Shown here: one piece after another, positions 1-64,000 of the stretch
Layout of the letters: every line of letters begins with the position of its first letter
Numbering within the stretch: position 1 is the stretch's first letter
Assembly: GCF_000255295.1 (NCBI RefSeq)
Contig: NC_017030.1
Location: 5,704,001 to 5,768,000, forward strand
DNA: 64,000 bases
Source of the DNA: Corallococcus coralloides DSM 2259
Lineage (GTDB): Bacteria; Myxococcota; Myxococcia; Myxococcales; Myxococcaceae
Reading direction: 5' to 3'
The notes under the pieces: generated by a model
The model's database searches: none
What the model was told of the DNA's origin: nothing
What the model saw: only the letters and a program-made list of their open reading frames with translations
Translations under genes and position numbers: made by a program

Positions 1-1839
<1,839 letters not shown>

Positions 1840-1944
1840 GAACGCAAACTCCTGAATGAGACCGGGGTGTTTAGAGGCGGCGGATAGTCGAGAACCCGCC
1901 CCCGGTCGTCAAGGAGTTTGGCCGCACGTCCCCCTGGGTTGGAC

Positions 1945-1959
1945 GCACCCGGGGGGTGC
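1945..1959 (-). terminator. Possible short terminator hairpin
   Basis: GCACCC and GGGTGC form a 6-base stem around a GGG loop, 60 bases past the stop of the leftward ATPase-domain gene and upstream of icd. There is no T-run, so termination is only suggested. Confidence 0.3.
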
Positions 1960-2019
1960 CGCGCTTATCGCAGCCAATGGTCCGGAAGCAGGATCGTCTT
2001 TCCGGATTTGGACGCGGAA

Positions 2020-2562
2020 CTAGAAGCTCGCGAGCCCCGGCGCCGGCAGGACGACGCTCACGGCCGTCCCCTCCTCCAGGCGCTCCACGGCCAGTTCGCC
2101 GCCCATGGCGTCCACCAGCTCCCGCGCGCGGGCGAGCCGCCGCTGGGTGCTGCCCACGCGCAGGGGGGACAGCACCACCGAGCGCGTCTCCCGTTCGGAG
2201 AGGCTCACGCCCGGCATCAGCACCTGGAAGCGGGGCCCCACGTCCCCGAAGTCGTCCGGCGGATCCACCACCACGCGCACGGAAGGCGCCTCGGACGGGG
2301 CCACGTCCGCCGCATGGGCGACGAGCAACAGGAGCACCTGCTCCAGGCGGCGCCGGCTGACCCGGGCGATCACCGGATCCTCGGGGAGCTCCAGCGCGAC
2401 CTCCATGCCGCGCAGCCGCCGCGTCGCGCCGAGCAGCCCCAGCGCGTCCCGCACGCACACCGCCACGTCCACCTGGAAGACGTCGGGAAGGTCCACGGAC
2501 TCGAGCCCCTGGCCACCGGACGAGGCTCCCGGCGATCCCATCACATCCAGCGCTGCGCTCAT
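2020..2562 (-). CDS. Orphan histidine-kinase-type ATPase domain protein
   Basis: A 180-residue protein resembling only the C-terminal ATP-binding (HATPase/GHKL) half of a sensor kinase. An N-box-like helix RRRLEQVLLLLVAHAAD holds His where the family usually has the Mg-binding Asn. A late G-box-like segment (GGELAVERLEEGTAVSVVLP) is recognisable. No HisKA phosphoacceptor helix, membrane segment or receiver domain is visible. It could be an anti-sigma-type or regulatory remnant of a kinase rather than an active kinase. The start at 2562 was chosen because a GGGAAGGGAG ribosome site sits just upstream; an in-frame ATG further upstream would add residues without homology. It is transcribed toward icd. 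Function is uncertain. Confidence 0.7.
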   Translation of the reverse strand: MSAALDVMGSPGASSGGQGLESVDLPDVFQVDVAVCVRDALGLLGATRRLRGMEVALELPEDPVIARVSRRRLEQVLLLLVAHAADVAPSEAPSVRVVVDPPDDFGDVGPRFQVLMPGVSLSERETRSVVLSPLRVGSTQRRLARARELVDAMGGELAVERLEEGTAVSVVLPAPGLASF

Positions 2563-2847
2563 TCGCGGCTCCCTTCCCCAGCCAGTCCCAGAAGTACCGA
2601 CCATAACGGCCCCCCCTGACAGGGTCCATTGCCCGTCAGCCCCGGACCGCCCCCTCTTATTCAGGTGAAGGAGGGTTACAGCCCCGCGCCACTTTGCTGA
2701 TAAGGATGCGCACACTGGGTCCGGGTTGCTCCTCGGAAAACCCGTATACACCGGGTCTACTGCGACCCGGGGTGAGTCGGCGGCAGGGACAGAAAAACAG
2801 CCCCGGCATATAAATTCGATTTGACTGTTACGGCCGAGATCTTCAAT

Positions 2848-5112
2848 ATGTCTTCCCAGAATCCAGAGCCGTCAGCGTCTCCAGTGAATCAGGGAGGAAG
2901 TGTTGTGCTCGCAACATCGCCGACCACCAATGGTGTCGCTGCCCGCAAGAGGGGAGTCCTGACGATGGATGGAGGGATCCCAGCATCCTCGAAGTTCCGG
3001 CATGCGATTGAATTCGGCAGTGGCGACGCGCTGCGCAACGTGATTCCCCTTCCTCCCGCTGAAGCCGCCCTGGATGACTCGGGCTATTCGCTGCACGGCA
3101 GCGGTCCCACGGCCATCACCTGCGCGGTGGGCCAGCCGGACGCGGTGCTGGGTGAAGTGACGCGGCTGTCCCCGACGGTGGTGTGGGTGGCCCCGCGGCA
3201 GCCGCTGGCGGAAGCGACCGAGTCGCGCACCTTCCCGGTGTACCTGGCGTGCAACGGCGCCACGATTGGTCCGCTCAACGGCGCCTTCATCCGGACGGAC
3301 ATGGACGTCCCGAACGCGCCGGTGGGCCTGCAACTGGTGGGCGTGACGCTGGAGCAGGGCCGGCAGATCCTGGGCTTCCTGTCGGACGCGCTCCGCCAGG
3401 GCGTGGCGGTGCCGGCGGCCTCCGCGCTGCCCGTGCAGGACATCATCACGGACGCGGAGCGGATCCGCTCCATCTTCACCGCCATCTGCGCGGCCGGGAA
3501 CAAGGGCGTGCTGCGCCGCCAGGGCCGGGTGGTGCGCATGGTGCTGGAGCGCTTCCACTCCTCTTCCGGTCAGCTGGAGTGGCGCACGGAGGAGTCCATC
3601 CCGGACTTCGGCGAGCCGGCGTACGACATCGACGTCATCGGCTACAACTCCGCCTACCGTCTGCGCGTGGAGACGGGCCGGACCGAGGGTGACCGCCTCT
3701 TCACCCCGCTGCCCGAAGAGCTGTTCCGCATCCGTCACCGCTGGCACCGCCGCGTCCCCGCCCCCGAGGGCGTGCACGCCCGGTTCCACCACCCGCTCTG
3801 GCGGGAGCAGGGGCTGATGCGCCGCGAGGTGCTGGATCTGTCCTTCTCCGGCCTGTGCATGCGCTGCCAGCCGCAGGACCTGCTCTTCCCCGGCCTGCTG
3901 CCGCCCCTCATCGAGCTGGAGCTGGGCGACGGCCAGCGGGTGAGCGTGCGCGGGGAGATCCGCTACGTCAGCAGCCTGCGCGCGGACGGCACCGTGCTGT
4001 GCGGCCTGAGCGTGCTGCCCTACTCTTCCGACGAGGCGCGCTGGGTGCGCTTCGTGTCCCAGACGATGTCCCCGGCCACGCGCACCAGCGAGGGTCTGGT
4101 GGATCAGCTGTGGGACCTGTTCAACCGCTCCGGCTTCTTCAGTCTGGGTGGCAGCACCCCGGCGGAGTTCGAGGAGCTGAAGCAGAACTTCGCGTCGCTC
4201 GCGAAGCGCGCCGCGGAAGTGCCGCAGCTGTTCTGCAACGCGGTGTGGCCGTCCGAGCGCGGCATCGAAGCGACGCTGTCCTTCACCAAGCCGTACCGCA
4301 ACGCGTGGCTGGGCCACCAGGTGGCGAAGCGGCCCGGCAGGCCGCCGGAGGGGCTGAAGGAGGCGGGCGCCATCATGCGCGACCTCTACCTGCGCACCTT
4401 CGAGCACCCGCAGAGCGACCCGGACTTCCACTGGGTGGTGGCCTACGTGGAGGCCCTCAACCCGTGGATCAACAAGGCGCACGTGAAGTACGCGCAGCGT
4501 CAGATGGAGGCCGGTTCGTCCCTGGCCTACACGCGGAAGATCCAGAAGATGAAGGCCTTCAGCAATGAGCTGACCGGCCGCGTGCACCCGTACACGGTGG
4601 GTCCCGCCACCGCGAGCGAGCTGAGCCTGCTGGCGGCGACCATCGCCCAGCAGTTCCCCGAGTGCTACGTGCAGTCGTTGGACCTCACCCGCGACCGGCT
4701 GGACATGGGGCCCGTCACGGCGAAGTGGAAGAGCTTCGGCATGGAGCGCGAGCGTACCGTCCTGGTCGCCCGCCGCGATGGTGTCCCCCACGCCGCCGCC
4801 GTGGTGGAGCTGGGCCAGCTGGGCGCGAACCTCTTCCGCCTGCTGGACAACACGCGCCTTTTCTCCCTGCTGGGGGATGGCCCGCGCGCGTACTCGGCGC
4901 TCCTGGACGCCGCGCGCCGCTGGTACGCCGCGCGCAACCGCCCCTCCTTCCTCTATCTGCGCGAGGACGAGGGCGGCGACTACGTGCAGGAGTGCGGCCT
5001 GCACGACGGGCCGGATCCCTACCTGTGGATCATCTCCGCCAAGCTCGTTCCGGACTTCCTGGAGCACATCAGCGAACTCACCATCGGGCGCCGTGGTGCC
5101 CACTCCCGTTGA
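2848..5112 (+). CDS. PilZ-domain (c-di-GMP-binding) protein with C-terminal acyltransferase-like region
   Basis: Large cytoplasmic protein of about 754 residues. The middle carries both halves of the c-di-GMP site of PilZ domains: an Arg-rich RHRWHRR stretch near residues 296-302 and DLSFSG at 330-335, preceded by a YcgR-like N-domain (about 205-290). The last 170 residues look like a GNAT/FemAB-type acyltransferase fold (for example VLVARRDGVPHAAAVVELG), by pattern only. The first 60 residues are low complexity. The start is ambiguous. ATG 2848 is used here, but GTG 2905 (behind GGGAGG) and ATG 2965 (behind GGGGAG, 8-base spacing) have better ribosome sites. It is followed after 11 bases by an iron-enzyme gene, so the two are probably one operon. 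Substrate and target are unknown. Confidence 0.85.
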   Translation: MSSQNPEPSASPVNQGGSVVLATSPTTNGVAARKRGVLTMDGGIPASSKFRHAIEFGSGDALRNVIPLPPAEAALDDSGYSLHGSGPTAITCAVGQPDAVLGEVTRLSPTVVWVAPRQPLAEATESRTFPVYLACNGATIGPLNGAFIRTDMDVPNAPVGLQLVGVTLEQGRQILGFLSDALRQGVAVPAASALPVQDIITDAERIRSIFTAICAAGNKGVLRRQGRVVRMVLERFHSSSGQLEWRTEESIPDFGEPAYDIDVIGYNSAYRLRVETGRTEGDRLFTPLPEELFRIRHRWHRRVPAPEGVHARFHHPLWREQGLMRREVLDLSFSGLCMRCQPQDLLFPGLLPPLIELELGDGQRVSVRGEIRYVSSLRADGTVLCGLSVLPYSSDEARWVRFVSQTMSPATRTSEGLVDQLWDLFNRSGFFSLGGSTPAEFEELKQNFASLAKRAAEVPQLFCNAVWPSERGIEATLSFTKPYRNAWLGHQVAKRPGRPPEGLKEAGAIMRDLYLRTFEHPQSDPDFHWVVAYVEALNPWINKAHVKYAQRQMEAGSSLAYTRKIQKMKAFSNELTGRVHPYTVGPATASELSLLAATIAQQFPECYVQSLDLTRDRLDMGPVTAKWKSFGMERERTVLVARRDGVPHAAAVVELGQLGANLFRLLDNTRLFSLLGDGPRAYSALLDAARRWYAARNRPSFLYLREDEGGDYVQECGLHDGPDPYLWIISAKLVPDFLEHISELTIGRRGAHSR

Positions 5113-5123
5113 GGATTCCCCCC

Positions 5124-5867
5124 ATGACCAAGCCCCTCGTCGAAGAGCAGTACCTCCCCCACGTCACCGACGTCCGTCACCTGCTGGCGACCGGTCCTCA
5201 CGTGACGACGCTGCTGGACCCCAACGTGGAGCCCGCCCTGCTGGAGGCCTTCCTCATCCAGTTGTGTGCCCTGGGCGTCTACATGACGGAGCCCGTGGAC
5301 GGGTGGATCCGCCGCGCCGGTGAGGCGTGTGTGAAGGCGGGGATGGTGGACGTGGGCGAGAAGCTCATCACCCACGCCAAGCACGAGGCCGGTCACCACC
5401 TGATGATGGTGGAGGACACGAAGAACCTGGTGGCCAGCTGGAACGCGCGCCGCTTCCCCAAGCTGGACGCGGAGGCCCTGATGGCGCAGGCCCCCACCCG
5501 GGCCATGCAGGAGTACCGGGAGATCCACGAGGAGACCATCGCCGGCCCCATGCCGGGCGGCCAGGTCGCCATCGAGTACGAGATTGAAAACCTGTCGGTG
5601 GTGTTCGCGCCCCGGCTGATCGAGCAGTGCAAGGCCGTGCTGGGCCCGGACGTGATGAACTCGCTGTCCTTCATCAAGGAGCACGTGGAGCTGGACGTGG
5701 GCCACACCGCGCTCAACGAGGTCATGCTCAACAAGCTGCTGGGCCAGAAGCCCGAGCACGCGGCGACCATCGCGAAGACGGGCGCCCGTGCCCTGGACAT
5801 CTACCTGCGCTTCTACGGCGACTGCATGGCGAAGGCGAAGCAGCTGCTCCAGTCCGCCGCCGCCTGA
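5124..5867 (+). CDS. Heme-oxygenase-fold iron-containing redox protein (HDO-like)
   Basis: A 247-residue, mainly helical protein with the spaced acidic and histidine residues of the heme-oxygenase-like di-iron family (Pfam-type iron-containing redox enzymes). These are HAKHEAGHH (residues 84-92), EYEIEN (151-156) and EHVELDVGH (186-194, pattern H-x3-D-x2-H). Relatives perform O2-dependent oxidations of amino acids or lipids; the substrate here cannot be read from sequence. The ATG follows GAGGA and lies 11 bases after the PilZ gene, suggesting translational coupling. The convergent flavin monooxygenase ends only 7 bases downstream. The metal ligands are assigned by pattern, not by structure. 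A non-catalytic TenA-like role is the main alternative. Confidence 0.75.
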   Translation: MTKPLVEEQYLPHVTDVRHLLATGPHVTTLLDPNVEPALLEAFLIQLCALGVYMTEPVDGWIRRAGEACVKAGMVDVGEKLITHAKHEAGHHLMMVEDTKNLVASWNARRFPKLDAEALMAQAPTRAMQEYREIHEETIAGPMPGGQVAIEYEIENLSVVFAPRLIEQCKAVLGPDVMNSLSFIKEHVELDVGHTALNEVMLNKLLGQKPEHAATIAKTGARALDIYLRFYGDCMAKAKQLLQSAAA

Positions 5868-5874
5868 AGAAGCC

Positions 5875-7515
5875 TCAGGCCCCGAGCTGCGCCGCCCGCC
5901 GGGAGTTGCGGTTGCCCCAGCGGGTGAGCGGGCGGACGGCCTGCTTCAACGAAGCATGGACCTGTGCGACGCCCGCGCTGTTCGTGGCCGCGTAGACGTA
6001 GCGGTCCGGGCGCAGGACGACCAGGTCCGAGCCGTGCTGGGCGAACCACTCGCCCAGCTTGCCCTCCAGGTCCACCACCTCGCCGGAGCGGCCCGCGCCG
6101 GAGCGCGCCGCCGGCGCCACGGACAGCCACACGCCGCCGATGTCCTCCGCCAGCGCCCTGGCGGCCTGCTGGACGTCCGCGGGCGCACCCGGCCGCGTCA
6201 GCACCGCGAAGCGGTGGCCGATGACGTCATCCAGCGGGCGCTCCCCTTCCTCGCCGTGCTCCACGCGCGGCTGCGGGAAGTAGGCGCCCTCCGCGGCCTG
6301 CTTGGACTTGCCGCGCTTGCCGCCGAAGAGGAACCCCTCCGCGTGGAAGAGGTTCGGCTTCATCTTGTACTCGCGGATGAAGGGGCCGGTGACGGGCATG
6401 TGGTACAGCAGCTTGATGAAGGCGTTGCGCGCGCGGGCCATGAACGGGCCGCCCGACGCCAGCATCGACCCCAGCGAATCCGACAGGCGCATCATCTCCG
6501 CGGCGTGCGGCCGGCGCTCCACCTCGTAGGTGTCCAGCAGCGACGCGTCCGCCGCGCCGCCCAGCACGTGCGCCAGCTTCCAGGTGAGGTTCGCCGCGTC
6601 GCGCAGGCCGGAGCACAGGCCCTGCCCCAGGAACGGCGGCATCAGGTGCGCCGCGTCTCCGAGCAGGAACACCCGGCCCACGCGCCACTTCTCCGCCATG
6701 CGGCTGTGGTAGGCGTAGAGGTTGACGCTCTTCACCTTCACGGTGTCCGGATCGATGAAGGGCGCGATGATGCTGCGCACGTACTCGGGGGTCTTCACGT
6801 ACTCCAGGTCCTGCCCCGGCTTCACCACCGTGTCGAAGCGAATCTCGTCGTGCGCGGTGCGCGTCACGATGCCCACGCGCTCCGGGCCGCAGGGGTAGTA
6901 GGTGAAGTCCGGCGCGGACGACTGCGTCTCCACGGAGATGGCCAGCGCGTGCTCCAGCGCCGTGGTGCCCTCCAGCTTCAGGCCCAGCCGGCGGCGGATG
7001 CCGCTCTTGGCGCCGTCGCACGCGAGCAGGTAGCGCGCGCGCACCGTCATCGTGCGGCCGTTGACGTTGTCCTTCACGCGCACGGACACGCCTTCGTCGT
7101 CCTGCATGAAGGATTCGACTTCGTGGCCGCGCCACATGCTGACGTGCGCGAAGCGCTCCAGGCCGCGGTGCAGCGCCGCCTCCATGCGGGGCTGGTTGAA
7201 GAGCGAGCCGATGGGGTGGCCGTTGGGGCGCTCCACCTTGGTGAAGTCCACCTCGGCGAGCATCCGCATCTCATCGTCCACGTAGGTCATCTTCAGGCAC
7301 GGGTGGAAGCCCGGCCCCAGCTCGCCCGTGAGACCCGCGGACTGGAAGATGCGCTGCGCTTCGTCGTCCGCGTTGATGGCGCGGGACTGCGTGTGCGCGG
7401 TGGTCTCCTTCTCGATGACCACGGTGCGCAGGCCGTACTGGCCGAGCAGGTTCGCAGCCATGGCACCCACCGGGCCGCTTCCGACGACGATCACATCAAC
7501 AGATTCCGGAGCCAT
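5875..7515 (-). CDS. FAD-dependent aromatic monooxygenase, MhpA/PHBH type
   Basis: A 546-residue class A flavoprotein hydroxylase. GSGPVG (12-17) is the FAD-binding Rossmann motif, CDGAKSG the DG motif, and GDAAHLMPPFLGQG (near 285) the second FAD-binding motif. A segment SRAINADDEA after the Rossmann fold is typical of 3-(3-hydroxyphenyl)propionate hydroxylase relatives, and the length fits that group. It should hydroxylate a phenolic or quinone-like ring with NAD(P)H and O2; the substrate is unknown. The start at 7515 has a GGGAGGGAG ribosome site; a longer in-frame reading to 7686 lacks one. Transcribed away from the methyltransferase at 7968, and convergent with the iron-protein gene. Confidence 0.88.
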   Translation of the reverse strand: MAPESVDVIVVGSGPVGAMAANLLGQYGLRTVVIEKETTAHTQSRAINADDEAQRIFQSAGLTGELGPGFHPCLKMTYVDDEMRMLAEVDFTKVERPNGHPIGSLFNQPRMEAALHRGLERFAHVSMWRGHEVESFMQDDEGVSVRVKDNVNGRTMTVRARYLLACDGAKSGIRRRLGLKLEGTTALEHALAISVETQSSAPDFTYYPCGPERVGIVTRTAHDEIRFDTVVKPGQDLEYVKTPEYVRSIIAPFIDPDTVKVKSVNLYAYHSRMAEKWRVGRVFLLGDAAHLMPPFLGQGLCSGLRDAANLTWKLAHVLGGAADASLLDTYEVERRPHAAEMMRLSDSLGSMLASGGPFMARARNAFIKLLYHMPVTGPFIREYKMKPNLFHAEGFLFGGKRGKSKQAAEGAYFPQPRVEHGEEGERPLDDVIGHRFAVLTRPGAPADVQQAARALAEDIGGVWLSVAPAARSGAGRSGEVVDLEGKLGEWFAQHGSDLVVLRPDRYVYAATNSAGVAQVHASLKQAVRPLTRWGNRNSRRAAQLGA

Positions 7516-7967
7516 TACTCCCTCCCGTTGTGTGCCAGCTGATCCGTTTTGAACCGAGCGACCGAGCGACCGAGCGACCGAAGCCCCCCTCGGTCGTAAG
7601 TAATAATACCTATAAACTCCGGCAACCCCACTCCGGATACGCTGTTTCAACGCGTTCCTGGCTGCCTGCCCCCGAGTCAGAAACACCCGGTCTGCGTCAT
7701 CCCGACCGCCTGATAATCAAACGCACCCCTCCAGAAACCTTGCAGGGCTGATCAGCACTCGCGGTCCGCTGTCTGCCTTTCGCACAGTGATTTCCTGCAA
7801 GGCTTCAAAGTTTCGCGGAGGCGGCAGGAATTGTGCGGACTGAAGGGATTCTCGAGGCGGCGGATGTGTGCCAATGCCCCTGGAACGCGCCCCTTGTACG
7901 TCGCTCCGGACTGCGGGACAGTGCGGGAGTTGTCTCCCCCCTGAGCCCCTTGGAGCGCCCAGCGATT
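7516..7967. other. 452-base divergent intergenic region
   Basis: Separates the flavin monooxygenase (leftward) from the methyltransferase (rightward), so it must hold both promoters. It contains a short tandem repeat with a hairpin (7553-7596) and an AT-rich patch at 7601-7620 that offers TATTAT-like -10 sequence for the leftward gene. I see no convincing gene in it. Confidence 0.6.
7553..7596. repeat. 8-base tandem repeat plus hairpin in the monooxygenase leader region
   Basis: Three perfect copies of ACCGAGCG (7553-7576) and a degenerate fourth. The end of the repeat, CGACCGA (7575-7581), pairs perfectly with TCGGTCG (7590-7596) over an 8-base C-rich loop. It sits 38 bases upstream of the flavin monooxygenase start and could be an operator or a leader hairpin. 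Confidence 0.55.
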
Positions 7968-8762
7968 ATGCCCAGACTGCAACTTTTTGAATTAGAGGAT
8001 CAGCCCTGGTTCCCGAAGGTGCTGCGCCGGGGGGTGACGGACTTCCTCGCGTACGTGTGGAGCCTGTCGGATGACCGCTATTCGGAGTTCGTGAAGCGGC
8101 TCAAGGGCGCGATGGCGGCGATGGGCGAGACGCAGCTGTTGGACATGGCGTCCGGCAGCGCGGGGCCGGTGCCGAAGCTGCTGGAGATGTTGGAGTCGCA
8201 GGAGGGCTACCAGGCCACGGCGCTCCTGACGGACCTGTACCCGGAGGTCTCCGCGTTCGAGAAGGCGAAGGCGGCGAACCCGGGCCGCATCGACTACGTG
8301 ACGACGCCAGTGGACGCGACGGCGGTGCCCGCGACGTACAAGGGCTTCCGCATCATGTGCAATTCGTTCCACCACCTGCCGCCGGACATGGCGCGCAAGG
8401 TGCTGGCGGACGCCGTGGCCCAGCGCCGGGGCATCGCCATCATGGAGCTGGTGGAGCGGCGCGGGCCGGCCATCGCGATGACGGCGGCGGCGCTGATCAA
8501 CGTGCCGCTGACGACGCCGTTCATCCGCCCCGTGCGCGCGGACCGGCTCGCCCTCACCTACCTCATGCCGCTCATCCCCATCGCGGCGGCGTTCGACGGC
8601 GTGGTGTCCTGTCTGCGCACGTACTCCGTGGAGGAGATGCGCGAGCTCACCCACGGCCTGAGCGACGACTACATCTGGGAAATCGAGCGGCTCACCAACC
8701 CGGGGAACCCCTTCGGCATGATGATGCTCATTGGCCGACCCGCCACCCCCTCGCAGGCCTGA
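7968..8762 (+). CDS. Class I SAM-dependent methyltransferase-like protein
   Basis: A 264-residue protein. LLDMASGSAGP (about residues 54-64) fits motif I of a SAM-binding Rossmann fold, LLTDLYP motif II (acidic residue after strand 2), and IDYVTTPVDATAVP the motif-III region. The C-terminal SCLRTYSVEEMRELT segment is typical of a family of poorly described small-molecule methyltransferases. Two hydrophobic stretches near 160-205 could associate with membrane. The ATG at 7968 follows GGAGC at 11 bases. Placed divergently from the flavin monooxygenase and near a P450, it may act on the same small molecule; that is inference. Confidence 0.75.
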   Translation: MPRLQLFELEDQPWFPKVLRRGVTDFLAYVWSLSDDRYSEFVKRLKGAMAAMGETQLLDMASGSAGPVPKLLEMLESQEGYQATALLTDLYPEVSAFEKAKAANPGRIDYVTTPVDATAVPATYKGFRIMCNSFHHLPPDMARKVLADAVAQRRGIAIMELVERRGPAIAMTAAALINVPLTTPFIRPVRADRLALTYLMPLIPIAAAFDGVVSCLRTYSVEEMRELTHGLSDDYIWEIERLTNPGNPFGMMMLIGRPATPSQA

Positions 8763-8781
8763 GTGGCCTGTCAGCAGGAGG

Positions 8782-8820
8782 TCACTGACGCCCCGGGCCG
8801 ACGCGGGGCGTCGTGATTTC
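8782..8820 (+). terminator. Rho-independent terminator candidate after the methyltransferase
   Basis: GACGCCCC (8787-8794) pairs with GGGGCGTC (8805-8812); the stem extends with TCAC/GTGA across a single bulged base. It starts 20 bases past the methyltransferase stop and is followed by a short T-containing tract (TTTCC). Confidence 0.65.
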
Positions 8821-8869
8821 CTGGTTTGAAGGGGGTTCAATGGCCGCTCCTTCAACGAGGAGCAGGCTC

Positions 8870-9070
8870 ATGGAATGGCTCGAATTCAAGCGCTGGTCTC
8901 CCGAAGTCCAGCACGCGCTGGCACTGCAGGCGGCCCGGTTGGGCCAGACGGCGATGCACGCCGAGCCGCCGCGGCCGTCCGCGACGATGCTCGCCGCGCA
9001 CCGCCTGTGCACGCTGCTGCGCCAGTATCCGCGCACCAACCCCTGGGGACACCCCGCGTCGGAGTGCTGA
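8870..9070 (+). CDS. Small conserved-type hypothetical protein (66 residues)
   Basis: Unrecognised small protein. The ATG has a near-ideal GAGGAG ribosome site 7 bases upstream, which is the main support. The sequence is amphipathic and helical (WSPEVQHALALQAARLG), then Pro-rich, with no signal peptide, membrane span or metal motif apart from a single Cys at the C-terminus and one in the middle. It is followed by a hairpin terminator and then the convergent P450 gene. It may be an adaptor or simply a lineage-specific protein; no function is proposed. Confidence 0.55.
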   Translation: MEWLEFKRWSPEVQHALALQAARLGQTAMHAEPPRPSATMLAAHRLCTLLRQYPRTNPWGHPASEC

Positions 9071-9093
9071 GACGCGGGCTCTGAAGCACCCGG

Positions 9094-9120
9094 CCCGTCC
9101 GTGGGGGCACCACGGGCGGG
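9094..9120. terminator. Bidirectional terminator candidate between convergent genes
   Basis: CCCGTCCGTGG (9094-9104) pairs with CCACGGGCGGG (9110-9120) through 11 pairs, one of them G-T, over a GGGCA loop. It lies between the stops of the 66-residue gene and the P450 gene. Confidence 0.6.
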
Positions 9121-9142
9121 GCGGGAGCTTTGAAGGTGGCTT

Positions 9143-10468
9143 TCAGGTCCCGGTGGGGGTCCAGTTCACGCGCAGGTGCTGGATGGTGCGGATGGTCAGC
9201 GACTGCGTGTGGCCGAAGTCCGGGTTCTCCTCCAGCTTCAGGTCCGGGAGCTGATCCAGCAGCAGGTTGGTGGCGATGAGCGCCTCCAGCCGCGCGAGCG
9301 GCGCCCCGATGCAGAAGTGGATGCCCCGGCCGAAGCCCAGGTGCGTCGGGTGGTGCCGGGAGATGTCGAAGTGGTCGCCGTCCGCGAGCAGCGCGGCGTC
9401 ACGGCTTCCGGACGCGTAGAGCAGGAGCAGCCGCGAGCCCTTGGGCAACGCGACGCCCGCGAGCTCCACGTCCTCCATGGTGGTGCGGATCATCCCGTGC
9501 GCCACGGAGTCAAAGCGCAGCGTCTCCTCGATGAGGTGCGGCACCAGCGAGCGGTCCTCGCGCAGCTTCTGCCAGAGGCCGGGCTGGAGCAGGGCCTGCT
9601 TCCAGCACTGGGCGAGCAGCGCCGTCGTCGTTTCGTGGCCCGCCGCCAGCATGCTTCCGGCGATGGCGATGATCAGCTCCGGCAGCGTGAGCGCTTCGCC
9701 GTCCGCGTCGGTGGTGACCAGGTAGCTGATCAGGTCGTCGCGGGGTTCGTCCGTGCGGTCGCGGATGAGGCGGGCGACGTAGTGCTGGAAGGTGACCCAG
9801 CTGCGGGCGAGCGGCGGCTGCTCCTCCGCGGGGACGCGGGTGAAGATCATCCGGAAGAAGTCGTCACACCAGCGCTTGATGTCCGCCATGTCCTCCTGGG
9901 GAACACCCGCCATGCCCAGGATGACCCGCACGGGCAGCGGGTACGCGAACTCCGTCACCAGGTCCGCGTGCCCCTTGCGCGCGAAGGCCTGGATGAGCTC
10001 CTCGGAGACGGCGCGGATGGGGGCTTCCTGCGCGGCGATGCGCTGGGCGGAGAAGCCGCGCCCCAGCAGCTTGCGCAGCCGGGTGTGCGCGGGCGGATCC
10101 GAGTTGATCAGGCTGTCCGCCAGGGGGTAGCCCTCGGCGAGCACGGCGAGCGTCGCTGGAGCCAGCACCGACCCCATGTTGCCCAGGTCCGCCGACGAGT
10201 AGCGCGTCGGATCCTTGAGCACGTGGCAGATGTCCTCGTAACGGCTCACCAGCCACATCCCCAGCATGGGGTTGTAGCTGACGGGCGCGTCCTGTCTCAG
10301 CTGCGCGTAGAACGGATGTGGATCCTCGACGTGCGGTCCCGCGAACGGGTTGTACTGGGCACCCAGATGGGGGCACTTCATCGCGCCAGCGGCTTTGCTG
10401 GCGTGCGCATCGATGTGGATCGCCTCGGACTGCCCATCCACCTTCACTGCTTCCACTGCGGTACTCAC
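9143..10468 (-). CDS. Cytochrome P450
   Basis: A soluble bacterial P450 of 441 residues. The heme ligand is C386 in FGRGIHFCIG (canonical FGxGxHxCxG). The I-helix oxygen-activation motif AGHETT and the K-helix ExxR (EETLR) are both intact, so it should be catalytically competent. It needs external ferredoxin/reductase, which are not encoded nearby. GTG 10468 was chosen because GAGAGG precedes it at the proper distance; extension to 10516 adds 16 residues without a ribosome site. It lies between the methyltransferase region and menE on the minus strand, 105 bases downstream of menE's end in genome order but transcribed first. Substrate is unknown. Confidence 0.93.
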   Translation of the reverse strand: MSTAVEAVKVDGQSEAIHIDAHASKAAGAMKCPHLGAQYNPFAGPHVEDPHPFYAQLRQDAPVSYNPMLGMWLVSRYEDICHVLKDPTRYSSADLGNMGSVLAPATLAVLAEGYPLADSLINSDPPAHTRLRKLLGRGFSAQRIAAQEAPIRAVSEELIQAFARKGHADLVTEFAYPLPVRVILGMAGVPQEDMADIKRWCDDFFRMIFTRVPAEEQPPLARSWVTFQHYVARLIRDRTDEPRDDLISYLVTTDADGEALTLPELIIAIAGSMLAAGHETTTALLAQCWKQALLQPGLWQKLREDRSLVPHLIEETLRFDSVAHGMIRTTMEDVELAGVALPKGSRLLLLYASGSRDAALLADGDHFDISRHHPTHLGFGRGIHFCIGAPLARLEALIATNLLLDQLPDLKLEENPDFGHTQSLTIRTIQHLRVNWTPTGT

Positions 10469-10573
10469 CGTGAGCTTCCTCTCAGGATCCCCCCACAGCG
10501 GAATATTATAACCCAACCTGACAGGTCTACTCAGCGAGTCCTGCGAACCCCATCCATCAGGAATTCAGCGTTG

Positions 10574-12037
10574 CTAGGACCCAGGCTGATACGGGGGATG
10601 AGACCGGGCGTGTTTCCTTAGGACGGGGCGCTCCACCTTGCTCATGGCGTTCCGCGGCAGTGTTTCAATTGCGACAAAGCGAGTGGGCACCTTGAAGCGC
10701 GCCAGGGACTGGCGGCACCAGGCGTCCAGGTCGTCCGGGAGGGCGTGGCCGGGGCGCAGGACGACGAAGGCCACGGGGAGCTCGCCCCAGTGGGAGTCCG
10801 GCACGCCGACGACGGCGGACTCCAGGACGGCCGGGTGGTTGGCGAGGACGGCTTCGATTTCGGCCGGGTAGAGGTTCTCCCCTCCCCGCACGATGAGGTC
10901 CGTGCGGCGCGACAGGAGGGTGAGGCGCCCCTTCGCGTCCAGGACGCCCACGTCGCGGGTGCGCAGCCAGCCGTCATGGAAGGCGTCGCGCGTGGCCTCG
11001 CGCTGGCGCCAATAGCGGGCCATGAGCGTGGGGCCGCGGACCTCCACGTCCCCTTCCTGGCCTTCACCGAGCGTCTCACCGTCCGTCCCCACGATGCGGA
11101 CCTCCAGTCCCGGGAGGGGCGGACCCGCGGTGCGGCCATCCGCTTCGCCGGGGCGTTCGGTGGTGACCTGGGAGCAGGCCTCGGTGAGGCCGTAGGTCTG
11201 GAGGGCCAGGAGTCCCGCGGCCCGTGCCCTCGTGAGTAGGGCCGTGGGGACGGGACCTCCGCCGATGAGCGCGCATTGGAAGGTCGCGGGCAGCCTGCGG
11301 TCCTGTCGCGCGTCCAGCACACGCTCCAGCGTGGTGGCGACGAAGCTGGCGTGGGATGCGCCCTCCGTGTCGATGGCGCGGTTGACGGCATCCGCGTCGA
11401 AGCGCTCGTGCAGGAGGAGGCAGCCACCCTCGTAGGCGGTGCGCGTGAGCATGGCCAGGCCGCCAACGTGGAACAGGGGCAGCGTGCCCAGCCAGCGCGG
11501 CGCGGGGTGCGCGCCCAGGTTCGCCGCGGAGGCGCGGCATGAGGCACGGAAGGCACCTTCCGTGAGCACGACGCCCTTGGACCGCCCCGTCGTCCCGCTG
11601 GTGAAGAGGATGACCCGGGCCGTGTCCGCGTCCCAGGTGCGCTCGGGCACGGAGCTGGCCGTCACGCCGTCGGGGACGGACTCCAGGACCACTGCTTCCG
11701 GGAGCCGGTCCCTGAGGGTGCCAAGCGCCAGCGTGAGCCGGGGCTCGACATCTTCCAGCAGGGGCATCAGCTCCGCCGGAGTGAGCCGGGCGTTGAGCGG
11801 CGCGAATATCGCGCCCAGGCGGCCCAGCGCCCAGAAGAGGAAGGTCACCGCCGGGTGACTCGTGGACAGCAGGGCCACGCGTTGCCCCTGGTCCACGCCT
11901 CGCGCGGCCAGGGCCTCCGTCCAGCGCGTCACCTCTTCATCCAGCGCGCGGAAGGTCCAGGTCTGTCCCGCGAAGCGCAGCGCCTCCGCATGGGGACGCA
12001 GCCGCGCGCCTTCGCGGATGGGGCAGTCGTAGGTCAT
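10574..12037 (-). CDS. menE: O-succinylbenzoate--CoA ligase
   Basis: Activates o-succinylbenzoate to its CoA thioester in menaquinone synthesis. An acyl-adenylate-forming enzyme of 487 residues. The ATP loop FTSGTTGRSKG is at about residues 141-151, the YGLTEACSQ motif is in the middle, and GWLRTRDVG, the hinge, and the C-terminal catalytic Lys region (RNAMSKVERP) close it. The family alone could be any acyl-CoA ligase; its place at the end of the menF-D-H-A-C run fixes the role. The ATG follows a GGAGGAG ribosome site. It is 74 bases downstream of menC and last in the operon. Confidence 0.9.
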   Translation of the reverse strand: MTYDCPIREGARLRPHAEALRFAGQTWTFRALDEEVTRWTEALAARGVDQGQRVALLSTSHPAVTFLFWALGRLGAIFAPLNARLTPAELMPLLEDVEPRLTLALGTLRDRLPEAVVLESVPDGVTASSVPERTWDADTARVILFTSGTTGRSKGVVLTEGAFRASCRASAANLGAHPAPRWLGTLPLFHVGGLAMLTRTAYEGGCLLLHERFDADAVNRAIDTEGASHASFVATTLERVLDARQDRRLPATFQCALIGGGPVPTALLTRARAAGLLALQTYGLTEACSQVTTERPGEADGRTAGPPLPGLEVRIVGTDGETLGEGQEGDVEVRGPTLMARYWRQREATRDAFHDGWLRTRDVGVLDAKGRLTLLSRRTDLIVRGGENLYPAEIEAVLANHPAVLESAVVGVPDSHWGELPVAFVVLRPGHALPDDLDAWCRQSLARFKVPTRFVAIETLPRNAMSKVERPVLRKHARSHPPYQPGS

Positions 12038-12111
12038 GGCCTCACTCCTCCGAGGAGTTGGATCCGCCTCGGCGTCCGCGGGCCTTCGCGACGAAGGCCC
12101 GAGCGCATGGC

Positions 12112-13266
12112 TCAGTGTTCCCGGCTGAAGTCCGGGCTCAGTCCCAGCCCGGGCATGTCGCGAAGCCGCACGAGTCCCTGCCTGGGTTGATACGGATGAT
12201 CCTTCGGCTCGTCCGCGAAGAGCCGCCCCACGGCGAGGCCGGAGGCCAGGTCTCCTGACGGCAGCGCGGAGGCCAGATGCGCGGCGCCCGCTCGGGCCAC
12301 CACGCCATCGATGGAGCTGGTGACGTACGCGTGCATGCCCAGGCGGGCCGCGCGCAGCGCCACCACCATGGAGGGCAGCAGTCCGCCGAGCACCATCGGC
12401 TTGATCACCACCGCGCCCACCGCCGGCCCGCCGCCCAGGTCCATCGTGAGGAGCGTGCGCACCGCGGCGGGCGTGGCGAGCGTCTCGTCCGCGGCGATGA
12501 TGCACGGGGCGCGGCGCTGCACCCGCCACAGCGCCTGCAGATCCTCCGGCGGCGTGGGCTGCTCCACCAGCTCCAGGTCGTACCAGCCCAGCCGATCCAG
12601 GGCGCGGTTGGCTTCGGGCTCCGTCCAGCCGCCGTTCGCGTCCAGCCGCAGGCGCACGCGGGGCCCCACCGCTTCGCGCACGGCCCGGACCCGGGCTTCG
12701 TCCACGTCCAGCGAGCGGCCCGCGACCTTCACCTTCAGCGTCTGATAGCCCTCCTCCACCGCCGCTCGCGCTTCCTGGGCCAGGGCCTCCGGTTCCTCCG
12801 CGCTCAGCAGCGCGTTCACCAGGACCTCCTGCCGCGCCTCCTCCGCGAGCAGCCAGCACAGGGGGATGCCCTTGCGCTGGGCCACCAGATCCAGCAGCGC
12901 CAGCTCCAGGCCGTGCTGCGCGGCGGGGACGGGCTCCTCCGGGTCGATGCCGCGGATCCGCGCGCCGCGCTGGCGAACCTCTTCGCTGGCGGACGGGACG
13001 AGCGTGGCTTCGACGCCCTCGATGCTGTCCTCCAGCGTCTGCCCCTTGAGGGAGCTCAGCCACCCGCGCAGCACCGTGTGGGTGATGGCCAGGGACTCCG
13101 TGCCGAACTCGGGCAGCGGCATGGCTTCACCCTGCCCGATGCGGCCCTCCTCGTCGCGCAGCCGCACGAGGAACCCGTCGCGCGTGGCGTAGGTGCCCCT
13201 CGCCGTCCGCAGGGGGTTGGCCAGCGTGAGGTGCAGCGGGGTGAGCGTCGCTTCGATGATGCGCAT
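12112..13266 (-). CDS. menC: O-succinylbenzoate synthase
   Basis: Dehydrates SHCHC to o-succinylbenzoate. Enolase-superfamily protein of 384 residues. The catalytic lysine pair is present: LKVKV (K178, K180) at the end of strand 2, and K289 in VVIKP. Metal ligands are D209 (RLDANGG), E235 (VEQP) and D260 (AADE). Length and motifs match the MenC/N-acylamino-acid racemase branch; the men context supports MenC. The gene starts 9 bases after the menA stop and ends 74 bases before menE. Nothing is missing from the active site. Confidence 0.92.
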   Translation of the reverse strand: MRIIEATLTPLHLTLANPLRTARGTYATRDGFLVRLRDEEGRIGQGEAMPLPEFGTESLAITHTVLRGWLSSLKGQTLEDSIEGVEATLVPSASEEVRQRGARIRGIDPEEPVPAAQHGLELALLDLVAQRKGIPLCWLLAEEARQEVLVNALLSAEEPEALAQEARAAVEEGYQTLKVKVAGRSLDVDEARVRAVREAVGPRVRLRLDANGGWTEPEANRALDRLGWYDLELVEQPTPPEDLQALWRVQRRAPCIIAADETLATPAAVRTLLTMDLGGGPAVGAVVIKPMVLGGLLPSMVVALRAARLGMHAYVTSSIDGVVARAGAAHLASALPSGDLASGLAVGRLFADEPKDHPYQPRQGLVRLRDMPGLGLSPDFSREH

Positions 13267-13275
13267 GACGCCCCT

Positions 13276-14196
13276 TCAGCGCAGGTACAGGCCGACCGCG
13301 AACAGCAGCCCGAACACCATCTGCAGCTTCGCCGTCCCGCCCAGTGCGGGGTTGAGCGCCGCGCCCTCGGCCTTCAGCATCAGCTTCAGCGGCGGCACCA
13401 CCAGCGGCAGGCTCAGGAGCGGCAGGAACACCCAGGCGCTCGCGTAGCCCCTGGCGAACAGCACGAACGGCGTGACGTAGGAGGCCACCAGCAGCAGCAC
13501 GTACTCCGCCCTGCCGAAGCCCTGGCCGAAGCGCACCGCCATCGTGCGCTTGCCGGCCTTCACGTCCGTGCTCGCGTCACGCTGGTTGTTCACCACGATG
13601 AGGCACGTGCCGATGGCGCCCACCGGCACCGACGCCCACCAGGCCGCCGGGCTCACGACGCCGGCCTGCACGTAGTACGTGCCCGTCACCGCGACGATGC
13701 CGAAGAAGATGAGCACGAACAGGTCGCCCAGGCCGAGGTAGGCCAGCGGAAACGGGCCTCCCGTGTACGCGTAGCCACACAGCAGCGAGGCCACCCCGAT
13801 GGCCACGATGGGCCAGCCGCCCACCACCACCAGGTACAGTCCCACCAGCGTCGCCAGCGCGAAGCACCCGAGGCCCCCCAGCAGCACCGTGCCCGGCGCG
13901 ATGAGCCCGCTCTGCGTCACGCGCTTGGGCCCCAGGCGCTCCTCGGTGTCCGCGCCCTTCTTGTAGTCATAGAAGTCGTTGATGAAGTTGGTGCCGATTT
14001 GAATCAGCACCGCGCCCACGAGCGCCGCGAGCGCGGGCAGCAGGCGCCCCACGCCGTTGCTGTACGCGAGCGCCGTGCCCACCAGCACCGGCACCGCGCC
14101 CGCCGTCAGCGTCTTCGGACGCACGGCCATCAGCCACGTCTTCAGCGTGGGCCGGGGACGCGCCGCATCGGGAGGAGTGCTCACCAGGGTTGTCAC
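13276..14196 (-). CDS. menA: 1,4-dihydroxy-2-naphthoate polyprenyltransferase
   Basis: Attaches the prenyl tail to DHNA in the cytoplasmic membrane, giving demethylmenaquinone. It is a 306-residue UbiA-family membrane protein with about eight or nine hydrophobic segments. The first Asp-rich motif NFINDFYDYKKGAD is at residues 70-83, and the second is around DVKAGKRT (near 215). The GTG at 14196 overlaps the menH stop by four bases (GTGA), so translation is probably coupled; a second GTG four codons later is a less likely start. Downstream menC begins after 9 bases. Confidence 0.94.
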   Translation of the reverse strand: MTTLVSTPPDAARPRPTLKTWLMAVRPKTLTAGAVPVLVGTALAYSNGVGRLLPALAALVGAVLIQIGTNFINDFYDYKKGADTEERLGPKRVTQSGLIAPGTVLLGGLGCFALATLVGLYLVVVGGWPIVAIGVASLLCGYAYTGGPFPLAYLGLGDLFVLIFFGIVAVTGTYYVQAGVVSPAAWWASVPVGAIGTCLIVVNNQRDASTDVKAGKRTMAVRFGQGFGRAEYVLLLVASYVTPFVLFARGYASAWVFLPLLSLPLVVPPLKLMLKAEGAALNPALGGTAKLQMVFGLLFAVGLYLR

Positions 14197-15044
14197 GAGT
14201 GGGTCGCCTCTCGCGCCAGGATGGCGTGTTCGAACTGCGGCGCTTCGTACCAGGGCGTCTGGAGGAACGAGAGCACTTCGCGCACGTACTCCTCCGGCGC
14301 CTCCAGGTGCGGGGCGTGGGTGACCCCGGCGAAGGCGTGGCGCCACACCACCGGCAGCTCCGCCGCCATGCGCCTCGCCAGGTTCGTGAACTTCACGTCC
14401 TGCTCTCCGGTGAGCAGCAGCGTGGGCAGACGCTGACGGTGCAGCGCGGGCCAGTAGTCCGGCTGCACGCCCAGGCCCAGGGTCTCCAGCGCTCCGGCCA
14501 GGCCCTGCGCCGTGCACGCCTTGCGGCGCTCGCGCAGCGCGGCCTGCTCCGGCTCCGGCAGGCGGCGCAGTCCGTCGAAGAGGGGCAGCGCCTCCCACCG
14601 CTCCACGAAGGCGTCCACGCCCTTCGCGCGGATGAAGTCCACGAGCTTCGCGTCGGCCTCGCGCCGCTCGGCGCGCTCCTGACGGCGGTGCAGCCCGGGC
14701 GAGCCGCTCTCCATGATCAGCCGGCCGAAGCACTCCGGCGCGCCCACCGCGGCGCCCAGCGCCACCCGCGCGCCCTGCGAATAGCCGAGCAGATCCACGT
14801 GGCCGCCCAGCTCATGCGCCAGCTGGACCACGGCGTCCACCGTCTCCAGGAACCCGTCGCGCCCCGCCTTCTCCGGCAGCGGCGTGCGGCCGTGGCCGGG
14901 CAGGTCCACCGCCACCACGCGCACGGAGCGGCCGAGCAGCGGACGCAGGTGCTCGAACGAAGCGCCGCTGCCGGTGAAGCCGTGCAGCGCCAGGAGCGTA
15001 TGGGGGCCATCGCCCCAGATGTCATAAGCGAGCGTCACGCCCAT
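14193..15044 (-). CDS. menH: SHCHC synthase (alpha/beta hydrolase)
   Basis: Eliminates pyruvate from SEPHCHC to give SHCHC in menaquinone synthesis. A 283-residue alpha/beta hydrolase with the oxyanion HGFTG (21-25), nucleophile S89 in GYSQG, D216 in GEQD and H246 in APHLEAP. This complete Ser-Asp-His triad matches MenH. The identity depends partly on position: it overlaps the menD 3' end by 10 bases and menA by 4, inside a men operon. A different hydrolase in this position would be unusual. Confidence 0.9.
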   Translation of the reverse strand: MGVTLAYDIWGDGPHTLLALHGFTGSGASFEHLRPLLGRSVRVVAVDLPGHGRTPLPEKAGRDGFLETVDAVVQLAHELGGHVDLLGYSQGARVALGAAVGAPECFGRLIMESGSPGLHRRQERAERREADAKLVDFIRAKGVDAFVERWEALPLFDGLRRLPEPEQAALRERRKACTAQGLAGALETLGLGVQPDYWPALHRQRLPTLLLTGEQDVKFTNLARRMAAELPVVWRHAFAGVTHAPHLEAPEEYVREVLSFLQTPWYEAPQFEHAILAREATHS

Positions 15045-16804
15045 GGTCCTTCTCCCAGTGCGGCGGCCATCCGCGCGAAGAGGTGTCGGTGCGCATCCAC
15101 GTTGGTGGCCCGGTCCACCACGACCTCCACCAGGTGGAGGCCTCCCTCCAGCCCGGTGCGCACCGCCGCGCGCAGGGCCGCGGGCGTCGTGGGCCGCTCG
15201 AAGCGAGCACCCGCGAGCGCCGCCGCGTGCGACAGGTCCACGCCGTGCGGCGTGCCGAAGAGGGCCTCGAACTCGTCCGGCTTCGCCACCTGCGCCAGCG
15301 GCAGGAAGGAGAAGATGCCGCCGCCGTCGTTGTTCACCACCACGACCGTCAGGGGCACGCGCGCCCGCGCCGCGGAGACGAGCCCGCCCACGTCATGCAG
15401 GAGCGCCAGGTCGCCGGACAGGAGCACTGCGGGCCGTCCCGCCGCCGCGGCCATGCCCGCCGCGCTGGACACGATGCCGTCGATGCCGTTGGCCCCGCGG
15501 TTCGCCAGCACGCGCAGCGGCACGCCGCCACCGTGGGCGAACGCGTCCACCGCGCGGATGGGCATGCTGCTGGACACGAAGAAGAGCGCGTTCGCCGGCA
15601 GCGCCGCCACCACCTCGCGCGCCAGCCGGGGCTCGGTCAGCACGTCGGGCTGTTCGCCGAGCGCCTGCTCCAGCGCGTTGCGCGCCACCCGCTCCGCGTT
15701 GACGAAGTCCTGCGCCCAGCGGCCGGGGCCTCGCGACAGCCCTTTCGTCAGCGCACGGCACGCGAGCACCGCGTTGCCTTCCAGCACTCGCGTGGCCCGG
15801 TGCGCCGGGTCGTACAGCGCGCCCTCGTCGCTGAAGACGGTGATGTCCGCGCCGGAGGTGTCCAGCCACTGCTGCGGCGACTTGGGCGTCAGGCCTCCAC
15901 CGAAGCGCAGCACCAGCTCCGGCGTGTGGCCGCGCGCGAACGGCTCATGGCGCAGGAGCGCGTCGTAGAGCGACACGGTCAGCGGGCCGCCTCCATAGCG
16001 CGCCTGCGACGTGGCCTCCGCGAGCACCGGGTAGCCCGTGGCCAGGCTCAGCGCGGTGATGGCCTCCGCGAAGCCGTCGTCCTCGTCGCGGGGGCCGCAC
16101 ACGATGACGCCGCGCCCGGTGGCGGCGATGCGCGTGCGCACGTCCTCCAGCGCCGCCGCATCCGGAGCCCGCGACGACTGCGCGATGAGGGTCAGGGGCG
16201 CGTCCGTCCGCCCCTCCCTCGCGAGCGCCGTCAGCTTCTCCGCGCCGAAGTCCTGCGCGATGGGCGCCAGCGGTTCGCGGAACGGCACGTTGAGCTGCAC
16301 GGCGCCCCGGGGCGCGCGGCACGCGGTGCTCACCGCGCGGGCGGCCGTGGCGCGCAGGTGCGCGATGGCGGGGCTGCTCGCCTCGGGCATGCCCACGTCC
16401 GCGAACATCCTCGCGAAGTCACCGTAGAAGCGCGCCTGGGGCACCGTCTGCGGCGCGCCCCAGCCCTGCAGCTCCAGCGGCCGGTCCGCCGTGAGGATGA
16501 TCAGCGGCACCTGGGCCATGGCCGCCTCGATGACGGCCGGGAAGAAGTGCGCGCCCGCGGAGCCGCTCGTCGCGACGAGCACCACCGGCTGACGCGACTG
16601 CTTCGCCATGCCCAGCGCGAAGAAGCCCGCGCTCCGCTCGTCGATGACGGACCAGACGCGCAGGCCCGGCGTGTGCGCGCAGGCGAGCGCCAGCGCGGAC
16701 GAGCGCGAGCCCGGACACACCACCGCGTGCCGCGCGCCGCCCCGCACCAGCTCCTCCAGGAGCGCTCGCGACCACAGCACGTTGAGGTTGGCGTCCAGGG
16801 ACAT
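15035..16804 (-). CDS. menD: SEPHCHC synthase
   Basis: Thiamin-diphosphate enzyme that adds a succinyl-semialdehyde unit from 2-oxoglutarate to isochorismate. The protein has 589 residues. N-terminal VCPGSRSS and VIDERSAGFFALG (with the cofactor-activating Glu), ATSGSA, and the C-terminal ThDP motif SGDLALLHD ending in VVVNNDGGGIF are all present. It links 2-oxoglutarate supply to quinone synthesis. The ATG at 16804 shares one base with the menF stop (TGATG), giving tight coupling, and its own end overlaps menH. Confidence 0.95.
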   Translation of the reverse strand: MSLDANLNVLWSRALLEELVRGGARHAVVCPGSRSSALALACAHTPGLRVWSVIDERSAGFFALGMAKQSRQPVVLVATSGSAGAHFFPAVIEAAMAQVPLIILTADRPLELQGWGAPQTVPQARFYGDFARMFADVGMPEASSPAIAHLRATAARAVSTACRAPRGAVQLNVPFREPLAPIAQDFGAEKLTALAREGRTDAPLTLIAQSSRAPDAAALEDVRTRIAATGRGVIVCGPRDEDDGFAEAITALSLATGYPVLAEATSQARYGGGPLTVSLYDALLRHEPFARGHTPELVLRFGGGLTPKSPQQWLDTSGADITVFSDEGALYDPAHRATRVLEGNAVLACRALTKGLSRGPGRWAQDFVNAERVARNALEQALGEQPDVLTEPRLAREVVAALPANALFFVSSSMPIRAVDAFAHGGGVPLRVLANRGANGIDGIVSSAAGMAAAAGRPAVLLSGDLALLHDVGGLVSAARARVPLTVVVVNNDGGGIFSFLPLAQVAKPDEFEALFGTPHGVDLSHAAALAGARFERPTTPAALRAAVRTGLEGGLHLVEVVVDRATNVDAHRHLFARMAAALGEGPWA

Positions 16805-18099
16805 CACCGGCCCCCCAGCGCGCGCAACATCGCCAGACTCTTCATCTCCGTCTCCCGCCACTCGGACTCCGCGCTGGAGCCCGCGACGATGCCCGCGCCC
16901 ACGAAGAGCCGGGCCTTCGCCCCGCGCACCAGCGCCGAGCGCAACGCCACCACCAGATGCGCACGCCCGGGGCCCACCCAGCCCACCGGTCCCGCGTACC
17001 AACCCCGGTCCAGCGACTCGTGCTCCACCAGGAACGACAGCGCGCGCTCGCGCGGCGTGCCGCCCACCGCGGGCGTGGGGTGCAGCGCCGTGACGACCTT
17101 CGCGGTGTCCACGCCGTCCGCCAGCTCCGCGCGGATGCCCGTGCGCAGGTGCACCACGTTCTTCAGCGCGAGCACCGACGGCTGCGCGTCCGCGGACACG
17201 CTCGCCGCCACCGGCGTCAGCGCCTGGAGGATGTAGCGCACCACCGCTTCATGCTCGCGCCGGTCCTTGTCGCTCGCGTCCAGCGCATCCGCGCCGCCCG
17301 GCGCCGCGGACCCCGCGAGCGCTTCCGTCTCCAGCCGGCGCCCGTCCACCCGGCACAGCGTCTCCGGCGTCGCGCCCAAAAAGCCCGTGCCGTCCGGCGC
17401 GCGGAAGAGGAACGTCGCGCAGCGCGGGTTCTGCTCGCGCAGCCGCGCCAGCACGTCCACCACGTCGAAGGGCTCCGGCCCCTCCGCCTCCAGCGCCCGC
17501 GCCAGCACCACCTTGTGCAACTGGCCCGCGCCAATGGCTTCCACCGCGCGGTCCACCAGCGCCTCGAAGTCCGGCCGCGACGAAGCCGTGCGCAGCGCGA
17601 CCGGTGCGCCCACCGGGTGGCGATAGGACTGAGGGAAGGACGCTCGCACGCGCTCCAGCCGCGAGCGCACCACGTCCTCCGCGCCCGGCCCCTCCGGCGC
17701 GAAGACCGCGACCGCCAGCGCGCTGCCCTCGCGCCACACCAGCACCTCCGGCAGCGTCCAGCGCGCCAGCCCATGCGAGCGCCACTCGCCATCCACCGGC
17801 TGCGTGGGGCTGAAGCGCATGCCGCCGAACCAGGGGCCCGGCAACTGGGGAGACACCGCGTCCAGCCACCGCACGCTGTCGTGCCCGAGCGCGCCCAGCA
17901 CCGCCGCCAGCTCGCCGGGCGCATGCGCCTCGAGCACGCCCGCCTCGCCCCACCCCGCCACCGCCTCGCGCGCCACCGGCCGCTCCCAATACACGGAAGG
18001 AACGCCGAGGCTGCCCGCCCCAGCCAACGGATCCACTCCGGGCAGGGGCATCATCCCGGCGACCCATCGCGGGCCCTCAGCGGGACTGAGCGGCGTCAT
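16804..18099 (-). CDS. menF: Isochorismate synthase
   Basis: Converts chorismate to isochorismate, the entry to menaquinone (the siderophore branch uses the same reaction). 431 residues. The C-terminal chorismate-binding domain shows GATPETL, KDRREHEAVV, LHPTPAVGG, ESLDRGWYAGPVGW and AGSSAESEWRETEMK, all typical of MenF/EntC with the Mg-binding glutamates. The N-terminal 180 residues are the more variable half. It is the first gene of the leftward men operon and faces the DAHP synthase gene across 147 bases. The men neighbours favour MenF over EntC. Confidence 0.94.
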   Translation of the reverse strand: MTPLSPAEGPRWVAGMMPLPGVDPLAGAGSLGVPSVYWERPVAREAVAGWGEAGVLEAHAPGELAAVLGALGHDSVRWLDAVSPQLPGPWFGGMRFSPTQPVDGEWRSHGLARWTLPEVLVWREGSALAVAVFAPEGPGAEDVVRSRLERVRASFPQSYRHPVGAPVALRTASSRPDFEALVDRAVEAIGAGQLHKVVLARALEAEGPEPFDVVDVLARLREQNPRCATFLFRAPDGTGFLGATPETLCRVDGRRLETEALAGSAAPGGADALDASDKDRREHEAVVRYILQALTPVAASVSADAQPSVLALKNVVHLRTGIRAELADGVDTAKVVTALHPTPAVGGTPRERALSFLVEHESLDRGWYAGPVGWVGPGRAHLVVALRSALVRGAKARLFVGAGIVAGSSAESEWRETEMKSLAMLRALGGR

Positions 18100-18182
18100 C
18101 AGCCATTCTCCTGAACCTCGGGGGATGCGAGTGACATCACCTTCGATTGTCTTCTAAGCGATCTCGGCTATACATGCACCAA

Positions 18183-18206
18183 GGAGTTCAAAACCGCTTG
18201 AACTCC
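18183..18206. promoter_or_regulatory. Perfect 9-base inverted repeat in the men/aro divergent control region
   Basis: GGAGTTCAA (18183-18191) and TTGAACTCC (18198-18206) form a perfect dyad with a 6-base spacer. A smaller dyad GGAAT-CTGA-ATTCC follows at 18209-18222. Both lie in the 147-base gap between menF and DAHP synthase. There is no T-run, so an operator for a dimeric regulator is more likely than a terminator. The regulator is not identified. Confidence 0.5.
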
Positions 18207-18246
18207 ATGGAATCTGAATTCCAGTAACTCCAGCGAGGGAGCCGCC

Positions 18247-19143
18247 GTGGGAGGCCAGCAACCAGACGACCCAGCCGGGCGGCGTGACCCGGGTGCACAC
18301 CGCGTCCTTCGCGCAGCGCGTCCAGCCGGAACCCGCGTCCAGGTGGGGGCCGTGGAGGTGGGCGGGCCCGGCTTCGTGGTGATGGCGGGGCCGTGCGCGG
18401 TGGAGGGCGCGGAGCAGCTGGAGCTGGCGGCCCGCGCGGTGGCGCAGGCGGGTGCGCACCTCTTGCGTGGGGGCGTGTTCAAGCCGCGCACCAGTCCGTA
18501 CGCATTCCAGGGCATGGGGGAGCCGGGGCTGAAGCTGTTGGTGGACGCCGGACGGCGCCACGGACTGCCCATCATCAGTGAGGTGATGGAGACCGAACAA
18601 CTTCCCCTCATGGCGCAGCACTCGGACATCCTCCAGGTGGGCGCGCGGAACATGCAGAACTTCGGGCTGCTGCGCGCGCTGGGGAAGCTGCGCAAGCCGG
18701 TGCTGCTCAAGCGCGGGCTGTCCGCCACGGTGCAGGAGTGGCTCAACGCCGCCGAGTACATCCTGGCGGGCGGCAACGAGCAGGTGATGTTGTGCGAGCG
18801 CGGCATCCGCACCTTCGAGACCGCGATGCGCAACACGCTGGACCTGGCCGCGGTGGCGTGGGCGAAGGAGCGCACGCACCTGCCGGTCATCGTGGATCCT
18901 TCGCACGCGACGGGCATCCCGTCGCTCATCGCTCCCATGTCGCTGGCGGCAGCGGCCTGCGGGGCGGATGGATTGTTGATTGAAGTCCACCCCCGGCCGG
19001 AGCAGGCGTTGTGCGACGGTCAGCAGGCGATGTCGCCCGGGGATTTCGCTACGTTGATGCAACGGCTGCCGGGCGTGCTCGCCGCGGTGGACCGTCACCT
19101 TTGGACGCCGGCGGGGCCGGCACAGATCGCGGGGGCGCGATGA
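18247..19143 (+). CDS. aroF: 3-deoxy-7-phosphoheptulonate (DAHP) synthase, short AroAbeta type
   Basis: First step of the shikimate pathway: PEP plus erythrose-4-phosphate to DAHP. A 298-residue TIM-barrel enzyme of the KDO8P-synthase-like (type I beta) class. [54 protein letters not shown] and IEVHPRP carry the substrate and metal residues. No N-terminal ferredoxin-like or chorismate-mutase regulatory domain is fused, so feedback control by that route is absent. GTG 18247 follows GAGGGAG. It heads the rightward operon and its stop overlaps menG (ATGA). The gene symbol is by function. Confidence 0.94.
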
Positions 19144-19829
19144 GCACCGAAGTCCGTCAGATGTTCTCCTCCATCGCCACGCGCTACGACGTGACGAACG
19201 AAGTCCTCTCGCTCGGCATCCACCGGCTGTGGCGGCGCTCGGCGGTGAAGCTCAGCGGCGCGAAGGAAGGCAGCCACGTGCTGGACTGCGCGACCGGCAC
19301 GGGCGACCTGGCGCTGGCGTTCAAGCGCAAGGTGGGCTCCACGGGCCGCGTGGTGGGCACGGACTTCTGCCCGGAGATGCTGGAGAGCGCGCCGGCCAAG
19401 GCGGCCAAGGCGGGCCTGGAGGTGGAGTTCCAGGTGCAGGACGCCATGGCGCTCACCCTGCCGGACAACACGTTCGACGTGGCGTCCATCTCCTTCGGCA
19501 TCCGCAACGTGGATGATCCGGTGCAGTGCCTGAAGGAGATGGCGCGCGTGGTGCGTCCGGGAGGCCGCGTGGTGGTGCTGGAGTTCGGCCAGCCCACGGG
19601 CCCGTACGGTGCGCTGTTCCGCTTCTACAGCAAGACGGTGATGCCGGCGATTGGCGGCCTGCTCACGGGCAACCGCGCGGCGTACCAGTACCTGCCCCGC
19701 ACCGCCGCGGCGTTCCCCGCCGGCGACCGATTCCTCTCCCTGATGGACCAGGCCGGCGCCTACTCCGAGCGCGCCGCCCACCCCCTGCTGTTTGGAACCG
19801 CCTACGTCTATGTTGGCACCGTCCGTTGA
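19140..19829 (+). CDS. menG: Demethylmenaquinone methyltransferase
   Basis: Last step of menaquinone synthesis: C-methylation of demethylmenaquinone with SAM. 229 residues of the UbiE/MenG family. [12 protein letters not shown] and [11 protein letters not shown] open the protein; [11 protein letters not shown] is SAM motif [11 protein letters not shown] the family signature, and [13 protein letters not shown] the C-terminal signature. The start overlaps the DAHP synthase stop by four bases. This menaquinone gene is thus carried in the aro operon rather than in the men operon. A UbiE role in ubiquinone is unlikely given the men genes. Confidence 0.93.
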
Positions 19830-20409
19830 GGCACGACGCCTCCTTGTTTCTCAAGTCGTCGCGTCGGTAGACCCCAGACTCCAGCAGGCGCTCCAGGGGG
19901 CCCTCTCGTCCCCGGGGCCCTGCCCCCGCCCCGTGGGCGCGCAGACCGTCGTCATCGCGGGGCACCGCGCGGCCGGCAAGACGCGCCTGTTGCCGCTCGT
20001 CTCGAAGCTGCTCGGACGTCCTGGCCTGGACCTGGACGCGGAGCTGGAGCGCCGGCACGGGCGCCCGCTGCGCACCTGGGTCGCGGAGTCCCCCACCACC
20101 TTCCGCACCGCTGAGCGCGAGACGCTGGGCCTGCTGCCCCAAGGCAGCGTGGTGGCGGTGGGCGGCGGCTTCCTGTCGCACCATCCGGAAGCGCTCGCGG
20201 GGCACTTCACGCTCGTCGTCCCCGTCACCTTCGACACGTATCGCGAGCGGCTGATGGCGGACACCACGCGCCCGCGGCTGCGCACGGACGTGTCGCTGGA
20301 GGAAGAGCTCCACTCGCTGTTCCATGAACGCGAGGCGATGCACGCCCGCGTCCCCACCATCTCCCTGGCGGACTTCCTCCGGGGCTGTCTTGCCCAGGAG
20401 CCTGACTGA
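19810..20409 (+). CDS. aroK: Shikimate kinase
   Basis: Phosphorylates shikimate at O3 with ATP. 199 residues. The P-loop is GHRAAGKT (51-58), DLDAELE (74-80) holds the substrate/Mg aspartates, FRTAERETL (98-106) corresponds to the FRxxE motif, and VVAVGGG (114-120) is the substrate glycine motif. The first 45 residues are an extension over typical 170-residue AroK. Some motif residues are looser than usual, but all key positions are kept. The ATG lies 20 bases inside menG; its stop shares a base with aroDE (TGATG). A TTG at 19813 is the alternative start. Confidence 0.85.
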   Translation: MLAPSVEARRLLVSQVVASVDPRLQQALQGALSSPGPCPRPVGAQTVVIAGHRAAGKTRLLPLVSKLLGRPGLDLDAELERRHGRPLRTWVAESPTTFRTAERETLGLLPQGSVVAVGGGFLSHHPEALAGHFTLVVPVTFDTYRERLMADTTRPRLRTDVSLEEELHSLFHEREAMHARVPTISLADFLRGCLAQEPD

Positions 20410-21656
20410 TGGCCACCCGGCGCATCATCACCCTGCCCCCCACCCTCACCGGCGCGGACGCCGTGACCTTCGCGCGCGACGGCCTCAAGCGGGGCGCGGA
20501 CGTCATCGAGGTGCGGACCGACCTGCACGCGCCCGGCGACATCGATCCGGACGCCCTCGCCCGCGTGATGCCGCTGCTCGTCTCCGAGCGGGGCAAGCCG
20601 CTGCCCTCGCCGTGGGTCCAGGCCGCGTGGCGCGTGGACCGCGACGTGGAGCGCGCGCAGGACATGGACGCGCCGCCGGGGAAGCTGCTCGCGTCGCACC
20701 ACGCGGAAGGTCCGCTGACGACGGCGGAGGCGCTCAAGCGCTGGTCCCGCCCCATTCCGCCGGACGCGCTGGTGAAGCACGTGGAGCCCATGGACGGGCC
20801 CGCGCACCTGGACGTGCTGCTTCAGACGCAGGCCGCGCTGTCCCAGCGCTTCGGCGCCGAGCGCGTCACCGTGCTGGGCATGGGCCCCGTCGCCATCCCG
20901 GCGCGCGCGGTGCTCTCGCGAAGGAACGGCCTGGAGTACGTGGCCATGGGCGGCCCGTGGACGGCGGCCCCGGGACAGCGGCTTTTGGACGACGTGGTGC
21001 GCGAGCACCGCAAGGCGAAGGACCCGCACGCGCTGCGCCTGGGCATCCTGGGCACGGCCATTCCGCACTCGCGCTCGCCGCGCATCCACCGCCAGCCGTT
21101 TGATCGCATCGACCTGGCGGAGGACGCGCCGGTGGAGGCGGTGGTGGACGCGATGCTGCCGCACTACGCGGGCTTCGCCGTGACGAGCCCGTTCAAGATG
21201 CGGCTCGCGAAGCACACGGGCTCTTCGTTGGACGCCATCAACACGCTGGTGCGCCGGGGTTCGCGGTGGGAGTCCTTCAACACCGACACGGAAGGCGCCC
21301 GCGCGGTGCTGGAGCGCCTGGGCTCGAAGGTCGTGGCGGTGCTGGGCGACGGCGGCTCCACGCAGGCCCTGCGGCTGGTGGCCGCTGAACACGGACTTGC
21401 CCTGCGGGTCGTCAAGCGCGCGGAGATCCAAGCACCTCTGTCCGGGGATTGGGTCTGGACGTGGCCGGACCGCGTGGCCACCCCCGAAAACCTGAGATTC
21501 CAGGGGGCACGCGTGGCGGTGATCGCATACGGTGCGCCCGGCCGGCGCGTCGCCGCGGAGATCGTTCGCCGCGGGGGCACCCCTCTCCTGCTAGGTGCGG
21601 CGTGGTTCGTCGCCCAGGCCCGGCGGCAGCGACAACTCTGGGAAACGGCGACATGA
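20409..21656 (+). CDS. aroDE: Bifunctional 3-dehydroquinate dehydratase / shikimate dehydrogenase
   Basis: A 415-residue fusion of pathway steps 3 and 4. The N-half (1-200) is a type I dehydroquinate dehydratase: EVRTD (34-38), catalytic His in SHH (96-98), Schiff-base K123 in LVKH, MGPVAIPAR (158-166) and AAPGQ (186-190). The C-half (208-415) is AroE: HSRSP (220-224), VTSPFK with catalytic K263, AINT (276-279), NTDTEG (291-296, catalytic D293) and the NADP loop GDGGSTQA. Both halves keep catalytic residues but are divergent and compact. It is coupled to aroK (1-base overlap) and aroC (ATGA overlap). No separate aroD or aroE is in the window. Confidence 0.88.
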   Translation: MATRRIITLPPTLTGADAVTFARDGLKRGADVIEVRTDLHAPGDIDPDALARVMPLLVSERGKPLPSPWVQAAWRVDRDVERAQDMDAPPGKLLASHHAEGPLTTAEALKRWSRPIPPDALVKHVEPMDGPAHLDVLLQTQAALSQRFGAERVTVLGMGPVAIPARAVLSRRNGLEYVAMGGPWTAAPGQRLLDDVVREHRKAKDPHALRLGILGTAIPHSRSPRIHRQPFDRIDLAEDAPVEAVVDAMLPHYAGFAVTSPFKMRLAKHTGSSLDAINTLVRRGSRWESFNTDTEGARAVLERLGSKVVAVLGDGGSTQALRLVAAEHGLALRVVKRAEIQAPLSGDWVWTWPDRVATPENLRFQGARVAVIAYGAPGRRVAAEIVRRGGTPLLLGAAWFVAQARRQRQLWETAT

Positions 21657-22672
21657 ATACCTTTGGCACCCTCTTCCGGTTGACCACCTTCGGCGAAAGC
21701 CATGGCCCCGCGCTGGGCTCCGTCATCGACGGCTGCCCCGCGGGCGTTCCGCTCACGCGCGAGATGATCCAGGCGGCGCTGGACCGCCGGCGTCCCGGGC
21801 AGTCCGCCCTGGTGACCCCGCGCAACGAGCCCGACACCGTGGAGATCCTCTCCGGCGTCTTCCAGGACAAGACGCTGGGCACGCCCATCGCGGCCATCGT
21901 GCGCAACGCGAACCAGCGCTCGCAGGACTACAACCAGCTGGCCAGCGTGGACCGGCCAGGCCATGCGGACGCCGTGTGGCGCGAGCGCTACAAGCACCGC
22001 GACCACCGGGGCGGCGGCCGCACCAGCGGACGTGAGACGCTCTGCCGCGTCATCGGCGGCGCCATCGCGGAGGCGTACCTCGCGCGCGACCTGCCCTCGA
22101 TCAGCACCGTGGCCTACGTCTCCCAGGTAGGCGAGCTGGTCGCTCCCGTTCCGGCGCCGGGCCTCACCCGCGCCATGGTGGACGCGCACCCCACCCGCTG
22201 CCCGGATGAAGCCGTCCGTGAAGAGATGGCCCGTCAGATCCTCGCCGCGAAGGAGGCCGGGGACAGCCTGGGCGGCTCCATCGACGTGCGCGTGGAGGGC
22301 CTGCCCGTGGGCCTGGGCGAGCCCATCTTCGGCAAGCTCAAGGCGCTCATCGCGCAGGCGCTGGGCAGCATTGGCGCCGTCACCGGTGTCGTGTGGGGCC
22401 CGCCCGACCTGTTCCAGCGCATCGGCCAGCCCGGCACGAAGTTCCACGCCGTGAAGGACGCGTACGGCGGCATCCAGGGTGGGCTCGCGAATGGTGAGCC
22501 CATGCAGGTGCGCGCCTTCTTCAAGCCGCCCGCGACGCTGGCGGATCACGCCAAGGGCGGCCGTCACGACCCGTGCATCATGCCCCGCGCCGTCCCGGTG
22601 CTGGAGGCCATGGTGTCGCTCGTCATCGCCGACCTCGTCCAGCAACTCAACGCCCGCCCCCACTCCGCATGA
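21653..22672 (+). CDS. aroC: Chorismate synthase
   Basis: Converts EPSP to chorismate with reduced FMN. The 339 residues are slightly shorter than the usual 350-390. Signatures are TTFGESHG near the N-terminus, RPGHAD, the HRGGGRTSGRET motif (near 122-133) and DPCIMPRAVPVLEAM at the C-terminus. No fused flavin-reductase domain, so it is the monofunctional type that relies on external FMN reduction. It overlaps the aroDE stop and the aroB start by four bases each. The product feeds menF at the far side of the divergent promoter. Confidence 0.96.
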   Translation: MNTFGTLFRLTTFGESHGPALGSVIDGCPAGVPLTREMIQAALDRRRPGQSALVTPRNEPDTVEILSGVFQDKTLGTPIAAIVRNANQRSQDYNQLASVDRPGHADAVWRERYKHRDHRGGGRTSGRETLCRVIGGAIAEAYLARDLPSISTVAYVSQVGELVAPVPAPGLTRAMVDAHPTRCPDEAVREEMARQILAAKEAGDSLGGSIDVRVEGLPVGLGEPIFGKLKALIAQALGSIGAVTGVVWGPPDLFQRIGQPGTKFHAVKDAYGGIQGGLANGEPMQVRAFFKPPATLADHAKGGRHDPCIMPRAVPVLEAMVSLVIADLVQQLNARPHSA

Positions 22673-23739
22673 GCCCGCTTCCTCCCGGTTCCTACAGCCC
22701 CCCCAACGATCGCTGGGGTTCCTTCACGAAGCTCGTCACCAGGCTGCCCGAGGGCAGCGTCGCCGTGGTGGACCGCACCGTCGCGCGCTTCCACCCCACG
22801 CTCATCCCCGCCATCGAGGCCCGCAAGCCGCGCGCCATCATCCAGCTGGTCGGCGGTGAGCGCGCCAAGAGCCTCATCTCGCTCCAGAAGGTGCTCGCGG
22901 GCGGCATCACGCTGCCGCGCTCCGGCACGCTCGTCGCCGTGGGCGGTGGCACCGTGGGCGACGTGGCCACCGTGGCCGCGCACCTGCTCAAGCGCGGCGT
23001 GCGGCTGCTGCAGGTGCCCACCACGCTGCTCGCGGCGGTGGACAGCAGCCTGGGCGGCAAGGGCGCGGTGGACCTCGTCGTGCGCGGCCGCGTGGTGAAG
23101 AACCCCGCGGGCGTCTTCCATTACGCGGATGAGACGTGGCTGTGCCCGGAGCTGTACGCCACGCTGTCCGACGCGCAGGTGCGCGAGGGCTCCATCGAGG
23201 CGTGGAAGATGGTCGCGTCGCTGGATGCGTCCCTCTTCAAGCGCTACGTGCGCACGCCGCCGAAGCTGGAGAAGCTGGTGAAGGACGCGCGCGGCCTGAA
23301 GGAAGGCGTCTGCGCGAAGGACCCTTACGAGCACCAGGGACTGCGCCGCGTGCTCAACTTCGGCCACACCTTCGGCCACGTGCTGGAGAGCCTGTCGCGC
23401 TTCAAGCTGTCACACGGCGACGCGGTGGGCCTGGGCATCCTCTGGGCCCTGGATGTGGGCCGGCACCTGGGCATCACCCCGGAGCCCGTGGCGCATGAGG
23501 TGGAGCGCGCGCTGGCCCGGGGCCCGGGCGTGCTCGGCCGCGACCGCGCCGCGGAGATCGCCCAGCGCGCGCCGCTGAAGGACGTGGTCGCGCTGCTGGA
23601 CGCCGACAAGAAGGCCGGCGCCAACGGCGAGCTGCGCATGGTGCTGCTCACCGCCGTGGGCACCGCCGAAGTCGTGGATGTGATGCCGAAGACGTGGCGG
23701 GCCCTGTGGCCCGCCTGGACCCGTGGAGCCCGCCCTTGA
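22669..23739 (+). CDS. aroB: 3-dehydroquinate synthase
   Basis: Cyclises DAHP to 3-dehydroquinate using NAD and a divalent metal. 356 residues. AVGGGTVGDVATVAA is the NAD site, VPTTLLAAVDSSLGGKGAVD the phosphate/substrate site, and NFGHTFGHVLE and SHGDAVGLG supply metal-binding histidines. All catalytic positions are present. ATG overlaps the aroC stop (ATGA) and its own TGA overlaps the TTG of aroA, so it is translated as part of a tightly coupled chain. Confidence 0.96.
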   Translation: MSPLPPGSYSPPNDRWGSFTKLVTRLPEGSVAVVDRTVARFHPTLIPAIEARKPRAIIQLVGGERAKSLISLQKVLAGGITLPRSGTLVAVGGGTVGDVATVAAHLLKRGVRLLQVPTTLLAAVDSSLGGKGAVDLVVRGRVVKNPAGVFHYADETWLCPELYATLSDAQVREGSIEAWKMVASLDASLFKRYVRTPPKLEKLVKDARGLKEGVCAKDPYEHQGLRRVLNFGHTFGHVLESLSRFKLSHGDAVGLGILWALDVGRHLGITPEPVAHEVERALARGPGVLGRDRAAEIAQRAPLKDVVALLDADKKAGANGELRMVLLTAVGTAEVVDVMPKTWRALWPAWTRGARP

Positions 23740-25031
23740 GCCACGCCTCGCCGAGCCGCCTCACCGTCGACCCGAGCGCCTTGAGCGCCTCACCGCTCAC
23801 CCCGCCCGTGTCGAAGTCGGACGCCCAGCGAGCCCTGGTGTTGGGACACCTCACGGGCGCCTGGCCGCTGCCGTCGGTGCAGGCGGAATCGGACGAGGAC
23901 CTTCCCGCCGACGTGCGCGTGCTGCGCCGGGGTGTGGAGGCCCTGCGCCTTCCCCCTGGCCCCGTGCGCGACGTGGACTGCGCGGACGGCGGCGCCCCCT
24001 TTCGCATCCTCGTCACGCAGGCCGCGGTGACGCCCGGCGCGCGCGTGCGCTTCACCGGCACGCCCCGCCTGGGCGAGCGCCCGCACGGTCCGCTCTTCAC
24101 GTCGCTGAAGCAGGCCCTGGGCCCCGCGGGCCTGACGCTCACCGAAGGCGCCCCGTGGCCGGTGGAGCTGCACGCGCCCCAGGACACCACGAAGCTCGCG
24201 CCGGTGTTCCGCGTGCCGGGCGCGCAGAGCAGCCAGTACGCCTCCAGCCTGCTCCTGGGCTGCGCGGAGCGCTTCCTCCGGGAGAAGCGCGCGTGGAGCG
24301 TGGAGATTGAAGGCTCGCTCACCAGCGCTGGCTACATGGACCTCACGGTGGCGTGGCTGCGCCGCTTCGGCTTCACCGTGGAACAGTCCGAAGGTCACTA
24401 TTCCGTCACGGGTTATCAGGCGCCCGAATCCGTCCCATCACTGCCAGGCGACTGGTCCTCGCTGGGCTACCTGGTGCTCATCGCCTGGCGCACGGGCGGC
24501 ACGGTGGAGCGCGCGGAGCCCCAGAGCGCCCACCCGGACCAGGCGATCCTCCGGCTGGCCGCTGAAGTGGGCTTGAAGATGCTCCCGTCGGGCGCGCCCA
24601 ACACGTGGCGCTTCGAGGGCGAAGCCACGGGCGAGCTGCGCGCGACGGGCAAGGAGTGCCCGGACCTGCTGCCCACGCTGGCGGCGCTCGCGTGCGTGCT
24701 GCCCCGGCCCACCACGCTCAGCGACGTGGGCATCCTGCGGGTCAAGGAGAGCGACCGGCTGGAAGGCATCCGCACGTTGGTCGCAGCCTACGGTGGCACC
24801 ACGGAACTGTCGGCCGGAGCCGACAGTGAGACGCTCCGCATCCTCCCGCCGAAGGTGAAGCCCGCGCGCTTCACCATGGACAGCCGGGGTGACCACCGCC
24901 TGGCGATGTCCGCGGCCACCCTGTGTGTGCTGTCCGGGGTGCCTCTGGATCTGACGGGGCCGGAGTGCGTGGAGAAGAGCTTCCCGGGCTTCTGGCGGCA
25001 GCTCGCGCGGGCCGGCGTCCGCTATTCCTGA
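23736..25031 (+). CDS. aroA: 3-phosphoshikimate 1-carboxyvinyltransferase (EPSP synthase)
   Basis: Transfers the enolpyruvyl group of PEP to shikimate-3-phosphate. 431 residues. PVSKSDAQR (24-32) holds the catalytic Lys and Arg, RPHGPL is at 115-120, SSQYASSLL, CPDLLPTLA, RVKESDRLEG and GDHRLAMSA complete the site. The usual GNAGTxxR loop is replaced by DGGAPFR (84-90), so the glyphosate-contact residues differ from class I enzymes. The TTG start overlaps the aroB stop (TTGA); no ATG near the N-terminus fits. Last gene of the rightward operon. Substrate assignment is strong through context. Confidence 0.92.
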   Translation: MSHASPSRLTVDPSALSASPLTPPVSKSDAQRALVLGHLTGAWPLPSVQAESDEDLPADVRVLRRGVEALRLPPGPVRDVDCADGGAPFRILVTQAAVTPGARVRFTGTPRLGERPHGPLFTSLKQALGPAGLTLTEGAPWPVELHAPQDTTKLAPVFRVPGAQSSQYASSLLLGCAERFLREKRAWSVEIEGSLTSAGYMDLTVAWLRRFGFTVEQSEGHYSVTGYQAPESVPSLPGDWSSLGYLVLIAWRTGGTVERAEPQSAHPDQAILRLAAEVGLKMLPSGAPNTWRFEGEATGELRATGKECPDLLPTLAALACVLPRPTTLSDVGILRVKESDRLEGIRTLVAAYGGTTELSAGADSETLRILPPKVKPARFTMDSRGDHRLAMSAATLCVLSGVPLDLTGPECVEKSFPGFWRQLARAGVRYS

Positions 25032-25117
25032 GCGGGCGCGCGGACCGGAAACTTCGCCTCTAAGACTTATCGTTCTTTTTTGTTGAAAGCGTCCGCCGCC
25101 CTGTGAAATCTCCGCCC

Positions 25118-26413
25118 ATGCCCAAGGACACGCTGACCGTCACCGACAATCGGACCGGGAAGACGTACGAGATCCCGATCGAGAACGGCTGTATCCGCAC
25201 CCCCGACCTGCGCCAGATCAAGACCGGCAGCGATGACTTCGGTCTGATGGGTTACGACCCCGCGTTCCTGAACACGGCGAATTGTAAGAGCGCCATCACG
25301 TTCATCGACGGCGACAAGGGCATCCTCGAGTACCGCGGGTACCCCATCGAGCAGCTCGCGGAGAAGTCCTCCTTCCTGGAGGTGGCCTACCTGCTGCTGA
25401 AGGGCGAGCTGCCCACGCAGAAGGAGCTGGAGAACTTCACGTTCAACGTGACCCACCACACGCTGGTGCACGAGAACATCAAGTCCTTCATCGACGGGTT
25501 CCGCTACGACGCGCACCCCATGGCGATGCTGGGCTCCACGGTGGCGGCGCTGTCCGCGTTCTACCCGGACGCGAAGAACATCAAGGACGCGCGCAGCCGT
25601 GAGATCCAGATCACGCGCCTCATCGCGAAGATGCCCACCCTGGCCGCGTTCTCGTACCGCCACGCGATGGGCCTGCCGTTCGTCTACCCGGACAACGACC
25701 TGTCCTACGTCGCCAACTTCCTGGCGATGATCAAGCGCATCGGCACGAGCGCCTTCAAGGTGCACCCCACGCTGGAGAAGGCGCTGGACGTGCTCTTCAT
25801 CCTGCACGCGGACCACGAGCAGAACTGCTCCACCACGTCCGTGCGCACGGTGGGCTCCTCGCAGGTGGACCCCTACTCCGCGGTCGCCGCGGGCGTGGGC
25901 GCGCTCTACGGCCCGCTGCACGGCGGCGCCAACGAGGCGGTCCTCCGCATGCTCCGCGAGATTGGCAGCAAGGCCAACATCCCGGAGTTCATCAAGCAGG
26001 TGAAGGGCGGCGAGGGCGAGAAGAAGCTCATGGGCTTCGGCCACCGCGTCTACAAGTCCTACGACCCGCGCGCGAAGGTCATCAAGCGCGTGGCGGACGA
26101 GGTCTTCGACGTGACGGGCAAGAACCCGCTGCTGGAGATCGCGCTCGAACTGGAGCGCATCGCGCTCGAGGACGAGTACTTCGTGAAGCGCAAGCTGTAC
26201 CCGAACGTCGACTTCTACTCGGGCCTCATCTACGAGGCGATGGGCTTCCAGGCGGAGATGTTCCCCGTGCTGTTCGCCATCCCCCGCACGGTGGGCTGGT
26301 GCGCGCAGTGGGAGGAGATGGTGACGGACAACGAGCAGAAGATCGCCCGTCCCCGTCAGGTCTTCACCGGCGCCGCGCGCCGCGACTACGTGGCGCAGGA
26401 CAAGCGCAAGTAG
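25118..26413 (+). CDS. gltA: Citrate synthase
   Basis: Condenses oxaloacetate and acetyl-CoA at the entry of the TCA cycle. 431 residues, the hexameric Gram-negative type. Catalytic histidines lie in GPLHGGANEAV and GFGHRVYK, and the catalytic Asp in NVDFYSGLIYEAMG. A Gram-negative-type N-terminal domain (ENGCIRTPDLRQI) is present. No good ribosome site is visible; the ATG at 25118 follows family alignment, with GTG 25103 as an option five codons upstream. An 86-base AT-richer gap separates it from aroA and probably holds its own promoter. A strong terminator follows. Confidence 0.96.
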   Translation: MPKDTLTVTDNRTGKTYEIPIENGCIRTPDLRQIKTGSDDFGLMGYDPAFLNTANCKSAITFIDGDKGILEYRGYPIEQLAEKSSFLEVAYLLLKGELPTQKELENFTFNVTHHTLVHENIKSFIDGFRYDAHPMAMLGSTVAALSAFYPDAKNIKDARSREIQITRLIAKMPTLAAFSYRHAMGLPFVYPDNDLSYVANFLAMIKRIGTSAFKVHPTLEKALDVLFILHADHEQNCSTTSVRTVGSSQVDPYSAVAAGVGALYGPLHGGANEAVLRMLREIGSKANIPEFIKQVKGGEGEKKLMGFGHRVYKSYDPRAKVIKRVADEVFDVTGKNPLLEIALELERIALEDEYFVKRKLYPNVDFYSGLIYEAMGFQAEMFPVLFAIPRTVGWCAQWEEMVTDNEQKIARPRQVFTGAARRDYVAQDKRK

Positions 26414-26442
26414 TCACCGGCTGACACAGCCGCTGAAGCACG

Positions 26443-26482
26443 AAGGGGCGTAGGACTCGAAGCTCGGGTCCTCCGCCCCTTT
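26443..26482. terminator. Strong bidirectional terminator between gltA and the acyl-CoA ligase
   Basis: AAGGGGCG and CGCCCCTT pair perfectly, then after one mismatch AGGAC pairs with GTCCT, giving a 14-position stem (26443-26456 with 26468-26481) and an 11-base loop, ending in TTT. It lies between two convergent stops. Confidence 0.85.
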
Positions 26483-26496
26483 CGCTTTGCGGGGCC

Positions 26497-28317
26497 CTAC
26501 CCGTGGGCCGCCGCGGCGCCCCCCGGCTCGCTGTAGAGCGCTTCGATGACGTCCGCGTACTTCTGCTCCACCACCTTGCGGCGCATCTTCATGCTGGGCG
26601 TGAGCTCCCCGCCGTCGATGGTGAACTCCCCCGGCAGCACGCGGAAGCGCTTGATGGTCTCGAAGCGCGACAGCTTCGGGTTCACGTCCCGCTCGAAGGC
26701 CTCCTGCAGGTGCTGCTGGAGCCGCGCGTCCTTCGCCAGCGTGGCCACGTCCTCCGGCCAGCCCTTCTCCCGCGCCAGCTTCCGCGCCCGGTCCGGCTCC
26801 AGCGTCACCAGCGCCACCAGGTAGTTGCGCCGGTCGCCCACCACCAGCACGTGCCCCACCGGGGACACGGCCTTGAGCAGCTCCTCGATATTGGCGGGGG
26901 ATGTCTTCTTGCCGCCGGAGGTGACGATGATCTCCTTCTTGCGCCCGGTGATGCGCAGGAAGCCCTCCGAATCCAGCTGCCCCACGTCACCCGAGTGCAG
27001 CCACCCGTCCGCCAGGAGCTCCTGCGTGGCCTCCGGGTTGCGGTGGTAGCCCAGGCACACGTTGCCGCCCTTCACGAGGATCTCCCCGTCCTCCGCGATG
27101 CGCACCTCCACGCCCAGCATGGGGCGGCCCACCGTGCCCATCCGGGCGCACTCGGCGGTGCTCACCGTGGCGGGGCCGGACACCTCCGTCATGCCCCAGA
27201 CCTCCAGGAGGACGACGTCGATGGAGGCGAAGAAGTCCAGCACGTCCCGGCCAATGGGCGCCGCCGAGGTGGCGAACAGCTTCGCCTTCTCCAGGCCGAT
27301 GCGCGTCTTCAACGGCTGGAACACCAGCCGCTGGGCCAGCGCGAACTTGGCCTCCATGAACGACGGGACGCGCTCCTGGCTCAGCACGCGCGTGTTGCGC
27401 TCCAGCGCGGTGGCGCGGGCCCACTCCACCAGCCGGCGCTTCAGGGGCGGCTGCGCGGCCAGGCCTTCTTCCGCCTTCGTCTTGAACTTCTCCCAGACGC
27501 GCGGCACCGCGAAGAAGATGGTGGGGCGCACCTCCGTGAGGTTCTTGCCCAGGGTATCCAGCGAGTCCGCGAAGTACACCTGCGTGCCCAGGCGCAGCGG
27601 GCTGTGCAGGGAGACGATCTGCTCCGCGATGTGCGACAGCGGCAGGTACGACACCAGCCGCTCGTCCTCCATGTCCCGGAAGCCCAGGGTGTCGCTCAGC
27701 TGCTTGGACGTCCAGGCGAGGTTCCGGTGGCTCAAGGCCACACCCTTGGGCTGACCGGTGGTCCCGGACGTGTAGATGAGCGTGGCCAGCCCATCCGGGT
27801 GGAGCGCGTGGACGCCGTCCCAGTACGGGGCCTCGTCCGCCTTCGCGCCGGAGGCCAGCACGTCCGCGTAGCGCAGCACGCCCTCGGGCAGCGGCGTGGG
27901 CGCGTCCACCACGATGAGGTGCTTGAGCGCGGGCAGCCGCTTCTGGACCTCCAGGCCGGTGGCCAGGTGCTTCGCGTTCTCCACCAGCAGGAAGCGCGCC
28001 TCGCAGTGGCCCAGGATGTAGACGAGCTGATCCACGCTGCTGGTGGTGTAGAGCCCCACCGGGATGCCGCCCAGGGCCATGGCCCCCAGGTCCGCGACGT
28101 GCCACGCCTCGCGGTTGAAGCTCAGGATGCCCAGCGGGTCGCCGTCCCGGAACCCCCGCGCGTGCAGCCCCAGGGCGAAGCGCTTGACGCGCTGGGCATA
28201 GTCGAACCACGAGGTGGGGACATAGGCGCCTCCATGGCGGGACCAGAGCGCCGGGCGGTGTTCCAGCCGCGCGGCCTGGTCATGGAGCGCATGCAGCATC
28301 GTCTTGGGCAGGTCCAT
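26497..28317 (-). CDS. Long-chain fatty acid--CoA ligase (AMP-forming)
   Basis: Activates long-chain fatty acids to acyl-CoA for beta-oxidation or lipid synthesis. 606 residues, the length of the FAA/bubblegum-type bacterial ligases. LIYTSGTTGQPKGVALSH is the AMP-binding P-loop, EVWGMTEVSG the A5 motif, GWLHSGDVGQ and GFLRITGRKKEIIVTSGG the hinge region, and TPSMKMRRK the C-terminal catalytic Lys region. Chain-length preference cannot be read from sequence. Myxobacteria encode many such ligases. It has no operon partner: convergent to gltA and divergent from the zinc-ribbon gene across 95 bases. Confidence 0.92.
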   Translation of the reverse strand: MDLPKTMLHALHDQAARLEHRPALWSRHGGAYVPTSWFDYAQRVKRFALGLHARGFRDGDPLGILSFNREAWHVADLGAMALGGIPVGLYTTSSVDQLVYILGHCEARFLLVENAKHLATGLEVQKRLPALKHLIVVDAPTPLPEGVLRYADVLASGAKADEAPYWDGVHALHPDGLATLIYTSGTTGQPKGVALSHRNLAWTSKQLSDTLGFRDMEDERLVSYLPLSHIAEQIVSLHSPLRLGTQVYFADSLDTLGKNLTEVRPTIFFAVPRVWEKFKTKAEEGLAAQPPLKRRLVEWARATALERNTRVLSQERVPSFMEAKFALAQRLVFQPLKTRIGLEKAKLFATSAAPIGRDVLDFFASIDVVLLEVWGMTEVSGPATVSTAECARMGTVGRPMLGVEVRIAEDGEILVKGGNVCLGYHRNPEATQELLADGWLHSGDVGQLDSEGFLRITGRKKEIIVTSGGKKTSPANIEELLKAVSPVGHVLVVGDRRNYLVALVTLEPDRARKLAREKGWPEDVATLAKDARLQQHLQEAFERDVNPKLSRFETIKRFRVLPGEFTIDGGELTPSMKMRRKVVEQKYADVIEALYSEPGGAAAAHG

Positions 28318-28372
28318 CTGGCGAAACGTAGTGGAAGCTCCCCGCCCGTTCCACGTCCCCCCGTCTCAGGCG

Positions 28373-28402
28373 TTGACAGCATGTTCACCGGCTTTGTATG
28401 CC
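28373..28402 (+). promoter_or_regulatory. Sigma70-like promoter directly in front of the zinc-ribbon gene
   Basis: A consensus TTGACA (28373-28378) is followed after 18 bases by TATGCC (28397-28402, partial -10 match). Transcription would begin about 3-5 bases before the ATG at 28413, so the mRNA would be essentially leaderless. This is inferred from spacing only. Confidence 0.45.
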
Positions 28403-28412
28403 GCGCCCGACC

Positions 28413-28769
28413 ATGAGCATCGACTTCACCTGCCAGAAGTGCGAGGCCAGCTTCGAGTTGGAAGCCCAGGACCTCATCGAGGGGACGGAAAAGATTGTCT
28501 GTCCCCACTGCGACGCGAAGGCGCCCGCCAACCTCTCCGAGGACTTCGTCGCCGCGCTCACGGAGATGCGCGCGCAGATCGCCACCCTGAGCAAGAAGTT
28601 CGCGGTGACGATGACGCTCGAAGCCGAGGAGCTCGAGGACGAGCTCGACGACGAGGACGAAGACGAGGAGGAGTCCGACGAGGACGAAGACCTCGACGAG
28701 GATGAGGACGACGAGGAGTCCGAGGACGACGAGGACTACGACGACGAGGAGACCGAGGACGACCGCTAG
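28413..28769 (+). CDS. Zinc-ribbon protein with long acidic tail
   Basis: 118 residues. The N-terminus is a small zinc ribbon with C7-x2-C10 and C30-x2-C33, like MJ0042-type or regulator-type ribbons. A helical segment (44-68) follows. Residues 70-118 are almost only Asp and Glu, a very unusual composition likely to be disordered and strongly negative. It could be a nucleic-acid mimic, a chaperone-like tail or a metal-binding region; the role is unknown. ATG 28413 is chosen because a consensus -35 element would place transcription start just before it; an ATG at 28398 adds five residues and falls inside the -10. Confidence 0.75.
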   Translation: MSIDFTCQKCEASFELEAQDLIEGTEKIVCPHCDAKAPANLSEDFVAALTEMRAQIATLSKKFAVTMTLEAEELEDELDDEDEDEEESDEDEDLDEDEDDEESEDDEDYDDEETEDDR

Positions 28770-28898
28770 TCGCCTCGCGCCCCTTCTTCCCGGCTGCCCG
28801 CCCGCCCTCCAACCGGGTGGGCCAGGGCCCGGGGGCCGCTCGCGACGGCGGAGGGGCGGTGCCCTCCCGGTGAAGGGAGAGGTGCGTAGCTTAGGGAT

Positions 28899-29693
28899 GT
28901 GAAAACGTCCAACCGCGCCAACTTCTTCGTCGCTCCGTTCACGGCCGTGGTGCTGGCGCTGGGGGGAGCGTTGTTCCTTCCCGCGTTCGGGATCCCCGGC
29001 GCCATCGCCGCCTCCGACAAGGCGGAAGGGAAAAAAGAGAAGCCCTGCGTCACCGAGAAGGGCAGCGACCCCAAGGCCTGTTCGGAGCTGGTGGAGCTGG
29101 AAGTGAAGGACGTGGTGCCCTTGATGGAGGCGCAGACGCACGCCGTCGTGCTGACCACCAAGGACGGGGAGACGGTGCTCCCCCTCTTCGTGGACGAGGG
29201 CGCGGCGGTCTCCATCGCCTTCCGCCTCGCGGAGCGTCCGCCCCCGCAGCCCCTGTCCCAGGACCTGCTGGACGACGTGGTGAACAAGCTGGGCGGCAAG
29301 GTCACGGAGGTCCGCATCGACGACCTGCGTGACAACGTCTACTCCGGCCGCGTCTTCCTCCAGCAGGGCAAGAAGGAGCTGGCGCTGGACGCGCGGCCTT
29401 CGGACTCCATCGCCATGGCCATGCACAGCCAGGCCCGCATCCGCGTGACGCGCAAGGTGCTGACCCTGGCGGGCATCACCCGCGCGGAGATTGAAGCCCT
29501 CCAGAAGCAGCAGGACCTGGGCGTGGGCGGCAGCGGCGGCCTGGGTGAGGAGGACATGGGGCCCCTGCCTCCGCCGCCTCCCATGGGCCCCAGCGCTGGC
29601 CACCCGAAGCCTCCCTCGGAGGACATCGGCATGGACCACGCCACGACGCCGCTGATGGAGCCCATGGGCAAGGGCCAGGAGATCGACCTCTAG
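28899..29693 (+). CDS. Exported DUF151 (bifunctional nuclease family) protein
   Basis: 264 residues. The N-terminal 35 residues are hydrophobic with a basic start and look like a signal peptide or membrane anchor. Residues about 65-185 are a DUF151/bifunctional-nuclease domain (VVLTTKDGETVLPLFVDEGAA, SRVFL-like GRVFLQQG, and LDARPSDSIAMAM). The C-terminal 75 residues are Pro/Gly/Met-rich linker. The plant prototype has RNase and DNase activity, but most bacterial members are untested, so nuclease activity is only a family inference. GTG 28899 is the start, with a weak ribosome site. A perfect terminator follows. Its export in this lineage is noteworthy. Confidence 0.82.
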   Translation: MKTSNRANFFVAPFTAVVLALGGALFLPAFGIPGAIAASDKAEGKKEKPCVTEKGSDPKACSELVELEVKDVVPLMEAQTHAVVLTTKDGETVLPLFVDEGAAVSIAFRLAERPPPQPLSQDLLDDVVNKLGGKVTEVRIDDLRDNVYSGRVFLQQGKKELALDARPSDSIAMAMHSQARIRVTRKVLTLAGITRAEIEALQKQQDLGVGGSGGLGEEDMGPLPPPPPMGPSAGHPKPPSEDIGMDHATTPLMEPMGKGQEIDL

Positions 29694-29724
29694 CCGTCCG
29701 CGAACAGGCCCGCCCTGGAACGAT

Positions 29725-29764
29725 GAAAGCCCGGCCCCCCCTCCCAGGGTAGCCGGGCTTTCTT
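29725..29764 (+). terminator. Rho-independent terminator after the DUF151 gene
   Basis: GAAAGCCCGGC (29725-29735) pairs perfectly with GCCGGGCTTTC (29752-29762), an 11-base stem ending in TTTCTT, 31 bases past the stop. Confidence 0.9.
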
Positions 29765-29904
29765 CGTCTCAAGCGTCTGAGAGCCACGAATGGCGTGCGC
29801 CGGCTCGCGGTAACTTTCCGCCCAGCGCGTGAGGCGAAGAGTTAGTCCTTCGGGCGCAAGCCTGTCAAGACGCCCACCCCGTTGGGGCTAGGATGGGCGG
29901 CTCT

Positions 29905-31305
29905 ATGCGCAAGGCGAAGATCATCTGCACGCTGGGTCCGGCTTCGGACTCCAAGGAAGTCATCGAGGGACTGGTGAAGGCGGGCATGAACGTGGCCCGG
30001 CTCAACTTCTCTCACGGGACGCACGACGAGCACCGCCAGCGCGTCCAGCGCATCCGCGCGGCGTCGAAGAAGCTGGGCGTGCCGGTGGCCATCCTCCAGG
30101 ACGTGCAGGGCCCCAAGGTGCGCCTGGGGCGCTTCGAGGGTGGCCAGCTGATGGTGACGGCCGGTGACACGGTGACGGTGACGACGCGCGCGGTGCAGGG
30201 CCAGGGGAAGATCATCCCCACCCCGGTGCGCACGCTGCCCCGGGACGTGGAGAAGGGCCACGAGGTGCTCCTGGACGACGGCAGGGTGCGCCTGCGCGTG
30301 CTGAAGGTGAGCGGCCAGGATGTGTCCTGCCGCGTGGAGGTGGGAGGGCTCCTCAAGGACCACAAGGGGCTCAACCTGCCCGGCACGGCCATGTCGGTGC
30401 CCACGCTGACGGAGAAGGACAAGGTGGACCTGGCGTTCGGCCAGGAGGTGGGCGTGGACTACGTGGCGCTGTCCTTCGTGCGCTCCGCCCAGGACGTGCG
30501 CCAGGCGCGGGCGCTGGTGGCGAAGGGCAAGACGCCCATCATCTCCAAGATTGAAAAGCCCCAGGCGGTGGAGAACCTGGACGCCATCGCCAGGGAGTCG
30601 GACGGGGTGATGGTGGCCCGCGGCGATCTGGGCGTGGAGATGCCGCTGGAGCAGCTGCCCGCCATCCAGAAGCGCGCCGTGCGCGAGGTCAACCGCCTGG
30701 GCGGCATCGTCATCGTCGCCACGGAGATGCTGGAGAGCATGGTGCTCAACGCCCGGCCCACGCGCGCGGAGGTGTCGGACGTGGCCAACGCCATCCTCGA
30801 CGGCGCGGACGCGGTGATGCTCTCCGGCGAGACGGCCGCGGGCCGCTACCCCGTGGACGCGGTGGCCACCATGGCGCGCATCGTGGAGGAGACGGAGCGC
30901 ACCGGCCTCATCACCCTGCCCCACTCCCCCTTCGAGCGCTCCGAGGACCTGGGCACCGGCGTCGCCGCGGCGGCGGTGGCCGCGTCCCGGCAGCTCAACA
31001 TCGGGACCATCATCGCGTACACGGAGAGCGGCCACTCCGCGCGGCTCATCTCCGAGTTCCGCCCCGGCGCGCGCATCCTCGGCCTGACGCCCAACGCGGA
31101 CACGGTGAACCGGATGGCGCTGTACTGGGGCGTGACGGGCCACCTGGTGAAGCGCGTCAGCAGCACGGAGGCCATGCTCAAGCAGGTGCGCCGGCTCTGT
31201 CAGGAGCTGCGCTTCTGCGAACCCGGCGCACCCTTCATCCTGGTGGCCGGCGTGCCGCTCAACGTGCCGGGCAACACCAACATGATGAGCATCCACCGCA
31301 TCTGA
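29905..31305 (+). CDS. pyk: Pyruvate kinase
   Basis: Transfers phosphate from PEP to ADP in glycolysis. 466 residues. KAKIICTLGPAS opens the barrel, MNVARLNFSHG and QDVQGPKVRLG hold substrate residues, ISKIEKPQAVENLD carries the catalytic Lys, MVARGDLGVEMP the Mg/K site, and ATEMLESMVLNARPTRAE the signature helix. The C-terminal allosteric domain is present but ends soon after the effector loop (GVPLNVPG). Start 29905 fits the family; ATG 29893 would add four residues. It is monocistronic, with a hairpin over the stop. Confidence 0.95.
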   Translation: MRKAKIICTLGPASDSKEVIEGLVKAGMNVARLNFSHGTHDEHRQRVQRIRAASKKLGVPVAILQDVQGPKVRLGRFEGGQLMVTAGDTVTVTTRAVQGQGKIIPTPVRTLPRDVEKGHEVLLDDGRVRLRVLKVSGQDVSCRVEVGGLLKDHKGLNLPGTAMSVPTLTEKDKVDLAFGQEVGVDYVALSFVRSAQDVRQARALVAKGKTPIISKIEKPQAVENLDAIARESDGVMVARGDLGVEMPLEQLPAIQKRAVREVNRLGGIVIVATEMLESMVLNARPTRAEVSDVANAILDGADAVMLSGETAAGRYPVDAVATMARIVEETERTGLITLPHSPFERSEDLGTGVAAAAVAASRQLNIGTIIAYTESGHSARLISEFRPGARILGLTPNADTVNRMALYWGVTGHLVKRVSSTEAMLKQVRRLCQELRFCEPGAPFILVAGVPLNVPGNTNMMSIHRI

Positions 31306-31323
31306 AGAGCCGCATGCGGTGGA
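31292..31323. terminator. Hairpin spanning the pyk stop codon
   Basis: TCCACCGCAT (31292-31301) pairs perfectly with ATGCGGTGGA (31314-31323) over a 12-base loop that contains the TGA. It lies between convergent genes and may terminate or stabilise both mRNAs. There is no T-run. Confidence 0.5.
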
Positions 31324-31341
31324 GGCTTACGGGCAGAAGGC

Positions 31342-32007
31342 CTACAGGACCTTCTGCTCGAAGTCGTAGAGCTTCTCCACGGACAGCTGGCGATAGCGCT
31401 CCACGTTGAGGGCCCGGCGGGCGCACTCCCACACCAGGTCCTTGGCGGGGCGCTCCGGCTCCTTCTTCTTGCGGCGCTTCACCTCGGCCTTGATGGCCTT
31501 GAGGGCCATCGCCGGGTGGTAGCAGAAGGCGGAGGAGAACAGCAGGTGCCCGCCGAAGGGCACCAGCCGCGCCTCCAGCACGTCGCCCGTGGTCAGACCG
31601 GCGATCTGCCGGCGCTCCGTCACGTCGAAGTCCTTGCCGGAGAAGAGCTCGCGCAGGCGCACCATGCCCTTGCCCAGCTTGCGCACCTCGAAGAGGCCGT
31701 GGACCGTCTCCGTGAAGCTGCGGAAGGCGTTGGCCTCCTCCGGCGGCGCGGACTGCAGGCGCTGCTCGTACAGCTCCGCGGCCGGCGTCTTGCCCGTGAG
31801 CGGCGAGACGCGGTCGTAGAGGTAGTAGTCCAGGAACGACGCCATCCGCAGCTCGAAGAGCTTGTCGTCCTCGAAGACTTCACCGGTGAGGCGGAAGTAC
31901 TCCGCCTTGGCTTCCAGGAGGTCCGGCTTGCGCGCCTCCGAGCTGCCGAAGGCGATGAGCTGGTCCAGGTACGGCTGGTACGACAACGGGGTCAGCGCGG
32001 TGTCCAT
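31342..32007 (-). CDS. Uncharacterised protein in the pyrimidine operon
   Basis: A 221-residue cytoplasmic protein without recognised domain. It is highly charged and helical. An acidic N-half (EVFEDDKLFELRMASFLDYYLYD) precedes a possible beta-rich middle (DVLEARLVPFGGHLLFSS), and a very basic helix (EVKRRKKKEPERP) follows near residue 180. It starts 20 bases after the carA stop on the same strand and is the last gene of the pyrB-pyrC-carA run, so it is probably cotranscribed. The basic stretch may bind nucleic acid. No link with pyrimidine metabolism can be read from sequence. Confidence 0.75.
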   Translation of the reverse strand: MDTALTPLSYQPYLDQLIAFGSSEARKPDLLEAKAEYFRLTGEVFEDDKLFELRMASFLDYYLYDRVSPLTGKTPAAELYEQRLQSAPPEEANAFRSFTETVHGLFEVRKLGKGMVRLRELFSGKDFDVTERRQIAGLTTGDVLEARLVPFGGHLLFSSAFCYHPAMALKAIKAEVKRRKKKEPERPAKDLVWECARRALNVERYRQLSVEKLYDFEQKVL

Positions 32008-32027
32008 GGCCGTTGCGAGCTTTCTTC

Positions 32028-33155
32028 CTACGAACCCGCCATCAGCGTCGCGAAGCGGCTGAACAGGTAGCGCGCGTCGTGAGGGCCGGGCGAAGCCTCG
32101 GGGTGGTACTGCACGCTGAAGGCCCGCGCGTCCGGAACGGCCAGGCCCTCCACCGTGCCGTCATTCAGGTTGATGTGCGTGACGACGGCCTTGCCCTTGA
32201 GGCTGGCGTCATCCACCGCGAAGCCGTGGTTCTGCGCGGTGATCTCCACCTTGCCCGTGGTGAGGTCCTTCACGGGCTGGTTGCCGCCGCGGTGGCCGAA
32301 CTTCATCTTGTACGTCCGGCCGCCCAGGGCCAGCGCCATGATCTGGTGCCCCAGGCAGATGCCGAACACCGGCACCTTGCCCAGCAGCGCCGCCACCGTG
32401 CGGTCCGCGCCCTTCACCGCGGCCGGGTCGCCGGGGCCGTTGGCCAGGAAGACGCCGTGCGGCTTCTTCGCCAGCACCTGCTCCGCCGTGAAGTGCGACG
32501 GCACCACCGTCACGCGGCAGCCCACGTCCACCAGGTACTGGAGCATGGAGCGCTTGAGGCCGTAGTCGTACGCGATGACGTCGTACTTCAGCTCCGGCTC
32601 CGGGCGCTTGTCACCGGGGGCCAGGAACACGTCCGGCGACGGCGTGGTGAAGACGTAGGGCTCCTTGCAGGACACGCCCGTGGCCAGGTCCAGGCCCTCC
32701 ATGCCCACGGCGGTGCGCGCGCGCTCGGACAGGGCGGCGGCGGACACGTTCTCCGTGGAGATGATGCCCGTCTGCGCGCCGTGCGTGCGCAGGTGGCGCA
32801 CCAGCCGGCGGGTGTCCACGCCCTCGATGCCCACGCGGCCGTGGCGCGCGAGGTACGCGTCCAGCGTCTCCTGCGAGCGCCAGTTGGAGGGCGTCTTCGT
32901 CAGCGAGCGCACCACCATGCCCACCGCGTGCGGCAGCCCCGCCTCTTCATCCGTCGCGTTCGCCCCGATGTTGCCCATCTCCGGGTACGCCATCGTGACG
33001 ATCTGCCCCACGTACGAGGGATCCGTGAGGATCTCCTGGTAGCCGTACATGGACGTGTTGAAAACCACCTCGCCCACCGTCTCGCCGGAAGCGCCAAAGG
33101 CGCGACCCTCGAACGTGGTGCCATCCGCCAGTGCGAGCACCGCCCGCTTCGTCAT
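32028..33155 (-). CDS. carA: Carbamoyl-phosphate synthase, small (glutaminase) subunit
   Basis: Supplies ammonia from glutamine for carbamoyl phosphate, shared by pyrimidine and arginine synthesis. 375 residues. The N-domain ([17 protein letters not shown]) is the CarB-contact domain. The class I amidotransferase domain has nucleophile Cys in [16 protein letters not shown], and the catalytic His-Glu in [10 protein letters not shown]. The start shares a base with the pyrC stop (TGATG). The large subunit carB is not in the window, so it must be encoded elsewhere. Confidence 0.96.
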
Positions 33156-34456
33156 CACCGCGACTCCTTGAGCTGACCGTCCTCGAACACACACCGGCCG
33201 CCCACCCACGTCTGCGTCACGCGGCCCTTCAGCGTGCGCCCGTGGAAGGGCGTGTTGCGACTGCGGGAATAGAACCGGTGGGCATCCACCGTCCACTCCT
33301 CAGAAGGGGACAAAAGAGTGATGTCCGCCGGGGCACCAGGCGCCAGGTGACCGCCCGGCAGGCCGAATACCCTCGCCGGCCCGTCCGACAGCAGCTCCAC
33401 CGCCCGGCGCGGGGTGAGCACGCCCTCGTGCACCAGCGCCAGCGTGAGCCCCAGGGCCGTCTCCAGCCCGACGATGCCGTTGATGCCCTTCTCGAACTCC
33501 ACCAGCTTGTCGGACACGCCGTGCGGCGCGTGGTCCGTGGCGATGGCGTCCACCGTGCCATCCACCAGCGCCTCGCGCAGCGCCTTCACGTCCACGTCGC
33601 CGCGCAGGGGCGGCGCCATCTTCGCGTGGGTGTCGTAGTCCCCCACCGCCCGGTCATCCAGGGTGAAGTGATGCGGCGCCACCTCGCAGGTGACGCGCAG
33701 GCCGCGCTGCTTGGCCTCGCGGATGAGCCGCACGCTGCCCTCGCAGGACACGTGCGCCACGTGCAGCCGCCCCTTCGTCTCCTCCAGGAGCACCAGGTCG
33801 CGCGCGACCATGGCCACCTCCGCGGAGGACGGAATGCCGCGCAGGCCCAGCCGCGTGGACGTGGCGCCCTCGTGCATGGCGCCGCCGGCGGACAGGGTGA
33901 GGTCCTCCTCGTGCACCATCACCGGTACGTCGAACTGGGTGGCGTACTGGAGCACGCGGCGCATCAGGCCCGCGTTCATCACCGGGCGGCCGTCGTCGGT
34001 GAGGGCCACGCAGCCGGCGCCAATCAGCTCGCCTGCTTCCGACAGCTCCTCGCCCTTGAGCCCCTTGGTGATGGCGCCCGCCGGGTACACGTGGCACAGG
34101 CCCGCGTCCCGAGCGCGCGACAGCACCAGCTCCGTGACGAGCGCGCTGTCGTTCACCACCTTGGTGTTGGGCATGGCGACCACGCCGGTGAAGCCGCCCG
34201 CCACCGCCGCGCGGCAGCCGGTGAGGACCGTCTCCTTGCCCTCTTCTCCCGGCTCGCGCAGGTGCACGTGCAGGTCGATGAAGCCCGGCACCAGCCACTT
34301 GTCCGTGGCGTCCACCACCCGCGCGTCCTTCGGTGCGGGCAGCGGGGCCTCCGACACCTGGGCCACCCGGCCGTCCGTCACGAGCACGTCGCGAACACCG
34401 TCCACGCCATTGCGCGGGTCGATGACGCGCGCCCGCTGGAAGAGCACTGGGGTCAT
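33155..34456 (-). CDS. pyrC: Dihydroorotase, class I
   Basis: Cyclises carbamoyl-aspartate to dihydroorotate. 433 residues, the long class I type. [15 protein letters not shown] carries the first metal histidines, TDDGRP and VAHVS middle ligands, [11 protein letters not shown] and ATDHAPH the catalytic Asp region. All zinc ligands are intact, so this is an active enzyme rather than the inactive PyrC-like partner found beside some PyrB proteins. It overlaps pyrB by four bases and carA by one. Confidence 0.95.
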
Positions 34457-35346
34457 GATGCGCACGCCTCCAGGATGGCCCGGCGCACCGCGACGCCGTT
34501 GGCCACCTGCTCCAGGATGACGCTGCGAGGCCCGTCCGCCACCACCGGCGACAACTCCACGCCGCGGTTGATGGGGCCCGGGTGCAGCACGAGGGCGTCC
34601 GGCTTCATCCGCTCCGCGCGGGCGGGCGTGATACCGAACAGCCGCGAGTACTCCCGCTGGGACGGCAGGAAGGCTTCCGACATGCGCTCCGTCTGCAGCC
34701 TCAGGCACATCACCGCGTCTGCTTGCGGCAGCACGGCGTCGAGCTGGTGCGTCACCTCTCCGCCCATCTCCTCCAGCCCTGGCGGCAGGAGGGTGGGCGG
34801 TCCGCAGAGCACGACCCGGGCCCCCAGCGCCTTCAGGCACAAGAGATTGGAGCGCGCCACGCGGCTGTGCAGCACGTCGCCGACGATGAGCACCGTGCGC
34901 CCGTCCAGGCGGCCCCAGCGCTGGCGCAGGGTGAAGGCGTCCAGCAGGGCCTGGGACGGGTGCTCATGCGCGCCGTCGCCCGCGTTCACCACCGCGCACT
35001 TCACGTGCCGGGCCACGAGCCCCGGCGCGCCGGAGGAGCGGTGACGGATGACGATGACCGCCGGCCCCATGGCTTCGATGTTGCGGGCGGTGTCCAGGAG
35101 CGTCTCCCCCTTGGACACGGAGGAGCCCGCGTAGCTCCAGTTGAGGACGTCCGCGCCCAGCTTCCGCGCGGCCACCTCGAAGGAGGAGCGCGTCCGGGTG
35201 GAGTCCTCGAAGAAGAGGTTCGCCACGACGCGGCCCCGCAGTACGTGCGAGGCATCCGGTCCGCCGGGCAGGTGTGCCTGGGCGCGGTCGAGCAGCGCTT
35301 CCAGCTCGTCCCGCCGCCAGCCTGCGATTCCGAGAAGATGTCTCAT
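34453..35346 (-). CDS. pyrB: Aspartate carbamoyltransferase, catalytic subunit
   Basis: Condenses carbamoyl phosphate with aspartate, the committed step of pyrimidine synthesis. 297 residues. EDSTRTRSSFE binds carbamoyl phosphate, SVSKGETLLDT the 80s loop, HPSQALLDAFT the HPxQ motif, and LHPGPINRG the aspartate site. No pyrI regulatory gene is adjacent, so allosteric control by a regulatory chain is not expected from this locus. ATG 35346 fits the family start; upstream in-frame codons lack homology. First gene of the operon; no pyrR-type leader was recognised. Confidence 0.95.
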   Translation of the reverse strand: MRHLLGIAGWRRDELEALLDRAQAHLPGGPDASHVLRGRVVANLFFEDSTRTRSSFEVAARKLGADVLNWSYAGSSVSKGETLLDTARNIEAMGPAVIVIRHRSSGAPGLVARHVKCAVVNAGDGAHEHPSQALLDAFTLRQRWGRLDGRTVLIVGDVLHSRVARSNLLCLKALGARVVLCGPPTLLPPGLEEMGGEVTHQLDAVLPQADAVMCLRLQTERMSEAFLPSQREYSRLFGITPARAERMKPDALVLHPGPINRGVELSPVVADGPRSVILEQVANGVAVRRAILEACAS

Positions 35347-35422
35347 GGGCCGGGGCCGCCGCGTACCGCGCGCCGCACGTTGCGTCAAGCACGGCGCGTG
35401 GTGGCCGTCCGGCCAGCGTCCG

Positions 35423-36670
35423 TCAGCGCACCGGTTCGAAGAACCGGTCCACCCGCAGGCCCGTGCCGCCGAACAGGTTGCCCAGCAGGCCGCCCCAGCC
35501 GAGCGACAGCCAGACGACCATGGCCTTGCCCTTGATGTGGCCGTACGGCACGTAGGCGACCTCGGCGCCGCCCGGACCGCCCAGGTTGTAGCGGCTGTCC
35601 GCGCTGTTGTCCCGGTTGTCGCCCATCACGAAGACGCTGTTGGCGGGCACCGTGTAGGGGCCCTCGTGCTCGCGGCCCGGCAGGCGCATGGGGTGCTGGA
35701 GCGACGAGTGCACCACGTCGCCCAGGGTCTCCCGGTAGAGCACCTCTTCCTGGTCGAACCAGCGGCCCGTCAGGTCGTCCTGGTTGTGCACCACGAAGTC
35801 CGGCGTCACCAGCGTGCGCGGCTGCGGCTCGCCGTTGATCCGCACCACCCCGTCGACGATCTCCACCGTGTCGCCGGGGATGCCGATGACGCGCTTGATG
35901 AAGTCCTTGGACTCGTCCACCGGGTTGTTGAAGACGATGACGTCCCCGCGCTTCGGCTCCCGCACGATGCGGAACGGGACGTAGTTCGTGTACGGGATGC
36001 GCACCCCGTAGATGAACTTGTTCACGAAGACCTGATCGCCAATCTGCAGCGTGGGCAGCATGGAGCCGGACGGGATGCGGTACGGCTCGATGAGCACCGT
36101 GCGGATGACCACCGCGATGAGCAGCGCCTTGCCGAAGCCGCCCAGGAAGTCCCACACGGACTGCTTGCGGTACGCGCCCAGGTGCTCCTGGGTGAGCTTC
36201 TCCAGCGCTTGCGTCTCCGTGCGCAGCAGCTCCGGGTTGCCCGCCACGGACGCGGACTCCACGCGCAGGGCCTGCTCGGTGATGCGGTCCGCCACGGCCG
36301 GGGGCACCTTCGTCCCCAGGCGCGCGAGGATGCGCTCGTCCTCGGAGATGAGCTCGTGCGCCTCATGGCGCAGCGTGCGCAAGAGCGACTCCTTCTTGGA
36401 GGCGCTGCGCCACACCAGCAGCCCGAAGAAGGCCACCACCATCAGCAGGCCGAAGCCCTTCATCAGGGGCTGGGCCCAGGACGCGGTGCCGGGCGCCATT
36501 TCAATCAGCGTGACGTACGGGAGGAACGCCAGGCCCACGCCGCACAGCGGGGCCCAGAGGCTGGTGAGCAGCTCGCGCCACATGAGCTGGCGGCGGGCCT
36601 TGAGCTGCTCCGGGGTGCGGCGCGCGGCCATGGCCGCTCCCAGCTTCATGGAAGGACTGGCCGTGCTCAT
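35423..36670 (-). CDS. lepB: Signal peptidase I
   Basis: Cleaves Sec and Tat signal peptides at the outer face of the inner membrane. 415 residues, long for the family. Two hydrophobic segments (about 35-90) precede a charged helical region (95-165), then a third membrane segment (FLGGFGKALLIAVVIRTVLI) immediately before the catalytic IPSGSMLPTLQIGD (nucleophile Ser). KRGDVIVF, FIKRVIGIPGD (general-base Lys) and FVMGDNRDNS are intact. The inserted charged region between membrane segments is unusual. It lies 5 bases after the lepA stop, the classic lepA-lepB order. Confidence 0.95.
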   Translation of the reverse strand: MSTASPSMKLGAAMAARRTPEQLKARRQLMWRELLTSLWAPLCGVGLAFLPYVTLIEMAPGTASWAQPLMKGFGLLMVVAFFGLLVWRSASKKESLLRTLRHEAHELISEDERILARLGTKVPPAVADRITEQALRVESASVAGNPELLRTETQALEKLTQEHLGAYRKQSVWDFLGGFGKALLIAVVIRTVLIEPYRIPSGSMLPTLQIGDQVFVNKFIYGVRIPYTNYVPFRIVREPKRGDVIVFNNPVDESKDFIKRVIGIPGDTVEIVDGVVRINGEPQPRTLVTPDFVVHNQDDLTGRWFDQEEVLYRETLGDVVHSSLQHPMRLPGREHEGPYTVPANSVFVMGDNRDNSADSRYNLGGPGGAEVAYVPYGHIKGKAMVVWLSLGWGGLLGNLFGGTGLRVDRFFEPVR

Positions 36671-36675
36671 GGGGC

Positions 36676-38487
36676 TTACTGCTCCGTCTTGAGGACCGCG
36701 AGGAAGGCTTCCTGCGGAATCTCCACCGTGCCCACCTGCTTCATGCGCTTCTTGCCCTCCTTCTGCTTCTCCAGGAGCTTGCGCTTGCGGCTGATGTCGC
36801 CGCCGTAGCACTTGGCAAGGACGTTCTTGCGCATGGCGGAGATCGTCTCGCGGGAGATGATCTTCGCGCCGATGGCGGCCTGGATGGCCACCTCGTACAT
36901 CTGCTTGGGAATCACTTCCTTGAGCTTCTCGCAGACCTCGCGGCCGCGCAGGTACGCGCGCTCGCGGTGCACGATGACGGAGAGCGCGTCCACCGGCTCC
37001 CCATTGATGAGGATGTCCAGCTTGGCCAGGTCCGCTTCCGCGTAGGCGGACAGCTCGTAGTCCAGGCTCGCGTAGCCGCGCGACACGCTCTTCAGCCGGT
37101 CGAAGAAGTCGAACACGACTTCCGCCATGGGCATCTCGTACGTCACCTGCACGCGGGTGCCGCTGGAGCCCAGGTACTTCATGTCCTTCTGCACGCCACG
37201 CCGGTCCTGGCACAGCTTCAAGATGGCGCCCAGGTGCTCGTTGGGCACGTGGATGTGACAGGTGAGGATGGGCTCCTCGAACTTCTCGATGTTCTGCGTG
37301 GGCGGCAGCTTCGCCGGGTTGTCCACCAGCATCGTCTCACCCTTGCTGGTGGTGATGCGGTAGACCACCGACGGCGCCGTGGTGATGAGGTTGAGGTTGT
37401 ACTCGCGCTCCAGGCGCTCCTGGACGATCTCCATGTGGAGCAGGCCCAGGTAGCCGCAGCGGAAGCCGAACCCCAGCGCCGTGGATGACTCCGGCTCGTA
37501 GGTGAAGGCCGAGTCGTTGAGCGTCAGCTTCGCCAGCGCGTCGCGCAGGTTCTCGTAGTCCGCGGAGTCCACCGGGAAGATGCCGGAGAACACCATCGGC
37601 TTTACTTCCTTGAAGCCGGGGAACGGCGCCTCCGTGGGGCGCGCCTCCTCCGTCACGGTGTCGCCGACCTTCGCGTCCTGCAGCTCCTTCACGTTGGCGA
37701 CGAGCACGCCCACCTCGCCCGCCATCAGCTGCTGCACCGGGCGCGAGAACGGGCTGAACACGCCCAGCTCCTGCACCTCGAAGACCTTGTTGTTGCTGAA
37801 CATCTTGATCTTCTGCTTCAGCTTCAGCGTGCCTTCCAGCACGCGCACCAGCGTCACCACGCCCCGGTAGTTGTCGTACCAGGAGTCGAAGACGAGCGCC
37901 TTGAGCGGCGCGGTCGGCGAACCCTGCGGCGGCGGCACGCGCTTCACCACCGACTCCAGGATGTCGTGGATGCCCAGGCCCTCCTTCGCGGAGGCCGGCA
38001 CCGCGACGGACGCGTCGATGCCGATGACGTCTTCAATCTCCCCGCGCGTGCGGTCCACGTCCGCGGAGGGCAGGTCGATCTTGTTGATGACCGGGATGAT
38101 TTCCAGGTTGTGATCCAACGCCATGTAGACGTTGGCGAGCGTCTGCGCCTCCACGCCCTGCGTCGCGTCCACGACGAGCAGCGCGCCCTCGCACGCGGCG
38201 AGGCTGCGGCTCACCTCGTAGGCGAAGTCCACGTGTCCCGGCGTGTCGATGAGGTTGAGGACGTAGTTCTGGCCGTCCTTGGCGGTGTACGTCATCCGCA
38301 CGGACTGGGCCTTGATGGTGATGCCCCGCTCTCGCTCGATGTCCATGTTGTCGAGGAACTGGGCCTGCGCCTCACGCTTGGTCAGCGTGCCTGTCTTCTC
38401 CAGGAGGCGGTCGGCCAGCGTCGACTTTCCATGGTCGATGTGGGCGATGATGCAGAAGTTGCGGATGTGCGCGTTTTCAGCCGGCAT
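36676..38487 (-). CDS. lepA: Elongation factor 4 (ribosomal back-translocase GTPase)
   Basis: GTPase that acts on paused ribosomes. 603 residues, typical length. G1 [10 protein letters not shown]2 ERERGITI, G3 DTPGHVDF, G4 NKIDLP are clear. The C-terminal LepA-specific domain ([29 protein letters not shown]) is split below the reporting limit but fully present near residues 545-575. ATG 38487 gives the standard N-terminus. It is followed by lepB after 5 bases. Confidence 0.97.
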
Positions 38488-38614
38488 GGTCAGGGCGCTC
38501 GTCGGTCGCGAAGCGGGCGTAGGTAACACCGAACCGCCTGAAAATCCACGACCGGCGCACACCTGCCCGCCGGGCACTCCACCCACCTGACGCCCGGCAT
38601 TCCCTTTGATGCGC

Positions 38615-38638
38615 CCCCCCGGCATCCAGGCCGGGGGG
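38615..38638 (-). terminator. Terminator candidate after the epimerase gene
   Basis: CCCCCCGGC (38615-38623) pairs with GCCGGGGGG (38630-38638) over a 6-base loop, 17 bases past the stop of the leftward epimerase gene. A T-run is missing. Confidence 0.6.
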
Positions 38639-38655
38639 ACTCAACGGCCCGGACT

Positions 38656-39600
38656 TCAGCCCCGGGCGCGGACGGGCCCGGCGGCCTGGTCGCGGAAGAA
38701 CTGGATCGTGTGGCGCAGGCCTTCCGCCAGCTGCACGGACGGCTCCCAGCCCAGCACCTTCTTCGCGTGCGCCGCGTCGATGCACGAGCGCAGCTGCTCG
38801 CCCGGCTTGCCCGGCGCGTGCGCGGCCTTCAGCGAGCTGCCGCCGGCCTGCGCGATGAGCTCGTAGAGCCGGTTGATGTCCGTCTCCACGCCGGTGCCGA
38901 TGTTCGCGGCGCCCACGTAGTCGCTCTGGAAGGCCAGGTAGTTGGCGCGGGCCACGTCCGGACCGAAGACGAAGTCACGCGTCTGCTTGCCCTCGCCGAA
39001 GATGGTGCAGCCCTGCCCCGCGATGACGCGCTGGCTGAAGATGGCCACCACGCCCGCCTCGCCGTGCGGGTTCTGACGCGGGCCGTACACGTTGGCGTAC
39101 CGCAGGGCCACGTACGGCAGGCCGTACTGCGCCCGGTAGTAGCCCAGGTACAGCTCGCCCGCCGCCTTGGAGACGCCGTAGGGCGACACCGGCCGCTGGG
39201 GGTGGTCCTCCCGGGCGGGGAAGTAGTCCTGCTCGCCGTAGATGGCGCCGCCGGTGGAGCTGAAGATGACCTTCTTCACGCCGGACTGGCGCGCGGCCTC
39301 CAGCAGGTTCGTCATGCCGCGGATGTTCACGTCCGCGTCGAAGCCGGGGTCCTCCACGCTGCGGCGCACGTCCATCTGGGCGGCCAGGTGACAGAGCACC
39401 TGGGGCTTCTCCGTGCGGATGAGCTCCGCGGCTTCCGGACTCCGGATGTCGTGCACGGCCAGCCGCACGCGCGGATCCAGGTTCTCCTTCTTGCCGCTCG
39501 ACAGGTTGTCCAGCGCGATGACCTCATGGCCATTGCGGAGGAACTCATCGCACACGTGCGAGCCGATGAAGCCCGCGCCGCCCGTTACCAGGACTTTCAC
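38656..39600 (-). CDS. NAD-dependent sugar-nucleotide epimerase (GalE-like)
   Basis: A 314-residue short-chain dehydrogenase-type epimerase. TGGAGFIG (6-13) binds NAD, SSTGGAIYG holds the catalytic Ser/Thr, PYGVSKAAGE the Tyr-x3-Lys pair, and LRYANVYGPRQ the substrate wall. It likely interconverts UDP-glucose/galactose or a related UDP-sugar for envelope polysaccharide. The GTG at 39600 has a strong GGGGAG ribosome site 6 bases upstream; a longer reading to 39627 lacks one. It is 70 bases downstream of the UXS-like gene on the same strand, so the two probably work on nucleotide sugars together. Confidence 0.85.
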   Translation of the reverse strand: MKVLVTGGAGFIGSHVCDEFLRNGHEVIALDNLSSGKKENLDPRVRLAVHDIRSPEAAELIRTEKPQVLCHLAAQMDVRRSVEDPGFDADVNIRGMTNLLEAARQSGVKKVIFSSTGGAIYGEQDYFPAREDHPQRPVSPYGVSKAAGELYLGYYRAQYGLPYVALRYANVYGPRQNPHGEAGVVAIFSQRVIAGQGCTIFGEGKQTRDFVFGPDVARANYLAFQSDYVGAANIGTGVETDINRLYELIAQAGGSSLKAAHAPGKPGEQLRSCIDAAHAKKVLGWEPSVQLAEGLRHTIQFFRDQAAGPVRARG

Positions 39601-39670
39601 GCCGTTCTCCCCAGGCCCGGCCGCCACGGGCCCGGGCCGTCTACCTCGCGTTCACTCGCGCGCGGCCAAC

Positions 39671-40639
<969 letters not shown>

Positions 40640-40654
40640 GTCACGCCTCGTTCG

Positions 40655-40837
40655 TCAGGAGAGTTCGTCGAAGGTCGCCTGGCCCGGCAGCTGCGCTTTG
40701 TATTTCTCCAGCACCAGGTCGATGCCCTGCCGGATGTATTCGGCCACGGGCACCTTCGTCTTCTGGTTCAGCGCCTTGAGCAGTTCGTTCTGCTCCGGAG
40801 TGATGTAGATGGTGGTGCTGACTTTCTTTCGGGCCAT
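40655..40837 (-). CDS. Ribbon-helix-helix DNA-binding protein (60 residues)
   Basis: KKVSTTIYITPEQNELLKAL forms the beta-strand and first helix of an Arc/MetJ-type ribbon-helix-helix fold, and VPVAEYIRQGIDLVLE the second helix. As in that family it would dimerise and bind DNA through the ribbon. It opens the operon with the UXS-like and GalE-like genes (15-base gap). An AT-rich TATATT sequence about 12-18 bases upstream is a plausible -10. It could autoregulate this operon; no antitoxin partner is visible beside it. Confidence 0.85.
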   Translation of the reverse strand: MARKKVSTTIYITPEQNELLKALNQKTKVPVAEYIRQGIDLVLEKYKAQLPGQATFDELS

Positions 40838-40930
40838 GGCGATACGTGAAAATATATGGAATGACGTGGCCTGCGAAAGCACGGAAGTGAAGCGGCGCGA
40901 ACATGGCGCCCCACCTGCTCGGGAGGCACC

Positions 40931-41530
40931 TTGGCTTCTAGCAACCGTTTGATTTTCCTGGGCTTCCTGGCTGCTGGCGCGCTCGCGGGCTGCGCCTCCC
41001 AGAAGGCCGCGGAGGCCCCTGACGCAGCGCGCAAGCGCCCCGAGGCGGAGGGCATCCGGGGGAAGCAGGACCCGGGAGAGACCGTCACGGAGCTGGACGC
41101 CAACGGCGACGGCCGCACGGACGTGTGGGAGTACCGGCTCAAGGACGCGCTGGTGCGCAAGGAGCTGGACCTGAACTGGGACGGCCGCGTGGACGTCACC
41201 CAGTACCTGGATCCGCAGGGCGTGAAGGTCCGCGAGGTGATGGACCTGGACTACGACGGCAAGGTGGACGCCACGTACCACTACACCGAGGGCAAGCGCA
41301 CCAAGGGCGAGCGGGACCTGAACGGTGACGGCCGCGCGGACTCGTGGCTGTACTACGAGAACGACACGCTCGTGCGGAAGGAGCGCGACGCGAACCACGA
41401 TGGCCGGGTGGACTACTGGGAGTACTGGGAGAACGGCCAGGTGGATCGCATTGGCGAGGACCTGGACGGCGACGGCACCGTGGACCAGTGGACCCGCAAT
41501 CCGAACGCGGCGGCGAAGTCCAAGGAGTGA
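40931..41530 (+). CDS. Lipoprotein with six Ca-binding-type D-x-N-x-D-G repeats
   Basis: 199 residues. A signal peptide ends in the lipobox LAGC (C21). After a linker, six copies of a roughly 20-residue unit follow, each with an acidic loop: DANGDGRTD, DLNWDGRVD, DLDYDGKVD, DLNGDGRAD, DANHDGRVD, DLDGDGTVD, each followed by an aromatic strand (WEY, TQY, YHY, WLYY). The loop matches EF-hand/thrombospondin-3-like calcium sites. TTG 40931 is the start, with GGGAGG just upstream. It is divergent from the RHH gene. It is likely an envelope calcium-binding or structural lipoprotein. Confidence 0.82.
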   Translation: MASSNRLIFLGFLAAGALAGCASQKAAEAPDAARKRPEAEGIRGKQDPGETVTELDANGDGRTDVWEYRLKDALVRKELDLNWDGRVDVTQYLDPQGVKVREVMDLDYDGKVDATYHYTEGKRTKGERDLNGDGRADSWLYYENDTLVRKERDANHDGRVDYWEYWENGQVDRIGEDLDGDGTVDQWTRNPNAAAKSKE

Positions 41531-41545
41531 GGTCGGGGGGCCCAG

Positions 41546-41572
41546 GCCGGCGCACCTTCACGGCGCGCCGGC
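41546..41572. terminator. Bidirectional terminator candidate
   Basis: GCCGGCGC (41546-41553) pairs with GCGCCGGC (41565-41572) over an 11-base loop, between the convergent lipoprotein and cupin genes. Confidence 0.5.
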
Positions 41573-41590
41573 GGGCGGTACTGCGGGGGA

Positions 41591-41953
41591 CTACGGGGCG
41601 CTGGTGCCCGTGCGCCCGTAGGAGTCCTCCAGGCGCACCACGTCGTTCAGCTCGGGGGTGCTGACCTCGAGGATGTCGCAGTCGGTGATGGCGACCATCC
41701 GGTGCTTCGTCAGCGGCTTGATGTGGTAGCTCTCACCAGGGTTCATCTCCTTCTCGATGAGGCCCTGGCCCTCGTCCACGACGAAGAGGAGCTTGCCGCT
41801 CTGGACGTGGATGGTCTCGTCCTTCACGTTGTGGAACTGGAGGCTCAGCTTGTGGCCGGCCTTCACGTGCAGGAGCTTGCCCACGTAGCGCTCCGTGTGG
41901 GCCCAGATGAGCTCGTGCCCCCAGGGCTTCTCCACCCGCTTCGTCGTCGTCAT
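41591..41953 (-). CDS. Cupin, mannose-6-phosphate isomerase type II-like
   Basis: A 120-residue single-cupin protein. KRVEKPWGHE, KLSLQFHNVKDET and HIKPLTKHRM match the C-terminal isomerase domain of bifunctional mannose-1-phosphate guanylyltransferase/phosphomannose isomerases, including the metal His/Glu positions. It may isomerise mannose-6-phosphate or another sugar phosphate, or be a sugar-nucleotide cupin epimerase relative. The sugar-nucleotide genes are nearby but transcribed separately. It lies 29 bases downstream of the SPOR gene on the same strand. Confidence 0.8.
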   Translation of the reverse strand: MTTTKRVEKPWGHELIWAHTERYVGKLLHVKAGHKLSLQFHNVKDETIHVQSGKLLFVVDEGQGLIEKEMNPGESYHIKPLTKHRMVAITDCDILEVSTPELNDVVRLEDSYGRTGTSAP

Positions 41954-41982
41954 TTGCTTCGTCTCTTCCTTGCCCAGCAGCG

Positions 41983-42918
41983 CTAGTTCGTGCCGGCCAC
42001 GTACGCGTCGAGCTGGGTCTCGCGCTTGAAGTCCGTCAGGTACCGACCCGCGGCTTCCTTGCTGGCGAAGCTGCCCATCCGGACGCGGTACCAGGTGCCC
42101 TTTCCAGGCACCTCCGCCGCCAGGATATAGGGGGCATAGCCCTTGTCGCGCAACCGCGCGGCGAAACGGTCGGCGTCCTGGCGGCTCTGGAAGGCAGAGA
42201 GCTGGAGCGTGAACGCCCCACCCTTCACGGCCTCGGACGGACGCGGCGGCTCCGCGGGCAGCGCCTGGGCCCGGGCGATGGCCTCCTTCATGCCCCCGTC
42301 ACGCGCGGCGGTGCGGGTGGCGACCGGCGTCTCCTCCACCTTTCCCTTCACCGGCTCCACCACCTTGGCGGGCTCCGGCTTCGCGGCGGCGACCTTGGCG
42401 GGCTCTTCGGCCTTGGGCTCGGGCTTGGACTCCGGCTTCGCGAGCGGCTTGCCGTTGGCGATGGCGTCCTCCTCGGCGGCGTCCATCGCGGGCAGCTCGC
42501 CCGTGTCGGGGTCCGGCGTGGGGGCCAGGGCGGGCTTCGCGGCGACCTTGGGGGCCTCCGCGGGCTTGGGCTCCGGCTTCGTCTCCGGCTTCACGGCGAC
42601 CTTGGGGGCCTCCGGCTTCGCGGCGGCCTTGGGCAGCGGCGGCAGGGGCTCCGAGCCCGTCTTGCGGGTGAGCTCGTCCGGGAAGGTGAGCGGCGGCTCC
42701 TGGCGTGCGTCGTTGAGGACCTGCGCGTTGGCGTCCAGCGCGGAGAGCAGGTCCGGGGCGGCGGCCGTCTGCGAGTCGCTCGCGAGCTTCTTGCCCACCA
42801 CCACGCCCAGCACGAACACGGCGCCCATCACGACGATGCCGGCGATCAACAGGCTGACGATCTGCCGGTTGTCCAGCGAGACGTCGAACTTCTCCTTCAT
42901 CCGGTGGGCGTCACGCAT
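41983..42918 (-). CDS. SPOR-domain membrane protein
   Basis: 311 residues. A short cytoplasmic N-terminus, one membrane helix (about 21-42), then a long Pro/Lys/Glu/Ala-rich periplasmic linker with repeated KPEPK-type units (about 85-215). A C-terminal SPOR domain (230-311) carries FTLQLSAFQSRQDADRFAARL and WYRVRMGSFASKEAA. SPOR domains bind denuded peptidoglycan strands at division sites. The linker repeats likely span the periplasm. ATG 42918 is used; ATG 42900 is a shorter alternative. A cell-division or wall-remodelling role is inferred from the domain. Confidence 0.9.
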   Translation of the reverse strand: MRDAHRMKEKFDVSLDNRQIVSLLIAGIVVMGAVFVLGVVVGKKLASDSQTAAAPDLLSALDANAQVLNDARQEPPLTFPDELTRKTGSEPLPPLPKAAAKPEAPKVAVKPETKPEPKPAEAPKVAAKPALAPTPDPDTGELPAMDAAEEDAIANGKPLAKPESKPEPKAEEPAKVAAAKPEPAKVVEPVKGKVEETPVATRTAARDGGMKEAIARAQALPAEPPRPSEAVKGGAFTLQLSAFQSRQDADRFAARLRDKGYAPYILAAEVPGKGTWYRVRMGSFASKEAAGRYLTDFKRETQLDAYVAGTN

Positions 42919-43115
42919 GGCGGGGCAGACCTCGATCGCGCGCTCACGGCCCGTGTAACGGCCTGTAGCGACAGCGTGCGCGCAAGCTACGCCCCACCCC
43001 CAGGCGGGTCAAATTCGCGGAGGCAGCGAAGTCCCAGTGCGCGCGAGGCCTGAAGTCCGGCCCCAGCAGCTCCGGCGATGCCTTCAAGAGACGACGCAGG
43101 ACGCGCCGGGTGGGA

Positions 43116-44162
<1,047 letters not shown>

Positions 44163-44256
44163 GGGGCTCCTTCCTACACGCCCCCAGGCCGCGACGCACG
44201 GCCGGAGGCGCTCCAGGCCCCCTCCCCTGCCCTCCGGCCGGGAGGAGGCCCCCGTG

Positions 44257-45522
44257 TCATGAACCGCGCGCCGCCCAGGCCGTGAGCAGGGAGCAGAGCG
44301 CGTCCGTGGTGTTCAGCGACGGGTCGTCGAGCACGGATTCGACAAGGTACCGGGTCGCCTCGCCCACCTTCGGCGAGGGGCCGATGCCCAGCGTCTTCAT
44401 GATGTCGCCCCCGGTGAGCGCCAGCTCCTTCGCGGACAGCGGGGGCTTCGCGGCGGCCAGCGCCTCCAGCCGCGCGGCCAGCGCCTCTACCGCGGGCAGC
44501 CGCTCCGGGGCCTGGACCTGGACGCGGGCCTTCGCCACGGAGAGGAGCGCGGGCAGGTTCACCAGGCCCACCCGAGCAAGCAGCCGGCGCAGCGCGGGGT
44601 CCGCATCGTCCACGCGCGTCTCCAGCTTCGCGTGCTCCACGAGCAGGCCGATGAGGTCCGCGGACTTGTTGGGGAACTTCAAACGCAGACACAGCTCCCG
44701 GGCCTGCGTCGCGGTGTCGATGTCCGCGAGCAGCGTGGCCATGCGCAGGTCCGCGTCCAGCGGCGCGGCCTGCACGGCGGCGCGGGCGAGCCGGACGGTT
44801 TCCGCGTCCGCGTGGGCCACCTCCGGCAGGAACACCGCCATCAGCCCCGTGTCCGCCAGCAGGTGCAGCCCCATCTCCGCGCGGGGGGACAGCAGCAGCT
44901 TGAGCAACTCCTCGCGCACGCGCTCCAGCGCGACCTTGCGGAACACGGCCAGGGTCGCGGGGATGGCGTCGCGGGTGTCGGGGTCCAGCGTGAAGCCCAG
45001 CACGGCGGCGAAGCGCACGGCGCGCAGGGGGCGCAGGCCGTCCTCGGAGAAGCGCTCCTGCGCGGAACCCACGCAGCGGATCAGCTTCGCGGGCAGGTCC
45101 ACCTGCCCGCCGAACGGATCCACCAGCTCGCGGTCCAGCGGGTTGTACGCCATGGCGTTGATGGTGAAGTCGCGCCGCGACAGGTCCTTCACGATGTCGC
45201 GCTCGAAGGACACGGAGCTGGGGCGCCGGCCATCCAGATAGTCCCCTTCCGAACGGAACGTCGTCACCTCCACGTGGTTGCCGCCGGTGACGACCGTGAC
45301 GGTGCCGTGCTGGATGCCGGTGGGGATGACCTTGCGGAAGGCGCGCTGGACCTCTTCCGGCAGCGCGCTGGTGGCCACGTCGAAGTCCTTCGGATGGACC
45401 TTGCGCACCATGTCCCGCACGCAGCCGCCGACCAGATAGGTGGGGTGGCCCAGCTCGCGCAGGCGGGTGATGACTTCGAGCACGGGCTTCGGAATGTCGG
45501 CGTCGTGGAGGTTGGCGATCAT
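44257..45522 (-). CDS. CCA tRNA nucleotidyltransferase / poly(A) polymerase family protein
   Basis: A class II nucleotidyltransferase of 421 residues. VGGCVRD (31-37) and DFD (46-48) form the catalytic GG/RRD/DxD head; [25 protein letters not shown] and the following helical domain are typical. It adds CCA to tRNA or poly(A) to RNA; these two activities cannot be told apart by motif here, although the absence of a long basic C-terminal tail favours tRNA CCA addition. The start 45522 fits the family; an in-frame extension to 45609 has no homology or ribosome site. Confidence 0.87.
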
Positions 45523-45741
45523 GTCCGCAGGGGTGGGAGGAGGCGGGCGCGTACGTTGCCGTCTTCCGGCGGGCCTTGCCACTGCGATGGCCCCCATGAC
45601 GGCCGGCATACGACAAATGACGTATACGTGGGCGAATGAAAGTCTTCAGGAAACTCCAGCCCACACGCCCCGACAATCATTTCAACGCATCACCTACCGC
45701 GGGCACGGTCCAACGGGCCGCCGCCCCCAGCGAGGAAAACC

Positions 45742-46131
45742 ATGTTCAAGGTCACCAGCAACCACACGTTCAAGAACCCCTCCCGCCTGCAGATTGATCA
45801 GACGACGCAGGGCAAGAAGAGCGACTACAGCCACGCGGTCAGCGGCGTGAACCAGCTCCTCGACAAGGGCAACTTCGGCATCTCCGACCGGTCCAAGAAC
45901 AGCGTCATCGACAACGTCAAGAAGGTGGAGACGGGCGCGCGCAGCGAGGTCAACGCGCACCAGCGCGAGGCGCTGAACTTCGGCCGCGACGCCTTCGTGA
46001 GCATCAGCAAGGGCCAGTTCAAGCAGGGTGCGGTGGAGGCCCTCGGCTCCGGGCTCAACGCCGCGGCCTCGGGGTTCAAGTCCACGTACACGCCGACGCC
46101 GCACGAGAAGCAGGGCATCGCCCCCTGGTGA
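45742..46131 (+). CDS. Hypothetical protein (129 residues)
   Basis: Unrecognised. It has a clear GAGG ribosome site 8 bases before the ATG. The protein is polar, Asn/Ser/Gln-rich at the N-terminus, then helical with a Gly/Ala-rich stretch (VEALGSGLNAAASGF) and ends in Pro/His-rich TPTPHEKQGIAPW. No signal peptide, Cys or membrane segment. The composition (few hydrophobic residues, many Ser/Asn/Gln) differs from its enzyme neighbours and suggests a secreted or surface role by an unconventional route, but that is speculation. Confidence 0.65.
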   Translation: MFKVTSNHTFKNPSRLQIDQTTQGKKSDYSHAVSGVNQLLDKGNFGISDRSKNSVIDNVKKVETGARSEVNAHQREALNFGRDAFVSISKGQFKQGAVEALGSGLNAAASGFKSTYTPTPHEKQGIAPW

Positions 46132-46170
46132 CCCCTGCCTGCTGACAGGCCAGGCATCACGCACGGCGTC

Positions 46171-46203
46171 TGGCGGGTGCATCTGTTAACGATGCACCCG
46201 CCA
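46171..46203. promoter_or_regulatory. Perfect 13-base inverted repeat ending in a start codon
   Basis: TGGCGGGTGCATC (46171-46183) is exactly complementary to GATGCACCCGCCA (46191-46203), with TGTTAAC between. The last A is the first base of the ATG of the DUF4326 gene. In mRNA this would hide the start region; in DNA it is a good operator for a dimeric repressor. No T-run follows, so terminator use for the gene upstream is less likely. Confidence 0.7.
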
Positions 46204-46631
46204 TGTCCGAATCCCGAACCACCGCGGTGCACGTCCACGACGCCTGTGAGGTGTACGTGGGCCGCGCCTTTCGCGCCTGGGCAAAGCCCGGGCCGCTCAA
46301 CCCCGTGCCCGGCCGCTTCGGCAATCCGTTCAAGCCCGGGGGTGTGAAGACCTGGAAGGCGATGATCCGCACGTACTTCGAGCCGTGGCTGGCGAAGCTG
46401 CCCGCGGACGAAGCCGAGCGGATCCGCGACGAGGCCCAGCGGCGCATGGCGCCCGGCCCGGACGCGTTCGAATCCTTCCGCTGGTACCTGGAGCTGCGCA
46501 CGAAGCACGACGCGGACTTCCTGCGCGACGTGAAGACCTTGCGCGGCAAGCGGCTGGGCTGCTGGTGCAAGCCGGGCCCGTGCCACGCGGACGTGCTGGC
46601 CGCGTGGCTGGACTCAGGGCCGCGTCAGTGA
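46203..46631 (+). CDS. DUF4326-family protein
   Basis: 142 residues. VYVGRAFRAWAKPGPLNP, GRFGNPFKPG, and the C-terminal LRGKRLGCWCKPGPCHADVL split at the reporting limit but clearly match the family, with a Cys-rich CWC...C motif (near 120-126) that may bind metal. Many relatives are phage- or plasmid-borne and their function is unknown. The start codon is the end of a perfect inverted repeat and there is no ribosome site, so translation may be leaderless or regulated. It overlaps the convergent esterase gene by 7 bases. Confidence 0.8.
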   Translation: MSESRTTAVHVHDACEVYVGRAFRAWAKPGPLNPVPGRFGNPFKPGGVKTWKAMIRTYFEPWLAKLPADEAERIRDEAQRRMAPGPDAFESFRWYLELRTKHDADFLRDVKTLRGKRLGCWCKPGPCHADVLAAWLDSGPRQ

Positions 46632-47671
46632 CGCGCGCTCTCCCGCTCGCGGACCTGCGCGGGCTGGGACGTGAGCCCTGCTTCCACCTGCTTGCGCGTG
46701 CCCAGGGCCTCCGACAGCGTCAGGCAGGCCTGGGTGATGGCATTGCGCGCGGCGAGTGAGTCCGCCAGCGGATCCAGCATCACGAAGTCGTGGATCATCC
46801 CCTCGTACTGGAGGGCCAGCGCGGGGACACCCGCGTCCACGAGCCTGCGCGCGTAGGCCTGGCCCTCGTCGCGGAGCACGTCGCATTCGCCGTTGAGGAT
46901 CAGCGCGGGCGGCAGGCCTCGCAGCTGCACGTCGGTCGCGCGCAGGGGGCTGACCGTGGGCTCCGTGCGGACTGTGGAGTCCGGGGCGTAGTTGTCCCAG
47001 AACCACTGCATGCCGCTACGGGTGAGGAAGTAGCCGTCCGCGTAGCGCGCGTAGGAGCCCGTGTCGAAGCGGGCATCCGTGACGGGATAGAACAGCACCT
47101 GCTGCAGGATGCGCGGACCGCCGCGCTCCTTCGCCAGCAGCGTGAGCGCCGCCGCCAGGTTCCCACCCGCGCTGTCCCCCGCCACGGCGATCCGCTGTCC
47201 ATCCAGGTCCGCTTCGCCGCCGTTCTTCGCGACCCACTGGAGCGCGGCATAGGCCTGTTCGAGCTGCATGGGGTACTGCCCTTCCGGAGCGGGCGTGTAG
47301 TTGATGAACACGACCGCGCACCGGGTGCCCACGGCCAGCTCACGGATCAACCGGTCGTGCGTGTCCTTGTCGCCCAGCACCCAGCCTCCGCCGTGGAGGT
47401 AGAGCACCACCGGAAGCTTCTCCGACGCATCCGCGGGCCGCACGATGCGGACGGAGACCTGGCCGTCCGGGCCCACCGGAAGGGAACGGTCCTCGATGCG
47501 GGCCGGCTTCCGCGCGCTCTTTCCCGCCTGCACGCTCCGGAGCACGCCACGCGCCTCCGCGGGAGGCAGGGTTTCGAGCGCGGGCCCACCCGCCTTCTTC
47601 AACTGCTCCAGGAAGGCACGGGCGTGGGGATCCAAGCCGGAGTCGGAAGGCTGCTTCGTGTCGGTGGGCAT
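46625..47671 (-). CDS. Alpha/beta hydrolase esterase (HSL family)
   Basis: Hormone-sensitive-lipase-type carboxylesterase of 348 residues. The oxyanion motif HGGG is at 93-96, nucleophile S167 in GDSAGG, D264 in GECD and H294 in IHDF make a complete triad. It should hydrolyse short-chain acyl esters. An N-terminal helical cap region (1-80) is present. ATG 47671 follows a GGAGGAG ribosome site. No signal peptide, so cytoplasmic. It overlaps the DUF4326 stop by 7 bases in convergent orientation; divergent from the GH16 lipoprotein gene. Confidence 0.93.
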   Translation of the reverse strand: MPTDTKQPSDSGLDPHARAFLEQLKKAGGPALETLPPAEARGVLRSVQAGKSARKPARIEDRSLPVGPDGQVSVRIVRPADASEKLPVVLYLHGGGWVLGDKDTHDRLIRELAVGTRCAVVFINYTPAPEGQYPMQLEQAYAALQWVAKNGGEADLDGQRIAVAGDSAGGNLAAALTLLAKERGGPRILQQVLFYPVTDARFDTGSYARYADGYFLTRSGMQWFWDNYAPDSTVRTEPTVSPLRATDVQLRGLPPALILNGECDVLRDEGQAYARRLVDAGVPALALQYEGMIHDFVMLDPLADSLAARNAITQACLTLSEALGTRKQVEAGLTSQPAQVRERESARH

Positions 47672-47807
47672 GGCGTCTCTCCTCCTGGGCCGAGGATGGC
47701 CATGCACGCCCGGAGTGGGAGACGCAGGCACACGGTGGGCTTGTCCGATGCGCCGCATCTGGTATTTACAGTTAGACAGCTATTCCAAGTTTTCCACGGA
47801 GAGTGTC

Positions 47808-49130
47808 ATGAGTGAGTCCGCTGTGCTTCGCAGGCCGCGCTTCCGCACGGCCCTGGCGCTGTTGCTGGCCCTCCCCCTGGCCTCCTCGTGCAGCCCGGAG
47901 CCTGGGACCGACACGCCGGTCCAGAGCGAGGCGCCCCTGGCGTCTGTCATCACCAACACGTCCTTCGAAACCAACACCAGCGGTTGGTCCAGCTGGCAGG
48001 GAACGCTGACACGGGAGGCGCGCACCGGAGCGCCGGACGGGCAGTACGTCGCGCGCGTCACCGTCAGCGGTGCGGCGACGCTCTACTCGCTGGACGGCGC
48101 ACAGAGCAGCATCCCGAACGCGCCTCAAGGGCAGGCGTATACGGCGACGGCGTATGTCGCCGCGGGAAACAGCGGCACGGTGGGCAAGCCCGTCAGCCTC
48201 ATCCTCCGGGAGAAGAACGCGTCCGGCACGACGTACAAGCTCTTCACCGCGGACGCGACGCTGACGACCGGCTTCCAGCGGCTCAGCGTAACCGGCACCG
48301 TGGAGCGCGTCGGAGACACGGTGGATGTCTACGTCCTCCAGAACCAGGCGACGTCCGGTAATGCCATCCTCGTGGATGCCATCACGCTGGAGACCGCGGG
48401 AGGTGGATCGAGTCCGTCGGGCGAGCCGATGCCGGTGGGCGACCTCACGAACTGGCGGCAGGTGTTCACCGACGACTTCACCACCAACGTGCCCGTGGGC
48501 CAGTTCCCCGCGGCGGTGTCGTCCAGGTGGGGCGTGTATCCAGACGGCTGGAAGGACACGAGCAAGAACGGGACGTACTCGCCGTCGAAGGTCGTCAGCA
48601 TCCAGAACGGCGTGTTGAACAAGTACCTGCACACCGAGAACGGCGTGCACAGGGTGGCGGCGCTGCTGCCGAAGATCCCTGGAGCGAACGCGGCGGGCGG
48701 ACTGCCCGCGGGACGCTACGCGATACGCTTCCGGGCTGACGCGGTGCCTGGCTACAAGGTCGCGTGGTTGCTCTGGCCGGACAGTGAGGTGTGGCCGCGC
48801 GACGGGGAGATCGACTTCCCGGAGGGCGACCTGAACGGCACCATCTCCGGGTTCATGCACCGGCAGAACGGGACGTCGGGCGGGGATCAGGACGCGGCCT
48901 CATCAAGCGCGCGGTTCACGTCCTGGCACACGGCCATCATCGAGTGGACCCCGGGCCGGTGCCGCTTCATCCTCGATGGCACGGTCATCCTGGACAAGAC
49001 CAGCCGCGTGCCGAACACGGCCATGCACTGGGTCATCCAGACAGAGACCGACCTGAGCGGCACGCCGCCGAGCAACAGCGCCGCGGGCAACGTGCAGATC
49101 GACTGGGTCGCCGTCTGGGTGCCGAAGTAG
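47808..49130 (+). CDS. GH16-family glycoside hydrolase lipoprotein with N-terminal carbohydrate-binding domain
   Basis: 440 residues. A signal peptide ends in LASSC, a slightly atypical lipobox. Residues about 45-200 form a beta-sandwich of CBM4/9-like type (ITNTSFETNTSGWSSWQG). Residues 215-440 are a GH16-like domain with the catalytic motif E334-I-D-F-P-E339, both glutamates and the Asp intact. It probably degrades beta-1,3-glucan or a related polysaccharide outside the cell. The ATG follows GGAGAG. Genes on both sides are unrelated. The substrate is not certain. Confidence 0.85.
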   Translation: MSESAVLRRPRFRTALALLLALPLASSCSPEPGTDTPVQSEAPLASVITNTSFETNTSGWSSWQGTLTREARTGAPDGQYVARVTVSGAATLYSLDGAQSSIPNAPQGQAYTATAYVAAGNSGTVGKPVSLILREKNASGTTYKLFTADATLTTGFQRLSVTGTVERVGDTVDVYVLQNQATSGNAILVDAITLETAGGGSSPSGEPMPVGDLTNWRQVFTDDFTTNVPVGQFPAAVSSRWGVYPDGWKDTSKNGTYSPSKVVSIQNGVLNKYLHTENGVHRVAALLPKIPGANAAGGLPAGRYAIRFRADAVPGYKVAWLLWPDSEVWPRDGEIDFPEGDLNGTISGFMHRQNGTSGGDQDAASSSARFTSWHTAIIEWTPGRCRFILDGTVILDKTSRVPNTAMHWVIQTETDLSGTPPSNSAAGNVQIDWVAVWVPK

Positions 49131-49249
49131 CACGGGCCTGAGGCCTCCGGGCATTCCTCTCATGGGGGATGCCCGGGCGCTCCACGCGGTGGGAAGAAAT
49201 GGCGCGGGCCTGATCCACGGGCCCCACAATCCCAGACAGCGGAGCCATC

Positions 49250-49594
49250 ATGGCGGTCCAGTACGATCCCAGCATCATCACGAAGCACGCGCAGGCGCTG
49301 TACACCAAGGCCTCCGGCATCATCTTCGCGTGGAGCGTCATCGGCTTCATCGCGGGCCTGGCGATGACGACGGCCATGAACACAAACGCACCCGGCCCCA
49401 TCGTGGTGCTGGGCGGACTGGTGGTGGCGTTGATCGGCGCCGTGTTCGGCCGGGGCCGGGCCTTCTCGCTCCAGCTTCAGGCGCAGGTAGCGCTCTGCCA
49501 GGTCGCCACGGAGGCCAATACGCGGAGGACCGCGAATGCGGTGGCTGCCGCGGTGCCGTCCCCCGCCCCTGAATCGGTGAACCGCGCGAGCTAG
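49250..49594 (+). CDS. Small membrane protein (114 residues)
   Basis: Two predicted membrane helices (about 23-42 and 50-68) connected by a short Asn/Pro turn, and a C-terminal helical polar tail rich in Ala, Gln and Thr. The ribosome site GGAG is 5 bases before the ATG. No family recognised. The tail could be cytoplasmic with a signalling or scaffold function, but nothing in sequence shows it. Confidence 0.7.
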   Translation: MAVQYDPSIITKHAQALYTKASGIIFAWSVIGFIAGLAMTTAMNTNAPGPIVVLGGLVVALIGAVFGRGRAFSLQLQAQVALCQVATEANTRRTANAVAAAVPSPAPESVNRAS

Positions 49595-49631
49595 CTGATT
49601 CGATGGGGGCGGAGCTGCTAGGACGGAGCGC

Positions 49632-50252
49632 ATGGGACTCGATGCGAGCTACCAGGCCCTTCCCGGCGGTTCCCCGCTGTTGGAGCTGGCGCGACGGAAC
49701 ATCGGCGTGGGCGGATGGCTGATGTCCGTCACCCGGTTGCTCCGGGCTCCGCGCGAGGAGACCCTTGCACCGGGGGCGCCGGAGTCCGACGAACTCCTGC
49801 TCCTGGACGCCGTGCGAGACCTGCTGCGCACCCGCCCCGACCTGGCGACGCAACAGGTGGACCTTGGCCGGAGGTGGGACCACCTGCACTTCGTCCTCTC
49901 CGACCGCCGCCGGAACGCGCAGGGAACGGAGGACGACTCCCTGGCCGGCATCGCGATCCACGGTGAGGCGGAGATCGCCCCGCACGTGGTGGCGCCTCAG
50001 GGCGTGCCCCTGCGCTACACGCGGCCGGAGACGGTGGAGCGGATCGCCAGGATGCTGGAGGCCGTGCGGTTCGACGCCCTTCGCGAGCACTTCACCTTCA
50101 AGCGCCTGAGCGACGCAGCCGTCTACAAGTGCCCGCGCGAGGAGGGCATCGACGAGGCCTGGCAGTGGCTCACCGAGCGCTTCGATCGCTTCCGCGCCTT
50201 CTACGTCACGGCCGCGAAGCACGGAGACGGCGTCCTTGTCTGTGTGGACTGA
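49632..50252 (+). CDS. DUF1877 (YfbM-like) protein
   Basis: 206 residues. LGRRWDHLHFVLSD, AIHGEAEIAPHV, LRYTRPETVERIA and the C-terminal DRFRAFYVTAAKHGDGVLV follow the YfbM pattern throughout the length. Members are small cytoplasmic proteins of unknown function, often near effectors or immunity genes, which may apply here too but is not shown. It starts after a GGAG ribosome site and is followed after 15 bases by a membrane phosphatase, so the two may be cotranscribed. Confidence 0.82.
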   Translation: MGLDASYQALPGGSPLLELARRNIGVGGWLMSVTRLLRAPREETLAPGAPESDELLLLDAVRDLLRTRPDLATQQVDLGRRWDHLHFVLSDRRRNAQGTEDDSLAGIAIHGEAEIAPHVVAPQGVPLRYTRPETVERIARMLEAVRFDALREHFTFKRLSDAAVYKCPREEGIDEAWQWLTERFDRFRAFYVTAAKHGDGVLVCVD

Positions 50253-50267
50253 ACCCTGGCACCGCGC

Positions 50268-50951
50268 ATGAAATACACGTTCGTCTTCACCACCGCCGCG
50301 GCACTCCTCACCTTCCTGGCGCAGCGGCTCCAGGGCCTGGGCTGGCTGCTGCTGTGGCCAGCGCTGAGCTTCGCGTTCCTGGCGCTCGCGTATGCCGGAC
50401 TGGGCGCGAGAGTCTTCGGGAAGCAGCCGGATGGACGTATGCAGCCGTGGGCCGTGTTCGCGCTCCTGCCCTACCTGCTGCTTACGTGGGGCACCTGGCA
50501 TCTGGCGCGGCGCTTTTCGCGAGAGCGTGCCTTTGACGAAGTGGTGCCAGGGGTCCTGGTGGGACGCCGGCTGCTCACCGGGGAGTTGCCTGCGGGTGTC
50601 ACGGCCGTGCTGGACCTGACCTCCGAGTTCATCGAACCGGAAGGCATCCGCGCCGCGGGCCGGTATGTGTCCCTGCCCATCCTGGACGCGTCGACGTTGC
50701 CCGTGGAGCAGGTGGCTCCAGTCCTTCGCGAGCTGGCCGCCCTGCCCGGGCCGGTCTACATCCACTGCGCGCAGGGACATGGGCGCACCGGGATGATCGC
50801 CGCCGCGCTCCTCGAGGCGCGAGGGGATGCTCCGGATGCGAAGGCCGCACTCGCTCGGGTGCGTCAGGCGCGGCCCGGGGTGCGGCTCTCCGCCTTGCAG
50901 GAGCGTGCGCTCGACGCATTGTCGGCGGCACTCCGCCCCGCGGGAGTCTGA
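50268..50951 (+). CDS. Membrane-anchored dual-specificity protein phosphatase
   Basis: 227 residues. Three hydrophobic segments fill residues 1-85, then a Cys-based phosphatase domain. The P-loop HCAQGHGRTG holds nucleophile C167 and R173 (CX5R), and the general acid Asp lies in LPILDAS. Intact motifs suggest activity on phospho-Tyr/Ser/Thr or a lipid phosphate at the cytoplasmic membrane. It follows the DUF1877 gene by 15 bases. The direct substrate is unknown; lipid phosphatase activity is an alternative to protein phosphatase. Confidence 0.85.
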   Translation: MKYTFVFTTAAALLTFLAQRLQGLGWLLLWPALSFAFLALAYAGLGARVFGKQPDGRMQPWAVFALLPYLLLTWGTWHLARRFSRERAFDEVVPGVLVGRRLLTGELPAGVTAVLDLTSEFIEPEGIRAAGRYVSLPILDASTLPVEQVAPVLRELAALPGPVYIHCAQGHGRTGMIAAALLEARGDAPDAKAALARVRQARPGVRLSALQERALDALSAALRPAGV

Positions 50952-50997
50952 ACCGCGAGACCTGGCAACAGCAGGCCTCGCGGGTGATCAGGACCGC

Positions 50998-51282
50998 TCA
51001 GCTCTCGACGGCCGGAGTCTGCTCCGCGTCGCAGACCAGCGCGGCATCCTCGGACTGCTGGGCCTGCTCCGTGGAGACGGACGCGGTCTCCTCGGAAGGC
51101 TGCGCGGGCGCGAAGCACCCCACCACGTCGCCACAGGTGGTGCGGTAGGTCCCCTCATAACAAATCTGGTCGCAGTACCCCACACAGACATCCCAGCACT
51201 GCGGCGGATAGGCAAAGGCAGCGGAGGGAGCCACGGCGAAGACAGCGGCGACGGCCATCAGGGACTTCTTCAGCGCGTTCAT
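50998..51282 (-). CDS. Small Cys-rich secreted protein
   Basis: 94 residues. A signal peptide (about 1-24, cut near AFAYP) is followed by a Cys cluster with C-x3-C-x3-C-x3-C spacing (CWDVCVGYCDQIC), then CGDVVGC and an acidic Gln/Glu/Ser-rich tail with one more Cys. Likely disulfide-stabilised in the periplasm or outside the cell. It may bind metal or act as a small effector; no family can be named. GGAG precedes the ATG at 51282. A longer reading to 51372 has no support. Confidence 0.7.
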   Translation of the reverse strand: MNALKKSLMAVAAVFAVAPSAAFAYPPQCWDVCVGYCDQICYEGTYRTTCGDVVGCFAPAQPSEETASVSTEQAQQSEDAALVCDAEQTPAVES

Positions 51283-51481
51283 CTGCACTCCTGGGGTGTG
51301 GGATGTGCCTGCGAAAAACCAGGCACGCCCGGCAGCAGATGCCAGCCACGGAAGACAATGACAGACTTCCACGCCAGCAACGTCTCCGGCTGAACACTCA
51401 CCTCATCCCCTGGGGCGTGCCCGGGGAAGTCAATGGTGGCAAGCCACGATAGCGGGCGCCTGCATTTTCAAACTGCGTTTA

Positions 51482-52559
<1,078 letters not shown>

Positions 52560-52566
52560 TCCGCTT

Positions 52567-53472
52567 TCACAAGGCTTTCAGCGCCAGCTCGCGCGCCGCC
52601 TCGACGAAGAGTCGCAGCGGCGCGGAGCGCTGCGCGCGGCTGGGGTAGTAGAGGAAGAAGCCGGGCACGGTCGGCGCGTAGGCCTCCAACACGCGCACGA
52701 GCCGTCCCGTGCGAAGCCGCTCCGCCACCACGGGCTCCATGGCATACGCCAGCCCCAGGCCCTGCTCCGCCAGGTCCAGCGTCAGGTGATTGTCACTGCT
52801 GATCACGCCCCCGCGCACCGGCACGCGCCAGTTCCTGCGGCCCCGCTCCAGCTCCCATGCGTAGAGCGCCCCGGTGGAGCGCATGCGGAACGTGATGCAC
52901 TCATGCTTCAGCAGATCCTCCGGGCGCTGGGGCGTGCCGTGGCGCTCCAGGTAGCTGGGGGCCGCCACCACCACGAAGCGGAACGCTTCCGTGAGCCGCA
53001 CCTGCACCATGTCGCGCTCGATGGACTCGCTCAGCCGCACGCCCGCGTCGTAGCCCTCCGCCACGATGTCCACGAAGCGCTCCTCGATGACGACCTCCAC
53101 CTCCACGCGCGGGTGCCGAGCTCGGAAGGTGGGGACCACCGGGGTGATGATGTAGGGCACCGCCGCCCGCGGCACCGACAGCCGGACCCGCCCCACCGTC
53201 TCTCCTGGCTGCGCGGCCACCTCCCCGAGCGCGGCGATCGCCTGCCCCATCGCGGGGCCCGCGGTCTCCACGAGTCGCCTGCCCGCGTCCGTCAGCGCCA
53301 CGCTGCGCGTCGTGCGCGTGAGCAGCACCACGCGCAGCTGCTCCTCCAGCTGCCGCACCGAATGACTCACCGCCGCAGTGGAGACGCCCAGCTCGCGCGC
53401 GGCGCCGCTGAAGCTGCTCAGGCGCGCCACGACGAGGAACACCTGGAGCTGCGTGAAGGGTGCCGTATTCAT
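52567..53472 (-). CDS. LysR-family transcriptional regulator (copy 1)
   Basis: 301 residues. A winged helix-turn-helix at 1-60 ([32 protein letters not shown]) and a periplasmic-binding-like effector domain (90-295) of the CrgA/PA-type group. It is a paralogue of copy 2 at 53554-54459, same length and orientation, with most residues identical by eye; differences are scattered. The 5' flank also matches copy 2. It is transcribed toward the aldo-keto reductase stop. Its likely targets are the two similar promoters at 51482-51544 and 54500-54562. Confidence 0.93.
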   Translation of the reverse strand: MNTAPFTQLQVFLVVARLSSFSGAARELGVSTAAVSHSVRQLEEQLRVVLLTRTTRSVALTDAGRRLVETAGPAMGQAIAALGEVAAQPGETVGRVRLSVPRAAVPYIITPVVPTFRARHPRVEVEVVIEERFVDIVAEGYDAGVRLSESIERDMVQVRLTEAFRFVVVAAPSYLERHGTPQRPEDLLKHECITFRMRSTGALYAWELERGRRNWRVPVRGGVISSDNHLTLDLAEQGLGLAYAMEPVVAERLRTGRLVRVLEAYAPTVPGFFLYYPSRAQRSAPLRLFVEAARELALKAL

Positions 53473-53553
53473 TCGCGAGGACCCTCTTGGGCTTCACTGT
53501 TCCGCACGCACCGCGAGGCTAGGGCCTTCCCCATGAGGAGTCACCCTGCCCGC

Positions 53554-54459
53554 TCACACGGCCTTCGCCGCCAGCTCCCGGGCCGCCTCGGCGAAGAGAC
53601 GCAGCGGCACCGAGCGCTGCGCACGGCTGGGGTAGTAGAGGAAGAAGCCGGGCACGGTGGGCGCGTAGGGCTCCAGCACCCGCACGAGCTTCCCGGTGCG
53701 CAGCCGCTCCTCCACGGCCGGCTCGAAGGCGTACGCCAGCCCCACGCCCTGCTCCGCCAGGGTCGCGGGCAGATGGATGTCATTGGTGACGACGCCGCCG
53801 CGTACCGGCACGCGCCAGCTCTTGCGTCCGCGCTCCAGCTCCCACGGGTAGAGCGTTCCGGTCGTCTGCGAACGGAAGGTGATGCACTCGTGCTTCAGCA
53901 GGTCCTCGGGGCGCTGGGGCGTGCCGTGGCGCGCGAGGTAGCCGGGCGACGCCACCACCACGAAGCGGAACGCCTCCGTGAGCCGCACCTGCACCATGTC
54001 GCGCTGGATGGACTCGCTCAGCCGTACGCCCGCGTCGTAGCCCTCCTCGACGATGTCCACGAAGCGATCCTCGATGACGACCTCCACCTCCACCCGTGGG
54101 TGTCGCTCACGGAAGGTGGGGACCACCGGGGTGATGACGTAGGGCACCGCCGCCGTCAGCACCGTCAGCCGGACCCGGCCCACGGCCTCTCCGGGTTGCG
54201 CGGCCACCTCGCGGAGCGTGGCCAGCGTCTGCCCCACCGCCGGGCCTGCTCCCTCCACGAGCCTCCGGCCTACGTCCGTCAGTGCCACACTGCGTGTGGT
54301 ACGCGTGAGCAGCACCACCCGCAGCTGCTCCTCCAGCTGCCGCACCGCCTGGCTTACCGCGGCCGTGGAGACGCCCAGCTCGCGCGCCGCACCGCTGAAG
54401 CTGCGCAGCCGGGCCACGGCGAGGAAGACCTGCAGCTGCGTGAAGGGGGCCGTATTCAT
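53554..54459 (-). CDS. LysR-family transcriptional regulator (copy 2)
   Basis: 301 residues, tandem duplicate of copy 1: the helix-turn-helix [20 protein letters not shown] is nearly the same, with small shifts in the effector domain. It is divergent from the zinc alcohol dehydrogenase across 146 bases that contain the shared promoter element, the classic LysR arrangement. Both copies appear intact. Copy 1 may have arisen by duplication of this divergent unit without its target gene. Confidence 0.93.
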
Positions 54460-54499
54460 TCGCGAGGACCGTACCCGAAGCCACTGTTAAGCACCCGTT

Positions 54500-54562
54500 A
54501 AGAGCCTATTGGCTCCTCGCGCGTAGTCATCCACGGGGCTGGCGCGTATCTCTCTTCGCACG
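54500..54562 (+). promoter_or_regulatory. Alcohol dehydrogenase promoter with LysR-type element
   Basis: GTTAAGAGCCTATTGG (about 54497-54512), TAGTCA, 17 bases, TATCTC in CGTATCTCTCTTCGCACG (54545-54562). Matches the aldo-keto reductase promoter in order and spacing. It lies in the divergent gap with LysR copy 2. Confidence 0.6.
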
Positions 54563-54605
54563 TGAACGGGGCTCAGCGGCCCCACTGCTCCTGGAAAGAA
54601 GACAC

Positions 54606-55649
54606 ATGCCTACCGCCAACGCCTACGCCGCCACCTCCTCGAAGTCACCGCTCGGTCCCCTGGCCATCCAGCGCCGGGAGCTTGGCCCGCGCGACGTGCT
54701 CATCGAGATCAAGTACTGCGGCATCTGCCACTCCGACATCCACACCGTCCGCGGCGAGTGGGGCGAGACGACCTACCCCATCGTTCCCGGCCATGAGATC
54801 GCCGGCATCGTCACCGGCGTCGGCGCCCAGGTGAAGAAGCACGCCGTCGGCGACCGCGTCGGCGTGGGCTGCATGGTGGACTCCTGCGGCGACTGCTCGT
54901 CCTGCCGCAAGGGCGAGGAGCAGCACTGCCTCAGGGGGATGGTCGGAACGTACGGCGCCACCGGGCGGGACGGCCAGCTCACGCAGGGCGGCTACTCCAC
55001 CCACATCGTCGTGACCGAGGACTTCGTCCTCAAGATCCCCGAAGGCATCTCGCTCGACGCCGCCGCGCCGCTGCTGTGCGCGGGCATCACGACGTACTCA
55101 CCGCTGCGCCGCTGGGGCGCGGGGCCCGGCAAGAAGGTGGCCATCGTGGGCCTGGGCGGCCTGGGCCACATGGGCGTGAAGTTCGCTCGCGCGATGGGCG
55201 CGGAGGTGACCGTCCTGTCGCAGTCGCTGAGCAAGAAGGAGGACGGCCTGCGGCTGGGCGCTCACCACTACTACGCCACGAAGGATCCGGAGACGTTCAA
55301 GAAGCTGGCGGGCACGTTCGACCTCATCGTGAACACGGTGAGCGCGAAGATCGACCTGGACGCCTACCTGTCCCTGCTGGCCCTGGACGGAGCCCTGGTC
55401 AACGTGGGCGCTCCCGCGGAGCCGCTCTCGGTCAACGTGTTCTCGCTGATCATGCCGCGCCGCGTGTTCACCGGCTCGCTCATCGGCGGCATCCCGCAGA
55501 CGCAGGAGATGTTGGACTTCTGCGCGAAGCACCACATCGGCGCGGACATCGAGGTCATCCCCGCCAGCAAGATCAACGACGCCTACGAGCGGGTGCTCGC
55601 CTCCGACGTCCGGTACCGGTTCGTCATCGACACGTCGACCCTGAAGTAG
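54606..55649 (+). CDS. Zinc-dependent alcohol dehydrogenase (YahK/AdhC type)
   Basis: 347 residues, medium-chain dehydrogenase/reductase of the cinnamyl-alcohol type, usually NADPH-dependent aldehyde reductases. Catalytic zinc ligands are C41, H63 (PGHE) and the Cys in LLCAGITTY. The structural zinc cluster is C94, C97, C100, C108. [11 protein letters not shown] is the cofactor fold. All ligands are present. It is divergent from LysR copy 2 and shares promoter features with the aldo-keto reductase, so it may be part of an aldehyde-stress response. Confidence 0.93.
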
Positions 55650-55650
55650 C

Positions 55651-56101
55651 TCAGGACTTCACGACGCCGTCGAAGACGCCGTAGCCGCCGGGGATGAAGA
55701 AGTCCTTCCCCGGCTCCAGGCCAAAGGCACTCATCACCGTCGCCGCGATGTCCTGCGAACGCGGCGCGCGTGACACGTGGCTGCCGTCCTCCTCCACCAG
55801 CGCCACCGGTGCCCCCATGGGCGAGCCGTTCATCGTCTCGTCGTACCCACCGAGCATCTGGTTGCCCTGGATGCCTCCGCCCACGAGCAGCGCGCACGTC
55901 GCCGGGTGGTGATCGCTCCCCTGCTTCGGGAAGGTCCGCCCGAAGTCGCTGTAGACGTACACGAGCGTCTCATCCAGCAGCGACCGGGACGGGTCGGACC
56001 TGCTCGGGGTGAGGCTCATCTCGATGCACAGCCGCCCCACCATCTCCAACGCGATGCGCAGGTGGTTGGTGTGCATCTGCACGCCGTTCGCGCCGGAAGT
56101 A
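55651..56101 (-). pseudogene. C-terminal fragment of a DUF1501 protein
   Basis: About 150 residues of homology, from GANGVQMHTNHLRIALEMV to the end (DETLVYVYSDFGRTFPKQGS, HHPATCALLVGGG, NQMLGGYDETM, DIAATVMSAFGLEPG), the C-terminal part of DUF1501 secreted sulfatase-like proteins. The usual N-terminal 250-300 residues are missing and no start or ribosome site precedes it. It joins the remnant at 56105-56605 in a different frame. The two are the ends of a gene pair whose middle has been lost. It is unlikely to make a functional protein. Confidence 0.75.
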
Positions 56102-56104
56102 CTT

Positions 56105-56605
56105 TCAGGCACCGGCCTTCGCGGTGCCCGCGGGGCAGCGCTGGATGGACCGCTGCTGCTGCACGCCGTACTCCAGCGCGTCGGCGGTGCGAGGCACGAG
56201 CGGGATGTTGAACCAGTCGCGCGCCTGCTCGAACATCGTCCGGTAGAACGCGGGCTGCCCGAGCGTGGTGTCGACGAAGTGCTCCACGAAGGCCCGCTGC
56301 GCGGCGTCGTCGCCCGCGGCTTCGAGCGCGGCGAACTCCTCGTCCGTCGGGGGCGTCCCGCGCAGCGCGAGCGAGGCCCGCCGCAGCAGCCGGCTGGGGG
56401 CGAGCAGGTCGTTCTTCTCGCCCGCGTCGGGGTCACCGGAAGGCGTGGGGTCCTCACACCCTGCGTCCGTCGAGCCTGACGGATCCACGTCATGATCAGC
56501 CGGCCCGCCCACAACGCCAGTGCAGGCTGTCCACACGAGGAGAATCAGGGCCCACCCGGCAGAGCGTCGCCAGGTGCCAGGAGCCGTCGCGTCGCGCGAA
56601 GTCAT
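56105..56605 (-). pseudogene. N-terminal fragment of a DUF1549-like lipoprotein
   Basis: 166 residues: signal peptide with lipobox VWTAC, an acidic Asp/Pro linker, then RLLRRASLALRGTPPTDEEF and ARDWFNIPL, like the start of DUF1549-type proteins that pair with DUF1501. It stops at TGA right after GTAKAGA, exactly where it meets the DUF1501 fragment. Full-length relatives should be several hundred residues long. ATG 56605 is the natural start. A truncated lipoprotein could still be made but would lack most of the domain. Confidence 0.65.
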
Positions 56606-56846
56606 GCGCCGCCGCAAAGGCAATGCGTGTGCCAGATACAGGACACCGCGGGGATTTCTTCTCTCGCTCTGAGAGAGCGCGCGCCGCAATGAGAAACGCG
56701 ATGACTGGCGATGGCTCTCCCCCACACTGTGAGGCCCGCTCCCCCATTCGTCGTGGTGATCCACGTCACCCCGCCGTGCCTTCATGCTGTCGCCCTGCCA
56801 GCGGCGCGCTGCCACCCGTGGGCTGGATGATGCGGAGGGTGCTTTC

Positions 56847-56896
56847 TCTAGGCTCTCCGCCAGTGGCCGGACGTCTCCGGTCCTGGGGGAGGCAGC
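56847..56896 (+). promoter_or_regulatory. Leader of the first beta-helix gene, partial copy of the repeated leader
   Basis: Contains the end of the leader repeat seen before copies 2-4 (TCTAGGCTCTCCGCC, then GTGGCCGGACGTCTCCGG), with the same CCGGA-CGTC-TCCGG hairpin a few bases before the ribosome site. Upstream of this point the similarity stops. Confidence 0.6.
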
Positions 56897-58075
56897 ATGA
56901 AGCAGACACGCGGACTCGCCATGGTGATGGCTGTGACCACCTTGCTCACGGGAGCGCCCGACGCCCTGGCCCGTGACACGGTTCCATCCAACGTGGAGCC
57001 CAAGGTGAGCTTCACCACCGGCCACACCGTCCGGTGCGGTGACACCCTCACCCAGCACACGCTCCTCACGCAGGATCTCAACTGCCCGGGCTCGGCGCCC
57101 TTCGCGCTCCGGGTCGTGGGCGCAGGCATCGTCCTGGACCTGGATGGCCACACCGTTCGCCGCACCGGGACGACTACAACAGAAACACCGGGCATCGAGA
57201 TCCAGGCCAACAGCATGGTGCGCAATGGCACGGTTCAGGGATTCGGCCGGGGCATCACCACACCTGACGGCTCGGACGCTTCGAACGTGCGACTCCACAA
57301 GCTCGCGCTCGTCGACAACTACACGGGTGTCTACAACGCTGCCACCACGAACTTCCTCATCACGGAGTGCCGCGTGAGCGGAAGCGCCACCGGGCTGAGC
57401 CGTGAGTTCGACGCGTCCAGCGGCAGCTTCGACGTGAGGTCGTCGGTGTTCACCGGCAACAGGCTCGCGATGCTCGCGGACTACCACGACATCGACGTGC
57501 TCGACTCCACGTTCACGTCCAACGAGAGCGTCATCTACTGCTGGGAAGGCCGCGTCCGCTTCAGGTCGAGCACGATCGCGTGGAACAACGCCGTGGGCTC
57601 GATCCCCAACGATGGTGACGGCCCCCGGGCCTGCGAGGAGATGCGGTTCGAGAACACGCTCATCGCGAACAACGCCACGATCGCGCCCTACTCGATTCCC
57701 GTCTGGGAGCCGTACAAGCTGTCGATGATCGACACGCTGGTGGTCCACAACGGCACGGGGCTCCAGGCCAGGGCACTGACCGTCTACCTCGACGGCAACA
57801 CCTTCTATGGCAACGCGAGCGGCTTGACCCTGTCCGACCGCGCAGGGTTCCCCTCGGGTCCTCTCACCGGCATCGTTCGCGGCAACCAGTTCCTGTCCAA
57901 CGACGGCGACGGCCTCCGGGTAGAGCCGCCCAGCACCCCCACGGTGATCAACAACGTCGCCCTGGGCAACGCGGGCTTCGGCATCTATGCACCGACCGCC
58001 TTCGACGGCGGCGGGAACGTCGCGCGGGACAACACCGCGGGCGACTGCGTGGGCATCATCTGTTCGCCCTTCTGA
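56897..58075 (+). CDS. Exported parallel beta-helix protein, array copy 1
   Basis: 392 residues. A signal peptide (1-25, cut after ALA) precedes RCGDTLTQHTLLTQDL and a right-handed beta-helix with repeated D-N/S-T-F and G-N-x-F turns (for example IDVLDSTFTSN, LIANNATI, VYLDGNTFYGN, IVRGNQFLSN). It ends in CVGIICSPF. Two N-terminal and two C-terminal Cys likely pair. Proteins with this fold bind or degrade polysaccharides or act as adhesins; no catalytic motif is visible. It has a GGGAGG ribosome site. Its middle part resembles copy 4 more than copies 2 and 3. Confidence 0.85.
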   Translation: MKQTRGLAMVMAVTTLLTGAPDALARDTVPSNVEPKVSFTTGHTVRCGDTLTQHTLLTQDLNCPGSAPFALRVVGAGIVLDLDGHTVRRTGTTTTETPGIEIQANSMVRNGTVQGFGRGITTPDGSDASNVRLHKLALVDNYTGVYNAATTNFLITECRVSGSATGLSREFDASSGSFDVRSSVFTGNRLAMLADYHDIDVLDSTFTSNESVIYCWEGRVRFRSSTIAWNNAVGSIPNDGDGPRACEEMRFENTLIANNATIAPYSIPVWEPYKLSMIDTLVVHNGTGLQARALTVYLDGNTFYGNASGLTLSDRAGFPSGPLTGIVRGNQFLSNDGDGLRVEPPSTPTVINNVALGNAGFGIYAPTAFDGGGNVARDNTAGDCVGIICSPF

Positions 58076-58191
58076 GCACCACCGTGTCGCGCGCCGGGCG
58101 GCGGGCTGCTCCCTCTGGGGGGGAAGCCGTCTGGAGCACCGTGCCTAGCCTCTTCCGCCGGTGGCCGGACGTCTCCGGCCCGGGAGGCTGC
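58076..58191 (+). repeat. 116-base leader repeat, copy 2
   Basis: Gap before array copy 2. Contains CTAGCCTCTTCCGCC and the hairpin GGCCGGA-CGTC-TCCGGCC (58163-58180) immediately before the ribosome site. The same length recurs at 59374-59489 and 60672-60787. Confidence 0.8.
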
Positions 58192-59373
58192 ATGAAGCAG
58201 ACACGCGGAGTCGTTGTCGCCATGGCCGTGACCACCTTGCTCACGGGAGCGCCTGACGTCCAGGCCCGAGACACGGTTGCATCCAACGTGGAACCCACGG
58301 TGATCTTCACCACCGGTCACACCGTCCGGTGCGGTGACACGATTACCCAGCACACGAAGCTCACGCACGACCTCAACTGCCCCAGCTCGGACCCCTTCGC
58401 GCTCCAGGTCGACGGCCCGGACATCGTGCTGGACCTGGGCGGATACACCGTGCGCCGCACGGGTCCGGTGAACTTCACCTCGCAAGGCATCGTGGTCGCC
58501 AACGGCAGGATGGTGCGCAATGGCACGGTCCAGGGGTTCGCCAGCGGCATCACCACCACCAGCGGAGAGACCGCGCTGAACCTGCGGCTGCATGCGCTCG
58601 CGATCCTCGACAACGGCATCGGCGTCTACAACCGGGCGTCCAATGCGAACTTCCTCATCACGGACTCGCTCCTGAGCGGGAATGACACAGGGCTGAGAGG
58701 TGAGTTCGATGCGTCCACGGGAAACTTCGACGTGCGGTCATCCATCTTCACCCACAACGAGCTCGTGATGATCGCGGACTACCACAACATTGACGTGCTC
58801 GACTCCACGTTCACGTCCAACGGAAGCATCTTCTTCTGCTGGGAAGGCCTCATCCGCATCAGGTCGAGCACCATCGAGTGGAACGACGCCGTGGGCACGG
58901 CCCACAATGACGGCGAAGGCCCCCGCCGCTGCTACGAAACGCGCTTCGAAAACACGCTCATCGCGAACAACGCCGCGTTCGCGACTGCTGACGAACCGGT
59001 CTGGGCGCCGCTCCAGCTGTCAATGCTCGACTCGCTGGTCGTCAGCAATGGCACGGGGCTCAATGCCACTGCCGTGAACGTCTACATCGACGGCAACACC
59101 TTCTATGGCAACGCGGGCGGCCTGACCCTGTCCGACCGAGTAGGGCCCTCCGGTGGCACACTCACCGGCATCGTCCGCGGCAACCAGTTCCTGTCCAACG
59201 ACGGCGACGGCCTCCGGGTGGTGCCGCCCAGCACCCCCACGCTGATCAACAACGTCGCCCTGGGCAACGCGGGCTTCGGCATCTACGCGCCGACTGCCTT
59301 CGACGGCGGCGGAAACGTCGCGCGAGACAACACCGCGGGCGACTGCGTGGGCATCATCTGTTCGCCCTTCTGA
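58192..59373 (+). CDS. Exported parallel beta-helix protein, array copy 2
   Basis: 393 residues, same layout as copy 1: signal peptide, RCGDTITQHTKLTHDL, beta-helix repeats and CVGIICSPF. Its middle (IVVANGRMVRNGTVQGFASG, LHALAILDNGIGVYNRAS) is the closest relative of copy 3, different from copies 1 and 4. The C-terminal 70 codons are nearly identical with the other copies. Each copy has its own ribosome site GGGAGG. Function is not known. Confidence 0.85.
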   Translation: MKQTRGVVVAMAVTTLLTGAPDVQARDTVASNVEPTVIFTTGHTVRCGDTITQHTKLTHDLNCPSSDPFALQVDGPDIVLDLGGYTVRRTGPVNFTSQGIVVANGRMVRNGTVQGFASGITTTSGETALNLRLHALAILDNGIGVYNRASNANFLITDSLLSGNDTGLRGEFDASTGNFDVRSSIFTHNELVMIADYHNIDVLDSTFTSNGSIFFCWEGLIRIRSSTIEWNDAVGTAHNDGEGPRRCYETRFENTLIANNAAFATADEPVWAPLQLSMLDSLVVSNGTGLNATAVNVYIDGNTFYGNAGGLTLSDRVGPSGGTLTGIVRGNQFLSNDGDGLRVVPPSTPTLINNVALGNAGFGIYAPTAFDGGGNVARDNTAGDCVGIICSPF

Positions 59374-59489
59374 GCACCACCGTGTCGCGCTCCGGGCGGC
59401 GTGCTGCTCCCTCTGGGAGGGAAGCCGTCTGGAGCACCGTGCCTAGCCTCTTCCGCCGGTGGCCGGACGTCTCCGGCCGGGGAGGCTGT
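59374..59489 (+). repeat. 116-base leader repeat, copy 3
   Basis: Nearly identical with 58076-58191, including the hairpin GGCCGGA-CGTC-TCCGGCC before the ribosome site. Confidence 0.8.
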
Positions 59490-60671
59490 ATGAAACAGAC
59501 ACGCGGATTCGTCGTCGCCATGGCCGTGACCACCCTTCTCACGGGGGCGCCCAAGGCGCAGGCTCGGGGCACGGTCCCTGCGGATGGGGAGGCCCCGGTC
59601 GTGTACACCGGAGGCGCCACCGTCCGGTGCGGTGACACCATCACTCAGCACACGCGACTCACGCGCGATCTCTACTGCCCCAGCTCGGCGCCCTTCGCGC
59701 TCCGGGTCGACGGCCCGGACATCGTCCTGGACCTGGGCGGCCACACCGTGCGCCGCACGGGACCGGCGAACTTCACCTCGTATGGCATCGTGGTCGCCAA
59801 CGGCAGGATGGTGCGCAATGGCACGGTCCAGGGATTCGCTAGCGGCATCTCCACCACCAACGGCGCACCCGTGCTGAACCTGCGGCTGCATGCGCTCGCG
59901 ATCCTCGACAACAATGTCGGCGTCTTCAACCGGGCGTCCGCTGCGAACTTCCTCATCACGGACTCGCGCCTGAGCGGGAATGGCACAGGGATGGCCGGCG
60001 AGTTCGATGCGTCCACGGGAACCTTCGACATACGGTCATCCATCTTCACCCACAACGAGATCGCGATGTTCGCGGACTTCCATGACTTCGACGTGCTCGA
60101 CTCCACGTTCACGTCCAATGAGAGCGCCGCCTACTGCTGGCACGGCACGTTCCGCTTCAGGTCGAGCACGATCGCGTGGAATGACGCCGTGAGCACGATT
60201 CCCAACGACGGCTTCGACGCCCGTGTCTGCAGCGAGATGCGGTTCGAGAACACGCTCATCGCCAACAACGCCGCGTTCGCGCCGCCTGACGTACCGATCT
60301 GGGAGCCGATCCAGCTGTCGATGCTCGACTCGCTGGTCGTCCACAACGGCACGGGGCTCCAGGTCGCGGCCCAGACCGTCTACATCGACGGCAACACCCT
60401 CCATGACAACGCGAGCGGCCTGACCCTGTCGGACCGCACCGGTCTCGTCACCGCCCCGCTCACGGGCATCGTCCGCGGCAACCAGTTCCTGTCCAACGAC
60501 GGGGACGGACTCCGGGTGGTGCCGCCCAGCACCCCCACGCTGATCAACAACCTGGCCCTGGGCAACGCGGGCTTCGGCATCTACGCGCCGACTGCCTTCG
60601 ACGGCGGCGGAAACGTCGCGCGAGACAACACCGCGGGCGACTGCGTGGGCATCATCTGTTCGCCCTTCTGA
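59490..60671 (+). CDS. Exported parallel beta-helix protein, array copy 3
   Basis: 393 residues. The N-terminus (signal peptide and VVYTGGATVRCGDTITQHTR) is the same as that of copy 4, while the following block is of the copy-2 type (IVVANGRMVRNGTVQGFASG). The later part (VAAQTVYIDGN, HDNASGLTLS) again resembles copy 4. Such changes of closest relative within one gene point to recombination between copies. Same fold and Cys layout as the other copies, with its own GGGGAGG ribosome site. Confidence 0.85.
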   Translation: MKQTRGFVVAMAVTTLLTGAPKAQARGTVPADGEAPVVYTGGATVRCGDTITQHTRLTRDLYCPSSAPFALRVDGPDIVLDLGGHTVRRTGPANFTSYGIVVANGRMVRNGTVQGFASGISTTNGAPVLNLRLHALAILDNNVGVFNRASAANFLITDSRLSGNGTGMAGEFDASTGTFDIRSSIFTHNEIAMFADFHDFDVLDSTFTSNESAAYCWHGTFRFRSSTIAWNDAVSTIPNDGFDARVCSEMRFENTLIANNAAFAPPDVPIWEPIQLSMLDSLVVHNGTGLQVAAQTVYIDGNTLHDNASGLTLSDRTGLVTAPLTGIVRGNQFLSNDGDGLRVVPPSTPTLINNLALGNAGFGIYAPTAFDGGGNVARDNTAGDCVGIICSPF

Positions 60672-60787
60672 GCACCACCGTGTCGCGCTCCGGGCGGCGT
60701 GCTGCTCCCTCTGGGGGGGAAGCCGTCCGGAGCACCGTGCCTAGCCTCTTCCGCCGGTGGCCGGACGTCTCCGGCCCGGGAGGCTGC
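60672..60787 (+). repeat. 116-base leader repeat, copy 4
   Basis: Nearly identical with the two leaders before copies 2 and 3, with hairpin and CTAGCCTCTTCC block. Confidence 0.8.
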
Positions 60788-61969
60788 ATGAAACAGACAC
60801 GCGGATTCGTCGTCGCCATGGCCGTGACCACCCTTCTCACGGGGGCGCCCAAGGCGCAGGCTCGGGGCACGGTCCCTGCGGATGGGGAGGCCCCGGTCGT
60901 GTACACCGGAGGCGCCACCGTCCGGTGCGGTGACACCATCACTCAGCACACGCGGCTGACGCGCGATCTCTACTGCCCCAGCTCGGCGCCCTTCGCGCTC
61001 CGGGTCACGGGCGAAGGCGTCGTCCTGGATCTGGGCGGCCACACCGTGCGCCGCACGGGTCCGGCGGATATCTACTCGCAAGGCATCACGCTCCAGGCCA
61101 ACAGCATGGTGCGCAATGGCACGATTCAAGGGTTCGGCCGGGCCATCATGGTCCTTGGCGGCTCGGGCCCATTGAGCGTGCGCCTCCACAAGCTCGCGCT
61201 TCTCGACGGCTACGCGGGTGTCTTCAACGAAGCCACCGCGACGGCCTTCCTCATCACGGAGTGCCGCGTGAGTGGGCAGAGCGTCGGGATGAGGGGGGAG
61301 ATTGATGCGTCCACCGGCTCTTTCGACGTGAGGTCGTCGGTGTTCACCCACAACGAACTCGCGATGCTCGCGGACTTCCACAGCATCGACGTGCTCGACT
61401 CCACGTTCACGTCCAATGGGAACGCCTTCAACTGCTGGGACGGCCTCATCCGCATCAGGTCGAGCACGATCGCGTGGAATGACTCAGTGGGCGAGATCCG
61501 CAATGACCCCGGCTTCCGGACGTGCAACGAAATTCGGTTCGAGAACACGCTCATCGCCAACAACGCCGCATTCGCGCTCGCCTCCGAGCCGGTCTGGAAT
61601 CCGATCAAGCTGTCGATGCTCGACACCCTGGCCGTCCACAACGGCACGGGGCTCCAGGTCGCGGCCGAGACCGTCTACATCGACGGCAACACCTTTAATG
61701 ACAACGCGAGCGGCCTGACCCTGTCCACCCGCGAAGGGCCCACCACCCCTGGCCCACTCACGGGCATCGTCCGCGGCAACCAGTTCCTGTCCAACGACGG
61801 GGACGGACTCCGGGTGGTGCCGCCCAGCACTCCCACGGTGATCAACAACCTGGCCCTGAACAACACGGGCTTCGGCATCTACGCGCCCACCGCCTTCGAC
61901 GGCGGCGGAAACGTCGCGCGAAACAACACCGCGGGCGACTGCGTGGGCATCGTCTGCGCCATGTACTGA
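60788..61969 (+). CDS. Exported parallel beta-helix protein, array copy 4
   Basis: 393 residues. Signal peptide and first 100 residues match copy 3; from about residue 97 the sequence switches to the copy-1 type (LQANSMVRNGTIQGFGRA, VRLHKLALLDGYAGVFN, LITECRVSG). The end is CVGIVCAMY in place of the invariant CVGIICSPF, as expected for the last, least homogenised unit. Followed by a hairpin (62041-62065). Its role is as unknown as that of the other copies. Confidence 0.85.
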   Translation: MKQTRGFVVAMAVTTLLTGAPKAQARGTVPADGEAPVVYTGGATVRCGDTITQHTRLTRDLYCPSSAPFALRVTGEGVVLDLGGHTVRRTGPADIYSQGITLQANSMVRNGTIQGFGRAIMVLGGSGPLSVRLHKLALLDGYAGVFNEATATAFLITECRVSGQSVGMRGEIDASTGSFDVRSSVFTHNELAMLADFHSIDVLDSTFTSNGNAFNCWDGLIRIRSSTIAWNDSVGEIRNDPGFRTCNEIRFENTLIANNAAFALASEPVWNPIKLSMLDTLAVHNGTGLQVAAETVYIDGNTFNDNASGLTLSTREGPTTPGPLTGIVRGNQFLSNDGDGLRVVPPSTPTVINNLALNNTGFGIYAPTAFDGGGNVARNNTAGDCVGIVCAMY

Positions 61970-62040
61970 CGTCCCAGCCCCGTGGCGGCGCACTTCGGCT
62001 GCCCTGGCTGGAACAATTCACCTCCAGATACCTGCACACA

Positions 62041-62065
62041 CCGGGTCGCCTTGAGGCGCACCCGG
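62041..62065 (+). terminator. Terminator candidate after the beta-helix array
   Basis: CCGGGT-CGCC (62041-62050) pairs with GGCG-c-ACCCGG (62055-62065) over a TTGA loop with one bulge. It lies 71 bases past the last copy and before the OmpA-family gene. Confidence 0.5.
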
Positions 62066-62114
62066 GTCGTTTCACTAGCGTGGCCTCCGTCCATTCCACC
62101 TTGGAGGTCGCGAC

Positions 62115-62984
62115 ATGGAAGAGGAACGCGGAAGGGCCTGGGTGCCCTGGCTGGTGACGGCGCTGGTGGCGGTGCTCGCGGGGCTGGTGCTCTATCTGTC
62201 GCATCGCAGCACGACCCGCGCGGACGCGGAGGCGGCGACTGCCACTGCCCGAGCCAGTGAAGCGGAGGCCGCGAAGCAGCAACTTGAGGCGAAGCTGGCC
62301 GCGCTGGAGGCGGAGCACGCGAAGCTGACCACAGAGAAGGATCAGCTCAACACGGAGAAGGAGCAGCTCAGCCAGACCGTGCAGGAGCAGGAGGCGGAGC
62401 TCACCCGGCTCAAGGCCACCTACGAGGACCTTCAGGACAAGCTGAAGAAGGAGATCGCCGAGGGCGCCATCCGCCTGTCGCAGGACGGAGGCCGCCTCCA
62501 GGTGGACCTGGTCGACAAGGTCCTCTTCGATTCGGGCGACGCCAGCATCAGCACGCGCGGTCAGGAGGTCCTCACCCGCCTGGGCGGCGTGCTGTCCAAG
62601 GTGGATGACAAGCTCATCCAGGTGTCGGGCCACACGGATGACTCGCCGCCCACGCAGAAGCTCCAGGCCACCTTCCCCACCAACTGGGAGCTGTCCGTCG
62701 CGCGCGCCGTCAACGTCGTGCGCTTCCTCCAGGAGAAGGGCGGCGTGCCCGCGAAGCGCATGCTCGCGGCCGGCTACGGCGACACGCGGCCCCTGGGGGC
62801 CAATGCCTCGCCGCAGGGCCGCGCTCGCAACCGCCGCATCGAGCTGCTGTTGATCCCGGAGCTGGCCGCCAAGCGGAACCCCGCCATCGCGAAGGCGGCC
62901 CCCGCGAAGGCGACGCCCGTGAAGGGTGCTCCGGCGAAGGCGGCTGCCACGAAGCCCGCCGTCGGGAAGAAGACCGGCCGGTAG
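62115..62984 (+). CDS. OmpA-family peptidoglycan-binding protein with membrane anchor and coiled coil
   Basis: 289 residues. A cytoplasmic N-terminus and one membrane helix (11-29) are followed by a long coiled coil (45-115, many E/A/K/L heptads), then an OmpA/MotB domain (about 125-255) with VLFDSGDASIS, VSGHTDDSP and the RNRRIELLL end. The tail is a Lys/Ala/Pro-rich repeat. The layout is like MotB or gliding/envelope-tethering proteins rather than an outer-membrane barrel. The ATG follows GGAGG. No motor partner is adjacent. Confidence 0.88.
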   Translation: MEEERGRAWVPWLVTALVAVLAGLVLYLSHRSTTRADAEAATATARASEAEAAKQQLEAKLAALEAEHAKLTTEKDQLNTEKEQLSQTVQEQEAELTRLKATYEDLQDKLKKEIAEGAIRLSQDGGRLQVDLVDKVLFDSGDASISTRGQEVLTRLGGVLSKVDDKLIQVSGHTDDSPPTQKLQATFPTNWELSVARAVNVVRFLQEKGGVPAKRMLAAGYGDTRPLGANASPQGRARNRRIELLLIPELAAKRNPAIAKAAPAKATPVKGAPAKAAATKPAVGKKTGR

Positions 62985-62987
62985 GCG

Positions 62988-63536
62988 TCAGGGCGATTCG
63001 GAGAGGTGGCGGGACGCCCGCCACTTCTTTCCGTTGAACAGGTAGACCCAGGTGGCGTTGCCCTCGCCCCAGTCGACCAGCCCCTGGCGTGCCGTCTTGG
63101 GTACGCCATGGGGGCCTGGCTTGGACCGGATGCCGTAGAGCTGGAGGCAGCTCACCTCGCGCGGCAGGGCGAGCACCTCCCGCACCTTCCCATCCTTCGT
63201 GAACAGCACGCGCACCGGCACGGAGCCGTTGCACGAATAGCCCTTGCCCGGGAACGCGTAGTCCGGCTGGCCATCCTTGTCGAAGTCCCCCTGGACGCAG
63301 GGCCACCCGTCCGTCTTCAAGGCGTTCAGGTCCACGCCAATCTCCGCGAGCTGGGCGGTCGCCGTGCCGGGCGTCCCCACGCAGAGGCAGCGCCAATTCT
63401 CCACCGGCGAACACGCCGGATCCGCGGGTGAAATCGCCACGCGTTCGCCGTCCGGCTTCACAGGCGGAGAGGCCTGCGCAGGGCTCAGGGCCGCCAGCGA
63501 AAGGGCCCACGGCCACATCCGACGCATCCGCATCAT
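62988..63536 (-). CDS. Secreted hypothetical protein with a D-x-D-x-D-G loop
   Basis: 182 residues with a signal peptide (1-23, cut after AQA). It has a Cys-rich middle (CSPVENWRCLCVG, CVQGDFDKDGQPDYAF, YSCNGSV, VSCLQL), and DFDKDGQPD resembles a calcium-binding loop of FG-GAP or EF-hand type. No enzyme family recognised. The CAGGAG ribosome site is 6 bases before ATG 63536. It is convergent to the OmpA-family gene (3-base gap) and 84 bases downstream of the GH16 gene. Confidence 0.75.
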   Translation of the reverse strand: MMRMRRMWPWALSLAALSPAQASPPVKPDGERVAISPADPACSPVENWRCLCVGTPGTATAQLAEIGVDLNALKTDGWPCVQGDFDKDGQPDYAFPGKGYSCNGSVPVRVLFTKDGKVREVLALPREVSCLQLYGIRSKPGPHGVPKTARQGLVDWGEGNATWVYLFNGKKWRASRHLSESP

Positions 63537-63579
63537 TCGTCGCTCCTGGTGTTCAACGTTCGCGGCGACATACCAGGAA

Positions 63580-63613
63580 CAGGGCCGGGCGGTGGTGCGA
63601 CCGCCAGGCCCTG
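63580..63613 (-). terminator. Terminator after the GH16 gene
   Basis: CAGGGCC-g-GGCGGT (63580-63593) pairs with ACCGCC-a-GGCCCTG (63600-63613): 13 pairs and one internal mismatch over a 6-base loop, 7 bases past the stop of the leftward GH16 gene. Confidence 0.75.
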
Positions 63614-63620
63614 GACGGCG

Positions 63621-64000
63621 TCAGCGGAACTGCCAGGCCCGGACGTAGTTGACCTCGAACGCATTGCCTTCACCCGTCGGGGTCGTGCTGTCCGGCGTGC
63701 CGCTCGCGCTGCCGAACCACAGGTCCAGCAGGAGGTACATCGGGTCGCCCATGGACACGTTGACGGTGAGGAACGGCTGGCCGTCGAAGTAGAAGGTCTG
63801 CCGGTTCGCCTCCCACTTCACGCCGTAGACGTGGAAGGCCGCCGACAGGTCGGGCGTCTGCAACATCCGGAAGCCGGCGTTGCCATTGCTGGAGCCGTTG
63901 GGCCACACGGTGGCGGCGAAGGCGACCGGGTGCAGGCTGGAGTCACCCCAGCCGCTGTTGGGGCCACCGCCCGGGTACGCCTCCATGATGTCGATTTCGG
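63621..64000 (-). CDS. GH16 glycoside hydrolase, C-terminal part (runs off the window)
   Basis: The 126 visible residues begin with the GH16 catalytic motif (E-I-D-I-M-E), then FHVYGVKWEANRQTFYFDGQ and DLWFGSASG, and end with NYVRAWQF, a typical GH16 beta-strand end. The 5' part lies beyond 64000. It is likely a secreted beta-glucanase (laminarinase type). The methionine inside the catalytic motif is not a start. It is a second GH16 besides the lipoprotein at 47808, but that copy has an N-terminal binding domain and different motif residues. Confidence 0.88.
   Translation of the reverse strand, partial: EIDIMEAYPGGGPNSGWGDSSLHPVAFAATVWPNGSSNGNAGFRMLQTPDLSAAFHVYGVKWEANRQTFYFDGQPFLTVNVSMGDPMYLLLDLWFGSASGTPDSTTPTGEGNAFEVNYVRAWQFR

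Follow-up and report, generated by a model that had tools for sequence, protein, structure and literature searches.

The window analysed here, 64,000 nt of Corallococcus coralloides DSM 2259 (NC_017030.1, positions 5,704,001-5,768,000 of the forward strand; genome G000), contains four intact genes that encode proteins of 392-393 aa and stand head to tail, with starts at 56897, 58192, 59490 and 60788. The mosaicism among these four copies is significant. We consider it likely, with a probability of roughly 0.7, that they belong to a dispersed family of fast-evolving beta-helix proteins, of which one module was here amplified in tandem and reshuffled by recombination. Both marks of a tandem family shaped by unequal crossover or gene conversion were found, namely clustered conflicting site patterns and a copy-number difference among relatives.

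All features of the locus lie on the plus strand. Copy 1 (56897-58075) encodes a right-handed beta-helix protein of 392 aa (Pfam Beta_helix PF13229, E 4.3e-13) and is preceded by a full-length family leader (56781-56896), recognized by alignments and by a leader model match (G000:C1:5760782-5760899). Judged by eye, the start of copy 1 resembles a signal peptide. Copy 2 (58192-59373; 393 aa), for which a structure was modelled, is assigned by its CDS, Pfam and the predicted structure, and is followed by copy 3 (59490-60671) and copy 4 (60788-61969). The 116-bp spacer at 58076-58191 is the leader of copy 2 and matches leader model R1; the 116-bp spacers at 59374-59489 and 60672-60787 are the leaders of copies 3 and 4 according to spacer alignment and the leader model. 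An earlier note on this DNA had described a four-gene head-to-tail array with periods of 1295, 1298 and 1298 bases and internal leaders of 116 bases, and these values were confirmed. A zinc alcohol dehydrogenase (ADH) gene upstream (54606-55649) and a gene for an OmpA-domain protein downstream (62115-62984), both identified by Pfam and orthologues, served as synteny anchors.

The base-by-base alignment and recombination test of the four copies that the same note had called for gave clustered patterns. The 112 informative sites fell into 34 runs where 65.6 were expected (p<=5e-5), and third codon positions alone gave 10 runs for 46 sites (26.7 expected). Segmentation by BIC preferred three blocks. 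In the first (codons 2-62) all 30 of 30 sites join copies 1 and 2 against copies 3 and 4, in the second (codons 75-186) 46 of 52 sites join copies 2 and 3 against copies 1 and 4, and in the third (codons 197-371) the patterns are mixed (15/8/7). Copy 4 begins like copy 3, as was claimed, since the two differ at only two positions, both synonymous, over codons 1-74 (222 nt). The likeness of copy 3 to copy 2 further on also held for codons 75-200 (pS 0.115, pN 0.099), and the last ~35 codons of copy 3 are copy-2-like too. The proposed continuation of copy 4 as copy 1 is true only relative to copies 2 and 3, as copies 1 and 4 still differ over codons 75-200 (pS 0.26, pN 0.21). The 3' 70 codons, said to be nearly invariant, encode a near-constant protein in copies 1-3 only; the last codons of copy 4 are of another type, near that of the single gene in the sister species G014. 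At the DNA level the last 214 nt of the copies share 92-93% identity with the reference copy, and the gene's 3' end is also well conserved across the rest of the family. Likewise, near-invariance holds for the three internal leaders, which differ at 3-5 of 116 positions, and not for the more diverged leader of copy 1.

Tandem paralogue families can evolve by unequal crossover and gene conversion, in concerted or birth-and-death evolution. The array resembles such families in its head-to-tail copies, homogenized ends, mosaic bodies and copy-number differences, but differs in that its leader is strongly conserved at dispersed family members too. The family unit would be a module of ~1.3 kb, consisting of a conserved leader of ~115 bp and one CDS of ~392 codons, which was probably repeated head to tail to four copies in the G000 lineage. 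The mosaics would then stem from unequal crossover of the RecA type and/or gene conversion among the copies; copy 3, for example, combines a 5' end from copy 4 with a copy-2-like body, the product expected of an unequal crossover between these two. The parts of copy 3 are unequally diverged from their sources (2 of 222 nt versus pS 0.115), so that one crossover is insufficient and must have been joined by further events or followed by later change. The near-identity of the spacers, while whole genes differ between copies at pS 0.20-0.30, was counted for local amplification.

Copy number at this site differs among relatives, as the comparison suggested in the earlier note revealed, with each species represented by one genome. 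Between the ADH and OmpA anchors there are four copies in G000 and one each in G001, G002, G004, G006 and G014, so a single module occupies the site in five of eight comparable relatives. G012 has one decayed remnant between the anchors, G013 has no family gene between them, and none was found at the site in G003, where the anchors lie on separate contigs. The 3' end of copy 4 and its downstream flank match the type seen in the single G014 gene, which is what growth of the array from one ancestral gene would predict. In the phylogenetic tree the G014 gene falls inside the clade of the four copies and joins copy 1 with moderate support (89/87), which would not be expected from a simple recent amplification within the G000 lineage. 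This position, together with a divergence between copies about equal to that from the single genes of relatives, would fit an ancient four-copy array that was retained here and lost in relatives, with its ends kept alike by conversion. That seems unlikely, however, since eight relatives would have had to lose copies in parallel, down to one or none, and the spacers are 96-97% identical. Against G014 and G012, which are the nearest sister species, the two anchor genes show a synonymous divergence of 0.09-0.14 (G004 was left out of the OmpA comparison). This is lower than the pS between copies, and the copies must therefore be older than the split from G014 and G012 or carry imported alleles.

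Imported alleles are part of a second explanation, in which the divergent blocks come from other strains or species by homologous exchange and repeated replacement at a hypervariable site has left the array as a by-product. Identity between G000 and G014 is 0.73-0.88 across the array, 0.93-0.97 in the nearest flanks and 0.83-0.92 further upstream. A second site, with a single copy, has a similar island of divergence, with 0.77-0.83 identity in the gene versus at least 0.93 in most flanking bins. The family genes at these two sites differ at pS 0.27-0.35, compared with 0.09-0.14 in two anchor genes, and the GC3 of the copies (0.87-0.89) lies inside the range of their neighbours (0.82-0.96); both observations agree with import. 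On the other hand, the sampled relatives contain no near-identical donor: in 90-nt windows over the array bodies the best non-array match among 12 other members was 0.91, and higher values occurred only in the last 60 codons. Furthermore, three quartets of single-copy genes without array members had no clustered site patterns (p 0.25, 0.48 and 0.29), whereas two quartets that each held one array copy did (p 0.013 and 0.001). We regard import as a possible but tentative account. It is compatible with tandem amplification and reshuffling of a family module, and may form part of that explanation.

The leader that precedes each copy is a property of the whole family. The leader model gave 37 matches with E<1e-5 in 16 Corallococcus genomes, every one of which abuts a family gene or fragment, and the next match had an E value of 0.001; the model was built with 32 of these 37 matches and 150 candidates per genome were scored. 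Outside Corallococcus, 11 of 15 matches were scanned as distinct loci, and the leader was present at 8 of these 11. A search of named genomes with one protein gave 3 loci. Of the 37 family genes or fragments, 33 entered the tree and protein alignment (G008:C68, G014:C4, the G005:C1232 fragment and the G012 remnant were omitted), and the leader alignment additionally omits G013. The leader probably contains a promoter, along with a predicted 5' hairpin near the ribosome-binding site. Single-sequence folds of its last 45 nt exceed shuffled sequences in stability (mean z -2.68; z<-1 for 32 of 33), but the predicted outer stem overlaps a putative -10 box. RNAalifold on the leader alignment yielded only a stem of five pairs, with no two-sided changes. 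A promoter dyad, GGCAG-N4-CTGCC, was also considered and discarded: 5-N4-5 dyads that contain GCAG or CTGC and form no fewer than four of five pairs occur in 17 of 33 leaders, in positions that are not always the same, and in 0 of 4 array leaders. Each copy may well be expressed from its own leader.

The note had viewed the array as a cassette family that makes variants of a surface protein, comparable to antigenic-variation loci. Recombination between copies and copy-number variation bear out a part of this, but the likeness to an antigenic-variation locus is not supported. In Neisseria pilE/pilS and Borrelia vlsE, gene conversion drives antigenic variation and leaves near-constant ends around a variable mosaic middle. 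The array shares such a variable mosaic core between near-constant ends, and a store of variants recombining into one expressed surface protein would also be in line with the different copy numbers in relatives. However, pilS and vls have silent, promoterless or truncated donors beside one expression locus, whereas no silent, leaderless or truncated copy was seen in the array, where all four CDSs are full genes that each have a leader and a start of their own. The constant leader was rejected as a cassette boundary since it also precedes dispersed single-copy family genes, and being family-wide it provides no array-specific recombination boundary. A Pfam scan of nine neighbouring ORFs revealed no recombinase, in agreement with the absence noted before. 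Lastly, the lone family member at the second site is about as divergent as the array copies, so that variability is a property of the family. On this anatomy programmed antigenic variation was rejected, and we consider a programmed generator of diversity very improbable.

Positive selection as the driver was not shown. Home-made M1a/M2a codon tests on two sets of non-array members yielded 2dL 9.9 (p 0.007, one site) for eight members, versus 2dL 1.9 (p 0.39) for six p3-group members; 74% and 82% of sites, respectively, had w about 0.1 and the remainder was near neutral. Block-wise pN/pS of array pairs over codons 75-325 was 0.66-0.95; for some blocks the bootstrap interval extends past 1, but in none does it lie wholly above 1.

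All four copies score above the Pfam cut-offs for Beta_helix (40.3-54.6 bits versus 25.9) and NosD (PF05048; 32.6-42.5 bits versus 23.6). Beta_helix outscores NosD in all four, and the NosD match is therefore read as general beta-helix likeness. Against the NCBIfam NosD maturation protein (TIGR04247, cut-off 300), copy 1 reached 14 bits and copies 2-4 were unlisted at E<=0.1. The predicted structure of copy 2 is a right-handed beta-helix (pLDDT 88.8, pTM 0.85). Its best solved-fold matches include AlgE epimerases, phage tailspikes and adhesins, such as AlgE6 (Foldseek E 9e-5; VIA Z 28.9, with an rmsd of 3.0 over 314 residues) and phi29 gp12 (Z 29.3, rmsd 3.0 over 337 residues). Judging from the model, the array proteins would have the same fold as the mannuronan C-5 epimerases AlgE4 and AlgE6 and phage tailspikes, but identity is 10-16%, the fold is common, and the likeness seen is one of fold only. 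The modelled strands reach about residue 390, which leaves no room for an autotransporter C-terminal membrane barrel, and none was present in the 393-residue model. The confinement of variation to loops is weak (on average 0.67 extra states per non-strand site versus 0.50 per strand site). The family proteins are probably secreted; the array proteins may be exported to a position at the surface and may serve in polysaccharide binding or processing, or in adhesion.

The polymorphic membrane proteins (Pmps) of Chlamydia (PMC11166332) also make up a polymorphic family of paralogous beta-helix proteins, but they are autotransporters, unlike the array proteins of 392-393 aa, which are barrel-less in the model. 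In the literature on myxobacterial beta-helix proteins or tandem paralogues no title or abstract opening on this locus was found, and the term 'beta-helix' is absent from the main text of a secretome paper (PMC10875029). A further proposal concerns a genus-wide hypervariable family of secreted beta-helix recognition proteins in myxobacteria, all preceded by the one conserved leader with its hairpin beside the ribosome-binding site; at some sites, tandem amplification would locally generate new specificities of binding for prey, phage or kin. This appears rather improbable. This free-living soil bacterium has a gene family that is divergent as an island at two sites, with a leader that is conserved throughout the genus and also outside it. 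The array offers a natural case to measure segment exchange among tandem copies without a dedicated system and, should the proteins bind to prey, phage or kin, their variable coils would be candidate determinants of specificity.

The genome of C. coralloides DSM 2259 is a single contig of 10,080,619 bases, and four beta-helix genes stand head to tail in the window at 56897–58075 (copy 1, 392 amino acids), 58192–59373 (copy 2), 59490–60671 (copy 3) and 60788–61969 (copy 4; 393 amino acids each in copies 2–4). The three spacers are each exactly 116 bp, so the four-copy array with internal leaders of constant length described in an earlier note is confirmed. Neighbouring genes encode a PTP-like phosphatase, an aldo-keto reductase, two LysR regulators, a zinc alcohol dehydrogenase (ADH) and an OmpA-domain protein; no recombinase match occurred among the nine ORFs scanned between 50268 and 63536, as that note had also reported. 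The two LysR regulators (52567–53472 and 53554–54459) are similar and lie side by side, so that the array has another small tandem duplication close by. The stretch 55651–56600, which lies between ADH and the first beta-helix gene, holds remnants matching DUF1501 and DUF1549/PSCyt2 (the latter under the cut-off), apparently a decayed gene pair. In the relative G003 a cupin-like ORF follows ADH, and then sequence similar to the DUF1501 remnant.

All four array proteins score above the Pfam cut-offs for Beta_helix and, with lower scores, NosD; they fall outside the specific NCBIfam NosD model. They start with a signal-peptide-like stretch (judged by eye) and are probably secreted. The AlphaFold2 model of copy 2 is a confident right-handed beta-helix except for residues 1–33, and the nearest solved folds include AlgE epimerases, phage tailspikes and adhesins, mostly at 10–16% identity.

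The array spacer is the leader of the whole gene family, recognisable 5' of dispersed members despite unrelated downstream sequence. When 32 leaders were used to build a sequence-only model, it hit 37 sites in 16 Corallococcus genomes at E<1e-5 (next match E 0.001), with 150 of about 19,000 first-look candidates scored per genome and five of the 37 absent from the building set. Every match adjoins a family gene (35 full-length) or a fragment (on G005:C1232 and the G012 remnant). Beyond the genus, a scan taking in 11 of 15 gene-family matches found the leader in 8 of 11 distinct loci (9 of 12 before merging duplicates; L080 from Pyxidicoccus fallax and L087 are identical DNA and were counted once). 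For the final 45 nt, 32 of 33 leaders have a predicted fold more stable than that of shuffled sequences by z<-1, and plain alignment showed no two-sided compensatory change; the leader, with its predicted hairpin, is a candidate translational control element. A predicted hairpin (e.g. GGCCGGA-N4-TCCGGCC) adjoins the ribosome-binding site in leaders including that at 58076–58191, and a leader CCTCC could pair with the GGAGG of this site.

At E<=1e-60 the gene family occurs in 27 of 96 genomes of the bacterial family. Among the matches listed, more than two genes in a row were seen only in the window's genome, many assemblies being drafts that could hide arrays; in G001 two family genes stand in tandem at a different site (G001:C8:53238-55700), with the second leader in the gap between them. 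Between the synteny anchors, ADH and the OmpA-domain gene, one copy each was found in G001, G002, G004, G006 and the sister species G014. The other sister species, G012, has a single decayed copy (L053, about 6367–7301) with internal deletions and most of the leader kept, about 95% identical to the G014 locus outside gaps. G013 has no family gene between the anchors, and none was found at the G003 contig ends beside them (best tblastn E 0.03), where the anchors lie on separate contigs and the intervening gap is unreadable; no locus with both anchors was found in the seven remaining genomes. Since the 3' end and downstream flank of copy 4 match the G014 gene, one ancestral gene probably gave rise to the array. 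However, the G014 gene is placed within the clade of copies 1–4, which counts against simple recent growth.

The claim that middle blocks switch relatives between copies held up. Of the 112 informative sites, 49, 10 and 53 support the three possible groupings, and they form 34 runs versus 65.6 expected (p<=5e-5, 20,000 shuffles), third codon positions by themselves give the same clustering, and the best BIC segmentation has three blocks. Copy 4 indeed begins like copy 3, with only two synonymous changes in codons 1–74 (pS, the synonymous difference, is 0.40 in codons 75–200), and copy 3 continues like copy 2, pS falling from 0.38 to 0.115 between the same segments. Copy 3 could have arisen by unequal crossover joining a copy-4-like 5' end to a copy-2-like body, but its two parts are unequally diverged, and therefore more than one event would be needed. 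Four quartets of three array copies plus the G014 gene gave p of 5e-5 to 0.0014, two of one array copy (copy 1 or 2) plus three relatives gave 0.013 and 0.001, and three lacking array copies gave 0.25, 0.48 and 0.29.

Divergence is a family-wide trait. A single-copy paralogue at a second site shares 77–83% identity (400-base bins) with its counterparts in G014 and G012, versus at least 93% in most flanking bins; identity is also lower in the 800 bases directly upstream (0.83–0.89), in a few more distant bins (0.84–0.92) and in one half-aligned bin (0.75). Its pS is 0.32–0.35, versus 0.09–0.14 for the array-site anchors, rather than its own neighbours, against the same species. Array-site flanks are less even (0.83–0.97 versus G014 in well-aligned bins), so the contrast between gene and flank is weaker there. 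The GC3 of the array copies is inside the range of neighbouring genes. dN/dS is 0.52–0.69 between array copies versus 0.08–0.27 in the two anchors, and by a simple codon model for members outside the array, about one-fifth to one-quarter of sites evolve almost neutrally and the evidence for positive selection is slight.

The likeness to antigenic-variation loci proposed earlier was not supported, as the copies are complete, each has its own leader, and both leader and divergence are family-wide. We consider it likely, with a probability of roughly 0.7, that a dispersed, probably secreted beta-helix family was locally amplified and reshuffled by ordinary recombination. Our confidence is lowered a little by the tree position of the G014 gene and by the low p of the two quartets holding one array copy each, both of which point to exchange that went deeper or wider than growth inside the array alone; the divergent blocks may stem from old copies or imported alleles. 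The family would combine a conserved leader with loosely constrained coils.
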